This document shows, piece after piece, positions 1 through 64,000 of a DNA stretch of 64,000 nucleotides. Source of the DNA: Haloferula sp. BvORR071 (GTDB lineage: Bacteria > Verrucomicrobiota > Verrucomicrobiia > Verrucomicrobiales > Akkermansiaceae); NCBI RefSeq assembly GCF_000739615.1, contig NZ_BATP01000020.1, positions 124,001 to 188,000 on the forward strand, read 5' to 3'. Under the pieces are notes generated by a model that searched no databases, was not told the DNA's origin, and saw only the letters and a list, made by a program, of their open reading frames with translations. The position numbers were made by a program, and so were the translations under genes. The first letter of the stretch is position 1, and every line of letters starts with the position of its first letter.

Positions 1-530
1 CCGCGGAAGGACATGAGTTCTTTGGCGGTCGCTTCATCAAGCGTGCCCTTGTAGCTGCCATTCTCCAGCTTCAGGTCTTTGGCCTTGGTTGCCAGCTCCT
101 TGGCATCGGTAGTCGGCTCGCGGAGGTTCTGCACCATTCGCGCGACCCAACGGCCAGCGCCCTGTTCTTCGGCATCGGGATTCGGCACGACCCAGGCACC
201 ATCGCGCTGCATCGCGGCCTTGCCCTTGCGGGAGAGCACTTGGAATTCCTGATCGCGCCCCGGCATGGTGACGAGGATGTAACCGCCCGCGCCCTTTTTG
301 CCGGAAGTCGTGCGATCGCCGAAATTGCCGCCGAAGGAAGATGTCTGGCTCCACGCATAGCTGGTGGCTGCGGACAGCTTCTCAGCCGCCGCGGACAGCT
401 CGGTTGCGACATTCGCGGCGGGAGCTTGGCCGGGGGCCGCAGGTGGCGTCGCTGGCGGAGTTTCCTGGGCCGTGGCGCTGGCAAGGAGGACGAAAGAGAG
501 AGGCAAGAATTGGAGGAGTTTCGGTTTCAT
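1..530 (-). CDS. Secreted protein of unknown function, C-terminus outside the window
   Basis: Reading leftward from the ATG at 530, the frame stays open to base 1, giving at least 176 residues; the 3' end is missing. The start MKPKLLQFLPLSFVLLASATAQ is a clear Sec signal peptide with an Ala-x-Ala-type cleavage site, followed by an Ala/Pro-rich linker (about residues 23-42). The rest is a soluble domain with the stretches SYAWSQTSSFGG and GRDQEFQVLSRKGKAAM that I do not recognise. It is probably exported to the periplasm. It is transcribed divergently from the membrane-protein gene on its right. The export call is firm; the function is unknown. Confidence 0.7.
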   Translation of the reverse strand, partial: MKPKLLQFLPLSFVLLASATAQETPPATPPAAPGQAPAANVATELSAAAEKLSAATSYAWSQTSSFGGNFGDRTTSGKKGAGGYILVTMPGRDQEFQVLSRKGKAAMQRDGAWVVPNPDAEEQGAGRWVARMVQNLREPTTDAKELATKAKDLKLENGSYKGTLDEATAKELMSFR

Positions 531-693
531 GACAGATTTGAAGGTCCAGCAGGATGAAACCCTCCCTCCTGAAAAGAAGTTGCAGGATGTTTTGTCATTA
601 GCGGCGACCGTGAAAAGCGCTGCTCCAAGACCCGCCGCAACCACCAGCTTCACAAAAAGTTCAAATCTTATGACTTTCTAGTCATCTCGATAG

Positions 694-1224
694 ATGCTGC
701 GATTCGCCTCCGAAACTGCAGTTCTCGATATGATCGATTGGCACTGGATTCTTCCTCTCCTCCTCGGGATCTATCTGATCCACGGTGGGATCAAGCGCTG
801 GGCGCATGGGGTCGCGGAACTGGTGGACCCGATCGTGGTCGGGGTGCCCACTGGCTTCGTGGGATACCTCGCGCTACGCCTGATCATCGGCTACAAGGAA
901 GTGACGGGCGTCGCGGCGCGGGTGATCGCGGGCTTCTACTTGCTGCTGGGAGTGGGCTGCCTGGGCTTTGCGGTTTTCGCGTTCTCCCTCTTCAGCTTGA
1001 CGCCAAAGACGGCCCCGGCATCAGCCCCGAAGGTCGCAGCGAATCAGAATCCGGATCCGGCGAATCCGCCGATCGTCCCCGCTCGGGAGCTTCTCCCGCC
1101 GCCCTCCATGCCCCAGAGGACCGATCCGCAGGCACAGCCTGCTGCGGATGCGAATGCCGGCAGCATCGAACGCATGTCGAAAGATTGGCTGCCCCCGGGG
1201 ATCGAGCGAAGGCAGCACAAGTAG
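694..1224 (+). CDS. Small membrane protein of unknown function
   Basis: The frame encodes 176 residues. A second ATG at 730 (MIDWHWILPLLL) begins directly at the first membrane segment and is an equally good start; neither has a visible Shine-Dalgarno sequence. Hydrophobic helices lie at about residues 17-28, 46-64 and 76-101, followed by a Pro/Ala-rich, probably extramembrane tail (about 104-176). No family motif is recognised. It stands alone between a divergent secreted-protein gene and the rhamnosidase gene. Coding is supported by the membrane pattern and the uninterrupted frame; the role is unknown. Confidence 0.6.
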   Translation: MLRFASETAVLDMIDWHWILPLLLGIYLIHGGIKRWAHGVAELVDPIVVGVPTGFVGYLALRLIIGYKEVTGVAARVIAGFYLLLGVGCLGFAVFAFSLFSLTPKTAPASAPKVAANQNPDPANPPIVPARELLPPPSMPQRTDPQAQPAADANAGSIERMSKDWLPPGIERRQHK

Positions 1225-1322
1225 GCGCGGGGGAGCGATCGGAGGGATGAGGTCGCAAAGCAGTCCGAAAGCCGCCTGAAAGAATGGTTTCCTGTCAGGC
1301 GTTCCCGATAGGCTCCCTGCTG

Positions 1323-4088
1323 ATGAACCCCAGATTCCTTGCCGCTCTTTTTCTAGTCGCTCCGCTGCATGCGCAAGAGGCGCTGCCGGTGGAGTTGCGT
1401 TGCGAGTATCACCGCAATCCCTTGGCAGTGGGGACCGCGAAGCCACGGCTTTCGTGGAAGCTCAAGGCAGCGAATGAAGGGGCGCGCGATGTCACGCAGA
1501 GCGCCTATCAGATCCAAGCCATTGCGGATGGCCAAGGCGGCGCGGAATTGTGGAACAGCGGCAAGGTTGATTCTGCGGCCACTTCGCAGATCGAGTGGGC
1601 CGGGCAGGCGCTGGCTTCCCGGCAGCGGGTTCACTGGCGGGTGCGGGTCTGGGATGGGAAGGGCACGGTATCGGCTTGGAGTGAGCCGGGGGATTTTGGC
1701 ATTGGCCTGTTAGATCCTGTGGATTGGAGCGCGCTGTGGATCAGTGCGAAGGATGATGCGGCCTTCACGACGACGGAGAACGTGCAGAACTTCGTGGGCG
1801 ATCCCGAGCGCGGGAGCTTGATCCTCACACCCGCGAAGTATCTGCGGAAGGAATTCGAAGCGCCCATGGTCACGCGGGCGACTCTGCATGCGACGGCTCT
1901 GGGCGTTTACACCATCGAGCTGAATGGCAAGCGGGTCTCCGATGAGCGGCTGGCTCCCGGCTGGTCCGCCTATCAGCGGCGCTTGAATTACCAGACCTAC
2001 GATGTGACCCAGCTGCTGCAAGCCGGCAAGAATGCGATTGGTGCGACCTTGGCGGACGGCTGGTATGCGGGCTATGTCGCCTATGGCCTGCTAACAGGTC
2101 AAGAGGGCTTGGTGTCTGGAGTGAACGGCCGCTACTACTATGGTGTCTCGCCAGCGCTGCGGGTGCAGCTTGAGCTGGAGATGAGCGATGGCACGCGGCA
2201 GACCGTGATCAGCGATCCGAGCTGGAAGAGCTCGCTTGGCCCGATCACCGAGACGGACATCCTGATGGGTGAAGCTTACGATGCCCGCAAGGAACTCAAT
2301 GGCTGGTCCAAGCCAGGCTTCGATGATTCCGCGTGGCAGGCCGCGGTGTGCAAGACCGGCACGAATGCCAAGGTGGACCCGCATCCCGGCAATCCGGTCC
2401 GCCCGATTGAAGAGATCGCGGCCAAGTCGGTGCGGGAGCAGTCACCGGGAGTCTTCATCTTTGACCTCGGCCAGAACATCTCCGGGCTGGTCCGCCTGAA
2501 GGTGAAGGGCAAGGCGGGCGACAAGGTGAAGCTGCGCTATGCCGAGGTGCTCCACAATGACGGCCACCTGAGCACGGAGAACCTGCGCTGTGCCCGCGCG
2601 ACCGATACTTATACTCTCAAAGGCGATCCCGACGGGGAGACCTGGACGCCGGAGTTCACCTATCATGGCTTCCAGTATGTGGAAGTGAGCGGCTTCCCCG
2701 GCACGCCGGACAAGGATGCGATCACCGGGATAGTGATTCATTCGGATACGCCTCGGCACGGTCACTTCGAGTGCTCAGACCCTATGCTGAACCAGCTCTA
2801 TCGGAACATGGTCTGGACCCAGCGGGCGAACTTCTTCGAGATGCCCACCGACTGCCCGCAGCGTGACGAACGCATGGGCTGGACCGGTGATGCCCAGATC
2901 TACGTCCGCGCCGCGACCTTCAATGCGGACATCGCCGCCTTCTACACCAAGTGGCTGCGCGACCTGAACGACGACCAGTGGGACTACGGCGCGTATCCTC
3001 CGTATGCGCCGCGTCCCCTCGCCCGCCCGAACGAGCACCACGCCGCGGGCTGGATGGATTCCGGTGTGATCTGCCCTTGGACGATCTGGCAGGTCTACGG
3101 CGATACGCGTGTCATTCGCGAGCACTGGCGCAAGATGAATGACTTCATGGAGTGGCGTGCCGCCCGTGATCCTAGCCTGGCAGGCGCAACGGATGATTGC
3201 GGCTTTGGCGATTGGCTCTCCGTCGGAGCGGTGAAGACGCCGATCCCCTTCATCGACCTCGCCTACCATGCCTATGACGCGCGCTTGATGGCGGAGATGG
3301 CTGGAGCGATCGGCGACAAGGGCGCTGAGGCCCGTTATCGCGATCGCGCGTCCAAGATCGCGGCAGCTTTCCAGAAGCTTTACCTCAAGCCGGATGGCAG
3401 CCTCGTGGTGCACAATCAATCTGCTTACGCGATGGCGCTTTTCTTCGACCTCATCCCCGAGGCGCAGCGCCAGCAATCGGCTGCACAGCTTGCCAGTCTG
3501 GTGCAGGCCAATGGCAACAAGATGAGCACCGGCTTCCTCGGCACGCGGCCGCTCTTGCCCGCGCTCTCCGCCACTGGGCACCACGACCTCGCGGGCATTC
3601 TCATGCAGCAGAAGGAATATCCGAGCTGGGGCTATGAGGTGGAGAACGGAGCCACCACCATCTGGGAGCGCTGGGATTCCTACATCAAGGGCCAAGGTGT
3701 CCATGAGCCGAGCATGAACTCCTTCTCCCATTATGCCTTCGGCGCGGTGTGCGAGTGGATGATGTCGGATCTCGCGGGCATCGACCGCGCAACCCCGGGC
3801 TTCGACCGCATCCGCATCGCCCCGCGGCCCACCGGTACGATCACGCAGGCTAGCGGCGGCATGGAAACGCGGCATGGTCCGCTCTCCTGTTCATGGAAGA
3901 TCGATGGCGATCATTTTGTCGCGGACGTGGTGATTCCGCCGAATACCACGGCGGAGATCACCTTGCCGGTGAGCGGCGAAATCTCCGAAGGAGGCCAGCC
4001 GATCCAAGGCCGCCCGGGTATCCGCGAAATCAAGGGCCAGCAGATCTTGGCTGGCTCGGGGAGCTATCACTTCAGCGGAAAACGCTGA
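1323..4088 (+). CDS. Secreted alpha-L-rhamnosidase, glycoside hydrolase family 78
   Basis: The protein (921 residues from the ATG at 1323) should release terminal alpha-L-rhamnose from glycans by an inverting mechanism. I chose 1323 over the in-frame ATG at 1284 because MNPRFLAALFLVAPLHAQ is a clean signal peptide. The GH78 order is visible: an N-terminal beta-sandwich with YRLSWKL-like strands, the Bac_rhamnosid N-domain (YTIELNGKRVSDERLAPGW), then the (alpha/alpha)6 barrel containing DCPQRDERMGWTGD near residue 510, whose acidic residues form the catalytic site in this family. The later IWERWDS motif (Glu near 782) matches the conserved second catalytic Glu. The C-terminal beta domain follows. 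The length is normal for GH78. The export signal fits periplasmic or surface polysaccharide breakdown. Confidence 0.93.
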   Translation: MNPRFLAALFLVAPLHAQEALPVELRCEYHRNPLAVGTAKPRLSWKLKAANEGARDVTQSAYQIQAIADGQGGAELWNSGKVDSAATSQIEWAGQALASRQRVHWRVRVWDGKGTVSAWSEPGDFGIGLLDPVDWSALWISAKDDAAFTTTENVQNFVGDPERGSLILTPAKYLRKEFEAPMVTRATLHATALGVYTIELNGKRVSDERLAPGWSAYQRRLNYQTYDVTQLLQAGKNAIGATLADGWYAGYVAYGLLTGQEGLVSGVNGRYYYGVSPALRVQLELEMSDGTRQTVISDPSWKSSLGPITETDILMGEAYDARKELNGWSKPGFDDSAWQAAVCKTGTNAKVDPHPGNPVRPIEEIAAKSVREQSPGVFIFDLGQNISGLVRLKVKGKAGDKVKLRYAEVLHNDGHLSTENLRCARATDTYTLKGDPDGETWTPEFTYHGFQYVEVSGFPGTPDKDAITGIVIHSDTPRHGHFECSDPMLNQLYRNMVWTQRANFFEMPTDCPQRDERMGWTGDAQIYVRAATFNADIAAFYTKWLRDLNDDQWDYGAYPPYAPRPLARPNEHHAAGWMDSGVICPWTIWQVYGDTRVIREHWRKMNDFMEWRAARDPSLAGATDDCGFGDWLSVGAVKTPIPFIDLAYHAYDARLMAEMAGAIGDKGAEARYRDRASKIAAAFQKLYLKPDGSLVVHNQSAYAMALFFDLIPEAQRQQSAAQLASLVQANGNKMSTGFLGTRPLLPALSATGHHDLAGILMQQKEYPSWGYEVENGATTIWERWDSYIKGQGVHEPSMNSFSHYAFGAVCEWMMSDLAGIDRATPGFDRIRIAPRPTGTITQASGGMETRHGPLSCSWKIDGDHFVADVVIPPNTTAEITLPVSGEISEGGQPIQGRPGIREIKGQQILAGSGSYHFSGKR

Positions 4089-4270
4089 GGGAGGCTGGGC
4101 GCTCAAGCTTTGACTTTTCGCTGACTGCCTCTCCCCCGTCCGTGGGAGCTGTCAGAAAAACGCGAAAAAGCGCGAAACTCGCGGTGTGAGGATTTGGACA
4201 CTGCCCCGGCAGTCCCATCATAGCCGAATCGGAAATCCGTGGCTAATTCACGAGCTGCCCCAAAACCCAG

Positions 4271-7200
4271 ATGGCTCGATCTGTACCCTCCGCCGGAGAT
4301 CATTACTCATTTCCGCGCACCCTTCTTTCACTCCCGGCCTGCGCCTTCGCATCCGGGTTGATCCTGTGCTTGCCCGCCCACGGCGACCTGGTGAACCGCT
4401 GGTCCTTCAACAATGCCGCTGGCAATGCCACGCGCGGCACCACGATGACCGACAGCGTCTCCAGCGCGGTGGCCACCGTGCGCGGCAACGGCTCGACCTT
4501 CACCGGCACCGGCCTGACCATTACCGGCACGACCACCGGCAATCGCTCGGCTACCAGCATCTCCGGCTACGTGGACTTGCCGAATGGCCTCATCTCCTCG
4601 AAGACCAATCTCTCGGTCGAGATCTGGGCCACGCCGCTTTCGATCACGACTTATGGGCGGCTCTTCGACTTCGGGCGCATCACTGGCAATGGCATCGGCG
4701 GAGGCGCGGCGGGCGAGATCATCGACATCTCCGGCCCGGGTTCGACTCCGGGCACCACTACCGGCTCGGACGACCTGATGCTGTCCTTCTGCGTGGGCGA
4801 TACGCTTAACACGCAGCGTTTGGAAGGTCGCATCAATGGTGGAAGCATCGCCACTTTTGACAGCAACGTCGCGACCACCGCCGGCACGCAGTATCACTAC
4901 GTGATGACCTTCCAGGACGGGGTCGGCACCTACGGTTCGAATGGCGGACGTGCGACCTGGTATCGCAACGGCACCGTCGTCTCCACCATCGACCTGAACT
5001 TCCACCTCTCCGCCATCGAGGACGTGAACAACTGGCTCGGCCGTTCGATGTGGACTGCCGACGACAATGCGAACGCCAACTACAACGAGCTGCGGATCTA
5101 CAATCACGCGCTGAGCGCTGCGGAGATCACCGCGGACTTCAATGCCGGTCCGGATACCATCGGCGTGCCACCCAATCCGACCGATCCGCCGGTCCCCGAC
5201 AACCTGTGGACCTTCACCACCCAAGCGGCTTCCGAGGCGCCGTCCGGCACCACCTTCGCGGATGCGAAGGCCAATGTGCTGGTGACCCTGCGCGGCCAGG
5301 GTGCTTCTCTCAGCGGCGGCGCGGTGGTCCTGCCCGGCAGCACTACCGGCAATCAGCCCCTATCCACCATCTCCGCTTATCTCGATCTGCCGAATGGCAT
5401 CGTGACAGCCACCCCGAGCGTGAGCTTCGAAGCCTGGGCCTCACCCTTGTCCTCGAAGAATTGGCAGCGCCTTTTCGACTTCGGCCGCTGCGCCTCCACG
5501 AATGGCGCTGGCGCCGCTCCCGGAGAGATCCTCGACACGGCGACCGCACCGGGCACGACCACGGGCTACGACAACCTGAGCCTCACCTTCAACAACGCTG
5601 CGAACATGAACTCGCAGCAGCTTGAAGGACAAAACGACGGCGGTGCCGCGCAATACACCTTCACCACCGCCACCACCACCGCGGGCACGAAGTACCACTA
5701 CGTCTTCGTGATCGAGGACAAGCCCACCGGCTGCCAGGCACGCTGGTATCGCAATAGCGCGCTCCAGAACACGATGGATTTCACCTTCCATCTCTCCGAC
5801 ATCGAAGACGTGAACAACTGGATCGGCCGATCGATGTACAGCGGCGACTCCAATTCCAATCTCTCGCTGGATGAGCTGCGCATCTACCGCCGAGTGATCA
5901 CCCCGGCGGAGATCCAGGCCAGCTACACCGCTGGCCCCGATCCCAGCGTCGGCCCGCCGGAACCGCCGGCTCCGGCCCCGGTGCCATCGCGCCGCTGGAA
6001 TTTCAATACGGCAGCAGGCAGCGCCCCCGCAGGCACGCAATTCCTCGACACCGCGACCGGCGAGATCGCCACGGTCCGCGGCAACAACGCAACGCTCAGC
6101 GGCACGCAGTTGGTGCTGCCCACGACTACCACCACCGGCAACCAGACAGCCGACGCCATCTCCGCCTACCTGGAACTGCCGGATGGCATGATCTCCTCGC
6201 GGCCGAGCATGAGCTGCGAGGCATGGATCACGCCGCTTTCCTCGAAGAACTGGCAGCGCATCTTCGACTTCGGCCGCACTTCCATCACCAGCGGCCCCGG
6301 TGCCCGCACCGGCGAGATCATCGATAGCGCCACCGCTCCCGGCAACTTCGTTGCCTACGACAACCTCTTCCTCTCGCTCAACAACGGCGGCACCCTCGGC
6401 TCACATCGCCTGGAGGCAAAGCTCGGTGGCGCGGGTGCCGTCACCGCGAATACCGACCTGTCCTCCGTGACGACGGTGGGCACGCAGTATCACTACCTGA
6501 TGAGCGTCCAGGATGGCGGTGGCGCCAGCGGCCCGACCGGCTGTCTTGTGAAGTGGTACCGGAATGGCAGCCTCGGCGGCAGCATCGACCTGCCCTACCG
6601 CCTGTCGGACCTGTCTGACTTCAACAACTGGATGGGCCGATCGATGTGGGCAGCTGACAACAACGGCAACTTCTCGATCGACGAGCTGCGAGTCTATGAC
6701 CGCGCAATCAGCGCCGCCGAGGCCCTCTCTTCTTACAACGCCGGCCCGAATGCGAGCTTCGCCCCGCCGGTCGCCGCGAATGATGAGGCGACGATCCACC
6801 CGAACCAGAAGGTCTTGGTCGACGTGCTGGCCAACGACACGGGCAGCGTGCTTCCGGGGACCTTGGAAGTGCTGGGTGCGCCCGCCACCGGCACAGCCAC
6901 CTTGAAGGACGGCAAGATCCTCTACGCCCACAGTGGCAGCAGCGCCGCACCGGTGACCTTCACCTATCGCGTGGGCAATGTCAGCGGCACCACCAGCACT
7001 GGCACGGTGACCATTCACTTCGCCACCAGCCTGCGCCTCACCAATACCGCGCTGGCCATGCCCGAAGCGCCGCCAGTGAATGCATGGCAGCTTGTCGATG
7101 CCCTGCCCGGCCTCAGCTTCACCCGTCCCATTTGCCTGACTTCACTCCCGGGCGACACCAAGCAGCTCTACGTCTGTGAGCAAGGCGGCGTCATCCGGCG

Positions 7201-9661
7201 CGTGGCCGACGTCACGGCCTCGACACCCGCCTCCACGGTCTTCCTCGATCTCACGACTCTGGGGAATGGATTCAACATCGGCCCCTTGTTGGCCGGACAA
7301 CCCGAGAATGGCCTGCTCGGCCTCGCCTTCCACCCGAACTACGCGACGAATGGCTACTTCTACGTCGCCTACACTGTGAGCATCAGCGGCAACTACTTCC
7401 AGCGGATCTCCCGTTTCACGCGCAGTGCTGCCGACCCCACCGTCGCGGATCCAAGCAGCGAGTTGAACCTCCTCAATATCGACGACTTCGGCCTGAATCA
7501 CAACGGCGGCGACCTTCACTTCAGCCCCAACGATGGCTACCTCTACTATGGCACCGGTGATGGCGAGAACTCCACCGCCGGCCAGTCGAGAAGCCAGAAG
7601 ATCAACGACGATTTTTACTCCGGCATGTTCCGGATGGATGTCGACAAGAAGCCCGGAAGCCTTCCGCCCAATCCCCACGCATCGATCCCGACCCTCGGCG
7701 GCGTGGCCGGCTTCAATGTGCCAGCCGACAATCCCTTCGTTCACACCAGCCTCGGCGGCACCTGGAACGGCCTCTACAACGGAGTCGACTACTCCGGCTC
7801 GCTGGGTTCGGTGCGCACGGAGTTCTGGGCCACCGGCATCCGCCACTGCTGGCGCTTCTCGTTCGACTCCGTCACCGGCGATCTTTGGGAAGGCGACGTA
7901 GGACAGGACACCTACGAGGAAGTGAACAAGATCGTCAAAGGCGGCAACTACGGCTGGGCCTATCGCGAGGGTCTCCACACCTTCACCGGGATCCTCGGCA
8001 GCGCACCTGCGGGCTTCACTTCGCTCAATCCGATCTACGAATACCCCCACACCGGCGTGGCTGGCGGTGACGCCGCCTACAAAGGGAACTCCGTCGTCGG
8101 CGGCTACGTCTACCGTGGCACGCGCTACCCGGCTTTGGTTGGCACCTACATCTTCAGCGATTCCGTCTCAGGCCACGTTTGGCAGATGAACACGACCACC
8201 GGTGCCACAACGCGCCTCACCGGCCTGCCCGGTGCGTATGGAGTCATCTCTTCCCAAGGCGTGGACCCGAGCAACAAGGATCTGCTCTTCTGCGCCTACC
8301 TGACCGGCAAGATCATGCGCCTAGGCACCGGCAGCGCGACCAATGACGGCTTCCCCGCCACTCTCAGTGCTACCGGGCTCTTCGCCGACCTCAGCGATCT
8401 CTCCCCCGCCCCGGGCCTGCTGCCCTACCAGCCGAACCTCACCTTCTGGAGCGACTACGCGGTCAAGCGCCGCTGGTTCACCATCCCGAACTCCACGGAC
8501 AAGATGACCTGGAGCAAGGATGGCAACTGGACCTATCCCGCCGGCATGGTCTGGGTGAAGCACTTCGATCTTGAAACCAGCCGCGGCAATCCGGCCACCA
8601 AGAAGCGCATCGAGACCCGGGTGCTGGTGAAGACCGACACCGGCTCCTATGGGGTCAGCTACCGCTGGAATGAAGCCCAGACCGAGGCCACCCTCGTCGA
8701 GGACGCAGGCACCGAATTCGATGTCGCTATTGACGACCACGGTACTCCGCACACCCAGCGCTGGCAGATCCCCGGCCGCTCAAGCTGCATCACCTGCCAT
8801 ACGCCGCAGGGCGGCCACGCGCTATCCTTCAATACCCGCCAGTTGAACATGGGCTACACCATGAACGGCTACACCGGCAACCAGCTCGAATTGCTTTCCA
8901 ACAGCGGCTTCCTAAACAACACCCCGGATCCCGTGACCAGCCTCGCACGGCACGTGCGGCCGGATGAGACCAGCTTCCCGCTTGAGCAACGTGCCCGCTC
9001 CTACTTTGCGGTGAATTGCTCTTACTGCCACCAAACGGGCGGCAGCGCCGGTGGATCGTGGGATGGCCGGCCGCATCTCACGCTCGAGCAAACGAACTTG
9101 ATCAACGGCGTCGCCGAGAACGACGGCGGAAATCCCCTGAACAAATACATCGTCCCGGGTGATACCACGCACAGCATCGTACTGAACCGCATGGCCGCCG
9201 CGAATGGCTTCGGCCGGATGCCTCCGCTGGGTAGCAACGAGGTCGATCCCACCGACATCCAGCTCGTCACCGATTGGATCAACAGCGAGCTGAGCAATCA
9301 CGACCTCTACGACGAGTGGCGGGCCGGATACTTCACCGCCTTGGATCCGCTCGGTGCGAAGGATGCGGATCCCGATCACGATGGCGTGAGCAACTACGAC
9401 GAATATCTGCTAGGCAGCTCGCCGCTCACCGGCGGCAATCCCTGGCAGGCCACCGTGGATGGCAAGAACGGCCTCTTCTTCACCCGCAAGGCATTCCGCT
9501 ACTACTCGCTCGAGACCAGCACGAACCTGAAGGACTGGACCAAGGAGAGCCTGCCGAACTTCGACAGCCTCTACACGCCCGTCGACACCCCGGCATCGAT
9601 CTCCCTGCCGGCGCCACCGAACGGCAGCCACTTCTTCCGTTTCAAGGTCACCGAACCCTGA
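4271..9661 (+). CDS. Giant secreted fusion: three LamG domains, sugar-dehydrogenase propeller, diheme cytochrome c
   Basis: This is a 1796-residue exported protein (hydrophobic signal around residues 17-38). Three concanavalin-like LamG repeats lie at about 39-295, 309-555 and 573-830; all share the NNWxGRSM and ELRIY/ELRVY motifs. An Ig/cadherin-like segment follows (about 833-925, DVLANDTG). Residues about 940-1350 resemble the glucose/sorbosone dehydrogenase (PQQ-type) propeller, with ENGLLGLAFHPNY and GDLHFSPNDGYLYYGTGDG. The next region resembles diheme c-type cytochromes: heme motifs CITCH at 1506 and CSYCH at 1583, plus RMPPLGS with a likely axial Met at 1650. A DADPDHDGVSNYDEYLLG calcium-binding-type stretch and a beta-rich tail end it. 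It probably oxidises a sugar and hands electrons to its own hemes outside the cytoplasm. The substrate is unknown. Confidence 0.85.
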   Translation: MARSVPSAGDHYSFPRTLLSLPACAFASGLILCLPAHGDLVNRWSFNNAAGNATRGTTMTDSVSSAVATVRGNGSTFTGTGLTITGTTTGNRSATSISGYVDLPNGLISSKTNLSVEIWATPLSITTYGRLFDFGRITGNGIGGGAAGEIIDISGPGSTPGTTTGSDDLMLSFCVGDTLNTQRLEGRINGGSIATFDSNVATTAGTQYHYVMTFQDGVGTYGSNGGRATWYRNGTVVSTIDLNFHLSAIEDVNNWLGRSMWTADDNANANYNELRIYNHALSAAEITADFNAGPDTIGVPPNPTDPPVPDNLWTFTTQAASEAPSGTTFADAKANVLVTLRGQGASLSGGAVVLPGSTTGNQPLSTISAYLDLPNGIVTATPSVSFEAWASPLSSKNWQRLFDFGRCASTNGAGAAPGEILDTATAPGTTTGYDNLSLTFNNAANMNSQQLEGQNDGGAAQYTFTTATTTAGTKYHYVFVIEDKPTGCQARWYRNSALQNTMDFTFHLSDIEDVNNWIGRSMYSGDSNSNLSLDELRIYRRVITPAEIQASYTAGPDPSVGPPEPPAPAPVPSRRWNFNTAAGSAPAGTQFLDTATGEIATVRGNNATLSGTQLVLPTTTTTGNQTADAISAYLELPDGMISSRPSMSCEAWITPLSSKNWQRIFDFGRTSITSGPGARTGEIIDSATAPGNFVAYDNLFLSLNNGGTLGSHRLEAKLGGAGAVTANTDLSSVTTVGTQYHYLMSVQDGGGASGPTGCLVKWYRNGSLGGSIDLPYRLSDLSDFNNWMGRSMWAADNNGNFSIDELRVYDRAISAAEALSSYNAGPNASFAPPVAANDEATIHPNQKVLVDVLANDTGSVLPGTLEVLGAPATGTATLKDGKILYAHSGSSAAPVTFTYRVGNVSGTTSTGTVTIHFATSLRLTNTALAMPEAPPVNAWQLVDALPGLSFTRPICLTSLPGDTKQLYVCEQGGVIRRVADVTASTPASTVFLDLTTLGNGFNIGPLLAGQPENGLLGLAFHPNYATNGYFYVAYTVSISGNYFQRISRFTRSAADPTVADPSSELNLLNIDDFGLNHNGGDLHFSPNDGYLYYGTGDGENSTAGQSRSQKINDDFYSGMFRMDVDKKPGSLPPNPHASIPTLGGVAGFNVPADNPFVHTSLGGTWNGLYNGVDYSGSLGSVRTEFWATGIRHCWRFSFDSVTGDLWEGDVGQDTYEEVNKIVKGGNYGWAYREGLHTFTGILGSAPAGFTSLNPIYEYPHTGVAGGDAAYKGNSVVGGYVYRGTRYPALVGTYIFSDSVSGHVWQMNTTTGATTRLTGLPGAYGVISSQGVDPSNKDLLFCAYLTGKIMRLGTGSATNDGFPATLSATGLFADLSDLSPAPGLLPYQPNLTFWSDYAVKRRWFTIPNSTDKMTWSKDGNWTYPAGMVWVKHFDLETSRGNPATKKRIETRVLVKTDTGSYGVSYRWNEAQTEATLVEDAGTEFDVAIDDHGTPHTQRWQIPGRSSCITCHTPQGGHALSFNTRQLNMGYTMNGYTGNQLELLSNSGFLNNTPDPVTSLARHVRPDETSFPLEQRARSYFAVNCSYCHQTGGSAGGSWDGRPHLTLEQTNLINGVAENDGGNPLNKYIVPGDTTHSIVLNRMAAANGFGRMPPLGSNEVDPTDIQLVTDWINSELSNHDLYDEWRAGYFTALDPLGAKDADPDHDGVSNYDEYLLGSSPLTGGNPWQATVDGKNGLFFTRKAFRYYSLETSTNLKDWTKESLPNFDSLYTPVDTPASISLPAPPNGSHFFRFKVTEP

Positions 9662-9674
9662 GCATGCGGGCGCG

Positions 9675-12119
9675 CTACTTCGGCAGCACCTGGATTCTCA
9701 GATACATGTCCGGCCCGGCAGATAGCGGCAGCGTGGCCGTTGTCTTGCCGGAGGCCGTGGTCAGGTTGATGCCACCTGTCGTCCAGGTTTTGAGATCGGT
9801 GCTCTTCTGCACGGTGTAGTTCATCGTGGCATTGCGCGGGACCGGAAAGACGAGCCGCACGTTGGTGCCGACCCGCTCCACCTGCGGTTTCACAGCGGAG
9901 GAATCCTTTTCGGGATCGAAGCCGAAGCCATACTCCACCAAGTTCACCAAGCCATCGGCGTCGGGATCCGCCAGGTCACCGGAGATTGCCCCATCCGCCT
10001 TCTCGGTCGCGTTGAAATAGGTCGTCAACCAGGAGTCCGGGGCGAAGCGCAGATCCAGCGCCGCCGCGATCGAATAGGCCACCGCACCCGAGCAAGTCGC
10101 CACGCAGCGGAAGCGGCTGCCATTATACTCATAGCCCGGTGCATGCAGCGCCAGCGTGGCGGTATCCACTCCAGAGAAAACCGCGTTGTTGGAGAGGTTC
10201 TGCCAGGGCCCTCCCTTATCGACCTGCCGCTGCCATTGGTAGCCTGGCGTGGAGTCCGCCGCGACCGAGGCCGTGAAGCTCGTATCGCCGCCAATGTTCA
10301 CAAAGCGGTTGACCGGCTGTGTGGTAAAGACCGTACCGAGACTCCGGATCACGCCATCACTCTTGCTGCTGATATAGAGCTCACCCGTGGCGTCTTCCGC
10401 CAAGCGGATGTCCGCACGACCGGTTCCGGAAATCGTAGCCCCACCCGGCAGATCGGAATCGATCCCGCCGCGGAAGTCGTAGCCTTCTTCCACGATCTCG
10501 AAGAAGCGGTCGTAGGAGCGCAGCCCGGCATCCGGGCTATCGTTCGGATCATCCCACAGGAAGGTCACCGGCTGCACGTCCGCCGTGGTCGCGGCCACGC
10601 CGTCCTGCGCTGCCTGCATCGCGCTCCAGTCGCAGCAAAAGACCCGCCCGGTGGTAATGTCCCCGAAGATGAATTTCCCCTGCAGTGCGGGCAGCGCACT
10701 GCCACGGTAGAAGAAGCCGTTCGCGATCGCATCGCCCCAAGCCGCGGCATGCGGGTAAGTGATCACCGGGTATTCCGGCACGAAGTCACCGGGCGCATTC
10801 GTCAGGTTGTCCTTGCGGATCGGCAGTGTGTCAGGACTGGGCGGTGCGGACAGCACCGGCGCGCCCGTGCTGATCGCGAGCTTCTGCGGTCCCTCGCGTT
10901 CACTATAACCATAGTTTTTCCCGCCGTGGATGATGTTCACTTCCTCCCAGGAATTCAGGCCTATCTCCTCCACCAGCAGGCTCGGGCTTTCGCCATTCTC
11001 CGGCAGGTGCCAAGTGAAGCGGTGCGGATTGCGATGGCCCAAGCTCCAGATCTCCGGCCGCGCGTTTGCCCCGAATGTCGCCTTGTTGAGGAAGGGGTTG
11101 TCGTTCGGGATCCGATAGCGCCCGCTTGCAGAGAGCGTGCTATCCTCGGTCTGCAGCGCAGTGTCCGGAATGATCCGCAGGATCTTGCCCACGATGCTAT
11201 CCAGCCGCTGAGGATTGAGCTTGGTGGCATTCGACTCACCGGAGCCGCCATCGCCGCTGGCGAGATACATGATGCCCCACTCCGAGCTATCCGGCTTGGC
11301 CGTCGGGTTGAAGGTGATGTCACCCAGGGGATGGATCTGGCTGTTGTAGCCGATCCGCAGGATCTCGCGGGCAGTCCCTTCAAAGGTAAGGCTCGAGGGG
11401 TTCGTGTCGATCCACTCGATCAATACCGCGTGCCGGTTGATGGTGCCCAGCGGCGCGTTGATGACGTTCGTGCTCGTATAGCCCGTGGCATTGAAGCCGG
11501 GAAACTTGGTCGTCACCGGCAGCCGCGTGGCCGCGCCGTCAGCACTCGGGGTCTCGATGTGGATCGTGTAGAACTTGCCGGTGGTCGCGTAGGAAGGATC
11601 GAACTGGAAGCACACCAGGCCATTCGCGTAGCCCTGCTTCTTGGTAAAGTTCGGGAAAAGCCCGTTCGGCGTGGACTTGGTGACGGCGCTGCCCGCGGCA
11701 TTCGGCACGTAGGACTTGTCCGCGTCGTCGGTGGAGGTCGAGCCGTTGAAATCGAGATAGGCCGTCCGCGCCGTAGCCTGCGCCAGCAATTGGCTCGTCC
11801 GGACTGCCACCGTCCCGCCCGCAGAGAAGATGTGCAGATTCCCGTTCAGGTCGCAGACCCAGATCCGGCCGGCATTGCCCGGCTCCGGGCGGATGAAATT
11901 GACCCGCGCCATGTAGGCCGGGTTGCCCGCGGTGGTCGCCACATTGCCAGAAAAGGGCATCGCGGCCCAGTCATTGACCCGCACCACCAGCGGCGGCGAG
12001 ATCGCGGCCTGTAGGTTCGGCGAAACGGACAGCGGCAAAAGGGCCGCAATCAGGGGGGTAAACCGAGCAACGGCGGGGGAGGAAATCCGGCGCGGCGAGG
12101 CGAGGGAGACGTGAGGCAT
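9675..12119 (-). CDS. Secreted PQQ-type sugar dehydrogenase-like protein with Ig-like and C-terminal tail domains
   Basis: The gene encodes 814 residues with a signal peptide at about 20-38 (LIAALLPLSVSPNLQA). The main domain (about 45-600) resembles the glucose/sorbosone dehydrogenase beta-propeller, with HPLGDITFNPTAKPDSSEWGI, YLASGDGG, SLGHRNPHRFTW and NYGYSEREGPQ as family landmarks. An immunoglobulin-like region follows (GYQWQRQV, about 625-690). Next come DPDADGLVNLVEYGFGFDP and a beta-rich tail (YTVQKSTDLKTWT) that also closes the neighbouring fusion protein. It has no CxxCH motif, so it lacks the cytochrome part of its neighbour. It is convergent with that gene, with only 13 bases between the stops. 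The reaction is inferred from family only. Confidence 0.85.
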   Translation of the reverse strand: MPHVSLASPRRISSPAVARFTPLIAALLPLSVSPNLQAAISPPLVVRVNDWAAMPFSGNVATTAGNPAYMARVNFIRPEPGNAGRIWVCDLNGNLHIFSAGGTVAVRTSQLLAQATARTAYLDFNGSTSTDDADKSYVPNAAGSAVTKSTPNGLFPNFTKKQGYANGLVCFQFDPSYATTGKFYTIHIETPSADGAATRLPVTTKFPGFNATGYTSTNVINAPLGTINRHAVLIEWIDTNPSSLTFEGTAREILRIGYNSQIHPLGDITFNPTAKPDSSEWGIMYLASGDGGSGESNATKLNPQRLDSIVGKILRIIPDTALQTEDSTLSASGRYRIPNDNPFLNKATFGANARPEIWSLGHRNPHRFTWHLPENGESPSLLVEEIGLNSWEEVNIIHGGKNYGYSEREGPQKLAISTGAPVLSAPPSPDTLPIRKDNLTNAPGDFVPEYPVITYPHAAAWGDAIANGFFYRGSALPALQGKFIFGDITTGRVFCCDWSAMQAAQDGVAATTADVQPVTFLWDDPNDSPDAGLRSYDRFFEIVEEGYDFRGGIDSDLPGGATISGTGRADIRLAEDATGELYISSKSDGVIRSLGTVFTTQPVNRFVNIGGDTSFTASVAADSTPGYQWQRQVDKGGPWQNLSNNAVFSGVDTATLALHAPGYEYNGSRFRCVATCSGAVAYSIAAALDLRFAPDSWLTTYFNATEKADGAISGDLADPDADGLVNLVEYGFGFDPEKDSSAVKPQVERVGTNVRLVFPVPRNATMNYTVQKSTDLKTWTTGGINLTTASGKTTATLPLSAGPDMYLRIQVLPK

Positions 12120-12465
12120 CCGGGGTTGGGCGGCAATCTACCGGCCCGCCCCGATTCTTCAAGCCATTGAAGATCAAATAGTCTCTAACATTTCCGAATA
12201 ACTCCGGCACTCGCTATGCATCACAGGGATCGACCACTTTTTTGAAAGATATCGCCGTGGAGCATATCTGGCGGACGCCCCAAAATCCGCAAAATTCGGG
12301 AGCCAAGTCCCTTGTCAGAAGGATCTTGAAGGCCCTCGGAATCGCGCTTGGGTAGCTGCGTTTTTAGCCATTTTGCGCCTCGTTTCGCCTGAAAGTCCAA
12401 AATGCCAAACGCCGCTCCAGAATCTCCTTGTCAACTACCTTGCCATACAAGATACCTGCCCAGTC
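12120..12465. other. Intergenic region between divergent genes
   Basis: This 346-base stretch separates the leftward dehydrogenase gene from the rightward small-membrane-protein operon, so it should hold both promoters. It is less GC-rich than the coding DNA around it. I saw no convincing -35/-10 pair, no operator palindrome and no small gene. An in-frame upstream ATG at 12373 would extend the next protein by 31 residues lacking signal or membrane features, so I treat it as non-coding. Confidence 0.4.
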
Positions 12466-12891
12466 ATGAAACCCGCACGCCCGTCCCCGCGCCGCCGTGT
12501 TTTCAAATGGCTCGCCGTGATCATTCTCCCCCTCGTCCTGTTTTTCGGCTGGGTAGTCCTCGGCCAACCGGGCCCCAGCGGCGTGCTCGCCTACAGCAAG
12601 GCCACTGATGGTACCGAATGCGTCGTTACCCAAAAGTGGAACGGCTGGATGAATGGCGAGCCCTACACCGTCAGCTTCTACACCCGCGGTCCCGACGGAC
12701 GCTGGCACTGGCAATACATCGACCACGAAGTCGGCCGCTGGTTCCACTGCCGTCTCGAGATCGATGCCCCGCGCAATGAAGTGCGGGTCTACTGCGGTTA
12801 CTCGCTCGCCAAGACCGTCCAACTCCACCCGGACAACGATTGGCCCGAGCAAAAGCCGCCCTTCCTTCCGAGGGCCCTGCAATCCACCTGA
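12466..12891 (+). CDS. Small single-pass membrane protein, first of three tandem paralogues
   Basis: The 141-residue protein starts at the ATG at 12466, just before a basic stretch (PSPRRRVFK) and a membrane helix (about 14-33, WLAVIILPLVLFFGWVVLG). The remaining ~105 residues probably lie outside the membrane. They carry VLAYSKATDGTECVVTQKWNGW, FYTRGPDGRWHWQYIDHE and EQKPPFLP, all shared with the next two genes. No known family is recognised. The stop is 3 bases before the next ATG, and a regulator and a PEP-CTERM membrane protein follow in the same run, so a shared transcript is likely. The paralogy is seen directly; the function is unknown. Confidence 0.75.
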   Translation: MKPARPSPRRRVFKWLAVIILPLVLFFGWVVLGQPGPSGVLAYSKATDGTECVVTQKWNGWMNGEPYTVSFYTRGPDGRWHWQYIDHEVGRWFHCRLEIDAPRNEVRVYCGYSLAKTVQLHPDNDWPEQKPPFLPRALQST

Positions 12892-12894
12892 GCC

Positions 12895-13344
12895 ATGAAC
12901 GCGCAAAGCTCATCTGCCACGCGCCGCGTGCTCAAGCGCTCGGCCCTGATCCTCACTCCGATCCTGCTGTTCGCCGGTTGGTTCCTGCTCGGCCAGCCCG
13001 GCTTCGGCGGCGTGCTCGCCTATGCGAAGGCGAGCGACAATACCGACTGCATCGTCACGCAAACCTGCAATGGTTCCTGGGGCGAGCCCTACAGCGTCGG
13101 CTTCTATTCACGTGCCCCCGGCGGCATCTGGAACTGGCAATACATCGACCACGAGGCCGATCACTGGTGCAGCTGCCGCATGGAGATCGATGTGGCGAAG
13201 AATGAAGTGAAGATTTTCAACGGCGAGCACTTCGAGCGCAGCGTGCAGCTCCATGCCGACGACCGCCGGCCCGAGCAAAAGCCTCCGCATCTGCCCCCGG
13301 CCTTGAGCGGACAGTTGGTCCTCAGCCTCCAACAGAAACCGTGA
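12895..13344 (+). CDS. Small single-pass membrane protein, second of three tandem paralogues
   Basis: This 149-residue protein has the same plan as its upstream neighbour: a short basic N-terminus (RRVLKR), one membrane helix (about 17-35) and an extracytoplasmic domain. Shared motifs are LLGQPGFGGVLAYAKASDNTDCIVTQ, read as two blocks, then WNWQYIDHEADHW and EQKPPHLPPA. It has more cysteines than the first copy (Cys in TDCIV, QTCNG and the CSC near the middle), so a disulfide is possible. Its TGA overlaps the GTG of the third copy, a sign of translational coupling. The role is unknown. Confidence 0.75.
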   Translation: MNAQSSSATRRVLKRSALILTPILLFAGWFLLGQPGFGGVLAYAKASDNTDCIVTQTCNGSWGEPYSVGFYSRAPGGIWNWQYIDHEADHWCSCRMEIDVAKNEVKIFNGEHFERSVQLHADDRRPEQKPPHLPPALSGQLVLSLQQKP

Positions 13345-13714
13345 AGGCCACGCTCATCTTCATCGGCATCGTGATCGCCGGCGAGATCCGGCCCTATCGC
13401 AGCGGCCTGGTCGGTAGCGCCACCGCGCGGATGGCACGCAGTGCGTGATCACCCAGACTTGGAACGGCTGGACCTTCGAATTCTACACCGTGAGCCTCTA
13501 CACCCGCCGCCCCGGCGAGGACTGGCAGTGGCACTACATCGACCACGAGGCCGGCCACTGGAAGAAGTGCCAGATGGAATTCAGCACCGATGGCACCGAA
13601 CTTGATACTATCGGCGGCGACAAGATGCGCCGCAGCTTCAAGCTTTCCGAGGCCGGCACGCCTTCCCAAGCTCCTCCCTACCTGCCGCCGGATATGGCAA
13701 ACCCACCACGATGA
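13341..13714 (+). pseudogene. Third paralogue of the small membrane protein, broken by a frameshift
   Basis: A GTG at 13341 overlaps the previous stop and opens a frame with a hydrophobic start (VKATLIFIGIVIAG), then reaches a stop at 13446-13448. The family sequence continues in another frame. After about base 13430 the readable text is DGTQCVITQTWNGW, then WQWHYIDHEAGHWKK and ending PPYLPPDMANPPR at 13714. Joining the frames after SGLVGSATA restores alignment to the first copy (KATDGTEC), so the lesion is a net +2 or -1 base change near 13429-13434. The last codons overlap the PadR start as ATGA. It may be a pseudogene or a sequencing error. A shorter protein from the GTG at 13445 is possible but would lack the anchor. 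Confidence 0.65.
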
Positions 13715-14178
13715 GTCCGCTCGATCCAGCGGCAGGGGAACTTTTCGACAACTGGACCGTCCAGATGCGCAAGGGCGTGCTCGACCTGTGCATCCTCAAG
13801 GCTCTCGCCAGTGGCGAATGCTATGGCTACGCGCTGGTGAAATCCCTGGTCGCCATCCCCGGCGTGGGCGTTGCGGAGGGCTCGATCTATCCCCTGCTTT
13901 CGCGCCTGAAAAAGCAGGGCCTGGTCTCCACCCGCTTGGAAGAATCCACGGAGGGCCCCGCCCGCAAGTACTACCGCCTCACCGCCGCGGGCAGCGCGCT
14001 CGCGACGGAGATGCAGGCCTATTTCGATGAGATGACCCGGGGAGTCTCCGGACTGGGGCAAAACGACGCTGGCGACAGCGATGGCAAGGTCACCCCCGGC
14101 AATTTCACCACTCCTTCACCGCCCCTTCCCAAAGAGCAGCCTGAACTGCGAGAACGCAAACCACCGATCCCCCGATGA
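13711..14178 (+). CDS. PadR-family transcriptional regulator
   Basis: The 155-residue protein has a winged-helix domain of the PadR type. Family signatures are MRKGVLDLCILKALASGECYGY (read as MRKGVLDLCILKAL then GECYGY), VAEGSIYPLLSRLKKQGLV for the recognition helix and wing, and GPARKYYRLTAAG. The C-terminal dimerisation part is short and followed by a Pro-rich tail. It overlaps the upstream paralogue by ATGA, and its stop overlaps the next ATG at 14175, so it is co-translated with the large VIT/PEP-CTERM protein. PadR proteins usually repress membrane or stress genes, often their own operon. Control of this operon is therefore the natural guess, although I see no operator. Confidence 0.9.
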   Translation: MSPLDPAAGELFDNWTVQMRKGVLDLCILKALASGECYGYALVKSLVAIPGVGVAEGSIYPLLSRLKKQGLVSTRLEESTEGPARKYYRLTAAGSALATEMQAYFDEMTRGVSGLGQNDAGDSDGKVTPGNFTTPSPPLPKEQPELRERKPPIPR

Positions 14179-16850
14179 AAACGTGGACCGAACCAGCCGA
14201 ACTACGATTGACGCAGTACCTTGCGGAGCGGGTCCAGCGCGAAGGCTTCAGCGGCGAGGAAGCGCTGGAGCTGCGTTCGGATCTGCTCAGCCACATCCAT
14301 GAGGAAGCGGAGAAGGATCGAGCGGAATCGATCGGCTTGATGCAGTTGGAGGCCATCCTTAGTCACCTTGATGCCGGTTATCTTCCGGAGCCTACGCCTC
14401 CCCTGTCGGTTCCAGCCCCCTACAACCCGCCGACGACGCCGGATCCCCAGATCCGCACTGGGGTGCCCATTTCGCACAAGCGTCCCTGGCAAACCAAGCG
14501 CTGGCTCTTTGGCGTGGCGGCACCGCTGGGTGTCACCATCTTCGAGGCCCTCATCCCCTTTTGCGGCAGCGTCTTCTTCGATCCCCTCGCCACCTGGTGG
14601 CATCTGCTGCTGGTCCTGACTGTGCCCGCGGTGAATGCTTGGCTGCTGCTCGGCGCGCCGCGTGGCTCGGAGCGCTGGAAGGGCATTGCGGTCGGCTTCG
14701 CACTGGTCATCGCGATTTTTTACGCGCTGCTCTTCCTGCCCCTGCTGCCAGCTTCGATCCTTGCCGTCGTCATGGCTGGACTCGGCCTGCTCTCGCTCAC
14801 GCCGATCATGGCTGGCATCGCCACCGCCAAGATCGCGATCAGCGCCGCGGATGATTCAGAGGACTTGGCGCGCTTCCGCAGCGGCCGCTGGACCGGCATC
14901 GCCGCCGCCCTGCTCGCCCTCTTCCTGTTAGAAGGTCCGGCCTTCTGGACCCGCAAGAATCTCGACATCGCCTCCGGCGAGGACAGCAAGCCGCGCCAGG
15001 CCGCGGTCGAGCGCTTGCGTTCCTTCCACTCGGAGCGCACCCTGCTGCTCGCTTGCTATGAGGGTAGCCGCGGCACCTCTCAGGGCACCGACATCTCCGG
15101 GTGGATCTGCAAAGGGTGGAAAAACATTGGCGATTCCTTCGCCGAGGACTTCGAGCGAGTCCGCCGGCCTGACTCCGATCGCACCCGCGATGTCTTCTTC
15201 CGCGTCACCGGCAAGCCCTTCAGCGAAGTGCAGCCGCCGCGCACGATACGCAGTGCAGTCTTCGGCATGGGCCGCGGCCGGGAATTCGAAGAGGTGGAGT
15301 TCGACAACCATCTGGGCGGTGACCAGGTCGCCGTGCGTGTGCGGAATCTCGATCTCGCCGAGTCGCGCTTCGATGGCCACGTGGATGCCCGCTCGCGGAT
15401 CGGCTACGGCGAGTGGACCATGGTCTTCAGGAACGAGGGCCGCGATGCCAAGGAAGCGCGCTGCCAGGTGCAGCTGCCGCAGGGTGGCCGCGTCTCGCGC
15501 CTGACCCTGTGGGTAAATGGCGAGCCGCGCGAGGCTGCGTTCAACTCGATCTCGAAGGTGAAGGCAGCCTACAAGGAAGTCGCGGTGGTCCAACGGCGCG
15601 ATCCGGTGCTGGTCACCATGTCCGGGCCGGATACCGTGCTAGTGCAGTGTTTCCCCGTTCCCGCGCATGGCGAGATGAAGATCCGCTTCGGCATCACCGC
15701 GCCGGTCGATGGTGAGCTCTGGGAACTCCCGCGAATTCTCGAACGCAACTTTGGCACCAGCGAAAGCCTGGAACACGCGGTCTGGCTGCAAGGCGACGGC
15801 GGCTTTGATCTGGTTGAGACCGGGGAGCAGGACCGCATCGCCCGTCGCGATGGAGAAGGCTACTCGCTCTCCGTCAGCCTCGATCCAAATGCCGCGATGG
15901 GCCGCATCACTGCGGTGCGCCTGAAGGCCAGGACCGAGATGGAGAAACCATTGTGGTGCGAGGACCAGTTCGCCTCGAATGACCAGCGCTACCTGATCCG
16001 CGAGCCTAGCGTCATCCGCAGGCCCGGCAGCAAACTGCTTCTTGTCGTCGATGCCTCCGCCGCGATGAGCGAGGCCAAGTCGTGGATCACCGAATCACTG
16101 GAGAAGAATTTCTCCGCAGGTGATTTCCGCATCCTCCTCGCCGATGACACGGCGCATGAAGTGAAGCTCGACGAACTCAAGCGCGCCGACTTCAGCGGCG
16201 GCCGCGACAACGAGCCCGCGCTGCGTGAGGCCGTGCGCCTCGCCAAGTCCGGCGAGGTCGATGAAATTATCTGGCTCCACGGCCCTCAAGCCGTCGGCCT
16301 CTCACAGGCGGAAGCCCTGATCCAGATCATCGAGCGCGGCACCCGCCACCCGGTGATCCACACCGTGATGGCCGCGAATGGTCCGAACCGCCTCGCCGAA
16401 GCCCTTCAACGCAGCGGCACCCTGCAACGCGGCCCTGTCCTGTTAGACACACACCGGGACTTCCCCGCCTTCCTCAAGGGCCTGATGGTCGAGCACGACG
16501 AGACCGCCTGGCACTGGAAGCGCAGCGCCCAGGTCCCCCCGGAAATGGGCAAGCCGGTCTGGAACCACCTCGCCCGCCAGTGGGCCATCGAGTCGGTCGA
16601 AACCCCGCGCTCCGAGATCTCGGAAAACGAGCGCCCTGCCCTCGCCGCCAAGTATCAACTGGTCACCAGTGTTTCCGGTGCGGTCGTGCTCGAGACCAAG
16701 GAGCAATACGAGAAGCACGGCCTCACCCCGGTCGATGCCAACGCCGCCCCGCAAATCCCCGGCGTCCCTGAAGCCTCGACCTCCCTGCTGCTCATGCTCA
16801 GCGCCAGCATGGGCCTTCTGCGCCGCAATCGCCGTAGCAAGGACTCGTAG
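14175..16850 (+). CDS. Multi-pass membrane protein with VIT and degenerate vWA-like regions and a PEP-CTERM-like end
   Basis: This 891-residue protein begins with a soluble helical segment (1-60) and a Pro-rich linker. About five membrane helices lie between residues 112 and 262, where two loops are short. The region at about 375-515 resembles a VIT domain (VAVRVRNLDLAESRFDG, GEWTMVFRNEGRDAKEARC). A vWA-like segment follows with DASAAMS at 626, where the metal-site DxSxS has lost its second Ser. The C-terminus has PEAS at 865-868, a hydrophobic helix and RRNRR, a PEP-CTERM-like exosortase signal. This matches the general plan of PEP-CTERM family integral membrane proteins of unknown function. 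It is translationally coupled to the PadR gene. Confidence 0.8.
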   Translation: MKTWTEPAELRLTQYLAERVQREGFSGEEALELRSDLLSHIHEEAEKDRAESIGLMQLEAILSHLDAGYLPEPTPPLSVPAPYNPPTTPDPQIRTGVPISHKRPWQTKRWLFGVAAPLGVTIFEALIPFCGSVFFDPLATWWHLLLVLTVPAVNAWLLLGAPRGSERWKGIAVGFALVIAIFYALLFLPLLPASILAVVMAGLGLLSLTPIMAGIATAKIAISAADDSEDLARFRSGRWTGIAAALLALFLLEGPAFWTRKNLDIASGEDSKPRQAAVERLRSFHSERTLLLACYEGSRGTSQGTDISGWICKGWKNIGDSFAEDFERVRRPDSDRTRDVFFRVTGKPFSEVQPPRTIRSAVFGMGRGREFEEVEFDNHLGGDQVAVRVRNLDLAESRFDGHVDARSRIGYGEWTMVFRNEGRDAKEARCQVQLPQGGRVSRLTLWVNGEPREAAFNSISKVKAAYKEVAVVQRRDPVLVTMSGPDTVLVQCFPVPAHGEMKIRFGITAPVDGELWELPRILERNFGTSESLEHAVWLQGDGGFDLVETGEQDRIARRDGEGYSLSVSLDPNAAMGRITAVRLKARTEMEKPLWCEDQFASNDQRYLIREPSVIRRPGSKLLLVVDASAAMSEAKSWITESLEKNFSAGDFRILLADDTAHEVKLDELKRADFSGGRDNEPALREAVRLAKSGEVDEIIWLHGPQAVGLSQAEALIQIIERGTRHPVIHTVMAANGPNRLAEALQRSGTLQRGPVLLDTHRDFPAFLKGLMVEHDETAWHWKRSAQVPPEMGKPVWNHLARQWAIESVETPRSEISENERPALAAKYQLVTSVSGAVVLETKEQYEKHGLTPVDANAAPQIPGVPEASTSLLLMLSASMGLLRRNRRSKDS

Positions 16851-16859
16851 TCTCGTAGT

Positions 16860-17015
16860 GGAATGGCTGCGCCATTCCGGCTGGGCGAATTCCCCTACTA
16901 GAACGCGACCGATCACCGGGTTCCCACTGGGTGCGCCGACTTTAGTCGGCCTCTCAAGCCTGGGTCGTCTTTCTCGCCCTCGTGTCCCCTTCCTAACGGG
17001 CCGGCTAAAGCCGGC
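16860..17015. repeat. Three short perfect hairpins after the VIT/PEP-CTERM gene
   Basis: Three palindromes follow one another: GGAATGGC/GCCATTCC with a 3-base loop at 16860-16878; GCCGAC/GTCGGC with loop TTTA at 16935-16950; and GCCGGC/GCCGGC with loop TAAA at 17000-17015. The last two share the pattern of a GCCGnC stem around a T/A tetranucleotide and lie in opposite sense, as paired REP-like elements do. None has a T-tract, so an intrinsic terminator is doubtful. Confidence 0.55.
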
Positions 17016-17062
17016 GCAGCCAGTGCTCCCGCCCATCAACAAGCCTTCACTCAACTTCCGCC

Positions 17063-17584
17063 ATGGAAACTCCACCACTCCAAAACCACGACACATCTCG
17101 TACTTCCCCCGGACCTTCCTGGCCCATCCTCATCGCCATCACCCTCGTCATCTGTGGCACCGCCGCCTGCATGACCCACAACGTCTACTATACCGAGGGC
17201 GAGATCATGGTGGGCGTCTATGCCTTCGCCACAGCCGGGACAGCCGCCCTGCTACTCCTCGGCCTCGCCAACCGCAGCCTCGCCGCTTGGCTCATCGTCA
17301 TCTGCGGCGGCAGCCTCGTTCTCTGGCAGGCCTACCAACAGCGCCGCTGGGCCATTCTTCATGAAGAAGTCGTCGGCGTCCTCGCGCACATCCACCAAAT
17401 CCAGCAGAAAACCGGCAACTACCCGACCACCCTCGACGGCTACACCTTCTCCCACCCCGAGTTCAAAAGCCACATCAGCTACTCCTTCCCCGAAGGAAAA
17501 ATGTCCCTCGGCTACTACCTCAACAATCCCGGCACCGGCTATTGGTATCATCAGGACAGCGGCTTCGGCTACTATCCGGACTGA
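17063..17584 (+). CDS. Membrane protein of unknown function
   Basis: The protein has 173 residues and a short polar N-terminus. Three hydrophobic helices lie at about 20-38, 51-70 and 74-90. A soluble C-terminal half follows, with HIHQIQQKTGNYPTTLDGY and a Tyr/Gly-rich end (SLGYYLNNPGTGYWYHQDSGFGYYPD). The IQQKTGNYPTTLDGY stretch recalls the segment after the pilin-like helix in secreted type II pseudopilin-type proteins, but there is no prepilin cleavage motif. It is convergent with the lipoprotein gene, 25 bases away. The function is unknown. Confidence 0.65.
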   Translation: METPPLQNHDTSRTSPGPSWPILIAITLVICGTAACMTHNVYYTEGEIMVGVYAFATAGTAALLLLGLANRSLAAWLIVICGGSLVLWQAYQQRRWAILHEEVVGVLAHIHQIQQKTGNYPTTLDGYTFSHPEFKSHISYSFPEGKMSLGYYLNNPGTGYWYHQDSGFGYYPD

Positions 17585-17609
17585 CTGAAGCCCAACTCCA
17601 CGTGCTCCC

Positions 17610-18176
17610 TCAAATCCCCATCAGGTCCTCAAAGGTCACCCACGCCCTCACGCGATTTTCCTCATACCGGTACCTCTCCTTCCACACAAAGGGCCTCCTC
17701 CCGCTTCCACGCTCCACCCAGCCCTGGATCTCCAGCGTCAGGATCTCCGTCTTGTCCGCTGGCACGTAGTCAAACTTCCGTGGCAGATTGATCTCCGCAT
17801 AGTACTGCCCCTTCCCTACACCGCTCGTCACCGTGTGCGCCATCACCCTCAAGCGATCCGCGGGCACCACCAGGTCCTGCCGGAAGCTCCCGCTCGCGAT
17901 CGTCACTCGCTCAAACCCATAGGCCCGGTACGGCTTCTTCGTGTGGTAGCGCGTATCGATCCGGAACGGCGCCCGGACATCATTCGCGAAAATATTCGAG
18001 CTATAGGAAGTCGAGAACACCTGCACAACGAAGTCATCCTCGAAGCTCCCATCCGGCGGGATCTTCACCTCCACCATCTCGTAGGTCTTCCGCGAGTGAT
18101 TCACCATGCACCCGCTGCTCACCACCGCGAGCAAGGCCACTAGTCCCAGCAAAGCAAGGCGCGCCCGGTTCATCAT
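17610..18176 (-). CDS. Lipoprotein of unknown function
   Basis: The gene encodes 188 residues. The N-terminus MMNRARLALLGLVALLAVVSSGC is a lipoprotein signal peptide with the lipidated Cys at position 23. The mature part is beta-rich and has no recognised domain; landmarks are SFEDDFVVQVFSTSYSSNIF and KTEILTLEIQGWVERG. It lies 15 bases downstream of lpxA on the same strand, so it may be co-transcribed with it and act in the outer envelope. That role is only inferred from position. Confidence 0.75.
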   Translation of the reverse strand: MMNRARLALLGLVALLAVVSSGCMVNHSRKTYEMVEVKIPPDGSFEDDFVVQVFSTSYSSNIFANDVRAPFRIDTRYHTKKPYRAYGFERVTIASGSFRQDLVVPADRLRVMAHTVTSGVGKGQYYAEINLPRKFDYVPADKTEILTLEIQGWVERGSGRRPFVWKERYRYEENRVRAWVTFEDLMGI

Positions 18177-18191
18177 CTCTTCGCTTTCCGC

Positions 18192-18977
18192 TTACCGGCT
18201 CACCCCGCGCTTCGATCCCTCCACGAACTCGATCAGGTGCTTCACCTGCTCGTTGTTCGCCGCCTTCTCCGCCTTCAGCGAACCCAGCGCCGTCGCCAGG
18301 TTCCCGTCCTTCTTCAGGAAGAGCTTCTTGTAAGCCGTCTTCAGCGCCTTGATCGACTTCTCATCGAAACCACGCCGCTGCAAGCCGATCAGGTTCAGCC
18401 CACGCGTTGCCCCCGGATGCCCGTCCACGATCATATAGGGCGGGACGTCCTGTACGATCTTCGCACAGCCACCGATGATCGAGTGGCAACCGATCCGGCA
18501 GAACTGGTGGATCGCCGCCAGCCCGGAGACGATCGCATGGTCGCCCACCTCCACGTGACCGGCCAGCGTGCCGTTGTTCGAAAGGATGATGTGATTCCCA
18601 AGCTGGCAATCGTGCGCCACGTGCGAGTAGCACAGGAGCAAATTGTCGTTTCCGATCCGCGTCGGGATCTCCGCCACCGTCCCGCGGTGCACGGTGGTGT
18701 TCTCGCGGAAGACATTCCGGTCCCCGATCTCCAGGTAGGTCGGTTCCCCGATGTACTTCAGGTCCTGGGTCTTCCCGCCGATCGCCGCGAAGGCGAAAAA
18801 CTCGTTCTCCTTCCCGATCTTGCAGGGCCCGTCGATCACCACGTGCGAGTGCAGCACACAGCCCTCACCCAGCTCCACCCCGGCCCCGATCACACAATAG
18901 GGTCCAACGCGCACGTTTGCGCCGAGCTTCGCTTCCGGTGAGATGACCGCGGTCGAGTGGATCACGGGCGGAATCAC
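18192..18977 (-). CDS. lpxA: Acyl-[acyl-carrier-protein]-UDP-N-acetylglucosamine O-acyltransferase
   Basis: LpxA transfers a 3-hydroxyacyl chain to the 3-OH of UDP-GlcNAc, the first step of lipid A synthesis, in the cytoplasm. The 261 residues match the usual length. Hexapeptide repeats of the left-handed beta-helix fill residues about 10-190 (ISPEAKLGANVRVGPYCVIGAG and onward). Landmarks are GGKTQDLKY, CYSHVAHDCQLGNH with the catalytic His after GN, and LAGHVEVGDHAIVSGLAAIHQF. The C-terminal helical domain starts near GLNLIGLQRRGF. The start is a GTG at 18977; a second GTG (VIHSTAV) four codons later is equally possible. Its presence implies an LPS-bearing outer membrane. No other lpx gene is adjacent. 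Confidence 0.95.
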   Translation of the reverse strand: MIPPVIHSTAVISPEAKLGANVRVGPYCVIGAGVELGEGCVLHSHVVIDGPCKIGKENEFFAFAAIGGKTQDLKYIGEPTYLEIGDRNVFRENTTVHRGTVAEIPTRIGNDNLLLCYSHVAHDCQLGNHIILSNNGTLAGHVEVGDHAIVSGLAAIHQFCRIGCHSIIGGCAKIVQDVPPYMIVDGHPGATRGLNLIGLQRRGFDEKSIKALKTAYKKLFLKKDGNLATALGSLKAEKAANNEQVKHLIEFVEGSKRGVSR

Positions 18978-19047
18978 GAAGCACGCGGGCCGGAATGGCG
19001 ATAGTTTTTTGGCTCAGCGCCGGATTTGGCGGCGGGGAAAAGGCAGT

Positions 19048-19161
19048 GGAGGCACCACGAATGAACAGCCAATTTTACGAATCTGGGAGGGCTGGAAAAG
19101 TTCGGAGCCTGGCTTTTCCTGCCTTCATTCGTGGGATCGGCTGTTGATTGGTGGTGCCTCC
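19048..19161. repeat. Imperfect inverted repeat with arms GGAGGCACCACGAATGAA and its complement
   Basis: The left arm GGAGGCACCAC(GAATGAACAGCC) at 19048-19071 pairs in blocks with GGCTGTT, TTCATTCGTG and GTGGTGCCTCC between 19124 and 19161. The order of blocks is partly shuffled, so this is not one clean hairpin. The block GGAGGCACCACGAAT recurs at 46449-46463 in another intergenic region, which marks it as a dispersed repeat. It sits between lpxA and the endonuclease-family gene, both leftward. Confidence 0.5.
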
Positions 19162-19162
19162 G

Positions 19163-20020
19163 TCACTCCCCCACCTTGAAATCCCGGATCACCGCCATGT
19201 GCTGCATCTGAGGAAGGCCGCTGTCCCCGGCCTGCGCCGGTGCCACCTTCTCCAGCGGCTCGAATACCCGGGTGTCAAACACCAGCCCGTCCTCAAACTC
19301 CTGCCCGGCCAGCTTCACCGGCACCTCCATCTTGTCCAGTACCGGACTCGCCAGCACCCAATCGTAGGGCCGGTTCCGCGGCTTGTTCGTGAAGATATTC
19401 CCCATCCCGTCATGCGGAGGCTTCGCTGGCACCACCAGCGCCTTCTCCATCAGCTTGAAGCAGGGCTCCTGCGTCGTCCGCGTGTTGAAATCCCCGCCCA
19501 CAATCAGCAGCGCGTCCTTCGGCAGCTTCCCCGCCAGCGCCTTCATCAGCGCCTCCGCCTGGGTCGCTCGGGAGCTCGCATTCTTCGAGTGCAAGTGCAG
19601 GCTCACCGCCCAGAGGTCCTTGCCGCCCGGCAGCGCGATCCGCGCCCAGAAGAACTCGCGGTTGTCGAGCTGCGGATCATCCCAGATCCCCGATTCCGCG
19701 ATCGGCCAGCGGCTGATCACCCCGTTCGGGATCCCCTTGGTCTCCTCCTTCGCGACATGGAAATCCTGCCCGAAGGTCGCATTCACCCACTGCCGCGTCG
19801 GCATCGTCGTGTTGAATTCCTGGATCAGCACCACATCCGGCTTCAGAGCCTTCAGGATCCGCGCTCCCGCCCCCTCAGGATTGCTGTGGTTGCCATTGTC
19901 CGGCGAGTAGCTCTGCGCGTTGTCGGAGGTCAAATTCGCCGCCACCGCCCGGATCGCCAGCGGCTCCCCACCGGCCAGCCCGGCCAGAATCTGCCACAGG
20001 GGGAACCACAAACATCTCAC
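19163..20020 (-). CDS. Endonuclease/exonuclease/phosphatase-family hydrolase
   Basis: This 285-residue protein belongs to the Mg-dependent DNase I-like fold family. Its landmarks are [12 protein letters not shown] (metal-binding Glu), [22 protein letters not shown] (catalytic Asp and Asn) and [10 protein letters not shown] (the Asp in the SDH-like position). The final His may be in LPQMQHMAV. The start is the GTG at 20020, preceded by a good GGGAGGG ribosome-binding site. The N-terminus is hydrophobic ([14 protein letters not shown]) and may be an export signal or anchor, as in secreted members. The substrate cannot be read from the sequence; it could be nucleic acid, a phospholipid or an inositol phosphate. 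Confidence 0.85.
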
Positions 20021-20092
20021 GCCCTCCCTCTAACGCATCCCTGCCGTTCTTGGAACTTGGAACTTTCCCCGTCCCGCTCCACCCTCCACCCC

Positions 20093-20581
20093 ATGAGCAC
20101 CGCGGTGTATGCCGGATCCTTCGATCCGCCGACCAATGGCCACCTCTGGATGATCCAGCGAGGACTCGAAATGTTCGAGCGCCTCATCGTCGCCATCGGC
20201 AGCAATCCCAGCAAGAGCTACACCTTCAGCGTCGAGCAGCGCCTCGAGCTCCTGCGCGCCTCGATTCCCTCCGCCGAGCGCCTCACCATCGCTCATTTCG
20301 ACAACCGCTACCTCGTCCACTACGCCCGCGAGCAGGACGCCAAGTTCATCCTCCGCGGTATCCGCGGCCCGAACGACTACGAGTACGAGCGCGTGATGCG
20401 CCACGTGAATGCCGACCTCGCCCCGGCCATCACCACCATCTTCCTCATGCCCCCGCGAGACATGGCGGAGGTGTCATCCAGCATGGTCATGGGCCTCGTC
20501 GGCCCGGTAGGCTGGGAGGACCAAGTCCGCCGCTACGTCCCCGCCCCCGTCTTCGACGCGCTGGAGCAGCGGGTGAAGTAA
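20093..20581 (+). CDS. coaD: Pantetheine-phosphate adenylyltransferase (coenzyme A synthesis)
   Basis: CoaD joins 4'-phosphopantetheine and ATP to make dephospho-CoA in the cytoplasm. The 162-residue length is typical. The N-terminus [21 protein letters not shown] carries the nucleotidyltransferase TxGH motif, followed by [14 protein letters not shown]. Further landmarks are [14 protein letters not shown] and, near the end, [10 protein letters not shown] in the place of the usual ISSTxVR. I chose the ATG at 20093 because it begins the conserved strand; the same frame stays open far upstream but that part is the shadow of the opposite-strand gene. The altered ISSTxVR motif is unusual but occurs in divergent members. 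Confidence 0.95.
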
Positions 20582-20614
20582 AGCGGCTACCCCATCACCG
20601 CAAAGCCCTGTGGA

Positions 20615-20711
20615 GGGCGGACACTCTGTCCGCCCATGGGAAAGCCTTGGCCTCACTGGAGACGCCCCGACATCCGCGCCCCCCGTCCACAAGCGGACAA
20701 GAATGTCCGCT
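20615..20711. repeat. Two REP-like palindromes sharing the core GCGGACA/TGTCCGC
   Basis: A perfect 9-base stem GGGCGGACA/TGTCCGCCC with loop CTC lies at 20615-20635. A related 8-base stem AGCGGACA/TGTCCGCT with loop AGAA lies at 20692-20711. They share the core stem and lie in the gap between coaD and cstA. Paired palindromes like this resemble REP elements. Neither is followed by a T-tract. Confidence 0.6.
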
Positions 20712-20839
20712 CTCCCCCGAAAGAGCGCTCCCGCAGCCGCGTTTTCCCATTTCCAGCCACGCCGCTTTCGGGAAAACTCCACCCCGCGACGATTCCGGTC
20801 ACCCAAGGCCCCGCTCGCGACATCTGCCGGTCAGAACCC

Positions 20840-22885
<2,046 letters not shown>

Positions 22886-22956
22886 GCACGACTGCTGAGG
22901 CTTGAGTTCCTGCACCAGTGCAGGGTATTCGATTGTTAGCTCAAGAACCTGACAAT

Positions 22957-23484
22957 ATGGGATGGAACACCAGCATCGCTTGCGGCGGCCCTTGGAATCC
23001 GGATCTCCTCGATTCGCTCGCTCCGGGCTACGAGAAACAAGCCAAGACCACCGATTTCGGAACGGCAACGTCATCCGATTCCACCGGCCGGATTGCCATT
23101 GGCATCCTTCCCAACGGAGTTGTGGTCGCGGCGACTCGCACTGAATACGACGCGCTCACCGACCTCTCCCTCATGCTGTCCGCAAACGGTCGCTCGGGAG
23201 TATTCCATTTGGGCTCCACCGCCTGCTATTACGAGTATCAGCTCCATGCATTTGGCGAGACGCTCGAGCGCAGGTCTACCGGGGGCGACGACGACAATGG
23301 CTTCGATGATGATTCCCTCGATCCCGACGACACCCTGAGCCTGCTCGACGAGGAGGATGGAATCGGCAACGTCGAGCTCGATGAAGATGGCTTGCTCGCC
23401 TTGTTCCTCCGCACCATCGGCCAGCCGGATTGGCGCTGGCAGGATGACTTGAGATTGCACTACTATTCGCCGCTCGAAGTCTAG
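22957..23484 (+). CDS. Hypothetical soluble protein with a very acidic stretch
   Basis: The 175-residue protein starts at the ATG at 22957 (MGWNTSIACGG). It has no signal peptide or membrane helix. Residues about 119-148 are extremely acidic (GGDDDNGFDDD, then DPDDTLSLLDEEDG), which separates an N-terminal domain from a short C-terminal one (FLRTIGQPDWRWQDDLRLHYYSP). No family is recognised. Its GC content looks slightly lower than that of neighbouring genes. The opposite frame is also open here, but the composition of this one is more protein-like. Confidence 0.55.
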   Translation: MGWNTSIACGGPWNPDLLDSLAPGYEKQAKTTDFGTATSSDSTGRIAIGILPNGVVVAATRTEYDALTDLSLMLSANGRSGVFHLGSTACYYEYQLHAFGETLERRSTGGDDDNGFDDDSLDPDDTLSLLDEEDGIGNVELDEDGLLALFLRTIGQPDWRWQDDLRLHYYSPLEV

Positions 23485-23496
23485 CAAGACATCGGC

Positions 23497-23525
23497 GCCG
23501 CCACGCGCCGCCACGCGCCGCGGAC
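23497..23525. repeat. Short GC-rich tandem repeat
   Basis: The motif CGCCGCCACG is repeated, with a third degenerate unit ending CGCCGCGGACG, just after the stop of the acidic hypothetical gene. It could be a site of slippage. No function is evident. Confidence 0.5.
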
Positions 23526-23656
23526 GCCTTATACTGCTCTCCTACTAGAGCCGTTCTGGCTCCCCGGTGAACCATCAGACAACAGATTCGACTTCGCTTG
23601 GCTTCACCCATCTTCCCCCCAGGGTCTGCTCTTCACTTACACCCGCGTGACCTGAC

Positions 23657-24043
23657 ATGGCCGACACTCCTCCGCCCGCCACCATCGACGCCTACATCGC
23701 GGACTTTCCTCCCGAGATCCGCGCGATGTTAGAGCGCATGCGCGCCATCATCAGCAAGGCCTCGCCCAAGGCCAGCGAGACCATCGCTTGGGGCATGCCC
23801 ACCTTCAAGCAAGACGGCAACCTCGTCCACTTCGCCGCCTTCAAGCGGCACATGAGCCTCTTCGCCAGCACCAGCACCGTCACCCATTTCAAGGGCGAGC
23901 TGGCGGACTACGTGACCCACAAGGCCACGATCCAATTTCCCTACGGCAAACCCCTCCCCGCGGCGCTCATTACGAAACTTGTGAAGCACCGCATCGCCGA
24001 GAACGCCGAAAAGCTCGCCGCCAAACGGGCCCGAGGGAAGTAG
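23657..24043 (+). CDS. DUF1801 domain protein
   Basis: This 128-residue cytoplasmic protein has the DUF1801 fold. Its landmarks are IDAYIADFPPEIRAMLERMRAII near the start, SETIAWGMPTFKQDGNLVHFAAFKRHMSLF (read as ETIAWGMPTFK then HFAAFKRHMSLF) and IQFPYGKPLPAALITKLVKHR. Members such as B. subtilis YdhG are annotated as iron chaperones, but the role is not general. A short CTACCC/GGGTAG hairpin follows the stop (24049-24064). No functional partner is adjacent. Confidence 0.85.
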   Translation: MADTPPPATIDAYIADFPPEIRAMLERMRAIISKASPKASETIAWGMPTFKQDGNLVHFAAFKRHMSLFASTSTVTHFKGELADYVTHKATIQFPYGKPLPAALITKLVKHRIAENAEKLAAKRARGK

Positions 24044-24106
24044 CACCCGGCTACCCCTCCGGGTAGTCGACATCCCACTCCCACTTCCTCCACCATCCCC
24101 AAACCC

Positions 24107-24781
24107 ATGAAACCCCTTCTTCTCCTCACCGCTCTCCTTCTCCCCATCACTCTGGTCCACGCGGAAGATCCGGCCCCCTATCCCAACTGCGCCAAGATCT
24201 TCAATGGCCAGAACTTCGATGGCTGGATCGCCGATTCCTCCACCTGGACCATCGTCGAAGGCGGCATCATGCGCGGCAGCGCCGGCACCTCGCGCCTCGC
24301 CTACACGAAGGCCGACTACGGCAGCTTCCGCCTTATCTTCAGCTCACGCATGAATCCCGTGAACAAGGACCACCTCGGGGTGCTCTTCTGGGGCGACCGC
24401 CCCACGGATCCCGCCAAGCCCAAGATCGACAATGCCGGCTGGCTCCAGTTCATGCCACCCTTCGGCGGCATGTGGGATTACCACCCGCCTCAGCACAAGG
24501 ACCTCCCCCACCAGACTCTGGTCGCAGGTCCGCGCAGCTCCGATGAGTGGCACCTCACCGAGATGCTCCTCAATCTCGACAAAGGCACCCTCCGCGCCGC
24601 CGTCGATGGAGTGGAGATCGTCCGCTACACTCACCCGACCCCCGCAGAGCGCACGAATCCCGAAAAGCGCATCATTCCCGGCCCTGTCGGCATGTTCCGC
24701 CACGGCGGCGGCACATCCGAATACAAGGAGATCTACCTTGAGGCCGATCCCAAGGAGGACAAGCTCATCACGGTGAAGTGA
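24107..24781 (+). CDS. Secreted DUF1080 (3-keto-disaccharide hydrolase-like) protein
   Basis: The 224-residue protein has a signal peptide (MKPLLLLTALLLPITLVHA). The mature part is a concanavalin-like jelly roll of the DUF1080 family: IFNGQNFDGWIADSSTWTIVEGGIM near the start, then YGSFRLIFSSRM, GVLFWGDRP, and a closing GPVGMFRHGGGTSEYKEIYLE (read as GPVGMFRHGGG then EYKEIYLE). Many members are 3-keto-glucoside hydrolases that act after an oxidoreductase has made the 3-keto sugar. That would fit the sugar-oxidising enzymes elsewhere in the window, but no partner oxidoreductase is adjacent. Confidence 0.88.
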   Translation: MKPLLLLTALLLPITLVHAEDPAPYPNCAKIFNGQNFDGWIADSSTWTIVEGGIMRGSAGTSRLAYTKADYGSFRLIFSSRMNPVNKDHLGVLFWGDRPTDPAKPKIDNAGWLQFMPPFGGMWDYHPPQHKDLPHQTLVAGPRSSDEWHLTEMLLNLDKGTLRAAVDGVEIVRYTHPTPAERTNPEKRIIPGPVGMFRHGGGTSEYKEIYLEADPKEDKLITVK

Positions 24782-24895
24782 GGAGGAAAGGATCCTCATC
24801 ACAGGGCCATGGCATGACCCGGATCCCAATATCCCACGATCTTCAGCTCTGATTTTTGCTGCCTCCCGCCCCGCGTCTGCTTCAAGCTCCCGGCG

Positions 24896-25306
24896 ATGAT
24901 TCCCACCCGAATCCCGGTCGCCATCGCCTGCTGTCTCCTGGCCGTCGCCGCCAGCTCCTGCCGCGCGCCCATCGAAGAACAGGACGCCATCCGCAAGCTC
25001 GCCGCCGACACCCGCCCGCTCACCGCCGCCGAGGTCAGCTCCATGCCCCAGGAAGTGAGTCTCGGCGAGCTCGAACAAAAATTCGGCCGCGGCGAGCCGC
25101 AGTCCGGCAACCGCCTCGCCTACCGCTCCAGCGACAAAGACAAATTCTTCTGGGTCTATCCCTACAATCCGCCGACCGGCAGCGGCCCAATGGTCCATCA
25201 CATCGTCCTCGCCGACCGACTGGAAGAGAAAGGCAAGATCGTCTGGCCGGAGAAATACCGGAAAACTCCCCCGGCCACCGCAGCCTACATGGTCAGCCAG
25301 ATGTAG
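24896..25306 (+). CDS. Small lipoprotein, first of a tandem pair
   Basis: The 136-residue protein starts MIPTRIPVAIACCLLAVAASSC, a lipoprotein signal with the lipid-anchored Cys at 22. The mature domain contains SLGELEQKFGRGEPQSG, FFWVYPYNPP and GPMVHHIVLADR, all matched in the next gene. It is not a known family to me. The layout (N-terminal helix, then strands) recalls SmpA/BamE-like lipoproteins, but the similarity is weak. The neighbouring copy suggests tandem duplication. Confidence 0.7.
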   Translation: MIPTRIPVAIACCLLAVAASSCRAPIEEQDAIRKLAADTRPLTAAEVSSMPQEVSLGELEQKFGRGEPQSGNRLAYRSSDKDKFFWVYPYNPPTGSGPMVHHIVLADRLEEKGKIVWPEKYRKTPPATAAYMVSQM

Positions 25307-25375
25307 TCCTGCGGATTGACCGATCGGGAAGAATTTTGCTGCCCGCCGCCCACCGTCCACTCATCGTCGGCGACA

Positions 25376-25777
25376 ATGAAGGCCATTTTCAGCTTCGCCC
25401 CACTCGCCGCCTGCCTGCTCTCCCTTTCGGGTTGCGCAGCTCCTCATCTAGTCGGCAACCGCAATGCCGTGCGCGACGAACAGCTCATGACCCTGCCAAG
25501 CGCCGCCAGCCTCGCCGAAGTGCAGAAGGCTTTTAGCCCCGCCGAACCCCTCCCCGGCCCCCGCATCTCCTATCAGGCTCAGGCCGCTGAGCATCCCGGC
25601 GAATACTACTGGATCTACACCTACCACCCGAAGGATGGAGGCACCGAGCCGATGGTCCATCACATCGTCCTCGCCGACCGCACCGGAGAAGGCGGCAAGG
25701 TCATGTGGCCCGCCAAGTGGCTCGACATGTCCCCCGCCTCCGCCGCCTACGTTCTGCGAAAGACGGAGGGCCAATAA
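25376..25777 (+). CDS. Small lipoprotein, second of a tandem pair
   Basis: The 133-residue protein uses the ATG at 25376, because MKAIFSFAPLAACLLSLSGC is a classic lipoprotein signal (LSGC). An upstream in-frame ATG at 25316 adds residues with no signal character. The mature part parallels the previous gene: SLAEVQKAFSPAEPLPG, YYWIYTYHPKDGG and EPMVHHIVLADR. The DNA encoding the last block is almost identical in the two genes over about 30 bases, more alike than the rest. The role is unknown. Confidence 0.7.
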   Translation: MKAIFSFAPLAACLLSLSGCAAPHLVGNRNAVRDEQLMTLPSAASLAEVQKAFSPAEPLPGPRISYQAQAAEHPGEYYWIYTYHPKDGGTEPMVHHIVLADRTGEGGKVMWPAKWLDMSPASAAYVLRKTEGQ

Positions 25778-25855
25778 GGCGGGCAGGGACCTTTCTCTGA
25801 AAGCTCAGGCCGGGCAACTCCACAGCCCTTGCTAGACTGCATCGATCCCGCCTCC

Positions 25856-26404
25856 ATGACTGCACCCAAGTCCACCTGCAGCACCTGCGGCGCCGAGATT
25901 CTCCAAATCACCGCCGAACACACCGGGGGCCTCTGTATGCCCTGCAAGAAGCAGGAAAACGAAGAGCGCCGCGCTCCCCCGCCACCCCTCCAGGTCTCCT
26001 GCGTTGTCGAATCGCTCCATGGCTCGACGCCCCGCTTCTTCGCCACGCCCGAGGATCTCATAGGCGCATTGGAGAAAGTGGGCTCCATCGGCGGAGACGA
26101 TCACCCCAATCGCTACGAGGTCGAAGCCCAGCTCGCCTTGCTTCGGCACGTCATCCGTGTCCGGAACAGAAACTTCTGCCTCAACAACGACCACTGGAAC
26201 CGCACCGGCTGGGCCCTGCTAACGCTCTTCGAACAAGGACAAGCCGACTTCCAAGCCGAGGCTATCGGTCCGCGGTATCGCTTCGCCGACCTCACCAAGG
26301 AGAATTGGACCCGCGGCACGGAGCCCTTGGCTCAACAAGGCGGCTTCAGCTACCGCACCGCCGATGGCATGCTTGTATTCTCCATCAGCACCTGGCGCTC
26401 CTGA
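25856..26404 (+). CDS. Hypothetical protein with an N-terminal zinc ribbon
   Basis: The 182-residue protein starts at the ATG at 25856; an in-frame ATG at 25829 adds nine residues and cannot be excluded. Residues 6-30 form a four-cysteine ribbon (CSTCGAE ... LCMPCKK) that likely binds zinc. The rest is a soluble alpha/beta domain with LIGALEKVGSIGGDD, HVIRVRNRNFCLNND and FADLTKENWTRG. No known family is recognised beyond the ribbon. No membrane segment is seen. Confidence 0.65.
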   Translation: MTAPKSTCSTCGAEILQITAEHTGGLCMPCKKQENEERRAPPPPLQVSCVVESLHGSTPRFFATPEDLIGALEKVGSIGGDDHPNRYEVEAQLALLRHVIRVRNRNFCLNNDHWNRTGWALLTLFEQGQADFQAEAIGPRYRFADLTKENWTRGTEPLAQQGGFSYRTADGMLVFSISTWRS

Positions 26405-26473
26405 GCCATCCCGCCCCCCACACACTCCATTCCTCATTCGAAAATTCTGCATTCGGCATTACCCTCCACCACC

Positions 26474-27049
26474 ATGACCAAGCTCCTCATTCTCCCCGGC
26501 AGCGCCCGCCGCGAATCCTTCAATCGCAAACTCGCCGGCATCGCCGCTGCCATCGCCACCGAGGCCGGTGCCGCCGTTGACCTCGTCGATCCCGCCGACT
26601 TCCGCCTGCCCCTCTACGATGCCGAGCTTGAAGAAGCCGAAGGCCTGCCCGCCAATGCCAAGGCTCTCAAGCAGAAGTTTCTCGCCGCCCAGGCCATCCT
26701 CTTCGTCTCGCCGGAGTACAACTCCTCCATCACCCCGCTTATGAAAAACATCATCGACTGGGTCAGCCGCACCGAGACCGATGACGAGCCCGACCTCGCC
26801 GCCTACAAGGGCAAGGTCGCCGGCCTCCTCTCCGCCTCTCCCGGTGGCTTCGGCGGCATGCGCGGCCTCGTCCATCTGCGCTCCATCCTCGGCAACATCG
26901 GCGTCCTCGTCACCCCCGCCCAATTCGCGCTCTCCAGCGCCTACGACAAATTCGACGACGCCGGCCAACTCAAGAACCCCAAGGATCTTGAGAGTGTTCG
27001 CAGGGTCGTCACCACTCTCCTCGCCACCACCGCAAAGCTCAGCGCCTAA
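26474..27049 (+). CDS. NAD(P)H-dependent FMN reductase
   Basis: This 191-residue flavodoxin-fold enzyme should transfer electrons from NAD(P)H to FMN-bound acceptors such as quinones or metals in the cytoplasm. Landmarks are LILPGSARRESFNRKLA (phosphate-binding loop for FMN), the central FVSPEYNSSITPLMKNIIDW, and LLSASPGGFGGMRG, as in the ChrR/ArsH-like and azoreductase-related families. The length is typical. The gene stands alone between the zinc-ribbon protein and the oxoprolinase. The acceptor is unknown. Confidence 0.93.
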   Translation: MTKLLILPGSARRESFNRKLAGIAAAIATEAGAAVDLVDPADFRLPLYDAELEEAEGLPANAKALKQKFLAAQAILFVSPEYNSSITPLMKNIIDWVSRTETDDEPDLAAYKGKVAGLLSASPGGFGGMRGLVHLRSILGNIGVLVTPAQFALSSAYDKFDDAGQLKNPKDLESVRRVVTTLLATTAKLSA

Positions 27050-27061
27050 CAGGTGCTTCTG

Positions 27062-27215
27062 GTTTCAACCGCGAAATCACGCAAAAGGGAGCGAAATTTA
27101 AAAGACAGGAACTCACAGTGGAGAGCCCCAAACCCGCACTCCAATTCTGTGTATTCCGCGGTTTGATCTCCGGCTGTTCAAATTTCGCGGCTTTCGCGCC
27201 CCTTCGCGGTTAAAC
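27062..27215. repeat. Inverted pair of a dispersed GCGAAA-rich repeat
   Basis: The left unit at 27062-27112 has the pattern AACCGCGAAA-n-CGCAAAA-n-GCGAAATTT followed by AAAAGACAGGAA. The right unit at 27177-27215 is its reverse complement in outline (AAATTTCGCGG ... CCTTCGCGGTT). A same-sense copy of the left unit lies at 46305-46352, and a degenerate one at about 49454-49496. This family lies only between genes in the window. The pair here separates the FMN reductase and oxoprolinase genes. Confidence 0.6.
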
Positions 27216-27227
27216 TCTCCTGACCCC

Positions 27228-30200
27228 ATGGCAATCGGCACGGCAGCACCCTGGCGCATCCGCGTCGATACCGGCGGCACCTTCACCGACGCCTGGGCGC
27301 TTGGCCCCGATGCCATCGAGCGCCGTGCCAAGATCCTCTCCGATGGCACCCTCCGCTGCCGCCTCATCTCCAAGCAGGATGACAACTACTGGCTCACCGA
27401 CTCCGAGCTCCCCGCTCTCGATTCGACCTTCCGCAACTGGCACGATGGCGACACCATCGTCCAAGACAGCCGCGAAGGCGCCAAGCTCCTCCAGCTCTCC
27501 GGAGATACGAAAAACCTGGTAGCTGGCCAAATCCTCACCCTCTCCTGCGGCGATGAGGCGCCCGTCGCCGTCGCCCGCATCCTCACCGGCACCCCCGCCG
27601 GTGCAAAGCTCCCGCCTGCCGACTTCCGAGTCGCCACCACGCGCGGCACCAACGCCCTCCTCGAACGCAAGGGTGCCCGCCTCGCCTTCTTCACCACCCA
27701 CGGCTTCGCTGACCTGTTAGAGATCCGCGACCAGCGCCGAGCCCGCCTCTTCTCGCTTTCGCAGCCCGCGCCTGAAGTCCTCCCCGCCTTCACCGCCGCG
27801 ATCCACGCCCGCCTTGATCGCGAGGGCAATGTCGTCGTCCCTCTCGAGGAAGACGCCCTCCGCGCCGCGGCCCGCGATGCCATTGCCCAAGGCTGCAGCG
27901 TCGCCGCCGTCGCCCTGCTCCATTCCTGGAAAGACCCACAGCAGGAACAGCGCGCTGGCGAAATCCTCCGCGAGTCCGGCTTCACCCACGTCATCCTCTC
28001 TGCGGAAATCGCACCGCTCATCCGCCTGCTCCCGCGCGCCGAGACCGCCGTCGCCGAAGCCTTTCTAACACCCGTTATGGAGCACTTCGTCCGCCGCGTC
28101 GCGAGTGCCCTTGATGGCAGCGAGCCATGGCTTATGACCAGCGCCGGCGGCCTCGTCCCCGCCAGCCGCTTCCGGCCAAAGGACTCGCTCCTCTCCGGTC
28201 CCGCCGGTGGCCTCGTCGGTGCCGCGGAGCTCGCCCGGGCCGCCGGCTTCCCGCGCGTCCTCACCTTCGACATGGGCGGCACCAGCACCGATGTCGCGCG
28301 CATCGATGGCCCCTTCGTTTGGCGCCAAGAGCAAGAGATCGGCCCCGCCCGCGTCTTCGCCCCCGCACTCAAGATCGAAACGGTGGCCGCTGGCGGTGGC
28401 TCCATCTGCCGCTTCCACAATGGCCGCCTCGAAGTCGGCCCCGATAGCGCCGGCGCCGATCCCGGCCCTGCCTGCTACGGCCGCGGCGGCCCTCTGACAC
28501 TCACCGATGTCAATATCCTCGCCGGTTACATGGACGCAGCCAAGGCAGGCATCCCCCTCGATCGCGCCGCCGCCGAGGCCCGCCTCGATGAGCTTCTAAC
28601 AGACCTCCGTAACGCGGGCGAATCCACCACCGCCGAAGCCCTGCTCGCCGGTCTCCGCGAACTTGCCGTCGAGACCATGGCCGAGGCGATCCGCGGCGTC
28701 AGCGTCCGCGAAGGCTGCGCCCCTCAGGACTTTGCCCTCCTCGCCTTCGGCGGTGCCGGCCCGCAGCACGCCTGCGCCGTCGCGGAGAAGCTTGGCGTCA
28801 GCACCGTTCTCGTTCCTGCCGATGCCGGCCTGCTTAGCGCTTGGGGCCTCGAACGCGCCCGCCGCCAGGAGCAGCGCGTGAAGCAAGTCCTCGCTTCTTT
28901 CGACAGCATCGCCGCCGATCTAACAGGCGCATGGCAAGCCCTCGCCAGCGGAGCTGCCAGCGGCCTCGACCATCCCGAATTCCGCTGGCTCGCCGACCTC
29001 CGTCTCAAGGGCCAGGATACCGCCCTCACCGTCGAGGCCACCTCTGCCGCCGAGTCCACCACCTCACTCAAGGACAAATTCGTCACCGAGTACCGCGCTC
29101 TCTACGGCTACCCGCCCACCGCCGGCCGGGAACTCGAGCTCGTCGCCCTCCGAGTCGTCGCCGAAGAACACAGCTCTCCCTCCATCCCCGAAGCCTTCCC
29201 CGACGAAACAACACCCGGTCCTCTCCTCCTGCAGGACCGCTTCTCCACCTGCGTCATCCCCGAAGGCTGGCAGATGCGGAAAGGCAGCAAAGACACCCTG
29301 CTGCTGGATCGCCCCACTTCTTCACCACTCCGCACTCCGCTCTCCCCGCTCGGCACTCCTTCCACCGTTTCCGCCGGCCTCTTCCGCAGCCGCTTCGAAG
29401 GCATCGTCACCGCCATGGGCGAGATGCTGCGCCGCACCGCCCTCTCCACTAACGTCAAGGAACGCCTCGACTTCTCCTGCGCCCTGTTAGATGCAGACGG
29501 CCACCTCGTCGCCAGCGCCCCGCACGTCCCTGTCCACCTCGGTGCCCTCGGCGTCTGCGTCCGCGAAGTCCTCAAGATCCTCGATCCCGGCCCCGGCGAT
29601 GTCGTCATCACCAATCACCCCGCCTTTGGTGGCTCGCACCTGCCGGACGTCACTCTGATCGCACCAGTCTTCGATCCTTCGGGCGAGCGCGTCGCCTTCG
29701 TCGCGAACCGCGCCCACCACGCCGAGATCGGTGGCAAGGCTCCAGGCTCCATGCCCGCCGATGCCAAGGTCCTCGCTGAGGAAGGCGTCGTCATCGCCCC
29801 GCGCCTGCTAATGGCAGGCGGCGAACCGCTCTTCGATGAAGTGGAAGAGCTGCTGCTCGATGCTCCCTGGGCCTCGCGGCGCATCGGCGACAACCTCGCC
29901 GACCTGGAAGCCCAGCTCGCCTCTGTCCTCCACGGCAGCATCGCCATCAAACGCCTCATCGCCGAACATGGCGGCGACACCGTCCGCAGCGAACTCCGCG
30001 GCATCCTCGACCGCTCCGCCGCCCTCATGGCCACCCGCCTCGCCACCGTGGACATCGATCATGAAGTGATCTCCAGCTTCGACGATGGAACCCCGCTCCA
30101 GGTCCATCTCACCGCCTCCGCTGGCTCGATGAAGATCGACTTCACTGGCACCGGTCCCGTCCACCCGCGCAATCTCAATGCCACTCCCGCCATTGTCCGT

Positions 30201-30887
30201 AGCGTCGTCCTCTACGCATTGCGTCTCTGGCTCGGCGAAGACATCCCGCTCAACGAAGGCCTGCTAGAGACCGTCGATATCATCGTTCCCACCGGTCTCC
30301 TCTCGCCTGACTTCGACCCCGATCCGGCCAAGGCCCCCGCCGTCGTCGGCGGCAATGTCGAGACCAGCCAGCGCCTCACCGACCTCCTGCTGGAAGCCCT
30401 CGACCTCGCCGCCAATGGTCCCGGCACCATGAACAACTTCCTCTTCGGCGACGAGAGCTTCGGCTACTACGAAACCCTCGCCGGCGGCTCCGGCGCCGGC
30501 CCGCAGCACCACGGTGCCTCCGGCCGCCACGTCCACATGACAAATACCGCCATCACCGACCCCGAGATCCTCGAACACCGCTTCCCCGTCCGCCTCTGGA
30601 AGTACGAGATCCGCCGTAATTCCGGCGGCCACGGCCTGCATACCGGCGGTGATGGCGTCATCCGCGAAGTCGAGTTCCTCGAGCCACTTACTGTCTCCTT
30701 CCTCACCGAACGCCGCAACAGCTCCCCCCAAGGCCTCCACGGCGGCCAAGCCGGTCAGCACGGCATGCAGCACCGCATCCTCCCCGACGGCACCGAACAA
30801 CTCCTCCCCGGCGCCGTCACCTACCAAGCCAGCGCCAACGAGCGCGTCCGCATCTCCACCCCCGGCGGCGGTGGCTGGGGAACCTAA
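27228..30887 (+). CDS. Fused 5-oxoprolinase (hydantoinase A and B halves in one chain)
   Basis: The enzyme opens 5-oxo-L-proline to L-glutamate with ATP. The 1219 residues hold the HyuA half first (IRVDTGGTFTDAWALG, ATTRGTNALLERKGAR, LTFDMGGTSTDVARIDGPF, AGADPGPACYGRGG), then a linker near residue 690, then the HyuB half (FRSRFEGIVTAMGEMLRRTALSTNVKERLDFSC, seen here as GIVTAMGEMLRRTALS; GDVVITNHPAFGGSHLPD; RNSGGHGLHTGGDG). An unusual spacer of about 80 residues separates GGTFTD from the TRGTNA strand and adds beta-rich sequence. The start is the ATG at 27228. The gene is unlinked to other glutathione-cycle genes. The family call is firm; 5-oxoproline as substrate is the usual but unproven choice. 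Confidence 0.93.
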   Translation: MAIGTAAPWRIRVDTGGTFTDAWALGPDAIERRAKILSDGTLRCRLISKQDDNYWLTDSELPALDSTFRNWHDGDTIVQDSREGAKLLQLSGDTKNLVAGQILTLSCGDEAPVAVARILTGTPAGAKLPPADFRVATTRGTNALLERKGARLAFFTTHGFADLLEIRDQRRARLFSLSQPAPEVLPAFTAAIHARLDREGNVVVPLEEDALRAAARDAIAQGCSVAAVALLHSWKDPQQEQRAGEILRESGFTHVILSAEIAPLIRLLPRAETAVAEAFLTPVMEHFVRRVASALDGSEPWLMTSAGGLVPASRFRPKDSLLSGPAGGLVGAAELARAAGFPRVLTFDMGGTSTDVARIDGPFVWRQEQEIGPARVFAPALKIETVAAGGGSICRFHNGRLEVGPDSAGADPGPACYGRGGPLTLTDVNILAGYMDAAKAGIPLDRAAAEARLDELLTDLRNAGESTTAEALLAGLRELAVETMAEAIRGVSVREGCAPQDFALLAFGGAGPQHACAVAEKLGVSTVLVPADAGLLSAWGLERARRQEQRVKQVLASFDSIAADLTGAWQALASGAASGLDHPEFRWLADLRLKGQDTALTVEATSAAESTTSLKDKFVTEYRALYGYPPTAGRELELVALRVVAEEHSSPSIPEAFPDETTPGPLLLQDRFSTCVIPEGWQMRKGSKDTLLLDRPTSSPLRTPLSPLGTPSTVSAGLFRSRFEGIVTAMGEMLRRTALSTNVKERLDFSCALLDADGHLVASAPHVPVHLGALGVCVREVLKILDPGPGDVVITNHPAFGGSHLPDVTLIAPVFDPSGERVAFVANRAHHAEIGGKAPGSMPADAKVLAEEGVVIAPRLLMAGGEPLFDEVEELLLDAPWASRRIGDNLADLEAQLASVLHGSIAIKRLIAEHGGDTVRSELRGILDRSAALMATRLATVDIDHEVISSFDDGTPLQVHLTASAGSMKIDFTGTGPVHPRNLNATPAIVRSVVLYALRLWLGEDIPLNEGLLETVDIIVPTGLLSPDFDPDPAKAPAVVGGNVETSQRLTDLLLEALDLAANGPGTMNNFLFGDESFGYYETLAGGSGAGPQHHGASGRHVHMTNTAITDPEILEHRFPVRLWKYEIRRNSGGHGLHTGGDGVIREVEFLEPLTVSFLTERRNSSPQGLHGGQAGQHGMQHRILPDGTEQLLPGAVTYQASANERVRISTPGGGGWGT

Positions 30888-30918
30888 CCGTCTCCCGCTT
30901 CGCGGCGCAGCCGCTTTC

Positions 30919-30985
30919 GGAGTGCGCGCGAGAATCGCCGCTTTTTGTGCGCGTTCACCCTTTCCAACGCCACCCAAGTTCTAGG
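30919..30985. repeat. Left copy of an intergenic direct repeat
   Basis: This 67-base element starts GGAGTGCG, contains ATCGCCGCTTT-n-TGTGCG, and ends with the 19-base block ACGCCACCCAAGTTCTAGG. A second copy in the same orientation lies at 34042-34107 with the end block identical. The two copies bracket the two-gene cassette at 31110-33997. Confidence 0.65.
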
Positions 30986-31109
30986 CCGATCCCCGCCCAA
31001 AGAGGGAAACGGCCCCACCGCAGCACCAGAGCAGGACAAAATGGTGAATTGCCAATCAACTCCCTGATCTGCTGAGATGGTTACTCAGTTATCTCGCTGT
31101 TTTCCTTTC

Positions 31110-32663
31110 ATGAGCCGCCGCCCCCTTCTCCTCATCGGAAGCCACCTTGCCGTTCTCGGCCTCGTCTACGGCATCACCCGCGGCAGCACCCACAGCCCCA
31201 GCGCCAGCAACCCCGCATCACCCCACCCCAACGCGAAGTCCGCCGACCGCAACAACTCCGGACCAAGCGCCGATGGCCAGGCCTTGCTCGCCGACTTCAT
31301 CCAGCACCAGAAGGAGAGCTCCACTTCACCCTACAGGTTGCTGAAGGCCACCCTCCCCGTCGCCGCCGATCCCGAGGCCGCGGCGATCGAAGCGATCCGC
31401 GCCTACTCCGCCATGAAACGGGGCGAGGCCCCTAACGGCGAAGAAGCCGAACGCCAGTTGACCGAGCTTGCCGTGCGCGTCCTCCACTGGTTGCGCCAAG
31501 CCAAAGACCCCGCCGAGATCATCAAATTCCTGGCCACCGACGAAGTCGCCAGGGAGATGGATCTCCTTCCATCCCTCTGCTATACCGCCATCAAGGACGC
31601 GGCCGCCGAACAAGGGATCACCAAGTCCTGGCCCTGGCTATGGAAGAACCCCTCCACCCGCGAGCCCTTCGGGCGCGTCGCCATGGAGGAGATGAAAGCG
31701 GGAGGAGGCTTCGCCCTGATCTTGCAGCTCGAAGCCGCCATGAAGGGCGACCCCTTGTTCTCCAGCCAGCGCCGCTTTGTCGCGATCGATCCCTCCGGCA
31801 AGCGGGAACAATACTACCTGCAAGTGGGCACGGCGACACCCTTCAGGGACCGGCAGGCCCTGTTCGACTTCGCCATATCCCCCGACCAACAAGAGGTCCG
31901 CTCGGATCTACTGCGGGGCTTCGCCCGCAGCAGCGAGGAGGCCGCCCAGTGGCTGCTGGAGCGGGAAGGCCTCGACCCGGAAATGGCGGACTTCGCGCGC
32001 AAGCGGCAGAACTTCCTCGCCTCTAGCAATACCTCCTTGGATTACGACCGCCGCATCGAAGCCCTCCAACAATCGTCCGACCAGGAGGGCAAGGACCACC
32101 AGACGCTGCTCAATGAAATGGTCCAACGCGACCTCCTCAAGATCCTCACCGAAGACCGCGACTGGCGCTACGAATTCCGCAACGGCGTCTCCTCGCTCGA
32201 TGACGTGACCGCCGCGATTCGCAGCGCCATGCCGGAGGTGCCGCCCGAGGCGGAGGAAGCGCTGCTGGTTTCACTCTACCGACAACTCGTCGAAGAGGAC
32301 GCCAAAAAGGCCCTGCCCCTGCTCGACTCACTACCGGAAGACCGCCGTCGCGACGCCTTGTTCAACTCCACCTGGCAGAGCATGGTGAACATCGATCCCG
32401 ACGACTATCTCAGCTTCTTCTCCTCGCTGCCGGAACCCGTGACAGCGGAGGAGAAGGACTATCGGACCAAGGGCTGGAACTGGAAGGCGCGCGGCTTCCT
32501 CATGCGCTACGGCGACGATTACGTCGAGTGGGTCAAGCAGATGCCGCCGGGCATCGACAAGGAAACCGCGATGAACTCCCTCATCTGGGCCACGCGCGAG
32601 CAGAACCCGGCCGAAGCCCGCAAGCTGAGCGATCAACTCTATCCGCCCAAGAAAAGCGAATGA
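31110..32663 (+). CDS. Anchored or exported helical-repeat-like protein of unknown function (first of a coupled pair)
   Basis: The 517-residue protein starts at the ATG at 31110 (MSRRPLLLIGSHLAVLGLVYG), a signal or membrane anchor; an in-frame ATG at 31077 would bury that segment. After a Ser/Pro-rich linker the body is largely helical, with stretches such as FARSSEEAAQWLLEREGLDP, LYRQLVEEDAKKALPLLDSLP and NPAEARKLSDQLYPP that suggest TPR- or Sel1-like repeats without a clear consensus. Its stop overlaps the next ATG (ATGA). It and its neighbour share the same plan and are probably distant paralogues. The function is unknown. Confidence 0.7.
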   Translation: MSRRPLLLIGSHLAVLGLVYGITRGSTHSPSASNPASPHPNAKSADRNNSGPSADGQALLADFIQHQKESSTSPYRLLKATLPVAADPEAAAIEAIRAYSAMKRGEAPNGEEAERQLTELAVRVLHWLRQAKDPAEIIKFLATDEVAREMDLLPSLCYTAIKDAAAEQGITKSWPWLWKNPSTREPFGRVAMEEMKAGGGFALILQLEAAMKGDPLFSSQRRFVAIDPSGKREQYYLQVGTATPFRDRQALFDFAISPDQQEVRSDLLRGFARSSEEAAQWLLEREGLDPEMADFARKRQNFLASSNTSLDYDRRIEALQQSSDQEGKDHQTLLNEMVQRDLLKILTEDRDWRYEFRNGVSSLDDVTAAIRSAMPEVPPEAEEALLVSLYRQLVEEDAKKALPLLDSLPEDRRRDALFNSTWQSMVNIDPDDYLSFFSSLPEPVTAEEKDYRTKGWNWKARGFLMRYGDDYVEWVKQMPPGIDKETAMNSLIWATREQNPAEARKLSDQLYPPKKSE

Positions 32664-33997
32664 AGCGAAACAGCGTTTTCATCCTTCTCGCCAGTCACCT
32701 CGCGGTGGCAGCCCTCGGGCTGCTCCTCGCCTTGCCGGATCAAGCCGGCAAAACCGCGGATCCGGAGAGCAATCAAAGCTCCCCCGCGGCCACGGGCCAT
32801 GCCCCCGGCGGTAAGACTCCACCGCGGCAAAAGAGCGGCAGCTTCCAGCCATCCACCTCATGGCGTGGCGGCGAGTTCGCGCGTGCCTGGAAGGCCGTCC
32901 GCACCGCCAAGCTCTCCACCACCGAGCGGATCAAGCTCCAGCGCGACCTCCTGAGGCAATGGGCCGAGGTCGATCTGGTCGCGGCGATCGAGGCCGCCTT
33001 GGCGGAGGAATGGGATAGAGACAATGGCGGCTACTACGATCCTAGTGGTCCCCTCTTGGATTGCTTCTCCGCTGAGCTAGCCAAGGATCCCGCCCGCGGC
33101 TGGGAAATGATCCGCCGCCGCCAGTTCGGGGTGGGCACCGGCATGCTGCGCCACGTCTGGATCAGCGCGGTCGGAAACAAGGATCCGCTCTTCCTCGCCT
33201 CCAAACTCGGCGAGCTTTCCTGGCGCGACCGCAATGAAGCGATCGCCGCCTGCCGCTCGGAACTCCGGCCAGGCTCGGAGACGGCGGAGAAGTTGTTCGC
33301 TGTGCTCGCCCGCCTTCCCGAGGATGTGGTGAGCGCGGAGGATCTACTGAAGTTTTCCGGTCGCTCGGCGGCAGACAATACCCCGGAAGCCCTCAAGCAA
33401 GAAATCCTCGGTCTGGGCCCGCAGGACCAGCGCATGGCCAAGGTCCTCGCCATCCAGTGGGGCCGGCAGCTCTCCTCGCAAAGCGTCGCGGAGATCGAAG
33501 CGCAGGTCGCCGCCGTGCCAGAAGCGCTCCGCAGCGAGGTGCTGTGGTCGGCCTTCGACGTTTCGCCCGCGGACTCCGCGGAGAACACCCTCGGTCTCGC
33601 CACCCTGCTGGTGGACAACGGCGCATGGACGAAACTCGAACAACGCGAAACCACCGTCCTGCTCCAGCAACTCGCCCGCGACGGCGCCGCCAAGGAAGTC
33701 GCGGACTGGGCCACCAGCCTGCCGGTGCGCAAGGAAACCACCGAACTCTTCCACCGCAGCGTCGATCACTATCTGAACACGAACATGGACGGCGCGCGCG
33801 AATGGCTCGCCAGCATCCCGCCCGGCGTCTGGCACGACCGCGCCTACGCCGAGTACTCGCAGCAAGCGCTCAACGCCCACAACAACCCCGACGCTTCCCG
33901 TTGGGCCCTCGACCAGATCGGCGACGCAAGCTTCAAGCGCGAGGCCGAGAGCTGGCGCTCGCAGTGGGAGAAGCGCACCGGTTGGAAGGCACGTTGA
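32660..33997 (+). CDS. Anchored or exported helical-repeat-like protein of unknown function (second of a coupled pair)
   Basis: The 445-residue protein begins MKRNSVFILLASHLAVAALGLLL, again a signal or anchor, and shares SHLAV with its partner. The ATG at 32660 lies inside the stop of the preceding gene (ATGA), which favours translational coupling. After a Ser/Pro-rich linker, the sequence has helical repeats (FARAWKAVRTAKLSTTERI, VDLVAAIEAALAEEWDRD, GAREWLASIPPG, NNPDASRWALDQIGD) recalling its upstream partner. No catalytic motif is seen. A role as an envelope scaffold pair is a guess. Confidence 0.7.
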   Translation: MKRNSVFILLASHLAVAALGLLLALPDQAGKTADPESNQSSPAATGHAPGGKTPPRQKSGSFQPSTSWRGGEFARAWKAVRTAKLSTTERIKLQRDLLRQWAEVDLVAAIEAALAEEWDRDNGGYYDPSGPLLDCFSAELAKDPARGWEMIRRRQFGVGTGMLRHVWISAVGNKDPLFLASKLGELSWRDRNEAIAACRSELRPGSETAEKLFAVLARLPEDVVSAEDLLKFSGRSAADNTPEALKQEILGLGPQDQRMAKVLAIQWGRQLSSQSVAEIEAQVAAVPEALRSEVLWSAFDVSPADSAENTLGLATLLVDNGAWTKLEQRETTVLLQQLARDGAAKEVADWATSLPVRKETTELFHRSVDHYLNTNMDGAREWLASIPPGVWHDRAYAEYSQQALNAHNNPDASRWALDQIGDASFKREAESWRSQWEKRTGWKAR

Positions 33998-34465
33998 ATC
34001 GCACCACCAACACGTGCCCCTATTTGAGCCACAGGTCTCTGGGAGTGCGGTGGGCATCGCCGCTTTCTGTGCGAAGCCTCGCCTCAGCACGCCACCCAAG
34101 TTCTAGGTGGATTCCCCCCACCTCGTGCCCGTCGCGACTGATTCCCAGTGATCGCTTGCTCCAGACCCTCCCCCGCTGCCGTCCTCCCTTAGGCTGAAGC
34201 TTCCGGGAACTCCCACGGCGGGCCGAGGCAACACGCGCCCAAAACGGGCGCACTTCCCAAAGCAGCAGCAGCGCCGCGCGTGGACCTCCCTGTGCCATTC
34301 GCTCCTTTCGTGGTGTCTCTCTGCCTTTGCCCTCCGCATTTCGCCCACCCGCACTAAACCTTCGCTTCCCTGCGATCCGTGTATTCCGTGGCTCATTTCC
34401 GGCTTTTTGCCTGGGCCTTAACCCACCTTGAAACAAGGCGAGCCCATCCCCGCGCCCCTTCTCAT
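33998..34465. other. Intergenic region upstream of the CotH-type protein gene
   Basis: This 468-base gap holds the right copy of the direct repeat (34042-34107). Further on, GTGTATTCCGTGG at about 34378 resembles GTGTATTCCGCGG at about 27150, beside the GCGAAA-rich repeat. The promoter of the CotH-type gene must lie here, but no consensus is clear. An in-frame ATG at 34379 would add 29 residues before the signal peptide; I prefer the later start. No small gene was seen. Confidence 0.45.
34042..34107. repeat. Right copy of the intergenic direct repeat
   Basis: This 66-base copy of the element at 30919-30985 is in the same orientation. GGAGTGCG, ATCGCCGCTTT, TGTGCG and the final 19-base block ACGCCACCCAAGTTCTAGG are conserved; the spacers between them differ. 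Together the two copies flank the coupled gene pair. Confidence 0.65.
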
Positions 34466-37400
34466 ATGCTCCGTTTCCCCGTCCCCCTGCCTTCTCCCGC
34501 TCGGGTCCTTCCTCTCTTGATCGCCTTGGCCGTCCTATGCTGCCTCGCCCCGTCGGCCCGCGCCTTCGACCCCGCCGACTACGGCCACGTCTCCCTGCAC
34601 CTCAAGGCAGACGCGCTCAACCAGGCGGACAATACCCCGGTGCTCAGCTGGGGCCCCTTGAGCGCCGGGGCCAATGAAACACCGGTCTTCACCGCCAGCG
34701 ACCCCCGCTTCAATGGCAAGCCCTCGGTTCACTTCGATGGCATCGACGACGTGATGAAGAGAACCGGCGCGAACTACCAAGCCCGCGCCATCTATGCCGT
34801 GGTCTGCTTGGAAAGTCCCACACCGGCCCTCGCCGGATTGCTGGGCACCGGGAACGACAAGCTGAACATCCGGCGCAACGACTCGACCAGCTTCTATCGT
34901 TCGGCCGGTCACAACGTGGACTCGAATGACTTCGTCGGCAATGGTCCCGTGACCGGCACGCTCTATGTGAATATGACCTCCGCCGGTGCCTACACCACCG
35001 GGGCCGCCCATCTGGTCCGGGCCTTCGCCGGCAGTGACAAGATCTACGAGAACTTCTGGATGGGTAGCCCCTACAGCGGCGCCAATCGCCTTTGGAAGGG
35101 CAGCGTCGCGGAGATCATCGTCTTCCAGGACCAGATGACCACGGAAGCGATGGACCAAGTAAACTGGTATCTCCAGCAGAAGTACAACCTGCCCACCACC
35201 TTCCAGACTCCGGCCCCCGACACCAAGCTGAAGGCGACGGCCGGTAGCATCAGCTCCACCCGCGGCCTGCTCTCCACTGCCGGCGCCCCCGTCACGCTGA
35301 GCTGGGAAACCGAGCGCGCCACCACCCTCTCGGTCAATCAGGGAGTGCAGTCGTCCACCGCGGTTGCCAGCGGTTCGGCTACGGTTTCGCCGACGCAGAC
35401 CACCACCTACACGCTCACCGCGCAAAACTCCACCGGCAGCACCGCCAAGACGGTCACGATCTACATCGGCACCACCGCACAAGCGGCAGTGCTGAATGAA
35501 TTCCTCGCCAGCAACGGTGGCGGACTGACGGATGAGGATGGCGACAGCGGCGACTGGATCGAGATCTTCAACCCGAATCCCTTCGCGATCGATTTGGCCG
35601 GCTATCGCCTCCAGGACTCCGCCAATACCTGGGACTTCCCCGCGCAGTCCGCGATCGAGGCTAGCAGCTATCGCATCGTCTTCGCTTCCTCCAAGAATCG
35701 CACAAATCCAGCCGGCAACCTGCACACGAATTTCAGCCTGAGTGCCGATGGTGAGTACCTCGCGCTGAAGACTCCGCAAGGCGCCATCGCCACCGCCTTC
35801 GCCCCGGCTTACCCGCCGCAGCGGCAAAACCTCTCCGCGGGCTTGTCTAACAACCTCATCGCATTCTACGCGGACCCGACCCCCGGGGCCGCGAATGGCA
35901 CAGCCTCGGCAGGCCTCACGGATGATGTCTACTTCTCGATGCCGCACGGCCTCTACGAATCCGGCTTCCCCTTGGAGCTTTCCTGCATCACCAGCGGCTC
36001 GGTCATCCGCTACACCACGGATGCCAGCACCCCGACGGAAACCAGCGCCGCGTACACCGGCCCGCTCGATATCTCAAGCACCCGCACCATCCGGGCCCGC
36101 GCCTTCCGCAGCGGCTACCTGCCCTCGCCCGTGGTCACCCAGAGCTATATTTTGCTGAATGACGTACTGGCGAACCAGATCTATGCCACCGGCACCGCCC
36201 CCGCCGGATGGCCCGCCGGCACCGTCAATGGCCAGCAATTCCGCTACGGCTGGAACACCACGCTCAAGACGCAATACACCAACCAGCAACTGCTGGACGG
36301 TCTCAAGCAGCTTCCCAGTGTCTCGCTGGTCACAGATCAGGAGAACCTCACCTCCTCGGCAACTGGCATCTATGTCAATGCCGACCAGAAGGGCTCCCTG
36401 TGGGAGCGCCCCGCCTCCTTCGAGTTCATGCCCGCGGATGGCAGCGATGGCTTCCAGATCAATGCCGGCCTGCGCATCCGCGGAGGTGCCAGCCGCGGCG
36501 ATGGCTTCGTCAGGCACGGCTTCCGCCTTTTCTTCCGCGGCGGCTATGGCGATTCCAAGCTCACCTATCCCCTGCACGGCACATCCGGCACCGATCAATT
36601 CGATACCCTCGATCTGCGCACCGAGCAGAACTACCACTGGTCGAATTCCTCCGATGTGCAGAACACGGCCACACACGAAGTCTTCGCCCGCGACTTGATG
36701 GGAGCCACCGGCCAGGCCTCCACCCGCACGCAGTCCTTCCACCTCTATCTGAATGGCCAATACTGGGGCATCTATCAGACCGAGGAACGCGCCCAGGAAG
36801 ATTACGGTGCCACCTACTTCGGCGGACGTTCAGATGACTACGATGTAATCCAAACCTCCAGCCACCCCGCCCTGACCTACGAAGTCTCCAGCGGCCAACT
36901 CGACGCCTGGAGCACCATGTGGAACCTTGCCCGCGCCCACGCGGCAAATCCCACCGATGCGAATTACTTCGCCCTCAGCGGACGCAACGCGAACGGCGTG
37001 CGGAATCCCGCGATGCCCGTGTACGTGGACATCGACAACCTCATCACCTACATGCTGGTGATCTTCTACATCGGCGATGGCGACGCACCGCTGATCAACA
37101 GTCGCGGCTGCAACATCGCCAACAACTGGCGCGGCCTCCGCAACCGCTCCGCCAGCGATGGCTTCCGCTTCTTCGTCCACGACTCGGAGCATTCGATGAA
37201 GACCTCCCTCTTCGTGGAGGACCGGGTCAATACAGCCGCCCCCACTGCCAGCAACCGCCCGAACTTCACCTACTCCAATCCGGAGTGGATCCACGAGGAC
37301 CTCAGCGCCAGCCCCGAGTACCGCATCCGCTTTGCGGACATCATCCAGAAGCATCTCTTCAATGGTGGAGCAATCACGCCCTCTGCCGCGCAGGCACTCT

Positions 37401-38803
37401 TCGATGCGCGCGCGGGACAGATCTCCCAGGCGATCGTCGCGGATGCGGCCCGCTGGGGCACGAATGCCACCAACCACACCCTGGCCCAGTGGCAAGCGCG
37501 CCTGAATTACTTGCGCAGCAATTTCTTCGCCACCCGCACCTACAACCTCATCACTCACCTGCGGACGCGTGGCTTGTTCCCCTCGGTAAATGCGCCGCTC
37601 TTCTCGCAGCGCGGCGGTTCGGTGGCACCCGGCTACCTGCTCTCGCTGTCCACCGGCGGCCAGACCGGCACGATCTACTACACGCTGGATGGCAGCGATC
37701 CACGTGCCGTGGGTGGCGCTATCGCCGGCAGCACTTACGCCAGCCCCGGCATTCCGATCAATGGGCTGGTCAAGGTAAGGGCGCGCTTCCGCAGCAGCAC
37801 CGGCGTGTGGTCGGCCTTGGATGAGGCCAGCCTCATCGGGGCCCTGCCCGCAGCTACTGGAGATATCGTAGTCAGCAAGATCCACTACCACCCAGACAAC
37901 CCGAGCGAAGCGGAACAGGCCGCAGGCTTCGATTCCGATGCCGACTTCGAATATGTCGAGCTAATGAACATCTCCTCACAGACGCTGGACATTTCGGCAC
38001 TGGCCTTCAAGACGGGCATCGAGTTCAGCTTTGCCGGCTCGGAGATCCCGGTGCTTGCGCCGGGCGGGCGGGTGCTGGTGGCGGGAAATGCCGCGGCGCT
38101 GCAATTCCGTTACGGCCCCGGCCTGCCGATCGCCGGCAGCTTCAGCGGAGATCTCAGCAACGGCGGCGAGACCCTGCGCCTGGAAGGCACCGGCGCTGCG
38201 GTGATCAAACAATTCTTCTACGACGATATCGCGCCATGGCCCGTGACTCCGGACGGCGGTGGCTTCGTGCTGGTCCTGAAGAGTCCGGCGGACAATCCGG
38301 ATCACGCACTGGGCACCAGCTGGCGCGCCAGCTTCAGCCGCGGCGGCAAGCCCGGCACTGCCGACACACTCGATCCGCAGACTTGGCGCGGGCTGAACTT
38401 CAGCGCAACCGACCTGGCCGATCCTGCCAAGGAAGCCAGCTTGTGGGGCAACAACGCGGATCCCGACGGCGATGGCATGGTGAACCTCATCGAGATGATC
38501 ACCGGCAGCTCGCCCTTGGACTCGAAGTCCCGGCCTGCACCTGAGCTTTCCTGGTGGACCGATCCGGCGACCGAGGCAAGGTACCTAACACTAAGCCTGC
38601 GGATCCTCCGCGACCTGAGCGGAGTGCAAATCACCGCCAAGGCCTCAAACGATCTGCTGTCCTGGCCGGACACCCTCTCATCGACCGGCCCCGCCGTGTC
38701 ACAAGCTGACGGCACCGCCATCCTCAGCTTCCGCGATCCCCTTCCCGTGGGGCAAGGCCCCGCAGCCCAGCGCTTCGTGAGGATCGTTGTGACGGAGCCG
38801 TGA
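34466..38803 (+). CDS. Large secreted CotH-kinase-domain protein with LamG, lamin-tail and chitobiase-like domains
   Basis: The 1445-residue protein starts at the ATG at 34466, which directly precedes a signal peptide (LPLLIALAVLCCLAPSARA). In order it has a LamG-like domain (about 35-245), an Ig-like segment (to 340), a lamin-tail domain (VLNEFLASNGGG, WIEIFNPNPFAIDLAGYRL, about 341-485), and a chitobiase C-terminal-like domain (VIRYTTDASTPTETSAAYTG). The CotH kinase-like core runs from about 610 to 1040 (LRIRGGASRGDGFVRHGFRL, YWGIYQTEERAQEDY, FRFFVHDSEHSM). A second chitobiase-like (IYYTLDGSDPR) and a second lamin-tail domain follow. The end carries DPDGDGMVNLIEMITG and a beta-rich tail. 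CotH enzymes phosphorylate proteins; the target here is unknown. Confidence 0.88.
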   Translation: MLRFPVPLPSPARVLPLLIALAVLCCLAPSARAFDPADYGHVSLHLKADALNQADNTPVLSWGPLSAGANETPVFTASDPRFNGKPSVHFDGIDDVMKRTGANYQARAIYAVVCLESPTPALAGLLGTGNDKLNIRRNDSTSFYRSAGHNVDSNDFVGNGPVTGTLYVNMTSAGAYTTGAAHLVRAFAGSDKIYENFWMGSPYSGANRLWKGSVAEIIVFQDQMTTEAMDQVNWYLQQKYNLPTTFQTPAPDTKLKATAGSISSTRGLLSTAGAPVTLSWETERATTLSVNQGVQSSTAVASGSATVSPTQTTTYTLTAQNSTGSTAKTVTIYIGTTAQAAVLNEFLASNGGGLTDEDGDSGDWIEIFNPNPFAIDLAGYRLQDSANTWDFPAQSAIEASSYRIVFASSKNRTNPAGNLHTNFSLSADGEYLALKTPQGAIATAFAPAYPPQRQNLSAGLSNNLIAFYADPTPGAANGTASAGLTDDVYFSMPHGLYESGFPLELSCITSGSVIRYTTDASTPTETSAAYTGPLDISSTRTIRARAFRSGYLPSPVVTQSYILLNDVLANQIYATGTAPAGWPAGTVNGQQFRYGWNTTLKTQYTNQQLLDGLKQLPSVSLVTDQENLTSSATGIYVNADQKGSLWERPASFEFMPADGSDGFQINAGLRIRGGASRGDGFVRHGFRLFFRGGYGDSKLTYPLHGTSGTDQFDTLDLRTEQNYHWSNSSDVQNTATHEVFARDLMGATGQASTRTQSFHLYLNGQYWGIYQTEERAQEDYGATYFGGRSDDYDVIQTSSHPALTYEVSSGQLDAWSTMWNLARAHAANPTDANYFALSGRNANGVRNPAMPVYVDIDNLITYMLVIFYIGDGDAPLINSRGCNIANNWRGLRNRSASDGFRFFVHDSEHSMKTSLFVEDRVNTAAPTASNRPNFTYSNPEWIHEDLSASPEYRIRFADIIQKHLFNGGAITPSAAQALFDARAGQISQAIVADAARWGTNATNHTLAQWQARLNYLRSNFFATRTYNLITHLRTRGLFPSVNAPLFSQRGGSVAPGYLLSLSTGGQTGTIYYTLDGSDPRAVGGAIAGSTYASPGIPINGLVKVRARFRSSTGVWSALDEASLIGALPAATGDIVVSKIHYHPDNPSEAEQAAGFDSDADFEYVELMNISSQTLDISALAFKTGIEFSFAGSEIPVLAPGGRVLVAGNAAALQFRYGPGLPIAGSFSGDLSNGGETLRLEGTGAAVIKQFFYDDIAPWPVTPDGGGFVLVLKSPADNPDHALGTSWRASFSRGGKPGTADTLDPQTWRGLNFSATDLADPAKEASLWGNNADPDGDGMVNLIEMITGSSPLDSKSRPAPELSWWTDPATEARYLTLSLRILRDLSGVQITAKASNDLLSWPDTLSSTGPAVSQADGTAILSFRDPLPVGQGPAAQRFVRIVVTEP

Positions 38804-39232
38804 TCACGGCCAAGACCCCGGCCGTGGATGGAGTCAACGCTGCGTGAATTCATTCACGCGGCAGGCTCTATCGGAGAGCACGCGGGCATCGCGCGTGTTC
38901 CTGCGATATTTCCACCAAGGATCGGGAACTCCGGTAGGCATCGTACAACCGTGCAAGTTGCCTCAAACCCCTCCACCGAGCACTCCCTCCGCCTTCCACT
39001 TTAGGTGTAGCGGAAGAATGACGCATTGACCCTGAAACCGAAGGCCCCCTTCCTGCGGATGGATAAGAACGCCCGATTGCTTCGAATTCACGGAACTCCC
39101 TCATCCTGAAAATTTTTCGCGAAATCTGCCAAGAAACCGAATGCCCGCCCGACTTGCTTGGTGAAATCGACGGAACATGGAGCTGAGGACCCGCAGCCCC
39201 TCCCGCGATTTCGATATCACGACTGCTCCTCA
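38804..39232. other. Intergenic region with a hairpin after the CotH-type gene
   Basis: Bases 38806-38827 can form CACGGCC/GGCCGTG with an 8-base loop right after the stop, a possible terminator without a T-tract. The rest of this 429-base gap shows no convincing gene; open frames on both strands lack protein-like composition. Its right part should hold the promoter of the next secreted-protein gene, with AT-rich DNA at about 39105-39130, but no consensus stands out. Confidence 0.4.
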
Positions 39233-39910
39233 ATGAAGAAATCCATCATCATCCCGCTCCTTGGTTTGCTCGGCACTGCTGCGGCACATGCACAAGCCGC
39301 CCCCAAGCCGGGATCCATCTCGCCTCTTCTCTTCGAAGCGACCATCACCACCGAAAACGCGCCGCAAGACCAGAACCTGCCACAGGGTTCCAAGCGCCGC
39401 ACCTTCACCGTGAACTCCGTGCGCTTGGTCAATCGCGACATCCTGGAGGCCATGCGCACCGCGCCGCTTCTCGATGGCACGATCACCGGCTGGAGCATCG
39501 CCCGCGTGGCGGATGCAAATGGCGTCGGCAACCTCTACGCCATCAAGGCCGGCAAGACTGCCGTGGCCGTGCCCGCCAACCTGCTCAGTCAGCCGGTGGC
39601 TCAAGGCACCGCCACCACCGGTAGCTCGATCATCCCGGCCACCGGCCCGGCACGCCCGAACCTGATCCGCAAGACCTACGCCACCATGGCGGTCAAGCAA
39701 GGCTCCAGCACCGCCGCCGGCACGCAGACGATCAAGTTCGGCACGCTCAAGATTGGCACCACCAATCACGTGATCCAGACGCAGATCGATAACTTCAATA
39801 TCACCGGCGATAGCTTCACCGGCCAAGGCATCATCGCCGGCACCTATCGCACGCAGCGTCCCGCCTTGGGCAACCTCATCGCCCTCTTCCCCGGCGCCAC
39901 GGTTCCCTAA
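39233..39910 (+). CDS. Secreted protein of unknown function
   Basis: The 225-residue protein has a signal peptide (MKKSIIIPLLGLLGTAAAHAQA) at the ATG at 39233. The mature part is Thr/Gly/Ala-rich and beta-like, with TFTVNSVRLVNRDILEAM, GWSIARVADANGVGNLYAIKAG and NHVIQTQIDNFNITGDSFTGQGIIAG (shown as IDNFNITGDSFTGQGI). No recognised domain, lipobox or sorting tail is visible. It precedes the anchored-protein/sigma/anti-sigma unit by 130 bases on the same strand. Confidence 0.7.
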   Translation: MKKSIIIPLLGLLGTAAAHAQAAPKPGSISPLLFEATITTENAPQDQNLPQGSKRRTFTVNSVRLVNRDILEAMRTAPLLDGTITGWSIARVADANGVGNLYAIKAGKTAVAVPANLLSQPVAQGTATTGSSIIPATGPARPNLIRKTYATMAVKQGSSTAAGTQTIKFGTLKIGTTNHVIQTQIDNFNITGDSFTGQGIIAGTYRTQRPALGNLIALFPGATVP

Positions 39911-40040
39911 CAGCCTCATTCGTTTCCTCCTCCACCACCCGCCCCGCCGCCCCTCTCCTCTGGGACCGGCGGGGCCCCTTGCTCCTCTTCCTCCCGATCT
40001 TGGCCACTGCACTTCTCCAATGACTTCTCCGCTTACCCCT

Positions 40041-40565
40041 ATGAAAAGACTGTTTCTCCTTCTCGGTCTCGCTGCATGGGTCGCCCTGATCGTGCTCCTT
40101 CCTCCCAAGGGCCATGACGACAACTCCAAGGCTTCTTCTTCCGCTCCCCAAAGCCTGAAGACTGCGCGCAGCAATCGCACCGCCCCCTCTAAGACGGACG
40201 CAGTCGCGCAAAAGGAAGAGGATGATGCGAAGCCAGCAAGCCTCGACGAACGCCGCGAGGATGCCCACACCATCATCGATGCCGCCGTGGTCACCTACTC
40301 GCCGGAAGGCGTGAAGGCGATCCGCCCCTTCCTTCTCGATACGGATGCCGAGATCCGCGCCGCCGCCCGTGATGGCATGGTCCAGCTCGGCGAAGCCGAT
40401 GCCGTCCCGCTCCTGCGCGACGCCGCCTCGAAGCTGAAGGACACCACGGAGATCGCTTCCCTCCAGGAAGCCGCCGATCTGCTGGCCCTGCCCGCATGGT
40501 CGGACACTCCCGAGGCTGCGGCAGTGGTCGCGGATATCCGCGCTGGGATGGAACAAGAGCAGTGA
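40041..40565 (+). CDS. Small anchored protein with HEAT-like helices, coupled to a sigma factor
   Basis: The 174-residue protein starts at the ATG at 40041 with a membrane anchor (MKRLFLLLGLAAWVALIVLL). A charged linker follows (to about residue 70). The last ~100 residues resemble HEAT/armadillo helices (VKAIRPFLLDTDAEIRAAARDGMVQLGEADAVPLLRDAASKL, read in parts such as DTDAEIRAAARDGMVQLG). Its TGA overlaps the GTG of the sigma factor gene (GTGA), so the two are co-translated. That places a probable envelope sensor or scaffold in the sigma operon. The sensor idea is inference from position. Confidence 0.7.
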   Translation: MKRLFLLLGLAAWVALIVLLPPKGHDDNSKASSSAPQSLKTARSNRTAPSKTDAVAQKEEDDAKPASLDERREDAHTIIDAAVVTYSPEGVKAIRPFLLDTDAEIRAAARDGMVQLGEADAVPLLRDAASKLKDTTEIASLQEAADLLALPAWSDTPEAAAVVADIRAGMEQEQ

Positions 40566-41098
40566 AGGGCGCAGTGAACGAAGCAAGGTCCATCGAGCCG
40601 TCCGGCAATTGGTTGGCAGAGGTTCTCGTCCGCTACGAGAAGCCTCTCCTCAAGCACGCCTATGGCCTGTGCTCCGACCGAGAACTCTCACGCGATGCGG
40701 TGCAGGAAACTTTTTTCCGCCTGATCCGCACCCGCGAAAAAGGGATGCCGGAAAACATCACCGCCTGGCTCTTCACCGTCTGCCGCAACGTGCTCACCGA
40801 TCACATGCGCCGTCAGAAGGTCGTGCAATTCGGCTGGGACCTCCCCGACGTGGAAGACGATTCCGACTCTCCAATCCATCAGCTCGCCAAGGGTGAACGC
40901 GAGGAAAAGCTCGCCGCCATGGTTGCCGAGCTCCCCGAGCGCGAGCGCGAACTGGTCCGCCTGAAATTCCAAGTCGGCCTCAGCTACAAGGAGATCGAGG
41001 AACTCACCGGCATCTCCCAAGGCAACATCGGCTACTTTCTCCACAAGGCGGTGAAGGAGCTCAAGGACCGCTGGCAGCGCGAAGGAGGTGAAGGATGA
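40562..41098 (+). CDS. ECF-type RNA polymerase sigma factor
   Basis: The 178-residue protein has the two-domain sigma-70 ECF layout. Region 2 is visible as YGLCSDRELSRDAVQETFFRLI and ENITAWLFTVCRNVLTDHMRRQ, and region 4 as ELPERERELVRLKFQVGLSYKEIEELTGIS plus NIGYFLHKAVKELKDRW (each quoted only in part). The preferred start is the GTG at 40562, which overlaps the previous stop; an in-frame ATG at 40496 would read through that gene. The stop overlaps the next ATG (ATGA), and the next gene has a strong Shine-Dalgarno sequence inside this frame. Such pairs usually encode a sigma factor and its inhibitor. Confidence 0.9.
   Translation: MKGAVNEARSIEPSGNWLAEVLVRYEKPLLKHAYGLCSDRELSRDAVQETFFRLIRTREKGMPENITAWLFTVCRNVLTDHMRRQKVVQFGWDLPDVEDDSDSPIHQLAKGEREEKLAAMVAELPERERELVRLKFQVGLSYKEIEELTGISQGNIGYFLHKAVKELKDRWQREGGEG
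41082..41089 (+). promoter_or_regulatory. Strong ribosome-binding site for the probable anti-sigma gene
   Basis: AAGGAGGT sits five bases before the ATG at 41095, inside the last codons of the sigma gene. Most genes in this window have no clear Shine-Dalgarno sequence, so this one stands out. It supports separate, efficient translation of the downstream partner. Confidence 0.75.
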
Positions 41099-42132
41099 GC
41101 CCGAGCGATCCCTTCGAAGATTTCCTGGAAGACGCGCTCGGCGCTCCCGACTTCGAACTCGGGCACGAAATGCGCCGCCGCCTGCTCGCGGCCGCCGTCG
41201 CCGGCGATACAGCCGCAGTGACTTGCGACAATGTGGTCCCCATGGATCGCGCCGACCCCGATGCCGCCGCCGGTTTCGCATGGCTGGTCGGCGAGGCCCC
41301 GGCTTCCACCGCCCTGATGTCCCGCATGGCAGCGGACCATACTTTTCTGGAGACGCTCGACAGCGAGCGCTGCTTCCTCCGCACGCTCCGTGCCGCGCTC
41401 CGGCGCAGTGCCGCGGCGGCAGTCCCCGCCCCTGCCCGGCGCTCTTGGGTCCCGGCGGCGGCCATGTCCGCCGCCGCTGTCCTCGCCTTGGCCGCTGGGG
41501 CGATCTTCTGGAGCCCCGGTAGCCAGCCCGCCACCGCGACAGCCGTGGCCGCGGCGGAACCGGCCCTCGACCGGGCCTCTTCGGCCCCCGACCCCGGCCT
41601 TTTTTCCGCGGAAAAGCCGGCCCTTATCTCCAGTGCGACCCCTGATTCCGGAGACTCCGGAGCGTCTGCCGCTGGCGGCGCTGCCTCCCTCCCGGAAGCT
41701 GAACTCGCCGGCCTGAAGTTGCCCGCGCACCCCGAGCCACAAGGCACCGGACGCTCCGTCGCGCTCGACGATCCTTTGCTGGAAGCCGTTCAGCCGCTGG
41801 GATCCGCCCTCGCATTCGCGGCCAAGGACGAAGTCCTGCCTGAGCCGATGCTCGCAATGCTCGGCGGTGGCCTGAACGATAGCGGCAGCGGAATCGGGAT
41901 GGATTCTTCGTCCGAGGGTATGCTCGCATCCCTCTCAGGGAACTCCATGCACTCCTTCACGGGCGGCATGGGCAGCATCGGTGGTGGCGGACTCCCGAAT
42001 GGCGCTGCCCTGATCGGTAGCACCGGTCCCACTGGCGGCAAGGAGGGCACGATTCCGGAGCCTGGTGGCGCCCTGCCGGTCATGATCGGCTTCCTGATTC
42101 TGCTCCTCCGCCGGCCGGCACGGCAGGGGTAA
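41095..42132 (+). CDS. Probable anti-sigma membrane protein with a C-terminal PEP-CTERM signal
   Basis: The 345-residue protein overlaps the sigma gene by ATGA. Residues 1-115 are soluble and probably cytoplasmic, as in anti-sigma factors, but the zinc HxxxCxxC motif is absent, so this role rests on position. One membrane helix lies at about 121-139. A long Ser/Gly/Ala-rich region follows and should be outside. The end (about 319-345) reads IPEPGGALPVMIGFLILLLRRPAR: a PEP motif, a hydrophobic helix and a basic cluster, which is the exosortase recognition signal. Two anchors with an exosortase site in the second are unusual for an anti-sigma protein. No exosortase gene is in the window. Confidence 0.75.
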   Translation: MSPSDPFEDFLEDALGAPDFELGHEMRRRLLAAAVAGDTAAVTCDNVVPMDRADPDAAAGFAWLVGEAPASTALMSRMAADHTFLETLDSERCFLRTLRAALRRSAAAAVPAPARRSWVPAAAMSAAAVLALAAGAIFWSPGSQPATATAVAAAEPALDRASSAPDPGLFSAEKPALISSATPDSGDSGASAAGGAASLPEAELAGLKLPAHPEPQGTGRSVALDDPLLEAVQPLGSALAFAAKDEVLPEPMLAMLGGGLNDSGSGIGMDSSSEGMLASLSGNSMHSFTGGMGSIGGGGLPNGAALIGSTGPTGGKEGTIPEPGGALPVMIGFLILLLRRPARQG

Positions 42133-42153
42133 GTGAGGCAAGGCGGCCCCGCA

Positions 42154-42319
42154 AACCCTTGTTGCATAAGGGTTCTACGACCTAACACCGCTTGCAGCGC
42201 CTGGGAATCCTTTATCCCACAAGGGCTCAGCGCCCCCTTGGGGAAATCTATCAGCTGCGATCCCTTGTGCCACAAGGGATCTACGGGGTCGCGTAGGAGC
42301 GCCTCACGCGATTGCGTGA
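42154..42319. repeat. Cluster of short palindromes between two genes
   Basis: Three clear hairpins occur: AACCCTT/AAGGGTT at 42154-42174; ATCCCTTGTG/CACAAGGGAT around a single C at 42260-42280, a perfect 10-base stem; and TCACGC/GCGTGA at 42304-42319. A partial match to the second, CCCACAAGGG, lies at about 42216-42225. The recurring CCCTTGT/ACAAGGG core suggests REP-like elements or repeated protein-binding sites. A related CCACAAGG and CCTTTGTG pair occurs at about 49558-49581. Confidence 0.55.
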
Positions 42320-42387
42320 TGCACGGTAATTCAGAAACGTGAATAGTGAGGGGCGTCAAAGGTTACTCACTCTCACTTCTCCACCCC

Positions 42388-43146
42388 ATGACCACTCAAG
42401 AGCGCATCAACCAGCTGACCAACGCTGCCCTTCGTTCCGCCCCGCCGTCCGCCACCGCACCGAAGCCGGTGACCTACATGCCGTCCTTCGACGAGCTGAA
42501 GGGCGTCCAATACTCCAGCAACCCGGCTGCCGCTCCCGCCGCCAAGGCCGCTCCCGCAGCGCCGATCGCTGTTGCCGCTCCTGTTTCCTCTCCCGCCCCC
42601 GCCGCTGCTCCGGCTCCCGCCGCCCCAGTCCTTACCGTGGTCAAGGATGTCCACGAAAGCGATCCGGAGCTGAAGGATATGCTGGATTCCCGCGATGGCA
42701 GCCGCAAGAAGCGCGAGAAGCGCAACAACCGCCTGGCCACCGCCGCCCTGCTGCTCCTCGTCGTCTCCGGCGGTAGCTGGCTGACCTTCTCGCCCACGGC
42801 CCGGGCCAAGATGAACACCCTCGTCACCGCCGTGAAACAAAGCGGCAAGGACGTAAAGTCCCTCGGCTCGATCATGGGCACCTACGAGAAGCAGCTCGAC
42901 AAGGTCGCCGTCCAAGGCGCCCGCGTGGATGCCGCCGCTCTGGCCCTGGGCGTGGATCCCAAGGGCGATGCCTCCGCCCAGGACGCGTCCATCGCCGCCG
43001 GCATGAAGGACCTGACCGGTGAAGGCGGCGGACCGACCGTCCAAGAGCGCGATGCCAAGCTTCAGCAGAAATTCGGCGTCGTCAGCAAGCTGGCCAAGGG
43101 CATGGCTCCCAAGACCCAGAAGGCCGAGTCTGACGTGCAGTTCTAA
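42388..43146 (+). CDS. Single-pass membrane protein with an N-terminal module shared with a nearby small gene
   Basis: The 252-residue protein starts at the ATG at 42388 (MTTQERINQLTNAALRSAPP). Residues 1-34 match the start of the protein at 43670 at 25 of 34 positions. An Ala/Pro-rich linker (about 45-82) follows, then a short acidic/basic stretch (KKREKRNN), a membrane helix (about 116-134) and a helical C-terminal domain (about 135-252), probably on the far side. No family is recognised. The upstream in-frame ATG at 42346 adds no conserved sequence. The conserved start suggests a docking or targeting role. Confidence 0.7.
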   Translation: MTTQERINQLTNAALRSAPPSATAPKPVTYMPSFDELKGVQYSSNPAAAPAAKAAPAAPIAVAAPVSSPAPAAAPAPAAPVLTVVKDVHESDPELKDMLDSRDGSRKKREKRNNRLATAALLLLVVSGGSWLTFSPTARAKMNTLVTAVKQSGKDVKSLGSIMGTYEKQLDKVAVQGARVDAAALALGVDPKGDASAQDASIAAGMKDLTGEGGGPTVQERDAKLQQKFGVVSKLAKGMAPKTQKAESDVQF

Positions 43147-43669
43147 GCGGATCCGCGAATCCGCCCGGAAGCAGGCCCTCTCATCCTGTCCCTTTCCGTC
43201 CTCTCCCATTTTCTCCCCTGTTCGATTTTCCCCTTTCGCAGCTTTTGCTGGCGTCGTCCGCCCGGACCTTCTCAACCCGGGCAGATGAACTCTCACCGCC
43301 AGTCGGAGCGCTCGCGTCTCTCCCCTAGGAACACTTTTACCCCGGAGTCCAGACTGTCGTAGTCCCGGCAGTCCACCCACGCCCCAGCACCGCGGCATCG
43401 TTTGTCCGCCTGCCCTACCCCGCCATGCCCGGTCCCGACTGACCGGCCTGGCACCACCTGACAAGGGAAGCGGCATGCCTTGCCCCGAGGTGCGCACACC
43501 TGCCCAGCCAACCCCCGGCTGGTCCGGTGTGCCCCCTTCCCGAGGCCCGCAAGTCCTTGCGCACCACTGCACAAGCTACGCAATCCCGTGGGTTGTTCCA
43601 CGCGAAGGCGTAATACCGGTAGGGGTCGTTTTCTGAATAATGGTCATCGTTACAAGCTTCTACCTGACC
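43147..43669. other. Intergenic region between the two genes with matching N-termini
   Basis: This 523-base gap has a strongly pyrimidine-rich plus strand at about 43170-43240 and a C-rich, G-poor stretch at about 43355-43550. I found no gene with convincing composition on either strand and no clear terminator. A structured RNA cannot be excluded but was not recognised. Promoter elements for the 75-residue protein probably lie near its 3' end. Confidence 0.35.
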
Positions 43670-43897
43670 ATGAGCATTCAAGAACGAGTCAACGAACTGG
43701 CCAACGCAGCTCTCCGCTCCGCCCCTCCTTCCGCCGGTATTCCGAAGCCCGCCACCTTCATGCCTTCCTTCGAGCAAATGCGCAGCGCGGACTCCACCGC
43801 CGCGAAGCCTGCCGTCCAAGTGCCGGCACAACGCATCAGCATCGCACTGAATGCCTTCGATCTGGCTTTCGCTTCCGCCACTCCCGGCCAAGGCTGA
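43670..43897 (+). CDS. 75-residue protein, N-terminal match to the membrane protein at 42388
   Basis: The ATG at 43670 gives MSIQERVNELANAALRSAPP followed by SAGIPKPATFMPSF, aligned without gaps to residues 1-34 of the protein at 42388. The similarity ends there: no linker or membrane helix follows, and the last ~35 residues (VPAQRISIALNAFDLAFAS) look amphipathic. It could be a truncated duplicate or a soluble partner carrying the same docking module. Conservation of the protein sequence despite third-base differences argues that it is translated. An in-frame ATG at 43640 is less likely because the match begins at 43670. Confidence 0.6.
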   Translation: MSIQERVNELANAALRSAPPSAGIPKPATFMPSFEQMRSADSTAAKPAVQVPAQRISIALNAFDLAFASATPGQG

Positions 43898-43955
43898 GCC
43901 CGGGTAAAATCAGGTTCTCTCCCCAGTTTGGCTGCAGTCTCAGGCGGCCCTTCCG

Positions 43956-44357
43956 TTAGGTGCGCGGATCGATTTTCGAACGCACCTCCTCCAAGAGGCG
44001 AGGATTAGCCTCCAGCGAATCCGCAATGGCGCGGATCACCGCCAGGGTCGGGCGGGAGACATGGTGCTCCATCCCCTCCACATCCCGATAGATGGTGTCC
44101 TCTTCCAGGCCGAAGAGCCGAAGGAATCGGGTGAGTGTTTCGTGGCGGTCGATGATTGCCTTGGCAATGCGATGACCTTCGTCGGTTAGGACGGTGCCGC
44201 GGTACTTTTCGTGTTTCACCAGCCCCTCGTTGTCGAGTCGGCGCAGCATGTTGGTCACGCTGGCCTGGGAGATGCCGAGGTTCTTCGAGATGTCGACCGC
44301 ACGTGCATAGCCCTTGCTCTCGATCAGATGCAGGATCTGCTCGAGATAATCGTCCAT
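43956..44357 (-). CDS. mntR: Manganese-responsive DtxR/MntR-family regulator
   Basis: The 133-residue protein (ATG at 44357) is a metal-dependent winged-helix repressor. ISQASVTNMLRRLDNEGLV is the recognition region, and EKYRGTVLTDEGHRIA the wing. All the metal ligands of B. subtilis MntR have equivalents: Asp and Glu in DDYLEQI, His in DRHETL, and Glu, Glu and His in DVEGMEHH. The Fe-type SH3 domain of DtxR is absent, as in MntR. An upstream in-frame ATG at 44453 adds residues with no family match. No Mn transporter gene is adjacent. The weak inverted repeat GTGAC/GTCAC at about 44525-44539 upstream could be an operator. Confidence 0.88.
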   Translation of the reverse strand: MDDYLEQILHLIESKGYARAVDISKNLGISQASVTNMLRRLDNEGLVKHEKYRGTVLTDEGHRIAKAIIDRHETLTRFLRLFGLEEDTIYRDVEGMEHHVSRPTLAVIRAIADSLEANPRLLEEVRSKIDPRT

Positions 44358-44635
44358 GGCGACGGAGCCGCTGGTGCGCTGGGATCGGGCGGGCACGGGG
44401 GAAGTGGAAGGCCGCGAAGATGAAGTGACAAGGAGAAGTCGCGCAAGCCGCAAGTTAGGTGGGGAACAGCGGACAGTATCGGGATTTTTACCGACATTCT
44501 CCGGGCGCGGGCGACAAGGAGATGCGTGACTTACGTGTCACCATTCAAAGGACGATAGAGTGTAACACGCGTATTCAGGGTGGCACTGCACCTCGCTTGC
44601 TTGCCCTGGGCTATCGCTCCTTGGGGCACTAAAAG

Positions 44636-46288
44636 CTACTTCCCGAAGAGTTCTTCGCGGAGGAGTGGCTTGTTGGATTCGCTGTCCCAATAGGCGAAAC
44701 CGGCTTTCCAGTCCCACATGGTCCAAGGGATCTTGCGGTGCTCGGTGGCGGTGCGGAAGTCGCGGATATAGCGCTTGCGGCTGGCGGGATCGGCATTGCG
44801 GACCGCGCCGAATTCGCCGGCGTGGATGGGGCGGCCGAAACGGGCGGACCATGCCATGGCATCATCCAGCAGATCCTCGATGACGCGGCTACTGCAAGGG
44901 TTGTCCTTGCCCTTGGCGGTATTGTAGTCCTTCAGCCATGCGGCGATACCGGCATTCTCACGGAGGGATTCCGGGATTGCCACGGGGACCGCGGGCGGGC
45001 CGGGGTACGAGATTCCCCGTAGGTCCTGGTAGCCGACCCAAGCCGCGCCCTGGTGGGTGAATTGGAAGGGTTCGTAGCTGTGGATGGTGACGATGATGCG
45101 GTCGTCGTTGTCCGGCAGGAAGAAGCGGTCGAGTCCCGCGACGCCAGCCCACTGCGGCGGATCCGCGAGCAGGATGCGCTTGGAATCTATCCCGCGGATC
45201 GCGGCGATGGCTTCGGCATGGACGGAGGTGAGAACCTCATGATCGAGTGCGCCGTTGGGCTCGTTGGCGAGTTCGAGGTAGAGCTGCGGTGGCCAGTCCT
45301 TGAAGTGCTTGGCGATGACTTGCCAGCCGGAGGCGAAGGCTTGGCGCGCGGCCTGCGGGTCCTTGTAGAGCTCCTCGAAGTGCTGCCAGTTCACGATCAC
45401 CGAGAGCTTCTTTTCCAGCGCGTGCTTGAGCAGGGCATCAAGATCCGTGATGAAGTCCGGCTTGATCGCGCCGTTCTCGAGGTAGTACTGCCATGCGATC
45501 GGAACGCGGATGTGGTCGAAACCCTCGGCGGCGATGCGATCGATGTCGGTCAGGTCATACTTCACGCCCCAGGTGCCGGGCGCGGCTTCCCAGCCATTGC
45601 CGAGATTCACGCCGCGCTTGAGGGCGGCGCAGGCTTTGTGCGCGGGGGTGTCATGGCCCAGGTTTGCGGGTGCCTTGAAGCCGGGCGTCACCGCAGCGCG
45701 GGCGTAGAACTTGAGTGTCACTGGCAGGCCGGACTTAACCGACAGCTTGGCGATGAGCGGGCGCCCATGCCAGGAGGCACCGCAGGACTTGCCCTGGCGG
45801 GCCTCATTGCCGGGTGCCAGTGGCCAAGTCCCGGCGATAGGATAGGGTCGCCATGGTGACTCCCAGTTCTGCGGTTTGCCGTCGCTGCCGCTCAGCTCGA
45901 AGCCACCATTCTGGACCTCCGAGCCCGTGGCGGAGAAATCATCCCAGAGGATTTCTTGCTGATAGAGTTGTCCGGGCTTCGCCTCCGCCCAGGGGCCGTT
46001 CAGGTCGAGTTCCACGCTGCCATCGTGACCCGGTGTGAACTTCAGCGTGAACTCGCGCCAGTCCCACCAGCGGACGGGAAAGCGAATGTCGCTCAGGCGC
46101 TCGCGTTTCTCCGGCGTGTCCTCGAAGTCGCCGCGGGAGATTTCACCTTGGGAGATGGTGACATCGCGGAGGGGGGCGGCATCTGCAGGCACGCGGAGGA
46201 ACATACGGGCCTCCGCGGGCATGCGGGGGACGAATTCTTCCTCCGCGTGGAGCGGGAGAAGCAGGGCGAGAGGGAGCAGGAAACGCAT
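44636..46288 (-). CDS. Secreted glycoside hydrolase family 5 (cellulase-like) enzyme
   Basis: The 550-residue protein has a signal peptide (MRFLLPLALLLPLHA). Residues about 20-205 form a beta-rich carbohydrate-binding-like part (FELSGSDGKPQNW, LTLKFYARAAV). The catalytic TIM barrel follows: KRGVNLGNGWEA, HIRVPIAWQYYL, LELANEPNG with the acid/base Glu at 343, VTIHSYEPFQFTHQG, and HAGEFGAVR with the nucleophile Glu at 492. The last conserved Trp region is WTMWDWKAGFAYWD. It should cut beta-1,4-linked glucan, mannan or similar chains with retention; the exact substrate is unknown. It is transcribed alone, leftward. Confidence 0.93.
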   Translation of the reverse strand: MRFLLPLALLLPLHAEEEFVPRMPAEARMFLRVPADAAPLRDVTISQGEISRGDFEDTPEKRERLSDIRFPVRWWDWREFTLKFTPGHDGSVELDLNGPWAEAKPGQLYQQEILWDDFSATGSEVQNGGFELSGSDGKPQNWESPWRPYPIAGTWPLAPGNEARQGKSCGASWHGRPLIAKLSVKSGLPVTLKFYARAAVTPGFKAPANLGHDTPAHKACAALKRGVNLGNGWEAAPGTWGVKYDLTDIDRIAAEGFDHIRVPIAWQYYLENGAIKPDFITDLDALLKHALEKKLSVIVNWQHFEELYKDPQAARQAFASGWQVIAKHFKDWPPQLYLELANEPNGALDHEVLTSVHAEAIAAIRGIDSKRILLADPPQWAGVAGLDRFFLPDNDDRIIVTIHSYEPFQFTHQGAAWVGYQDLRGISYPGPPAVPVAIPESLRENAGIAAWLKDYNTAKGKDNPCSSRVIEDLLDDAMAWSARFGRPIHAGEFGAVRNADPASRKRYIRDFRTATEHRKIPWTMWDWKAGFAYWDSESNKPLLREELFGK

Positions 46289-46628
46289 GAGTGGAGCTGG
46301 TTTTGTTTAACCGCAAAATCCCGCGAAACACGCGAAATTTGGAAGGCAGGAAGAACGCAGCTGGAGCACTAGCGACCACTCCTTCCTCGGCGCAGCCGCA
46401 AACTGGCGTGGACCGGAGGTCAACCACGGATGAAAGGCAAGGAAGATGGGAGGCACCACGAATCGGACGAATCCGACGAATGAAGAAGGAGGCTACTCTG
46501 CGCAGCGGGTTACGCCACCCATCGAGGAGGATGCGGTGGGTGGAGATGCTAGGGTTTGCGGGGAGTTGCTGGCACTCTCGGACAGAATCCGCTGCCCCGA
46601 GAAATGACGCCCGGAGAGCGACACTCCT
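46289..46628. other. Intergenic region with two dispersed-repeat copies
   Basis: This 340-base gap lies between the GH5 gene start and the 3' end of the TPR membrane protein gene, both leftward. It holds the GCGAAA-rich repeat (46305-46352) and the GGAGGCACCACGAAT block (46449-46463), followed by alternating CGAAT and CGGACGAATCCGACG units. The GH5 promoter should lie here. No gene was seen. Confidence 0.45.
46305..46352. repeat. Copy of the dispersed GCGAAA-rich repeat
   Basis: This unit follows the same plan as 27062-27112: GTTTAACCGCAAAATC, CGCGAAA, GCGAAATTT and a closing GGCAGGAA. Differences are scattered single bases and a shorter central spacer. It lies 17 bases upstream of the GH5 start. 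Confidence 0.6.
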
Positions 46629-47903
46629 TCAGCTCGGCTTCACCTGCCGCAAGGCGGGGACCATGGCAAGCCAGGTGCTGAGCATGGCGATGAGGAAGGC
46701 GAAGCTGATGGAAGGGACTTGGAAGACTTCCTTCCAAGCATCGAATCCTTGCTTGTGGACCTCGATGGATCCGGAGATGCCGAGAGCGAGGACGCCGAGG
46801 CCGGCGAGGAGGAAGACGGCGCGGCCCATGCGCGATTCGTTGGTGAAGACCAGAGAAAAGGGCAATGCCGCGGCGAGCATGGTGCCACCAGCAACGGCGA
46901 GATCCATGCCCGCGGCAAAGAAGCCGCCGAACATGAGTGCGATGCCTCCGAAGAAAAGGAAGCCGACCACCAAGCCCTCCACCTTCTCGCCGCGGTCCAG
47001 TGACATGCGGGCGATGGGGTCCTTCATCACCAGGCAATTCGCGATGCCGGAGGCGAGCCAGCTACCGAAGAGGAAAAGGTAGTAAATCAGGAAGACCGGC
47101 AGCACGAGGGCCGGATTGATCGATTGGGCGATGGTGCGGATGATCCGGAAGCCGAAGACGATGCCGATGATGATGAAGGTCCGGTTCTGCTCGCTGAAGC
47201 GCTGGAGGAAGAAGGCCCAGCGCAAGAAGAGGCGGTAGAAGCCGGAGCGGGCGCGATAAGATTCCTTCAAGCCCTCGCGGGCGTATTTCATCTCGGGATT
47301 GAGGCGCAGCGCTTCCTTGAAGAAGTTCTCCGCTTCCTTCACCTGATGGCGCTGTAGAGCGGCCCATCCGGCATTCGCGAAGGAGAAGGCATTGTCCGGA
47401 TCGCGCGCGAGGCGGCGGCGGGACTCCTGCTCGGACTCATCCAACTTCTTCTGCAAGCGTAGTACATGCGCGAGCAGGTTCGAGGCGGTCTCATCATCGG
47501 CATCCAGCTCCAGCGCGTGGCGGGCGGATTGCTCGGCCTCGGCCCAACGGTGGAGACCGCAGAGGGCGAGGGTCTTGGCGTTCCAAGAATAGACATCCTC
47601 GGGGTCGATGGCGATGGCGGACTCCGCGAGGGGCAGCGCTTCCTTCTCGCGGTCGAGCATCGAGAGGATGCGCGATTGCAAGGCCTGGGGGAATGGGTCG
47701 TTGGGCAGCAGGCCGGTGGCCTTGCGGGCGTCCTCGAGCGCGAGGGCCTTCGCGCCTTCCATCTCCATGCGGTTCAGGGCCAGCTCGATGAAGGCACTCG
47801 GGTCGTCGGGATACTGGCCGAGGTGCGAATGGAGCATGGCCACCGCTTCTTCATGACGGCGGTGCTGGCGCAGCATCTGGGCGCGGGAGAGAATGGTGCT
47901 CAT
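46629..47903 (-). CDS. TPR-repeat protein with a multi-pass membrane C-terminal half
   Basis: The 424-residue protein has about five TPR-like helix pairs in residues 1-215 (HRRHEEAVAMLHSHLGQYPDD, WAEAEQSARHALELDADDE, VKEAENFFKEALRLNPEM). A membrane domain follows with about five to six helices (residues 243-420), rich in Gly and Phe, ending near LIAMLSTWLAMVPAL. The N-terminal half is presumably cytoplasmic and binds a protein partner. The next gene upstream on the same strand, 122 bases away, encodes a TPR-containing AAA+ ATPase, so the two may work together. The function is unknown. Confidence 0.75.
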   Translation of the reverse strand: MSTILSRAQMLRQHRRHEEAVAMLHSHLGQYPDDPSAFIELALNRMEMEGAKALALEDARKATGLLPNDPFPQALQSRILSMLDREKEALPLAESAIAIDPEDVYSWNAKTLALCGLHRWAEAEQSARHALELDADDETASNLLAHVLRLQKKLDESEQESRRRLARDPDNAFSFANAGWAALQRHQVKEAENFFKEALRLNPEMKYAREGLKESYRARSGFYRLFLRWAFFLQRFSEQNRTFIIIGIVFGFRIIRTIAQSINPALVLPVFLIYYLFLFGSWLASGIANCLVMKDPIARMSLDRGEKVEGLVVGFLFFGGIALMFGGFFAAGMDLAVAGGTMLAAALPFSLVFTNESRMGRAVFLLAGLGVLALGISGSIEVHKQGFDAWKEVFQVPSISFAFLIAMLSTWLAMVPALRQVKPS

Positions 47904-47985
47904 TGGAACGAATCAGGAAGAGGGTTGGCGATGCGGGAAGCATCCACCCGGAACTTCAGGTGAGGATTGCTTCTCCCGTGCTTCA

Positions 47986-48017
47986 TCCGCCTCAAGGCGG
48001 GACTACATACCCTTGGA
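47986..48017 (+). repeat. REP-like element ending in GGCGGGACTACATACCCTTGG
   Basis: The sequence has a CCGCCT/AGGCGG stem followed by GACTACATACCCTTGGA. It matches the same-sense copy at 52967-52998 with one base difference in the loop, and the inverse of 52873-52897. It lies just after the stop of the TPR-AAA+ gene, which is on the opposite strand. Confidence 0.6.
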
Positions 48018-48024
48018 TTCCGGC

Positions 48025-49401
48025 TCATTTCTTGAGTCCGAGATACACCAGCACGTCATCGTAGAAGCCGCTCTGGTTGGCGTAGAGCGCATGGTTCTTC
48101 GCGCTCTCGAACCACTTGCGGGTGGAGGGCTTCACATCCTTGGCGGCCTTCGCCAGCATCTTGCCGCTGACGGGGATGAGGCTACCCTTTTTCATCGCCT
48201 CCGCGAGGGCTGCCTCGGTGGCGAGGTCGAAGACGGCCTTGAGGTCGGCACCGGAGAAGCCTTCGCAACGCTTGGCCAGATCCGCCGGATCGAAGTCCGC
48301 GAGCGGCTTGCCCTTGGCATGAATCTTCACGATGTCCTCGCGCGCGGCGGTATCCGGCGGCGGGACAAAGATGATGCGATCGAAGCGGCCGGGACGCAGG
48401 AAGGCGCCATCGAGATGCCAGGGGGCATTGGTCGCGCCGAGGATCAGGAGGCCGTCATTCGCGGAGTTCGCGCCATCGAGTTCGCTGAGGAACTGGTTGA
48501 TCAGATTGCGGCCCGCGGAGTGACGCAGGTCGCGGCGGTCTGCAGCAAGGGCATCGGTCTCATCGAAGAACAAGACGGCGGGAGCGGACTTGCGCGCGAG
48601 TTCGAAGATCTTGTGCAGCTTCTGCTCGGACTCGCCAATATACATGTCGAGCACCTGATGCAGGCCGACGGAAAAGAAGGCGGCATCGATCTCCCCTGCC
48701 GTGGCGCGGGCCATGAGGGTCTTGCCGCAACCGGGCGGACCGTAGAGTAGCACGCCGCCGCCTGCCTTCTTCCCATAAGCGGCGAAAAGGTCGGGATTCT
48801 TCAGCGGATGGATGATCTTCATCCGGATGTCGTCCTTCACCTTGTTCATCCCGCCGACGCCATCGAACTTGATATCGGCGCGCACGCGGAACTCGAGATC
48901 GAGATCACGGGCCGCCACGGCATCCATGCCTTCGAAGGGATTGCCATCGTCATCGTCCTCCTCCTCACGGATGGTACCGGCGGAAGTCATGGCGACCTTC
49001 TTGTTGCCACCGGCCTTGAGGATCGCCTGCAGGAGTTCGTCATCCGCCTGCGAGCGATCGAGATCGACGGCAGTGTCATAGAAGGCACGGGCCGATGCGC
49101 CATCGCCTTCATCGAGCGCGATGCGGGCGCGAAGCATCCAAGCGGCGGCGAGGCGCGGTTGCTTGGCGCAGAGTGCTTCCAGGCGAACCATCGCTTCCGA
49201 GCTTTCCCCGGCGAGGTCGAGCAGGCGCGCGATCGCGACCAAGGCCTCGCCATGGTCCGGCTGCAGGACCAGCACGCGATCGAAGCAATCGCGGGCATCC
49301 GCAAGCTCGAAGCGGTCCTCGTGCAGCTTCCCGACCAGCATGAGCAGCGGGATATTCTGGGGAGACGCGGCCAGCGCGACCTTCAGGGCATCCAAATCCA
49401 T
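48025..49401 (-). CDS. AAA+ ATPase with N-terminal TPR repeats
   Basis: The 458-residue protein has TPR-like helices at about 1-125 and an acidic linker (EEEDDDDG, 146-153). The AAA+ module has Walker A GPPGCGKT at 221-228, Walker B VLFFDETDA at 276-284, sensor 1 with Asn at 325 in GATNAP, and arginine fingers in FLRPGRFDR (334-342). The GGMNKVKDDIRMKIIHPL lead-in and GESEQKLHKIFELAR pore-side region resemble the Vps4/katanin/CDC48 class of protein-remodelling ATPases. The C-terminal part (QSGFYDDVLVYLGL) is short. It should be cytoplasmic and hexameric. Substrate delivery by the TPR part and partnership with the adjacent TPR membrane protein are inferences. Confidence 0.88.
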   Translation of the reverse strand: MDLDALKVALAASPQNIPLLMLVGKLHEDRFELADARDCFDRVLVLQPDHGEALVAIARLLDLAGESSEAMVRLEALCAKQPRLAAAWMLRARIALDEGDGASARAFYDTAVDLDRSQADDELLQAILKAGGNKKVAMTSAGTIREEEDDDDGNPFEGMDAVAARDLDLEFRVRADIKFDGVGGMNKVKDDIRMKIIHPLKNPDLFAAYGKKAGGGVLLYGPPGCGKTLMARATAGEIDAAFFSVGLHQVLDMYIGESEQKLHKIFELARKSAPAVLFFDETDALAADRRDLRHSAGRNLINQFLSELDGANSANDGLLILGATNAPWHLDGAFLRPGRFDRIIFVPPPDTAAREDIVKIHAKGKPLADFDPADLAKRCEGFSGADLKAVFDLATEAALAEAMKKGSLIPVSGKMLAKAAKDVKPSTRKWFESAKNHALYANQSGFYDDVLVYLGLKK

Positions 49402-49629
49402 GCCTCGGAGGAAAGCGGAGCGAACGGGGGAAGCAAGGCTAAGGACTTGGAATTTAGCCGTAAAGTGGCGTGAAACCGTGAAATTTCAGTGAAGGGAAAG
49501 CCCGGTTAGGAGAACGCGATGCCCAGACGCTCAGGAATCTGCTTGAGAGGAACTAGTCCCACAAGGTGTCCCCCTTTGTGCACCGCCGCGAACGGGAACA
49601 TCGCCCGTGCGCCATCAAGTCATACACCC

Positions 49630-51087
49630 TCACTCCCCACCCTTCACCTCAGCGAGCTTGGCCTTCAGCTCCTGCATCTTTTGCGGGAAGGTCTCGGCGA
49701 GGTTGTCGGACTCGGAGGGATCCTTGCCGAGGTTGATGAGGCGGTCCGGCACTTTGCCCTTCGGGCCCGCGGGGATGAACTTCCAGTTGGCCATGCGGAT
49801 CGCGAGCTGGCCGGAGTGTTCGATGTTGTATTCGCGGCCTTCTTCGGACTCGCCCAAGAGCGCGGGCAGAACGTCCTGGCTGTCCGGGAAATTCCCATCG
49901 CCGCCGGTGAGGGTGGCGAAGCTCTTGGCGAAGTCGATCTGGTTGACGATCGCGCTGCTCTTCTGGTCCGGCTTCACGCGGGCGGGCCAGCGGACCAGAA
50001 ATGGCACGCGGGTGCCACCTTCGAGGATGCTGTATTTGCCGCCGCTCCAGGGGCCCGCAGGCTTGTGCGTGCCGAGCTTCTCCTGGGCTTGATCCTTGTA
50101 GCCATCGTCGATCACCGGACCATTGTCGCTGGTGAAGATGAGCAGCGTGTTCTCCGCGAGCTTAAGCTCATCTAACAGGCGAAGAACTTCCCCCACTTGC
50201 CAGTCGGCTTGCACGATCGCATCGCCGCGCGGGCCCATGCTGGTCTTGCCAACGAAGCGCGGATTCGGCACGCGCGGCACGTGGATATCGTGCATCGCGA
50301 AGTAGAGGAAGAAGGGCGCGTCCTTCGACTCGCGGATGAAGCGCAATGCCTGGCCCGCGAGGTGATCCGCCATCTCTTCGTCATTCCACAGGGCCTTGGT
50401 GCCGCCCTTCATGTAGCCGATGCGGCCAATGCCATTGATGACCGCCATGTTGTGGCCCTGGCTCCAGTCCATCTTGAGTGAGGCGCGATCCTTCACGCCA
50501 TTCGGCAGGCCTTCGTAGCCCTTGAAGCCTTGCTTGTAGGTGACCTCAATGGGATCCGCGGGATCGAGGTTCTGAACCTTGCCATCCTCGATGAAGACGC
50601 AAGGCACGCGGTCGCCGGTGGCGGCCATGATGTGGGAGAAGTCGAAGCCGAGTTCGCGCGGCGAGGGCTTGATCTCCTGGTTCCAATTCACGCCCTCCTT
50701 GCCGCCGAGGCCGAGGTGCCACTTGCCGACCGCACCGGTGCGGTAGCCGGCCTTCTTCAGCATCGCCGGCAGGGTCGGCTTTGCGGGATCGATGATCATC
50801 GCAGCATCGCCCGGAAGGACGCCGGTGCCTTGCTGGCGCCAGGCATACTTGCCGGTGAGCAAGGAGAAGCGCGAGGGCGTGCAGGTCGAGGAAGTGGCGT
50901 AGCCGGAGTTGAAGTTGATGCCCTCCTTGGCGATCCGGTCGATGTTGGGTGTCTGCACCGCGGTCGCGCCATTGCAGGAGACATCGCCCCAGCCGAGGTC
51001 GTCGGCGTAAATGAGGATGATGTTCGGCTTGTCCGCGGCGTGGGCTGCGGAGATCGCGATGATGGCGAGGAGAGCGGAGCGGAGCAT
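49630..51087 (-). CDS. Secreted sulfatase (arylsulfatase A-type, formylglycine enzyme)
   Basis: This 485-residue enzyme should remove sulfate esters from polysaccharides or other substrates. The signature CTPSRFSLLTGK at 69-80 includes Cys69, which is oxidised to formylglycine. Calcium-binding Asp residues are at 29-30 in YADDLGWGD, and further landmarks are KWHLG, FTSDNGPVIDDG and AMHDIHVPR. I chose the ATG at 51087 because it opens the signal peptide (MLRSALLAIIAISAAHA); an in-frame ATG at 51162 would precede it. The organism must also supply a formylglycine-generating enzyme, which is not in the window. It is divergent from the secreted-protein gene on its right. Confidence 0.94.
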   Translation of the reverse strand: MLRSALLAIIAISAAHAADKPNIILIYADDLGWGDVSCNGATAVQTPNIDRIAKEGINFNSGYATSSTCTPSRFSLLTGKYAWRQQGTGVLPGDAAMIIDPAKPTLPAMLKKAGYRTGAVGKWHLGLGGKEGVNWNQEIKPSPRELGFDFSHIMAATGDRVPCVFIEDGKVQNLDPADPIEVTYKQGFKGYEGLPNGVKDRASLKMDWSQGHNMAVINGIGRIGYMKGGTKALWNDEEMADHLAGQALRFIRESKDAPFFLYFAMHDIHVPRVPNPRFVGKTSMGPRGDAIVQADWQVGEVLRLLDELKLAENTLLIFTSDNGPVIDDGYKDQAQEKLGTHKPAGPWSGGKYSILEGGTRVPFLVRWPARVKPDQKSSAIVNQIDFAKSFATLTGGDGNFPDSQDVLPALLGESEEGREYNIEHSGQLAIRMANWKFIPAGPKGKVPDRLINLGKDPSESDNLAETFPQKMQELKAKLAEVKGGE

Positions 51088-51258
51088 GACTTGGTCGATA
51101 CGGTGAGGAGCGGAGAAGCGATCAGGGCACGGCGCAAAACTGACCGAAAACCCGATTTTCATGATCGGAATGTGACGAAATCCCCGAGTGTTACACGATC
51201 TTTCTCCGCAAGCATGCTCTTGCCCCCTCCGCTCCCAGAAGGCCTACTACTTGAGACC

Positions 51259-51996
51259 ATGAAACCCCTCAGGAAATTCTTCGGCTGCTGCCTTGCGTCC
51301 CTGCTCCTCCCGGTCGGCGGAATCGCGCGAGTCCAAGCAGAGCCCGAATACAAGGTGATCAACTGTCGTCCGGCCGAACTCACCGAGAAGGGCAAGAAGA
51401 ACATCGCCGCCCAACTCGAACGCTGCGGGATCAAGAACTCGAAATGGGCCTTCATTTACAGTCACTTCGATGACACCTACCTGATCTCCCATGGCGAAGA
51501 TGAGAAGAGCGGCGGCTGGATCCAATTCGACGCTTGGAATGCCAAGGACAAGAAGTGGTCAAGACAAGTCCCGGCCAAGGCCGGGGAGCTGTCCTTCGCC
51601 AACAACTATCTGGACTACTTCGTATCTCTGTCCACGAAGGGTCAGGTGAAATGCGAAGTGATCGACGACATGATCAGCGACGCTTGGCTGACCGTCGTAG
51701 CCAAGCCGGGCGCTGCTGAAATCACCCTGGCTACACCTGGTAGCCAGAATGCGAACGCGATCTATATCTTCAATCAATTGATGGCCCATGCCTTCGACGA
51801 GAAGATCGGCCGTGAGGCCTTCGGTGCCGGACAGATGGAGCAATTGCTCCAGCTTTCCAAGGATCCGGAAGCGGCTATGACCTTGACGAAAGGTTTGGAC
51901 TTTGCCGTCTGGTTCCCAAAGGAGACTCCCGCTCACGAACTCTTCAAAGGACCTATCCTGAATGAGAAGGTGTCGGAAAAGATCGTGGGGCCTTGA
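51259..51996 (+). CDS. Secreted protein of unknown function
   Basis: The 245-residue protein has a signal peptide with two Cys in its hydrophobic core (FFGCCLASLLLPVGGIARVQA). The ATG at 51259 is used; the same frame extends far upstream without signal features. The mature part is alpha/beta with IYSHFDDTYLISHGEDEKSGG, FANNYLDYFVSLSTKGQ and WLTVVAKPG. Three further Cys (NCRP, ERCG and KCEV) are present. No family is recognised. Its stop is 23 bases from the convergent metallo-hydrolase stop. Confidence 0.65.
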   Translation: MKPLRKFFGCCLASLLLPVGGIARVQAEPEYKVINCRPAELTEKGKKNIAAQLERCGIKNSKWAFIYSHFDDTYLISHGEDEKSGGWIQFDAWNAKDKKWSRQVPAKAGELSFANNYLDYFVSLSTKGQVKCEVIDDMISDAWLTVVAKPGAAEITLATPGSQNANAIYIFNQLMAHAFDEKIGREAFGAGQMEQLLQLSKDPEAAMTLTKGLDFAVWFPKETPAHELFKGPILNEKVSEKIVGP

Positions 51997-52019
51997 GCTG
52001 ACAACGCGGCCAAACAGCC

Positions 52020-52784
52020 CTATCCCCACCACCCGCAGGTCCTATCCTGCTCCGCACAGCAGACGTCCACTTCCAGGAAAGCTGCCTTCACCGCAGCACT
52101 CGCCTTGACCGGGCAATTGCAATCACGGCTGAGGTGGCCCAGGACCACGCGGCGCAGGCCACCGGGCACCAACTCCGCGACGAGGGCCGCGGTCTGGGCA
52201 TTCGAGAGATGGCCGTGGCGCGAGGAGATCCGCTGCTTGGTGGACCAAGGACGCTTCGTGTCTGCCTCTAACAGACCGTCGTCGTAGTTCGCTTCCACGA
52301 ACAAGGCCTGCACGCCGCGCAGGCGCTCGGTGATCAGCTTGGTCACGTGGCCGGTGTCGCTCAGAAGACCGAAGGCCTTCTCTTCGTGGCGGAAGGTGAA
52401 GCCGACCGGCTCGACAGCGTCGTGCGGCACGGCAAAGGACTGGACCTCCAGACCATTCATGCGGAAGCCGGCACCGGATTCGAAGATCTTCCACGAGGCG
52501 GTATCCACGCCGCCGTCGCGCACGACCATCGCGGTGGAGGGCGTGGCATAGACAGGCACCGCGAGTTGCTTCATCAGCACGCGCAAGCCCTTCACGTGGT
52601 CGCCGTGCTCATGCGTCAGCAGCACTGCGGTGATCGAGGCGGGGTCCACGCCGCAGGACTTCATGCGGTCGGTGAGTTGCTTGGCGGAGAGCCCGGCATC
52701 GACGAGCAGGCGAATGCCGCCGGCCTCCACGACCGCCGCATTCCCCCCACTGCCGCTGCCAAGGACGATGAACCGCACGGGCAC
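52020..52784 (-). CDS. Metallo-beta-lactamase-fold hydrolase, YycJ/WalJ-like
   Basis: The 254-residue protein (GTG at 52784; a second GTG at 52778 is equally good) has the metal-binding signature THEHGDHVKGL. Later metal ligands lie in SDTGHVTK, and GHLSRDCNCP fits the family end. The start FIVLGSGSGGNAAVVEAGGIRLLVDAGLS (seen as GSGSGGN and LLVDAGLS) is typical of YycJ-type proteins, which are linked to DNA repair and cell-wall regulation in Firmicutes. The ATG at 52928 lies in repeat DNA and is rejected. It is probably cytoplasmic. Its substrate is unknown here. Confidence 0.88.
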   Translation of the reverse strand: MPVRFIVLGSGSGGNAAVVEAGGIRLLVDAGLSAKQLTDRMKSCGVDPASITAVLLTHEHGDHVKGLRVLMKQLAVPVYATPSTAMVVRDGGVDTASWKIFESGAGFRMNGLEVQSFAVPHDAVEPVGFTFRHEEKAFGLLSDTGHVTKLITERLRGVQALFVEANYDDGLLEADTKRPWSTKQRISSRHGHLSNAQTAALVAELVPGGLRRVVLGHLSRDCNCPVKASAAVKAAFLEVDVCCAEQDRTCGWWG

Positions 52785-52872
52785 GCGGTAGCAAAGGGGT
52801 CGCAAGTAGCAAGTAGCGAGTGGTGGTGGCTGGAAATTTGCGGCGGCAAACCTTGGGACTCCGATCCCACTG

Positions 52873-52998
52873 GTATGTAGTCCCGCCTTCAGGCGGAAGA
52901 AGCTACGCGAACTGCCGCTTCTCCCCAAGGCCCCCGGGATGTGGATCCGCCGCCAGAACTGCTTCGTCCGCCTGAAGGCGGGACTACATACCCTTGGA
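52873..52998. repeat. Inverted pair of REP-like elements (REPIN-like)
   Basis: The left copy at 52873-52897 reads GTATGTAGTCCCGCCTTCAGGCGGA. The right copy at 52967-52998 is its inverse in the same family (TCCGCCTGAAGGCGGGACTACATAC, then CCTTGGA). About 70 bases separate them, so the pair can fold back on itself. A third copy lies at 47986-48017. The pair lies between divergent metallo-hydrolase and AsmA-like genes. Confidence 0.65.
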
Positions 52999-53084
52999 GC
53001 CCTGCCTCACCCCGGGCTCGAAACAGCATGGGAGCGTCCCCCTCCCTTCTTGCCTCTTGCACCCCGCTACTCCAAACTCCTCCC

Positions 53085-53903
53085 GTGAGACACATCCGCG
53101 TCATCCACCGGCTGCGCACCTTGCTGGCGCTGCTGGTGTTTGCGGCGATGGTCGCGGCTGGGGGCGGCCTCTACTGGGCGAACCAGACCGGGCTGCCGGA
53201 TTCATGGCGCGGCGAGATCGAGAAGGCACTCGAATCCAAGGGCCTGTATGCGGATATCGGCCAACTCCGCTACTGGCCGCTGCAGGGCGTGGAGGCGGAT
53301 GAGGTGAAGGTCTATGCCGATGCCAGCCGCCAGCGGGTGGTAGCCCATGCCAGCGAGGTGATTTTCGGGCTGGATCGCACGAAATTGGCCCGCGGAAGCG
53401 TCCGCGTGGAACGCCTCGACCTTCGTGGGGGCACCCTGACCCTACCGATCGATCCGGATGATCCGAATACCAAGGTGCTGGAGGTCAAGAACGCCAGCGG
53501 CCGGGTGCTGATGCCCGGCGGACGCCGTTTGGAAATACTGGATGCGCGCGGCGAGGTCAGCGGCGTGCGCTTGGAATTCGAGGCTCTCCTGCTCGGCTAC
53601 CGCCAGCGCCTTTCGCCACCTCCGCAGGATCCGAATGCCGAGCTGCAGCGCCGCCGCTTGCTTTCCCAAGTCATCGGCCTGCTGGAACCGTGGCGCTTCG
53701 AGGAGGGCAAGCCGCCGGTGATCCGGATGCGCGTGGAGGGCGATCTGGACGACCAGAAGTCGGTGCGCGCCGATGTCTATCTCAGCAGCGGCGCCCTCGA
53801 GCGCGGCGACATCCACATCAGCCGCGTGGAGGCCCGTGGCGAGATGCGCGGGCGCCTGCTGGTGCTCGATTCCCTTGATCTCGAAGATGGGGCGGTCGCC
53901 TGA
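53085..53903 (+). CDS. AsmA-like envelope protein, N-terminal part (frameshifted)
   Basis: The 272-residue fragment starts at the GTG at 53085 with a membrane anchor (LLALLVFAAMVAAGGGLYWA). Strand-rich sequence follows (LYADIGQLRYWPLQGVEADEVKVYAD, seen here in part, and VERLDLRGGTLTLPIDPDD), typical of AsmA-like proteins, which span the envelope and help lipid transport. The frame stops at 53901-53903. The continuation DGGRLKGRMEYDLSTRSARF is found in the next frame, so this fragment and the one at 53912 are one gene. The change sits in the G4 run at 53889-53892. This may be a sequencing error, a pseudogene, or a real frameshift. Confidence 0.65.
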   Translation: MRHIRVIHRLRTLLALLVFAAMVAAGGGLYWANQTGLPDSWRGEIEKALESKGLYADIGQLRYWPLQGVEADEVKVYADASRQRVVAHASEVIFGLDRTKLARGSVRVERLDLRGGTLTLPIDPDDPNTKVLEVKNASGRVLMPGGRRLEILDARGEVSGVRLEFEALLLGYRQRLSPPPQDPNAELQRRRLLSQVIGLLEPWRFEEGKPPVIRMRVEGDLDDQKSVRADVYLSSGALERGDIHISRVEARGEMRGRLLVLDSLDLEDGAVA

Positions 53904-53911
53904 AGGGCCGC

Positions 53912-55591
53912 ATGGAATACGACCTCTCGACCCGCTCGGCGCGCTTTGAGATGCGCTCGAACCTGGATCTGCCGCCGATCCTGCGCGCGATCGATGCCGG
54001 CGGCCTGCTGCGCGAGGTCGGCTTCCAATCGCGCCCGGACCTGAATGCCGGCGGCCACATCGAGTGGCCGATGAACGCGCCGCCGACCTTCCACATCACC
54101 GGCCACCTCGCGGCAGACAATGTGAGCTACGCGCGCCACACCGCCAGCCGCCTGGAGAGCGATGTCTCCTTCGATGGCAAGAACCTCTTCCTCGACAACT
54201 TGATCGCCAAGCGTCCGGACGGCCAGCTCAAGGCCCGCCTGCTGGTGAAGGACGACGAGATCCGGTGGTCCGCCGCCGGCAATCTCAAGGCCAGCGTCTG
54301 GAAGGACTTCTTCGACAAGGTGCCACTGGGCAAGGTGCTGAACGACTTCTCCGAGCGCGACAACACCACGGTGGATGGCAGCGTGGAGGGTCACGCCAGC
54401 CGCAGCGATCCCCATGCCTGGGGCGTGACCGGCACGGTGAAGGCTACCCACATGGCCTACAAGGGCACGCCCTTCAACCGCGCCCAAGTGAGCATGAAGC
54501 TCGACCACGACTTCCTCGATTTCACTGATGGTACCGTGGAGTTCGACTACAGCAACTATGCCATGCGCAAGGCCCACGGCGGCCCGTTGACCGGCAAGGC
54601 CAAGGTCGATCGCGTGCGTTACAACCGCGAGCCGTCGACGCTCACGCTGGAAGGCATCGAGGGCAACTTCTGGCCGGCCCCGGTGCTGCGGATGTTCCTG
54701 CCGAATGTGGCCGATCATTTGGAGGAGTATGGCTTCCACAATCCCCCGGCGCTCAGCGGCAGCGGTACTATCGGCCTGATGAAGGCGCAGCAGAAGACCG
54801 ACTTCAAGGTCCACGGCTCCACCCCGGGCAAGGTCAGTTACCACTTCGCCGGCCAGGACCTCTTGCTCGACGGGCTGGAGACGAACGTGCGGGTCAAGCC
54901 CGGCCGCACCGAGGTGCGCGACCTCGCCTTCAGCCTCTTCGATGGGCCGCTGCGCGCGAACTTCGATGTCATCTATGGCGACGGCGAGGGCCAACACGTG
55001 GATGGCGAGATCGATTGGACCCACTTGAGCCTGCCCGAGCTCTCTACCGCCTGCGGCTTCGACAAGCAGGCCAAGGGCTTCGTTACCGGCCGTATGAACT
55101 TCCAGCAACAGGCTGGCAAGGAGGCCGCCGGCCTGAATGGCGAAGGCCACATCGCGCTGGAGGAAGGCGAGCTCTTCTCCGTGCCGATCTTCGGACCGCT
55201 CTCACCGTTGCTCGCCGCCGTGGTCGACCGCAAGGCCGGCTTCCAGCAGGCGACCGAGGCCTTCTGTAGCTTCAAGGTGAAGGACGGCGTGCTCAGCACC
55301 CGGGACTTCTACACCGACACCTCCTCCATGACCTTCACCGGCGACGGCACCGCGGACCTCAACCGCAAGACCCTGGACATGACCATCCGCATGAATGCCC
55401 GCGGCTTCCTGGGTCTCATCACCCTGCCGCTCAAGCCGGTGGTCGATGGGCTGTTCCAATTCCGCGGCACCGGCCCGCTCAAGCAACCGAAGTGGGACAA
55501 CGTGATGTTCACTTCCCCGCCGGATGATGAGAACGACAAGCTGCTCAAGCCCCCGAAGGCCCGCTTGAGGCTGGCACCAAACCGGAGGTGA
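53912..55591 (+). CDS. AsmA-like envelope protein, C-terminal part (frameshifted)
   Basis: This open frame of 559 residues continues the protein begun at 53085. The body is beta-rich with repeated AsmA-type strands (GLLREVGFQSRPDLNAGGHIEW in part, VDGSVEGHASRSDPH, NVRVKPGRTEVRDLAFSLFDGPLRA in part). The end resembles the conserved AsmA C-terminal region: DGVLSTRDFYTDTSSMTFTGDGTADLNRKTLDMTI (read as GVLSTRDFYTDTSSMTF and TADLNRKTLDMTI), then LITLPLKPVVDGLFQFRGTGP. The ATG at 53912 is only an internal methionine of the restored reading. Without the missing N-terminal anchor this part would probably not function. Confidence 0.65.
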   Translation: MEYDLSTRSARFEMRSNLDLPPILRAIDAGGLLREVGFQSRPDLNAGGHIEWPMNAPPTFHITGHLAADNVSYARHTASRLESDVSFDGKNLFLDNLIAKRPDGQLKARLLVKDDEIRWSAAGNLKASVWKDFFDKVPLGKVLNDFSERDNTTVDGSVEGHASRSDPHAWGVTGTVKATHMAYKGTPFNRAQVSMKLDHDFLDFTDGTVEFDYSNYAMRKAHGGPLTGKAKVDRVRYNREPSTLTLEGIEGNFWPAPVLRMFLPNVADHLEEYGFHNPPALSGSGTIGLMKAQQKTDFKVHGSTPGKVSYHFAGQDLLLDGLETNVRVKPGRTEVRDLAFSLFDGPLRANFDVIYGDGEGQHVDGEIDWTHLSLPELSTACGFDKQAKGFVTGRMNFQQQAGKEAAGLNGEGHIALEEGELFSVPIFGPLSPLLAAVVDRKAGFQQATEAFCSFKVKDGVLSTRDFYTDTSSMTFTGDGTADLNRKTLDMTIRMNARGFLGLITLPLKPVVDGLFQFRGTGPLKQPKWDNVMFTSPPDDENDKLLKPPKARLRLAPNRR

Positions 55592-55999
55592 AGACCTAGC
55601 ACGACTTCACCAAGCCAAGCAGCACGCCGCATCCGCAGCCTCCAGCTCGGCCAGGTGTTCTGGCTCCTTTCGCGCCCCCCTCGCGCGCGGTAGTGGCACT
55701 CGCATCCCGCCAGAACGACGGTATCCCGCGCACGAAAGCGCCAGTAGCAGAAACAGGATGCCCCACCAGTGGGACGTGAATGAAATACCAAACTTGAAAG
55801 ATGGACCCCGAACCCGGGAAGCGTTGGAATTTTGACCGCATACATTCCAACTTGGAAGCCTAAACTTTCCCTTGGGGATCCGAATTTCCCCAACAGATCA
55901 TTCCTTGCGCCCTCCCGGAGGACGTGCCAGCTTCAGGGGCAGGGGCGACTGCCGTCCCGAGCATCATCATTCTGTTTATTTCCAACCACTCCTACCGCC
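55592..55999. other. Intergenic region before the DUF883 gene
   Basis: This 408-base gap holds overlapping palindromes near its right side: TTGGAAT/ATTCCAA (55824-55850) and TTCCAA/TTGGAA (55845-55857). These could be an operator for the envelope operon that follows. The minus strand has three overlapping open frames at about 55600-55850; one encodes a hydrophobic stretch (GILFLLLALSCAGY) but has no start codon. No gene is called. Confidence 0.4.
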
Positions 56000-56446
56000 A
56001 TGTCAGACTCTTTCGCCAATTCCCTCGACCCGAGCGCGAACGGTCCCTCCGTGGGCCAGGCCGCCAATGATCTCCGCGCCGCCGCCGGCGAGAAAGCCAA
56101 GGAACTCGGCGATCAGGCCAAGGCCTTGAAGGACAAGGCCGCCGAATCCGTGCAGCACTTCAAGGACGTGGCGACCGAGAAGGCCAGCCACCTCAAGGAA
56201 GTCGCCAGCGAGAAGGCCCTCGCCTTCAAGAGCGCCGCCGCCGAGCGCGCCGAGCAGCTCAAGGAGGCTGCCGGTGAGCGCGCCCGCCAATTCCGCACCG
56301 TCGCGGATGACCAGTGGCGCGAGACCCGCGACAAGGCCAAGGAAATGCACATCACCACCGAGGACTACATCCGCCAGCACCCGACCCGCTGCGTGGTTGG
56401 TGCCCTTGGCATCGGTTTCGTGATCGGCCTGCTCGCCCGCCGCTGA
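56000..56446 (+). CDS. DUF883 family envelope-associated protein (YqjD/ElaB-like)
   Basis: The 148-residue protein starts at the ATG at 56000. Residues about 20-110 are one long, highly charged amphipathic region with heptad-like repeats (EKAKELGDQAKALKDKAAE, EKASHLKEVASEKA), as in YqjD and ElaB. The C-terminus has a short membrane helix (RCVVGALGIGFVIGLLARR), the classic end of these tail-anchored proteins. E. coli homologues bind ribosomes at the inner membrane in stationary phase. The next two genes match the yqjE and yqjK positions of the E. coli operon. A hairpin follows its stop. Confidence 0.88.
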   Translation: MSDSFANSLDPSANGPSVGQAANDLRAAAGEKAKELGDQAKALKDKAAESVQHFKDVATEKASHLKEVASEKALAFKSAAAERAEQLKEAAGERARQFRTVADDQWRETRDKAKEMHITTEDYIRQHPTRCVVGALGIGFVIGLLARR

Positions 56447-56478
56447 ATCGCATCGATCTAGCACGGAGATTCAGGATC

Positions 56479-56515
56479 ACCCGTGAAACGCTCCCCACAG
56501 GGCGCGTTCACGGGT
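56479..56515 (+). terminator. Hairpin between the DUF883 and YqjE-like genes
   Basis: ACCCGTGAA-A-CGC pairs with GCGTTCACGGGT, with one bulged A and a loop of about 13 bases. CCTTTGACC follows, so the T-tract is weak. It could be a partial terminator or attenuator that lowers expression of the downstream genes relative to the DUF883 gene. Confidence 0.55.
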
Positions 56516-56527
56516 CCTTTGACCCCC

Positions 56528-56928
56528 ATGAGCGAGTTCCCTGAACCGGATCCCTACACGTCCCCCCCCCCTCGTGGCGGGAGTCGGCGGTCGAATTCGT
56601 GTCGGCGCGCCTCGAGCTGATCGCCTTCGAGGCCAAGGAGGCCAAGAAGCACGCCGCCGGTCGCGCCGCGCTGTTGGTGATCATCCTCGGCAGCGCGGGG
56701 ATCGCTTATCTGACGATTCTCGCCGGGGTGATCGGTTGGATTGCCTCTGCCGGCGTGCCGTGGTATTTCGTCACGCTCGGGGCCGCCTTCCTTCACCTGC
56801 TGGTCGCGGGGATTGCCGTGGCTATCATCAAGCGCCCCCTTCCTCCCGCCTTCACTCACACCAAGGCTGAACTCGCCAAAGACCGCGAATGGCTCATCAA
56901 CAAGAAGAACCCGGGCTCCCGACCCTGA
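56528..56928 (+). CDS. YqjE-like (phage holin-type, PF07332) membrane protein with a poly-C frameshift
   Basis: An ATG at 56528 begins MSEFPEPDPYTS, followed by a run of ten C (56562-56571). After it, the family sequence is in another frame: SWRESAVEFVSARLELIAFE, then two membrane helices (AALLVIILGSAGIAYLTIL and VTLGAAFLHLLVAGIAVAII) and KAELAKDREWL. The first frame ends in a stop at 56618-56620. A tract of 8 or 11 C would join the halves into about 133 residues. The in-frame GTG at 56599 gives a shorter 109-residue product that still has both helices. It sits between DUF883 and YqjK-like genes, as yqjE does. The frameshift may be phase variation or a sequencing error. Confidence 0.75.
56562..56571 (+). 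repeat. C10 homopolymer inside the start of the yqjE-like gene
   Basis: Ten consecutive C bases lie 34 bases after the ATG. They are the exact point at which the reading frame is lost. Such tracts slip during replication, so length changes would switch the frame on or off. Confidence 0.85.
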
Positions 56929-57278
56929 TCGCGCGGATTGAAGCCTCGCGCCGCCACGTCGCTGCGGATGTCGCCGAGCTGCGCCACCAGCTTGATGTGC
57001 CTGCGCGGGTCAAGCGCTCGGTCAAGGCGAAGCCCGCGGTCTGGCTGGGCGGCTCTCTGGGTGCCGGTTTCCTCGCCAGTCTCCTGCTCAAACGCCGCCG
57101 CCATCACCACGCCACGGCCTCCGTCCGCGAGGAAAAGGCCAAGGTAAAGGGCGGCCTCTTCGGCATGCTGCTCGGCGGGGCTTTCAGCATCGCCCGCCCG
57201 GCCCTGCAGAACTGGGCCCTGCGCGAGTTCCAGTCACGCTTCGCACAGCCTAGGTATTCACAGGATAAACACCCCTGA
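56889..57278 (+). CDS. YqjK-like small membrane-associated protein
   Basis: The 129-residue protein overlaps the previous gene by 40 bases. The N-terminal half is a charged helix (ARIEASRRHVAADVAELRHQL), followed by a short hydrophobic segment (AVWLGGSLGAGFLASLLL), a basic cluster (KRRRHHH), and a second weak hydrophobic stretch (GLFGMLLGGAFSIARPAL). The helix-anchor plan and position after DUF883 and holin-type genes match yqjK in the E. coli yqjDEK cluster; the primary sequence match is weak. An alternative start within the next few codons cannot be excluded. Confidence 0.65.
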   Translation: MAHQQEEPGLPTLIARIEASRRHVAADVAELRHQLDVPARVKRSVKAKPAVWLGGSLGAGFLASLLLKRRRHHHATASVREEKAKVKGGLFGMLLGGAFSIARPALQNWALREFQSRFAQPRYSQDKHP

Positions 57279-57336
57279 GAATAAGCCGCATTTCCCCCTT
57301 CCCAACCCCGATTCTTACGCTCTAAAGCACGCCTAC

Positions 57337-58419
57337 ATGTCCGAGCACCGTGTCCTCGATCACGTTGACGAATATCTGAAACTCGGCCGCGAGTATCAGT
57401 GTTCCGACGTCCATTTGCCGACCGCATTCCCGCCGGCCTGGCGTCGCTATGGCCAACTCCAGCCGATTTGGAATGATCACCCGCCGCTCACCGCAGAGGA
57501 AACGGAGCGTCTTGCCCGATCCTTTCTTGGAGAGCGCGAATGGAACCGCTTGCAGGAAAAAGGCGACGTCGACTTCGCTTACTACAACCCCGAGGGCCGT
57601 TTCCGCGCTTCGGTGGTGAAGCAGCGCCTCGGCTACGACATGGTCTTCCGGATCATCAATTCCGAGATCAAGACCATGGAGGAGATTGATCTCCCCATCG
57701 AGCACTTGGTCCCGCTGACCCGTTACCACAACGGTCTGATTCTGGTGACCGGCTCGGTCGGCTCCGGTAAGTCCACCACCCTGGCCGCCCTGATCGACTT
57801 CATTAACCAGGACCGCGAGGACCACATCCTCACCTTGGAAGACCCGATCGAATACGTTTTCGAATCGAAGGGTTGCCAAGTAAACCAGCGCGAGGTCCAC
57901 ACCCACACCGAGTCCTTCGCCAAGGCCCTTCGCGGTGCCCTGCGGGAAGACCCGGACGTCATCATGGTCGGGGAAATGCGCGACCTTGAAACCATCTCGC
58001 TGGCCCTCACCGCTGCGGAGACCGGTCACTTGGTGCTCGGCACCCTGCACACCGGCAACGCTCCGCGGACCCTGGACCGGGTGCTTGACGTGTTCCCCAC
58101 CGACCAGCGCGAGCAGATCCGCATCATGGTCTCCGAATCGCTGCGCGGCGTGCTCTCCCAGCAGCTGGTGCCGCGTGCCGATGGCAATGGCCGGGTGATG
58201 GCTCTCGAGCTCTTGGTCAACACCGCCGCCGTCTCCGCTACCATCCGCGATGGCAAAACCTTCATGCTTCCCGGCATCATGCAGACCGGTAAGAACGTCG
58301 GCATGATCACCATGGATGAGTCCCTGCGGAAGCTCTACATGAAGGGACTGATCACGCAGGAAGAGACCTACTTCCGCTGCGAGGACAAGATCCAGATGCG
58401 CTCCTTCTTCCAATCCTGA
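57337..58419 (+). CDS. PilT-type twitching ATPase
   Basis: The 360-residue protein belongs to the type II/IV secretion ATPase family, where PilT-type members drive pilus retraction. Motifs are GSVGSGKS (Walker A, 139-146), LEDPIEYVFE (Asp box), VIMVGEMRD (Walker B region, 208-216) and GHLVLGTLHT (His box, 230-239). The N-terminal PAS-like part has CSDVHLPTAFPPAWR in place of the usual SDLHL. The sequence IRIMVSESLRGVLSQQL is typical of PilT. It is followed after 13 bases by a second PilT gene, so the two are likely co-transcribed. The protein may be a PilU-like partner. No pilB or pilC is in the window. Confidence 0.92.
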   Translation: MSEHRVLDHVDEYLKLGREYQCSDVHLPTAFPPAWRRYGQLQPIWNDHPPLTAEETERLARSFLGEREWNRLQEKGDVDFAYYNPEGRFRASVVKQRLGYDMVFRIINSEIKTMEEIDLPIEHLVPLTRYHNGLILVTGSVGSGKSTTLAALIDFINQDREDHILTLEDPIEYVFESKGCQVNQREVHTHTESFAKALRGALREDPDVIMVGEMRDLETISLALTAAETGHLVLGTLHTGNAPRTLDRVLDVFPTDQREQIRIMVSESLRGVLSQQLVPRADGNGRVMALELLVNTAAVSATIRDGKTFMLPGIMQTGKNVGMITMDESLRKLYMKGLITQEETYFRCEDKIQMRSFFQS

Positions 58420-58432
58420 TTTCGCCGATCCC

Positions 58433-59542
58433 ATGCCACGCATCGACGCTCTTTTCCAATACCTCGTCGCGAACCGGGGGTCCGACTTGCACCTCTCAGA
58501 GGGCCAGCCGCCGAAGGTCCGCAAGCACGGCGCCGTCGTCGCCATCCCGGACCAGCCGGTCCTCCAAGGCGATGACTTCAGGCACATGCTTGAGGAGATC
58601 TGCGATCCCAAGGCCTTCCAGAAATACCTGGAGACCGGGGACCTCGACTTCGCTTACGCGATGGACGAGGACTCGCGCTTCCGCTGCAACTACCTGAAGC
58701 AAAACTACGGCCTCGCCGCGGTCTTCCGCTTGATCCCCACAGAGATCATGTCGTTGGAGTCGCTAGGCGTGCCGGAAGTGGTCAAAAATTTCGGCCAAAT
58801 CCGCTCCGGCTTGGTGCTGGTCACCGGTCCCACCGGCTCGGGCAAGTCCACCACGCTCGCGGCGCTGCTCGACTACATCAACATCAACTTCAACCGCCAC
58901 ATTATCACGGTTGAAGAGCCGATCGAGTTCGTGCACCGCAACAAGCGCTCGATCATCACCCAGCGCGAGGTGCCGATCCAGACGCCGAGCTTCTCCGACG
59001 GTCTGCGCGCTGCCCTGCGTGAAGACGCGGACATCGTGCTGGTGGGTGAGATGCGCGACCTTGAGACCATCTCGCTTGCCCTGACGGCCGCGGAAACCGG
59101 CCTGCTGGTCTTCGGCACCCTGCACACCAACAACGCCCGCAAGACGGTTGACCGTATCATCGACGTGTTCCCCGCCGACCAGCAGTCGCAGGTGCGCACC
59201 ATGCTCGCAGCCTCGCTGCGCGGTGTGCTCGCCCAGCTCCTCTGCAAGCGCGTGGACAAGCCGGGCCGTGTTGCCGTGCACGAGATCATGTTCGCCACCC
59301 CGGCGGTCGCCGCCATCATCCGTGAAGGGGCCACCCAGAAACTCTACGACGTCATCACCGGCGGCAAGGGCGAGGGCATGCAGTTCATGGATGAATCGAT
59401 CTGGAACAAGCTCCAATCCGGCATGATCTCGCCGGAAGAAGCTTACATGAAGGCGATCGACAAAACTCGCTTCAAGAAGTTCCTCTCCGATAAGTCTTCA
59501 CACCTCGGCGATGCCTCGGGTGAAAGCCCGCTGGAACACTGA
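58433..59542 (+). CDS. pilT: PilT-type twitching ATPase, second copy
   Basis: The 369-residue protein has the more canonical PilT sequence: SDLHLSEGQPPKVRKHG at the start, GPTGSGKS (Walker A, 132-139), VEEPIEFVHRNKRSIITQREV (seen in part as VEEPIEFVH), IVLVGEMRDLETI and GLLVFGTLHTNNARKTVDRI (His box). The C-terminal AIIREGATQKLYDVITGG helix region is as in PilT. It should power pilus retraction and twitching motility on the inner face of the cytoplasmic membrane. The upstream paralogue ends 13 bases away. A strong terminator follows at 59572. Confidence 0.94.
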   Translation: MPRIDALFQYLVANRGSDLHLSEGQPPKVRKHGAVVAIPDQPVLQGDDFRHMLEEICDPKAFQKYLETGDLDFAYAMDEDSRFRCNYLKQNYGLAAVFRLIPTEIMSLESLGVPEVVKNFGQIRSGLVLVTGPTGSGKSTTLAALLDYININFNRHIITVEEPIEFVHRNKRSIITQREVPIQTPSFSDGLRAALREDADIVLVGEMRDLETISLALTAAETGLLVFGTLHTNNARKTVDRIIDVFPADQQSQVRTMLAASLRGVLAQLLCKRVDKPGRVAVHEIMFATPAVAAIIREGATQKLYDVITGGKGEGMQFMDESIWNKLQSGMISPEEAYMKAIDKTRFKKFLSDKSSHLGDASGESPLEH

Positions 59543-59571
59543 GGTTTTCTTCGCAAGGCTTACGATTTACG

Positions 59572-59606
59572 CAAGGCGGGCTGGTTCAGCCCGCCTTGTT
59601 TGTTTT
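59572..59606 (+). terminator. Strong intrinsic terminator after the PilT pair
   Basis: CAAGGCGGGCTG pairs perfectly with CAGCCCGCCTTG across a 3-base loop and is followed by TTTGTTTT. It lies 30 bases after the stop of the second PilT gene. This is the clearest rho-independent terminator in the window. Confidence 0.92.
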
Positions 59607-59712
59607 GGGATGGACCTAGAGGAGGTCGGGCCGAGATCCCTCACCCTTCATTCATGTTCACGCGCGCCCATTCGTAGTTGGCAAACCGCCGCCAACTTGT
59701 CGTCCTCCCTGT

Positions 59713-60063
59713 ATGAAGAAACGCCTGCGCAAAAAGAAGCACCTGGGAGAGTTCGCCGTGCGCGGCGTGAGTCTGCGCGTGCGCTTCGTCGACGGTTTTG
59801 ATGAAGCGGCCTTTGACCGCTTCATTGACGACTTCATCGATTGGATCGAAACGAAGGACCTGCAGTTCGGCGGTGGCGGCTCCTATCAAAGCGCGTGGGA
59901 AGGCGTGATTGATCCCAGCCCGCAATGGCTGGAAATCCCTTCGGATGTCATCGCAGACTTGGAATCTTGGCTTCGCGCCAGCGGTCAAGTGTCTGGCTTC
60001 GAAATCTCGCCTCCCTGGGATCTCTACTACGGCCGCGATCCCTTCGATACGGAAGCGAGCTAG
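59713..60063 (+). CDS. YggL family (DUF469) protein, probable 50S-ribosome-binding
   Basis: The 116-residue cytoplasmic protein resembles E. coli YggL: MKKRLRKKKHLGEFAVRGVSL at the start, FDRFIDDFIDWIE, and the Gly-rich LQFGGGGSYQSAWEGVI before a C-terminal helix (DVIADLESWLRAS). E. coli YggL binds the large ribosomal subunit. The length is normal (about 108 in E. coli). The start is the ATG at 59713, the only one before the basic conserved start. It stands alone between the PilT terminator and the ELWxxDGT gene. Confidence 0.88.
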   Translation: MKKRLRKKKHLGEFAVRGVSLRVRFVDGFDEAAFDRFIDDFIDWIETKDLQFGGGGSYQSAWEGVIDPSPQWLEIPSDVIADLESWLRASGQVSGFEISPPWDLYYGRDPFDTEAS

Positions 60064-60153
60064 CTTCCCCTCCTCCTTCTGTGAGTTCTCCGTAAAGGCC
60101 GCCAATTGCCTTGTGAGCCCGAGCGGAGGTCGCTGAAGTCCCGCGTCCCGCCC

Positions 60154-63100
60154 ATGTCCCCTTCCCTGCCCTTCCTCCTCGCGCCCCTGGCATTGACCCT
60201 GGTGACACCCCTCGCCGCGGAGCTGCCGGTCCCCCGCCTGGTCAAGGACATCGACCAAAGGATTGGCGACAACAGCTCAGACCCCACGAACTTCCACGAG
60301 GTCGATGGCAAGCTGCTCTTTTCCGCGCTGGCGCCCTATGGCGATTCCCGCGTCTGGATGAGCGATGGCAGCGCCGCCGGCACTCAACAGGTGGTGAATC
60401 CCGTGCCGGATCTCGTGGCGACCTGGGACCCGAAGACATGGGTCAAGGCCGGCGGGAAGAGGTTCTTCGCCGCCGCTCGCGCCGATGGTGGCGGGATGCG
60501 GCTGTGGACTCACAGCGACGACGGGACCAGCTCCGTCACCGCCGAACTCGCCGCCTTTCCGGAGCCACCGCAGCAGCTCACCGCCTGCGGCGATCTGCTC
60601 TACTTCACCGTAAAGCACGGCGCGACCGGCTTGGTGCTCTGGCGCAGTGATGGGACCGCCCCCGGCACAATTCCCCTGACCCTCGCCGACCCCGGCAGTG
60701 CCCCGGCAGGCAGCGGCTTTTCCTATCTGACGAAACTAACAGCCGCCGGCGATGAGCTTTGGTTCGCGGCGAACACCCTGCACCTCTACCGCAGCCGCGG
60801 CACTCCTGAGACCACCGTCGAGCTCGACTACATGTCAAAATTCCGGGACGGCGGGATTGCGGAAATTGTCGCCGCGGACCAAGGGATCTTCTTTACCTGC
60901 AAGGGCGGCCAAAACTACCAAGACATCCTCGTGAAGACCACGGGGACCTTGGAAAGCACCATCAGCCTCGGCGGCGCGAATTGGGACGCGCCCCCCGACC
61001 AATGGCGCGATCCGGAAAATCTCCACTACTGGAATGGCGCGCTCTACTTCACCGCGTGGACCCCTCAAAAGGGCGGCCAGTTGTACCGCAGCGATGGCAC
61101 GCCCGGCGGCACCGCGATGGTGAAAACCATCGGAGGGCCAAGAACCGTCGCTCCAGACATCCTCGGCACCACGGACAGCTTCATGTTCCTGGAGGCGGAC
61201 GACGGCAAGCACGGCAGTGAACTCTGGCGAAGCGATGGCACGGCCAAAGGCACCTATCTGGTGAAAGATATCACCAAGGGCCCCGGCGAAACTTACCTCG
61301 GGCATTCCGCAGTGGCCGGTGGCAAGCTTTGGTTCAGTGGTCCGGCCGGCAGGGCATGGGCTGCCCTCTGGGTCAGCGATGGCACGGCCAAGGGCACCCG
61401 CCGGCTGAAGAGCTTCACCGAATACGGCTCCGGCTTGCATGCGATCGGCCGCGCCGGCGGGACCTGCTATTTCTCCGCCAACGATGTGGTCCACGGCTAT
61501 GAGTTGTGGCAGAGCGATGGCACCCCGCGCGGCACCACCCTGCTGAAGGATCTCGCCGATGGCGGCCGCGATGGCGTGAGCGATGCCGCGAATGTCGCGG
61601 TCCTCGACGGCAACTACTATTTCTTTGGTAATAACAGCAAGGACTGGCGCGACCTCTGGCGCAGCGATGGCAGCAGCGCGGGCACGGTCATGGTCCCCGA
61701 ATTCAGCAAAGGCCGCAGGCCGCCCTGGCTCACCGACCTCAGCTCTGTCGGCGGACGACTGATGGTGGCGATCGACAATGGCTGGAAGGTCTGGAGCACC
61801 GACGGCACGCCCACGGGCCTGATCAAGGAACAAAACTTCCCCGGCGAACCGAACCCGGATCGGGTGGCGGAGGCCGGCGGCAAGAGCTTCGCCTTCATCG
61901 ACAAGGCCATCTATCTCCTGCGCCCCGGTGATCGCAATGGCCCGCTGAAACTCGAGCAAGGCCTGCCCAATCTCTTCTTCCGGAAGGGCCCCATAGTGGC
62001 CATGAAGGACCGCGTCTACTTCCCCTTGCTGGGTGACGGCCGCCCACCGGCGCTCTGGACTTCAGACGGCACGCTGGCAGGCACCGTGGAGGTGAAGCAG
62101 CCCGGCGGCGCCATCGCCTCGGAGGCACCCCGCGAACTCACCGTTTTCAATGGGGCCCTCTATTTCCTGACCAGTCATGACTTCAAGTCCCGGCTGTGGA
62201 AGTCCGATGGCACTGCGGCCGGAACCACCGTGCTTTCCGAGTCTTGGGACGGGGATTGCAGGTACTTCAGGCTCCAAGCCTGCAATGGCAAGCTCTGCCT
62301 CTTCGGGGCCAGCTCGAACGCCGGAATGACGCGGATCTTCACCACGGATGGTAACAGCGCGCCGGTCTTGCAGACCTCCTTCCCCACGGGCGACAGCTCG
62401 CTGACGATGCTCCACTCAACAGGAGACGAGATCTACTTCCCGCATTTCCACTATCCTCCGGGAGGCATTGCCATGTGGCGCACGGATGGCACGGCAGAGG
62501 GCACCTTCGTCTTGAAGGACAGCGTCGATCCCGCGCCCCCCACCACACCGCCGGTCCCTCCCCAGCCGGTGACGGTGGGCCCATGGACCTACTTCGCGGC
62601 GAATGACGGGATGCACGGGCTCGAACTATGGCGCACCGATGGCAGCCCGGCGAACACGGTGATGATCGCCGATCTGCTGGATGGCCCGCTTGGCTCATGG
62701 CCCCAGGGCCTGCGCCGGATCGGCGACCGTTTGCTCTTCACCGCGCTCACCCACGGTGGCCGCGAGCTGTGGGCGATCGATGATGCCGGTGCGGCAGCGG
62801 CGGCTAGCGCTCCCCTGTCCACTCCGCTCATGGCGGCAGCGGCCTCCGCGGAGGAAAATCCGGAAGCCCTGCTGCGCCACGCCTTCAATGTCGCGCAAGC
62901 CGGCGACACCACGCCCGTGATTCCCGGCAGCGGCACGGCTGGCTATCCTGCCGTCAGCACCACCGGCCAAGTACTGCTCGTGGAGTACTTGCGGCGGAAG
63001 GACGGCAGCCTGATCTACACGCCCCAGTATTCCCCATCGCTGGAGCCCGGCAGCTTCCAAGCAATGACTGGCAGCATCACCCTCACCACCATCGATGCCG

Positions 63101-63189
63101 TGTGGGAACGCGTGGTGGCCGAGCAAGCCTACGATCCTGCCACTACCCCACGGATTTTTGCACGGGTTGAGGTGAAGGCGGCCAAGTAA
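60154..63189 (+). CDS. Secreted ELWxxDGT-repeat protein
   Basis: The 1011-residue protein has a signal peptide (FLLAPLALTLVTPLAAELP) when started at the ATG at 60154; an in-frame ATG at 60106 would add 16 residues before it. Most of the length is made of repeats of about 45-60 residues with the core LWRSDGTAxGT. Examples are QLYRSDGTPGGT, ELWRSDGTAKGT, ALWVSDGTAKGT, ELWQSDGTPRGT and MWRTDGTAEGT. This is the ELWxxDGT family, thought to form beta-propeller-like surface proteins. The C-terminal ~120 residues differ (ATTPRIFARVEVKAAK) and carry no PEP-CTERM signal. The binding target is unknown. Confidence 0.9.
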   Translation: MSPSLPFLLAPLALTLVTPLAAELPVPRLVKDIDQRIGDNSSDPTNFHEVDGKLLFSALAPYGDSRVWMSDGSAAGTQQVVNPVPDLVATWDPKTWVKAGGKRFFAAARADGGGMRLWTHSDDGTSSVTAELAAFPEPPQQLTACGDLLYFTVKHGATGLVLWRSDGTAPGTIPLTLADPGSAPAGSGFSYLTKLTAAGDELWFAANTLHLYRSRGTPETTVELDYMSKFRDGGIAEIVAADQGIFFTCKGGQNYQDILVKTTGTLESTISLGGANWDAPPDQWRDPENLHYWNGALYFTAWTPQKGGQLYRSDGTPGGTAMVKTIGGPRTVAPDILGTTDSFMFLEADDGKHGSELWRSDGTAKGTYLVKDITKGPGETYLGHSAVAGGKLWFSGPAGRAWAALWVSDGTAKGTRRLKSFTEYGSGLHAIGRAGGTCYFSANDVVHGYELWQSDGTPRGTTLLKDLADGGRDGVSDAANVAVLDGNYYFFGNNSKDWRDLWRSDGSSAGTVMVPEFSKGRRPPWLTDLSSVGGRLMVAIDNGWKVWSTDGTPTGLIKEQNFPGEPNPDRVAEAGGKSFAFIDKAIYLLRPGDRNGPLKLEQGLPNLFFRKGPIVAMKDRVYFPLLGDGRPPALWTSDGTLAGTVEVKQPGGAIASEAPRELTVFNGALYFLTSHDFKSRLWKSDGTAAGTTVLSESWDGDCRYFRLQACNGKLCLFGASSNAGMTRIFTTDGNSAPVLQTSFPTGDSSLTMLHSTGDEIYFPHFHYPPGGIAMWRTDGTAEGTFVLKDSVDPAPPTTPPVPPQPVTVGPWTYFAANDGMHGLELWRTDGSPANTVMIADLLDGPLGSWPQGLRRIGDRLLFTALTHGGRELWAIDDAGAAAAASAPLSTPLMAAAASAEENPEALLRHAFNVAQAGDTTPVIPGSGTAGYPAVSTTGQVLLVEYLRRKDGSLIYTPQYSPSLEPGSFQAMTGSITLTTIDAVWERVVAEQAYDPATTPRIFARVEVKAAK

Positions 63190-63439
63190 GAGCGAGCGGA
63201 CAAGCATCTCTCCTTCTTCATACTCGCGAGGGTCAGTCTCAGGCCCACCACTCCGGGGCGGAAAACAAATCCCCGGACAGTTCGCACAATTGTTAGCAGT
63301 CCCCGGCGACGGCTCCATTTCCGCCGCCATCCCCGCAAATTCCACGAAGCACTCTCCCGCAGCAGCGATCTGCCCCGCACCGTTGACGCCCCTCTCCTGT
63401 TCCGATAGCGTCACCCCGTCCCGACTGAACCTCCTGTAA

Positions 63440-64000
63440 ATGGCGACGGAAACGCTCAGCTTCCTCTGCCCGCATTGCGAAATCCGGCTCACTGTTCCGG
63501 TCACGCTGGCGGGAGTTAAGGGACCTTGCCCGAATTGCCGGCTGCCGATCACGGCGCCGACACCCGCTACCGGCCCATCGCCTTTTGGCGAGGCCCAAGC
63601 TAACACGGCACCCGCACCTGAGCCTGCGTCCCCGCTGCCCTCAATGCCTGCCGCTGCAAATGCTCCGGCGGCTCCGGCACCCGATTCATCTCCGCCGTTG
63701 ACACCTGCCCCGGTGGCGGTGGCTCCGGCATCGTCTCCAGCAGCCCAAGCGGAACTGCCACTCGCCGCGCCTGAGCCCCGGCGCGCTGAAGAAGCTCCCT
63801 TCGCCGAGCCTCCGGCCGAGGCTGCTACTGCTCCACCGGACACCGCGCCAGCCGACGCCGAGGAATCCGCGGCCCCCGAGGGCCCGAAGATCCGGCCAGA
63901 GCCGCGTGGCATGAAGGATCGCCCGCTGGCCTCCCCGATGTCGGTCCGCCATAGCACGGAGGATGAGCGGATGCGCCGCCAGAGCCCGATCCTGTCACCT
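63440..64000 (+). CDS. Zinc-ribbon protein with a long Pro/Ala-rich linker, C-terminus outside the window
   Basis: From the ATG at 63440 the frame stays open to the last base, so at least 187 residues are present and the 3' end is missing. The N-terminus has a four-Cys ribbon (SFLCPHCEIRL, then KGPCPNCRLPI) of the type at the start of many Planctomycetes and Verrucomicrobia membrane proteins. A long Pro/Ala-rich linker (about 45-155) follows, then a charged part (DRPLASPMSVRHSTEDERMRR). The main domain lies beyond the window; a membrane segment is common in such proteins but is not seen here. Confidence 0.65.
   Translation, partial: MATETLSFLCPHCEIRLTVPVTLAGVKGPCPNCRLPITAPTPATGPSPFGEAQANTAPAPEPASPLPSMPAAANAPAAPAPDSSPPLTPAPVAVAPASSPAAQAELPLAAPEPRRAEEAPFAEPPAEAATAPPDTAPADAEESAAPEGPKIRPEPRGMKDRPLASPMSVRHSTEDERMRRQSPILSP

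Follow-up and report, generated by a model that had tools for sequence, protein, structure and literature searches.

Does a putative anti-sigma factor at this locus carry an exosortase sorting signal at its far end, and if so, what would such a tail contribute to the control of the sigma factor? The locus lies in a 64,000 bp stretch of the Haloferula sp. BvORR071 genome, referred to here as the window, and consists of four genes in tandem behind a putative promoter:

39129..39157, forward strand: putative ECF-type promoter, CCAAGAAA-N13-CGACTTGC, upstream of gene 1
39233..39910, forward strand: gene 1, encoding a 225-residue protein with a signal-like N-terminus (judged by eye)
40020..40565, forward strand: gene 2, encoding a signal-anchor protein with HEAT-like repeats (PF13646 HEAT_2, E 7.1e-6)
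40562..41098, forward strand: gene 3, encoding an ECF sigma factor (TIGR02937, E 1.8e-25; PF04542 and PF08281)
41084..41088, forward strand: Shine-Dalgarno sequence GGAGG of gene 4, read from the sequence
41095..42132, forward strand: gene 4, an open reading frame encoding the 345-residue anti-sigma-like protein P0001

Related loci were found with the sigma factor in three sets of genomes: 18 from the genus, 386 from the order (an even sample of a larger group) and 260 from the family. The family search returned 15 loci in 14 of 260 genomes at E <=1e-65, and their sigma factors form two supported clades, A (8 loci, support 100/99) and B (7 loci, 99/96), the clade B sigma factors being related at 51.7-55.8% identity. 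Clade A comprises our own locus (G000) and those of G003, G010 and G005 within the genus, together with G251, G285, G325 and G404 in a second genus; G325 and G404 are near-identical and carry scarcely more weight than a single observation. G005, locus L038 and contig JAQGPE010000476.1 share one clade A protein, and G005 and L038 are counted once. In the sigma tree, clades A and B and two rows labelled VWA (a label read by eye from translations) join at 90/74 under a long-branch warning, and because the order among them is not fixed, clade B is treated as a near paralogue and not as a proven sister. That A and B are paralogues follows from the presence of both in G005, unless that 61% complete genome is mixed. 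A search for viral relatives of P0001 gave 12 pattern matches, none of them confirmed, and the 24 plasmid records related to the sigma factor are every one below 60% identity.

The identity of the sigma factor upstream of P0001 is firm, with Sigma70_r2 and r4_2 domains in Pfam; its gene begins at GTG 40562, overlapping the stop codon of gene 2, or at an alternative GTG at 40574. The ATG of P0001 (41095) overlaps the sigma stop codon TGA (41096-41098) and is preceded by AAGGAGGT. A preliminary description of this DNA had claimed an ATGA overlap and a strong Shine-Dalgarno sequence linking the two genes, and the relatives bear this out: the start-stop overlap recurs at 14/14 loci of the two clades that were examined closely, our own among them, and purine-rich sites also precede the start codons of the relatives' coupled reading frames. 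For P0001 itself, NCBIfam gives no match and Pfam a single one, to a DUF at E 8.7. The protein divides into the following parts:

41260..41409, forward strand: zinc-less W..GE helical domain, presumed to bind the sigma factor (residues 56-105; AlphaFold2 helices)
41449..41505, forward strand: central membrane helix (residues 119-137; hydropathy peak 1.98)
41512..42042, forward strand: poorly conserved Ala/Ser/Gly/Pro-rich linker (residues 140-316; identity 0.17)
42052..42129, forward strand: PEP-CTERM-type tail, IPEPGGALPVMIGFLILLLRRPARQG (residues 320-345; P321, E322, P323 and R340 invariant)

In the N-terminal part, AlphaFold2 places helices at residues 55-65, 72-80 and 82-108, in a block with pLDDT of 86-98. 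A short helical F...L motif and the W..GE helices are common to both clades, with F7, L11, W63, G66 and E67 invariant in 14/14 clade A and B sequences, and comparison of the clade A and clade B N-terminal profiles gave E 3.9e-5 and a probability of 70.5, against probabilities of at most 4.2 for 60 column-shuffled controls. VWA-type anti-sigma-like proteins from other families of the same order match the clade B domain with their N-terminus (probability 97.8); the clade A profile set directly against VWA-type and other anti-sigma factors of the order gives weak matches (43.0 and 28.9) that align a different stretch. All seven clade B N-termini match the NCBIfam anti-sigma models NF052375 and/or PRK13920 at E <=0.53 (best 6.8e-7, all below cut-off). 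Among the seven clade A members scanned, NF052375 matches one (E 0.0048; 16.9 bits vs a cut-off of 100) over residues 100-172, off the W..GE helices, and the other six have no match to an NCBIfam anti-sigma model at E <=1. P0001 has no match to the Pfam FecR domain (E <=10, with filters that drop most matches above ~0.1). Structural comparison returned three Foldseek matches (best E 7.1) and no significant fold relative; the best VIA-align row, 7y4r_E at Z 5.1, lies within that tool's common range, no solved structure matching significantly, and the N-terminal profile found two PDB sequences, at best E 0.17. On reading, P0001 lacks HxxxCxxC, the motif of zinc anti-sigma (ZAS) factors. The preliminary description was correct about this absence; its suggestion of a new anti-sigma class is not supported in that form, in view of the profile match to paralogues that themselves weakly match anti-sigma models. 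To judge from sequence comparison, the soluble part of P0001 seems to be a W..GE helical domain, zinc-less and diverged, that it has in common with clade B, and not a new class. In other families of the order, at loci L164-L182, the gene after the sigma relative encodes an anti-sigma-like protein with a comparable W..(G/D)E helix; a VWA-like LVFLVDVSGSM is reached in 5 of the 19 printed translations, most others end at the locus border, and L167 is complete without it (by eye).

The membrane helix named in the preliminary description is confirmed as the hydropathy maximum of P0001, and a maximum lies near this position in 7/7 clade A proteins tested. No N-terminal signal peptide is found in P0001, the strongest hydrophobic segment being this helix, which lies after the soluble N-terminus. 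Beyond it, the linker reaches a hydropathy of at most 0.92 (windows starting at residues 146-299) and has no family match in Pfam or NCBIfam, and a second peak of 1.77 begins at residue 320 (19-residue Kyte-Doolittle). The C-terminal sequence there, TIPEPGGALPVMIGFLILLLRRPARQG, consists of IPEPG, a hydrophobic stretch and RR.

Whether this end is a PEP-CTERM signal was addressed by profile search, as the preliminary description had proposed, with a divided outcome: P0001 itself matches neither PF07589 nor TIGR02595, and its relative in G010 passes the TIGR02595 cut-off (21.6 bits vs 16). The relatives in G325 and G251 reach 15.8 and 11.8 bits, and the own, G003, G005 and G285 proteins have no TIGR02595 match at E <=1 (seven members scanned, G404 not among them); at this threshold TIGR02595 is found in 3/7 and PF07589 in 2/7 clade A members. 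P0001 is not among the 53 PF07589 matches of its own genome (E <=1), 39 of which are above cut-off. We also built a tail model from 29 PEP-CTERM tails of the genome encoding P0001, drawn from 30 loci, of which L152 contributed no tail and L128 nothing beyond repeats of L125. On this model the P0001 tail scores 6.8 bits, equalled or bettered by 3/1000 shuffled tails, which is weak in isolation. The G003 tail scores 10.7 bits (0/1000 shuffles), that of G010 29.0 bits (0 of 717 scored shuffles) and that of G005 -0.6 bits (37/1000 shuffles), the last sequence continuing beyond the basic cluster. Within the window a loose PEP-tail pattern occurs in 3/411 open frames of at least 80 residues, of which the two besides P0001, at 84 and 83 residues, appear to be spurious frames.

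The stronger evidence comes from conservation. In all eight clade A loci the coupled reading frame ends in (I/V)PEP(G/S) followed by a hydrophobic stretch and a terminus that contains Arg, and the invariance of P321, E322, P323 and R340 holds in 7/7 aligned proteins, with PEP also present in the eighth locus. Mean pairwise identity in the seven aligned proteins is 0.52 for the tail vs 0.17 for the linker, with 0.55 for the N-terminal helices and 0.43 for the W..GE domain. Codon differences tell the same story, with synonymous/non-synonymous counts in tail and linker, respectively, of 8/4 and 40/103 (G000-G003), 7/6 and 26/81 (G251-G285), 9/11 and 29/112 (G000-G010) and 9/11 and 27/108 (G003-G010). 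As a control by reading, 0/7 complete sigma-coupled reading frames outside the two clades end in a PEP tail (L018, L019, L020, L027, L028, L032 and L167; other such frames run into the locus end). The preliminary description had named non-conservation of the PEP signal in homologues as the finding that would count against it; PEP is kept in all seven other clade A loci. Its claim of a PEP-CTERM-pattern end (IPEPG...RR) is thus upheld through the relatives, in 8/8 loci and with G010 above the curated cut-off, and we call the end of P0001 PEP-CTERM-type because these relatives conserve it, its own tail taken alone making a weak case. With 53 PF07589 matches and 71 first-look sigma candidates in the genome, chance adjacency of a PEP tail and a sigma gene is possible for one neighbour, and is unlikely as the whole story because the tail is kept at all eight loci in two genera.

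Comparison with clade B gave an unexpected result: an exosortase-type tail and an outer-membrane barrel are exchanged at the ends of these anti-sigma-like proteins. The clade B coupled proteins (650-721 aa) resemble P0001 in their related sigma factor, start-stop overlap, W..GE domain, helix and linker, and in a promoter-like block described below, and differ in lacking a PEP tail and ending instead in an autotransporter barrel. A C-terminal PF03797 barrel is found in 7/7 of them (E 1.4e-15 to 1.1e-22), with F as the last residue, and is absent from P0001 and from the seven clade A members scanned (E <=1). Barrel and PEP tail hold the same position, after the helix and linker. One N-terminal domain thus seems to have been combined with different outer modules, the one in clade A being a PEP-CTERM-type tail, and the barrel at the tail position suggests that in both clades the proper place of the outer end is in or at the outer membrane.

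The partner of such a tail is available. The genome encoding P0001 has two PF09721 matches, one above and the other below the TIGR02602 cut-off, and an exosortase is present in 18/18 genomes of the genus and in 3/3 tested of the four in the second genus (21/21 tested). We rejected a division into clade A genomes with and clade B genomes without exosortase, given its presence in all 18 genomes of the genus. Elsewhere in the window, an 891-residue protein (14175-16850, forward strand) bears a weak likeness to the XrtN-system VIT protein (TIGR04477, 94.2 bits vs a cut-off of 250) and has a PEP-CTERM-like end, VPEASTSLLLMLSASMGLLRRNRRSKDS, scoring 15.5 bits with TIGR02595 (cut-off 16) and 19.8 bits with PF07589.

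The four genes recur as a cassette. The order gene 1, HEAT protein, sigma factor and P0001 is kept at 7/7 clade A loci whose flanking sequence is long enough (our own counted, G404 not), where both gene 1 and gene 2 give tblastn matches. Gene 1 has no NCBIfam match and a poor structure model (pLDDT 49), and the HEAT_2 score of gene 2 (26.7 bits) is under the cut-off of 27.7. Neither gene has a match at the seven clade B loci, one of which (L118) offers only ~0.65 kb of upstream sequence. An 8-base -35 block starting CCAAG, 13 bases and a -10 block starting CG are found in 14/14 regions, and also upstream in G404; the site lies ahead of gene 1 in clade A and ahead of the sigma gene in clade B, where the -35 block and 13-base spacer are as in clade A and the -10 block is CGTCATGC in 6/7 and CGTAATGC in G006. 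Because these 14 regions served both to derive the expression and to count it, the corresponding shuffle figure (mean 0.005 of 14) overstates its independence.

In the 7.8 Mb genome encoding P0001, the cassette is the only exact match of the motif. At <=2 mismatches there are 16 sites (1 exact, 1 with one mismatch) vs 8 for the reversed pattern, and a wider regulon in this genome was rejected as mostly chance on these counts. The single one-mismatch site (L187/L215; C51:23685-23713, reverse strand) lies 86 bases before a gene for a 2939-residue protein with a signal-like start, which is a possible second target of the sigma factor or a chance match. In six clade A genomes, 36 sites occur at <=1 mismatch vs 14 for the reversed pattern; the four that match exactly belong to the cassettes of G003, G005, G251 and G325, the cassette sites of G010 and G285 have one mismatch, and one of the other 30 corresponds to the promoter of the clade B sigma gene in G005. 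The clade B motif, searched at <=1 mismatch in six clade B genomes, gives 13 matches vs 2 reversed. Nine of the 13 are exact; five of these stand before the sigma gene, and the remaining four precede a gene for a secreted protein with EF-hand-like motifs. The latter proteins (L204, L205, L206 and L212, in G006, G007, G011 and G008, respectively) are encoded no more than a few kb downstream of the anti-sigma genes of clade B, and a Pfam EF-hand is confirmed for that of G007 only. Two related small proteins with signal-like starts (143 and 142 aa; L208 in G009 C4 and L214 in G007 C8) have a one-mismatch clade B motif ahead of them. From these motif positions we infer that the sigma factors regulate their own genes and control small regulons that include a secreted product.

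The account we favour, at about even odds, makes P0001 an anti-sigma factor that passes its outer end to a delivery route of the outer envelope, with control of the sigma factor depending on that attachment. Its N-terminal helices would hold the ECF sigma factor in the cytoplasm, its single helix would span the inner membrane and its ~180-residue linker would traverse the periplasm, the PEP-CTERM-type tail passing the far end to exosortase, which would cut off the tail and attach the P0001 end, or deliver it in the direction of the outer membrane or the cell surface; the counterpart route in clade B would presumably be BAM. With the outer end attached, P0001 would be stable and the sigma factor held; with that end unsorted, detached or cut, P0001 would be degraded through the stepwise proteolysis usual for anti-sigma factors, and the freed sigma factor would activate its own four-gene cassette, including the gene 1 protein with its signal-like N-terminus. 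We infer sigma binding, tail processing, promoter activity and the direction of the switch. A broader proposal, more tentative and in our judgement rather less than an even prospect, is that both clades are one-chain, envelope-spanning sigma switches in which an outer-envelope delivery route (exosortase for clade A, BAM/autotransporter for clade B) handles the far end of the anti-sigma factor as its client, so that the cell would read the state of the route or of the outer surface through delivery of the tail.

Parts of this arrangement have precedents. P0001 resembles the PEP-CTERM/exosortase sorting system, as set out by Haft et al. (2006, PMC1569441), in having PEP, a hydrophobic stretch and a basic cluster in a genome with exosortase genes; it differs from the proteins described there in having no signal peptide and in its cytoplasmic domain, internal helix and coupling to an ECF sigma factor. 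In that same account, 97% of PEP-CTERM proteins had a signal peptide on re-analysis, and none had a membrane helix between signal peptide and PEP tail, one three-member family excepted; as a PEP-CTERM protein P0001 would be an unusual client. FecR and FoxR are likewise membrane-bound anti-sigma factors of ECF sigma factors, and their C-terminal end meets an outer-membrane receptor, contact with which protects the anti-sigma factor from proteolysis in the case of FoxR (PMC11637429); that receptor is a separate TonB-dependent protein, whereas the outer module of P0001 is in the same chain. In NlpE-Cpx a client of a sorting route similarly reports on the route, the lipoprotein NlpE on its own trafficking (PMC6538781); it differs in relying on a lipoprotein, a two-component system and separate proteins. 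In PorA-PorXY-SigP of type IX secretion (PMC7712824), an ECF sigma factor receives input from a protein that bears a C-terminal sorting domain; PorA differs in not being the anti-sigma factor and in working via a two-component system.

The simplest competing account makes P0001 an ordinary membrane anti-sigma factor whose C-terminal end is a second inner-membrane anchor, with PEP incidental and no action of exosortase. The failure of PF07589 and TIGR02595 to recognise its tail, the weak scores of the own and G005 tails, and the lack of an N-terminal signal peptide, which nearly every PEP-CTERM protein in PMC1569441 has, speak for it, and we consider it unlikely while giving it real weight. Such an anchor would have no use for PEP, yet PEP is invariant in 7/7 proteins beside a linker at 0.17 identity and is kept in the eighth locus, G010 exceeds the curated cut-off, and the paralogues carry an outer-membrane barrel where the tail lies.

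Two further accounts keep the exosortase and alter what it does. P0001 might be no regulator at all, and instead a surface protein that carries an internal signal anchor and is sorted by exosortase, a target of the sigma factor in its operon like gene 1, which also stands in the operon behind the same promoter motif; the lack of an NCBIfam anti-sigma match in 6/7 members (E <=1) fits this. The overlap with the sigma gene at 14/14 loci, the conserved N-terminal helical domain and the profile match to paralogue N-termini that themselves weakly match anti-sigma models argue otherwise, and make the idea improbable. Or the sign could be opposite, exosortase cleavage being the first cut of anti-sigma proteolysis and sorting turning the sigma factor on. 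Here the tail would be where exosortase acts (on the model in PMC1569441), and it is the conserved one among the compared regions beyond the membrane helix; however, it is not obvious that loss of ~20 residues from the distal end of a 180-residue linker would act as a trigger, and the barrel paralogues have the same layout without a PEP tail. We judge this version very improbable. If the attachment-dependent anti-sigma reading is right, it would link regulation directly to outer-envelope delivery, in a small testable module of four genes and one promoter with an internal comparison of PEP tail and barrel. To our knowledge, little has been described of the signals that reach ECF sigma factors in Verrucomicrobiota or of the roles of exosortases beyond surface proteins, and our literature search (subscription journals and preprints lying outside it) showed, among the papers listed, no case of an anti-sigma factor with a PEP-CTERM tail.

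The cassette is flanked by genes for a CotH-kinase/lamin-tail-domain protein (34379-38803, forward strand) and a GH5 cellulase-like protein (44636-46288, reverse strand). Between P0001 and the next gene (42150-42310 of the window) are short repeat-like stretches, including the palindrome-like ATCCCTTGTGCCACAAGGGAT. Two related genes follow (42346-43146 and 43640-43897, forward strand) whose products share M(T/S)(T/I)QER(I/V)N(Q/E)L(T/A)NAALRSAPPSA, and matches to them lie downstream of the cassette in G003 and G010.
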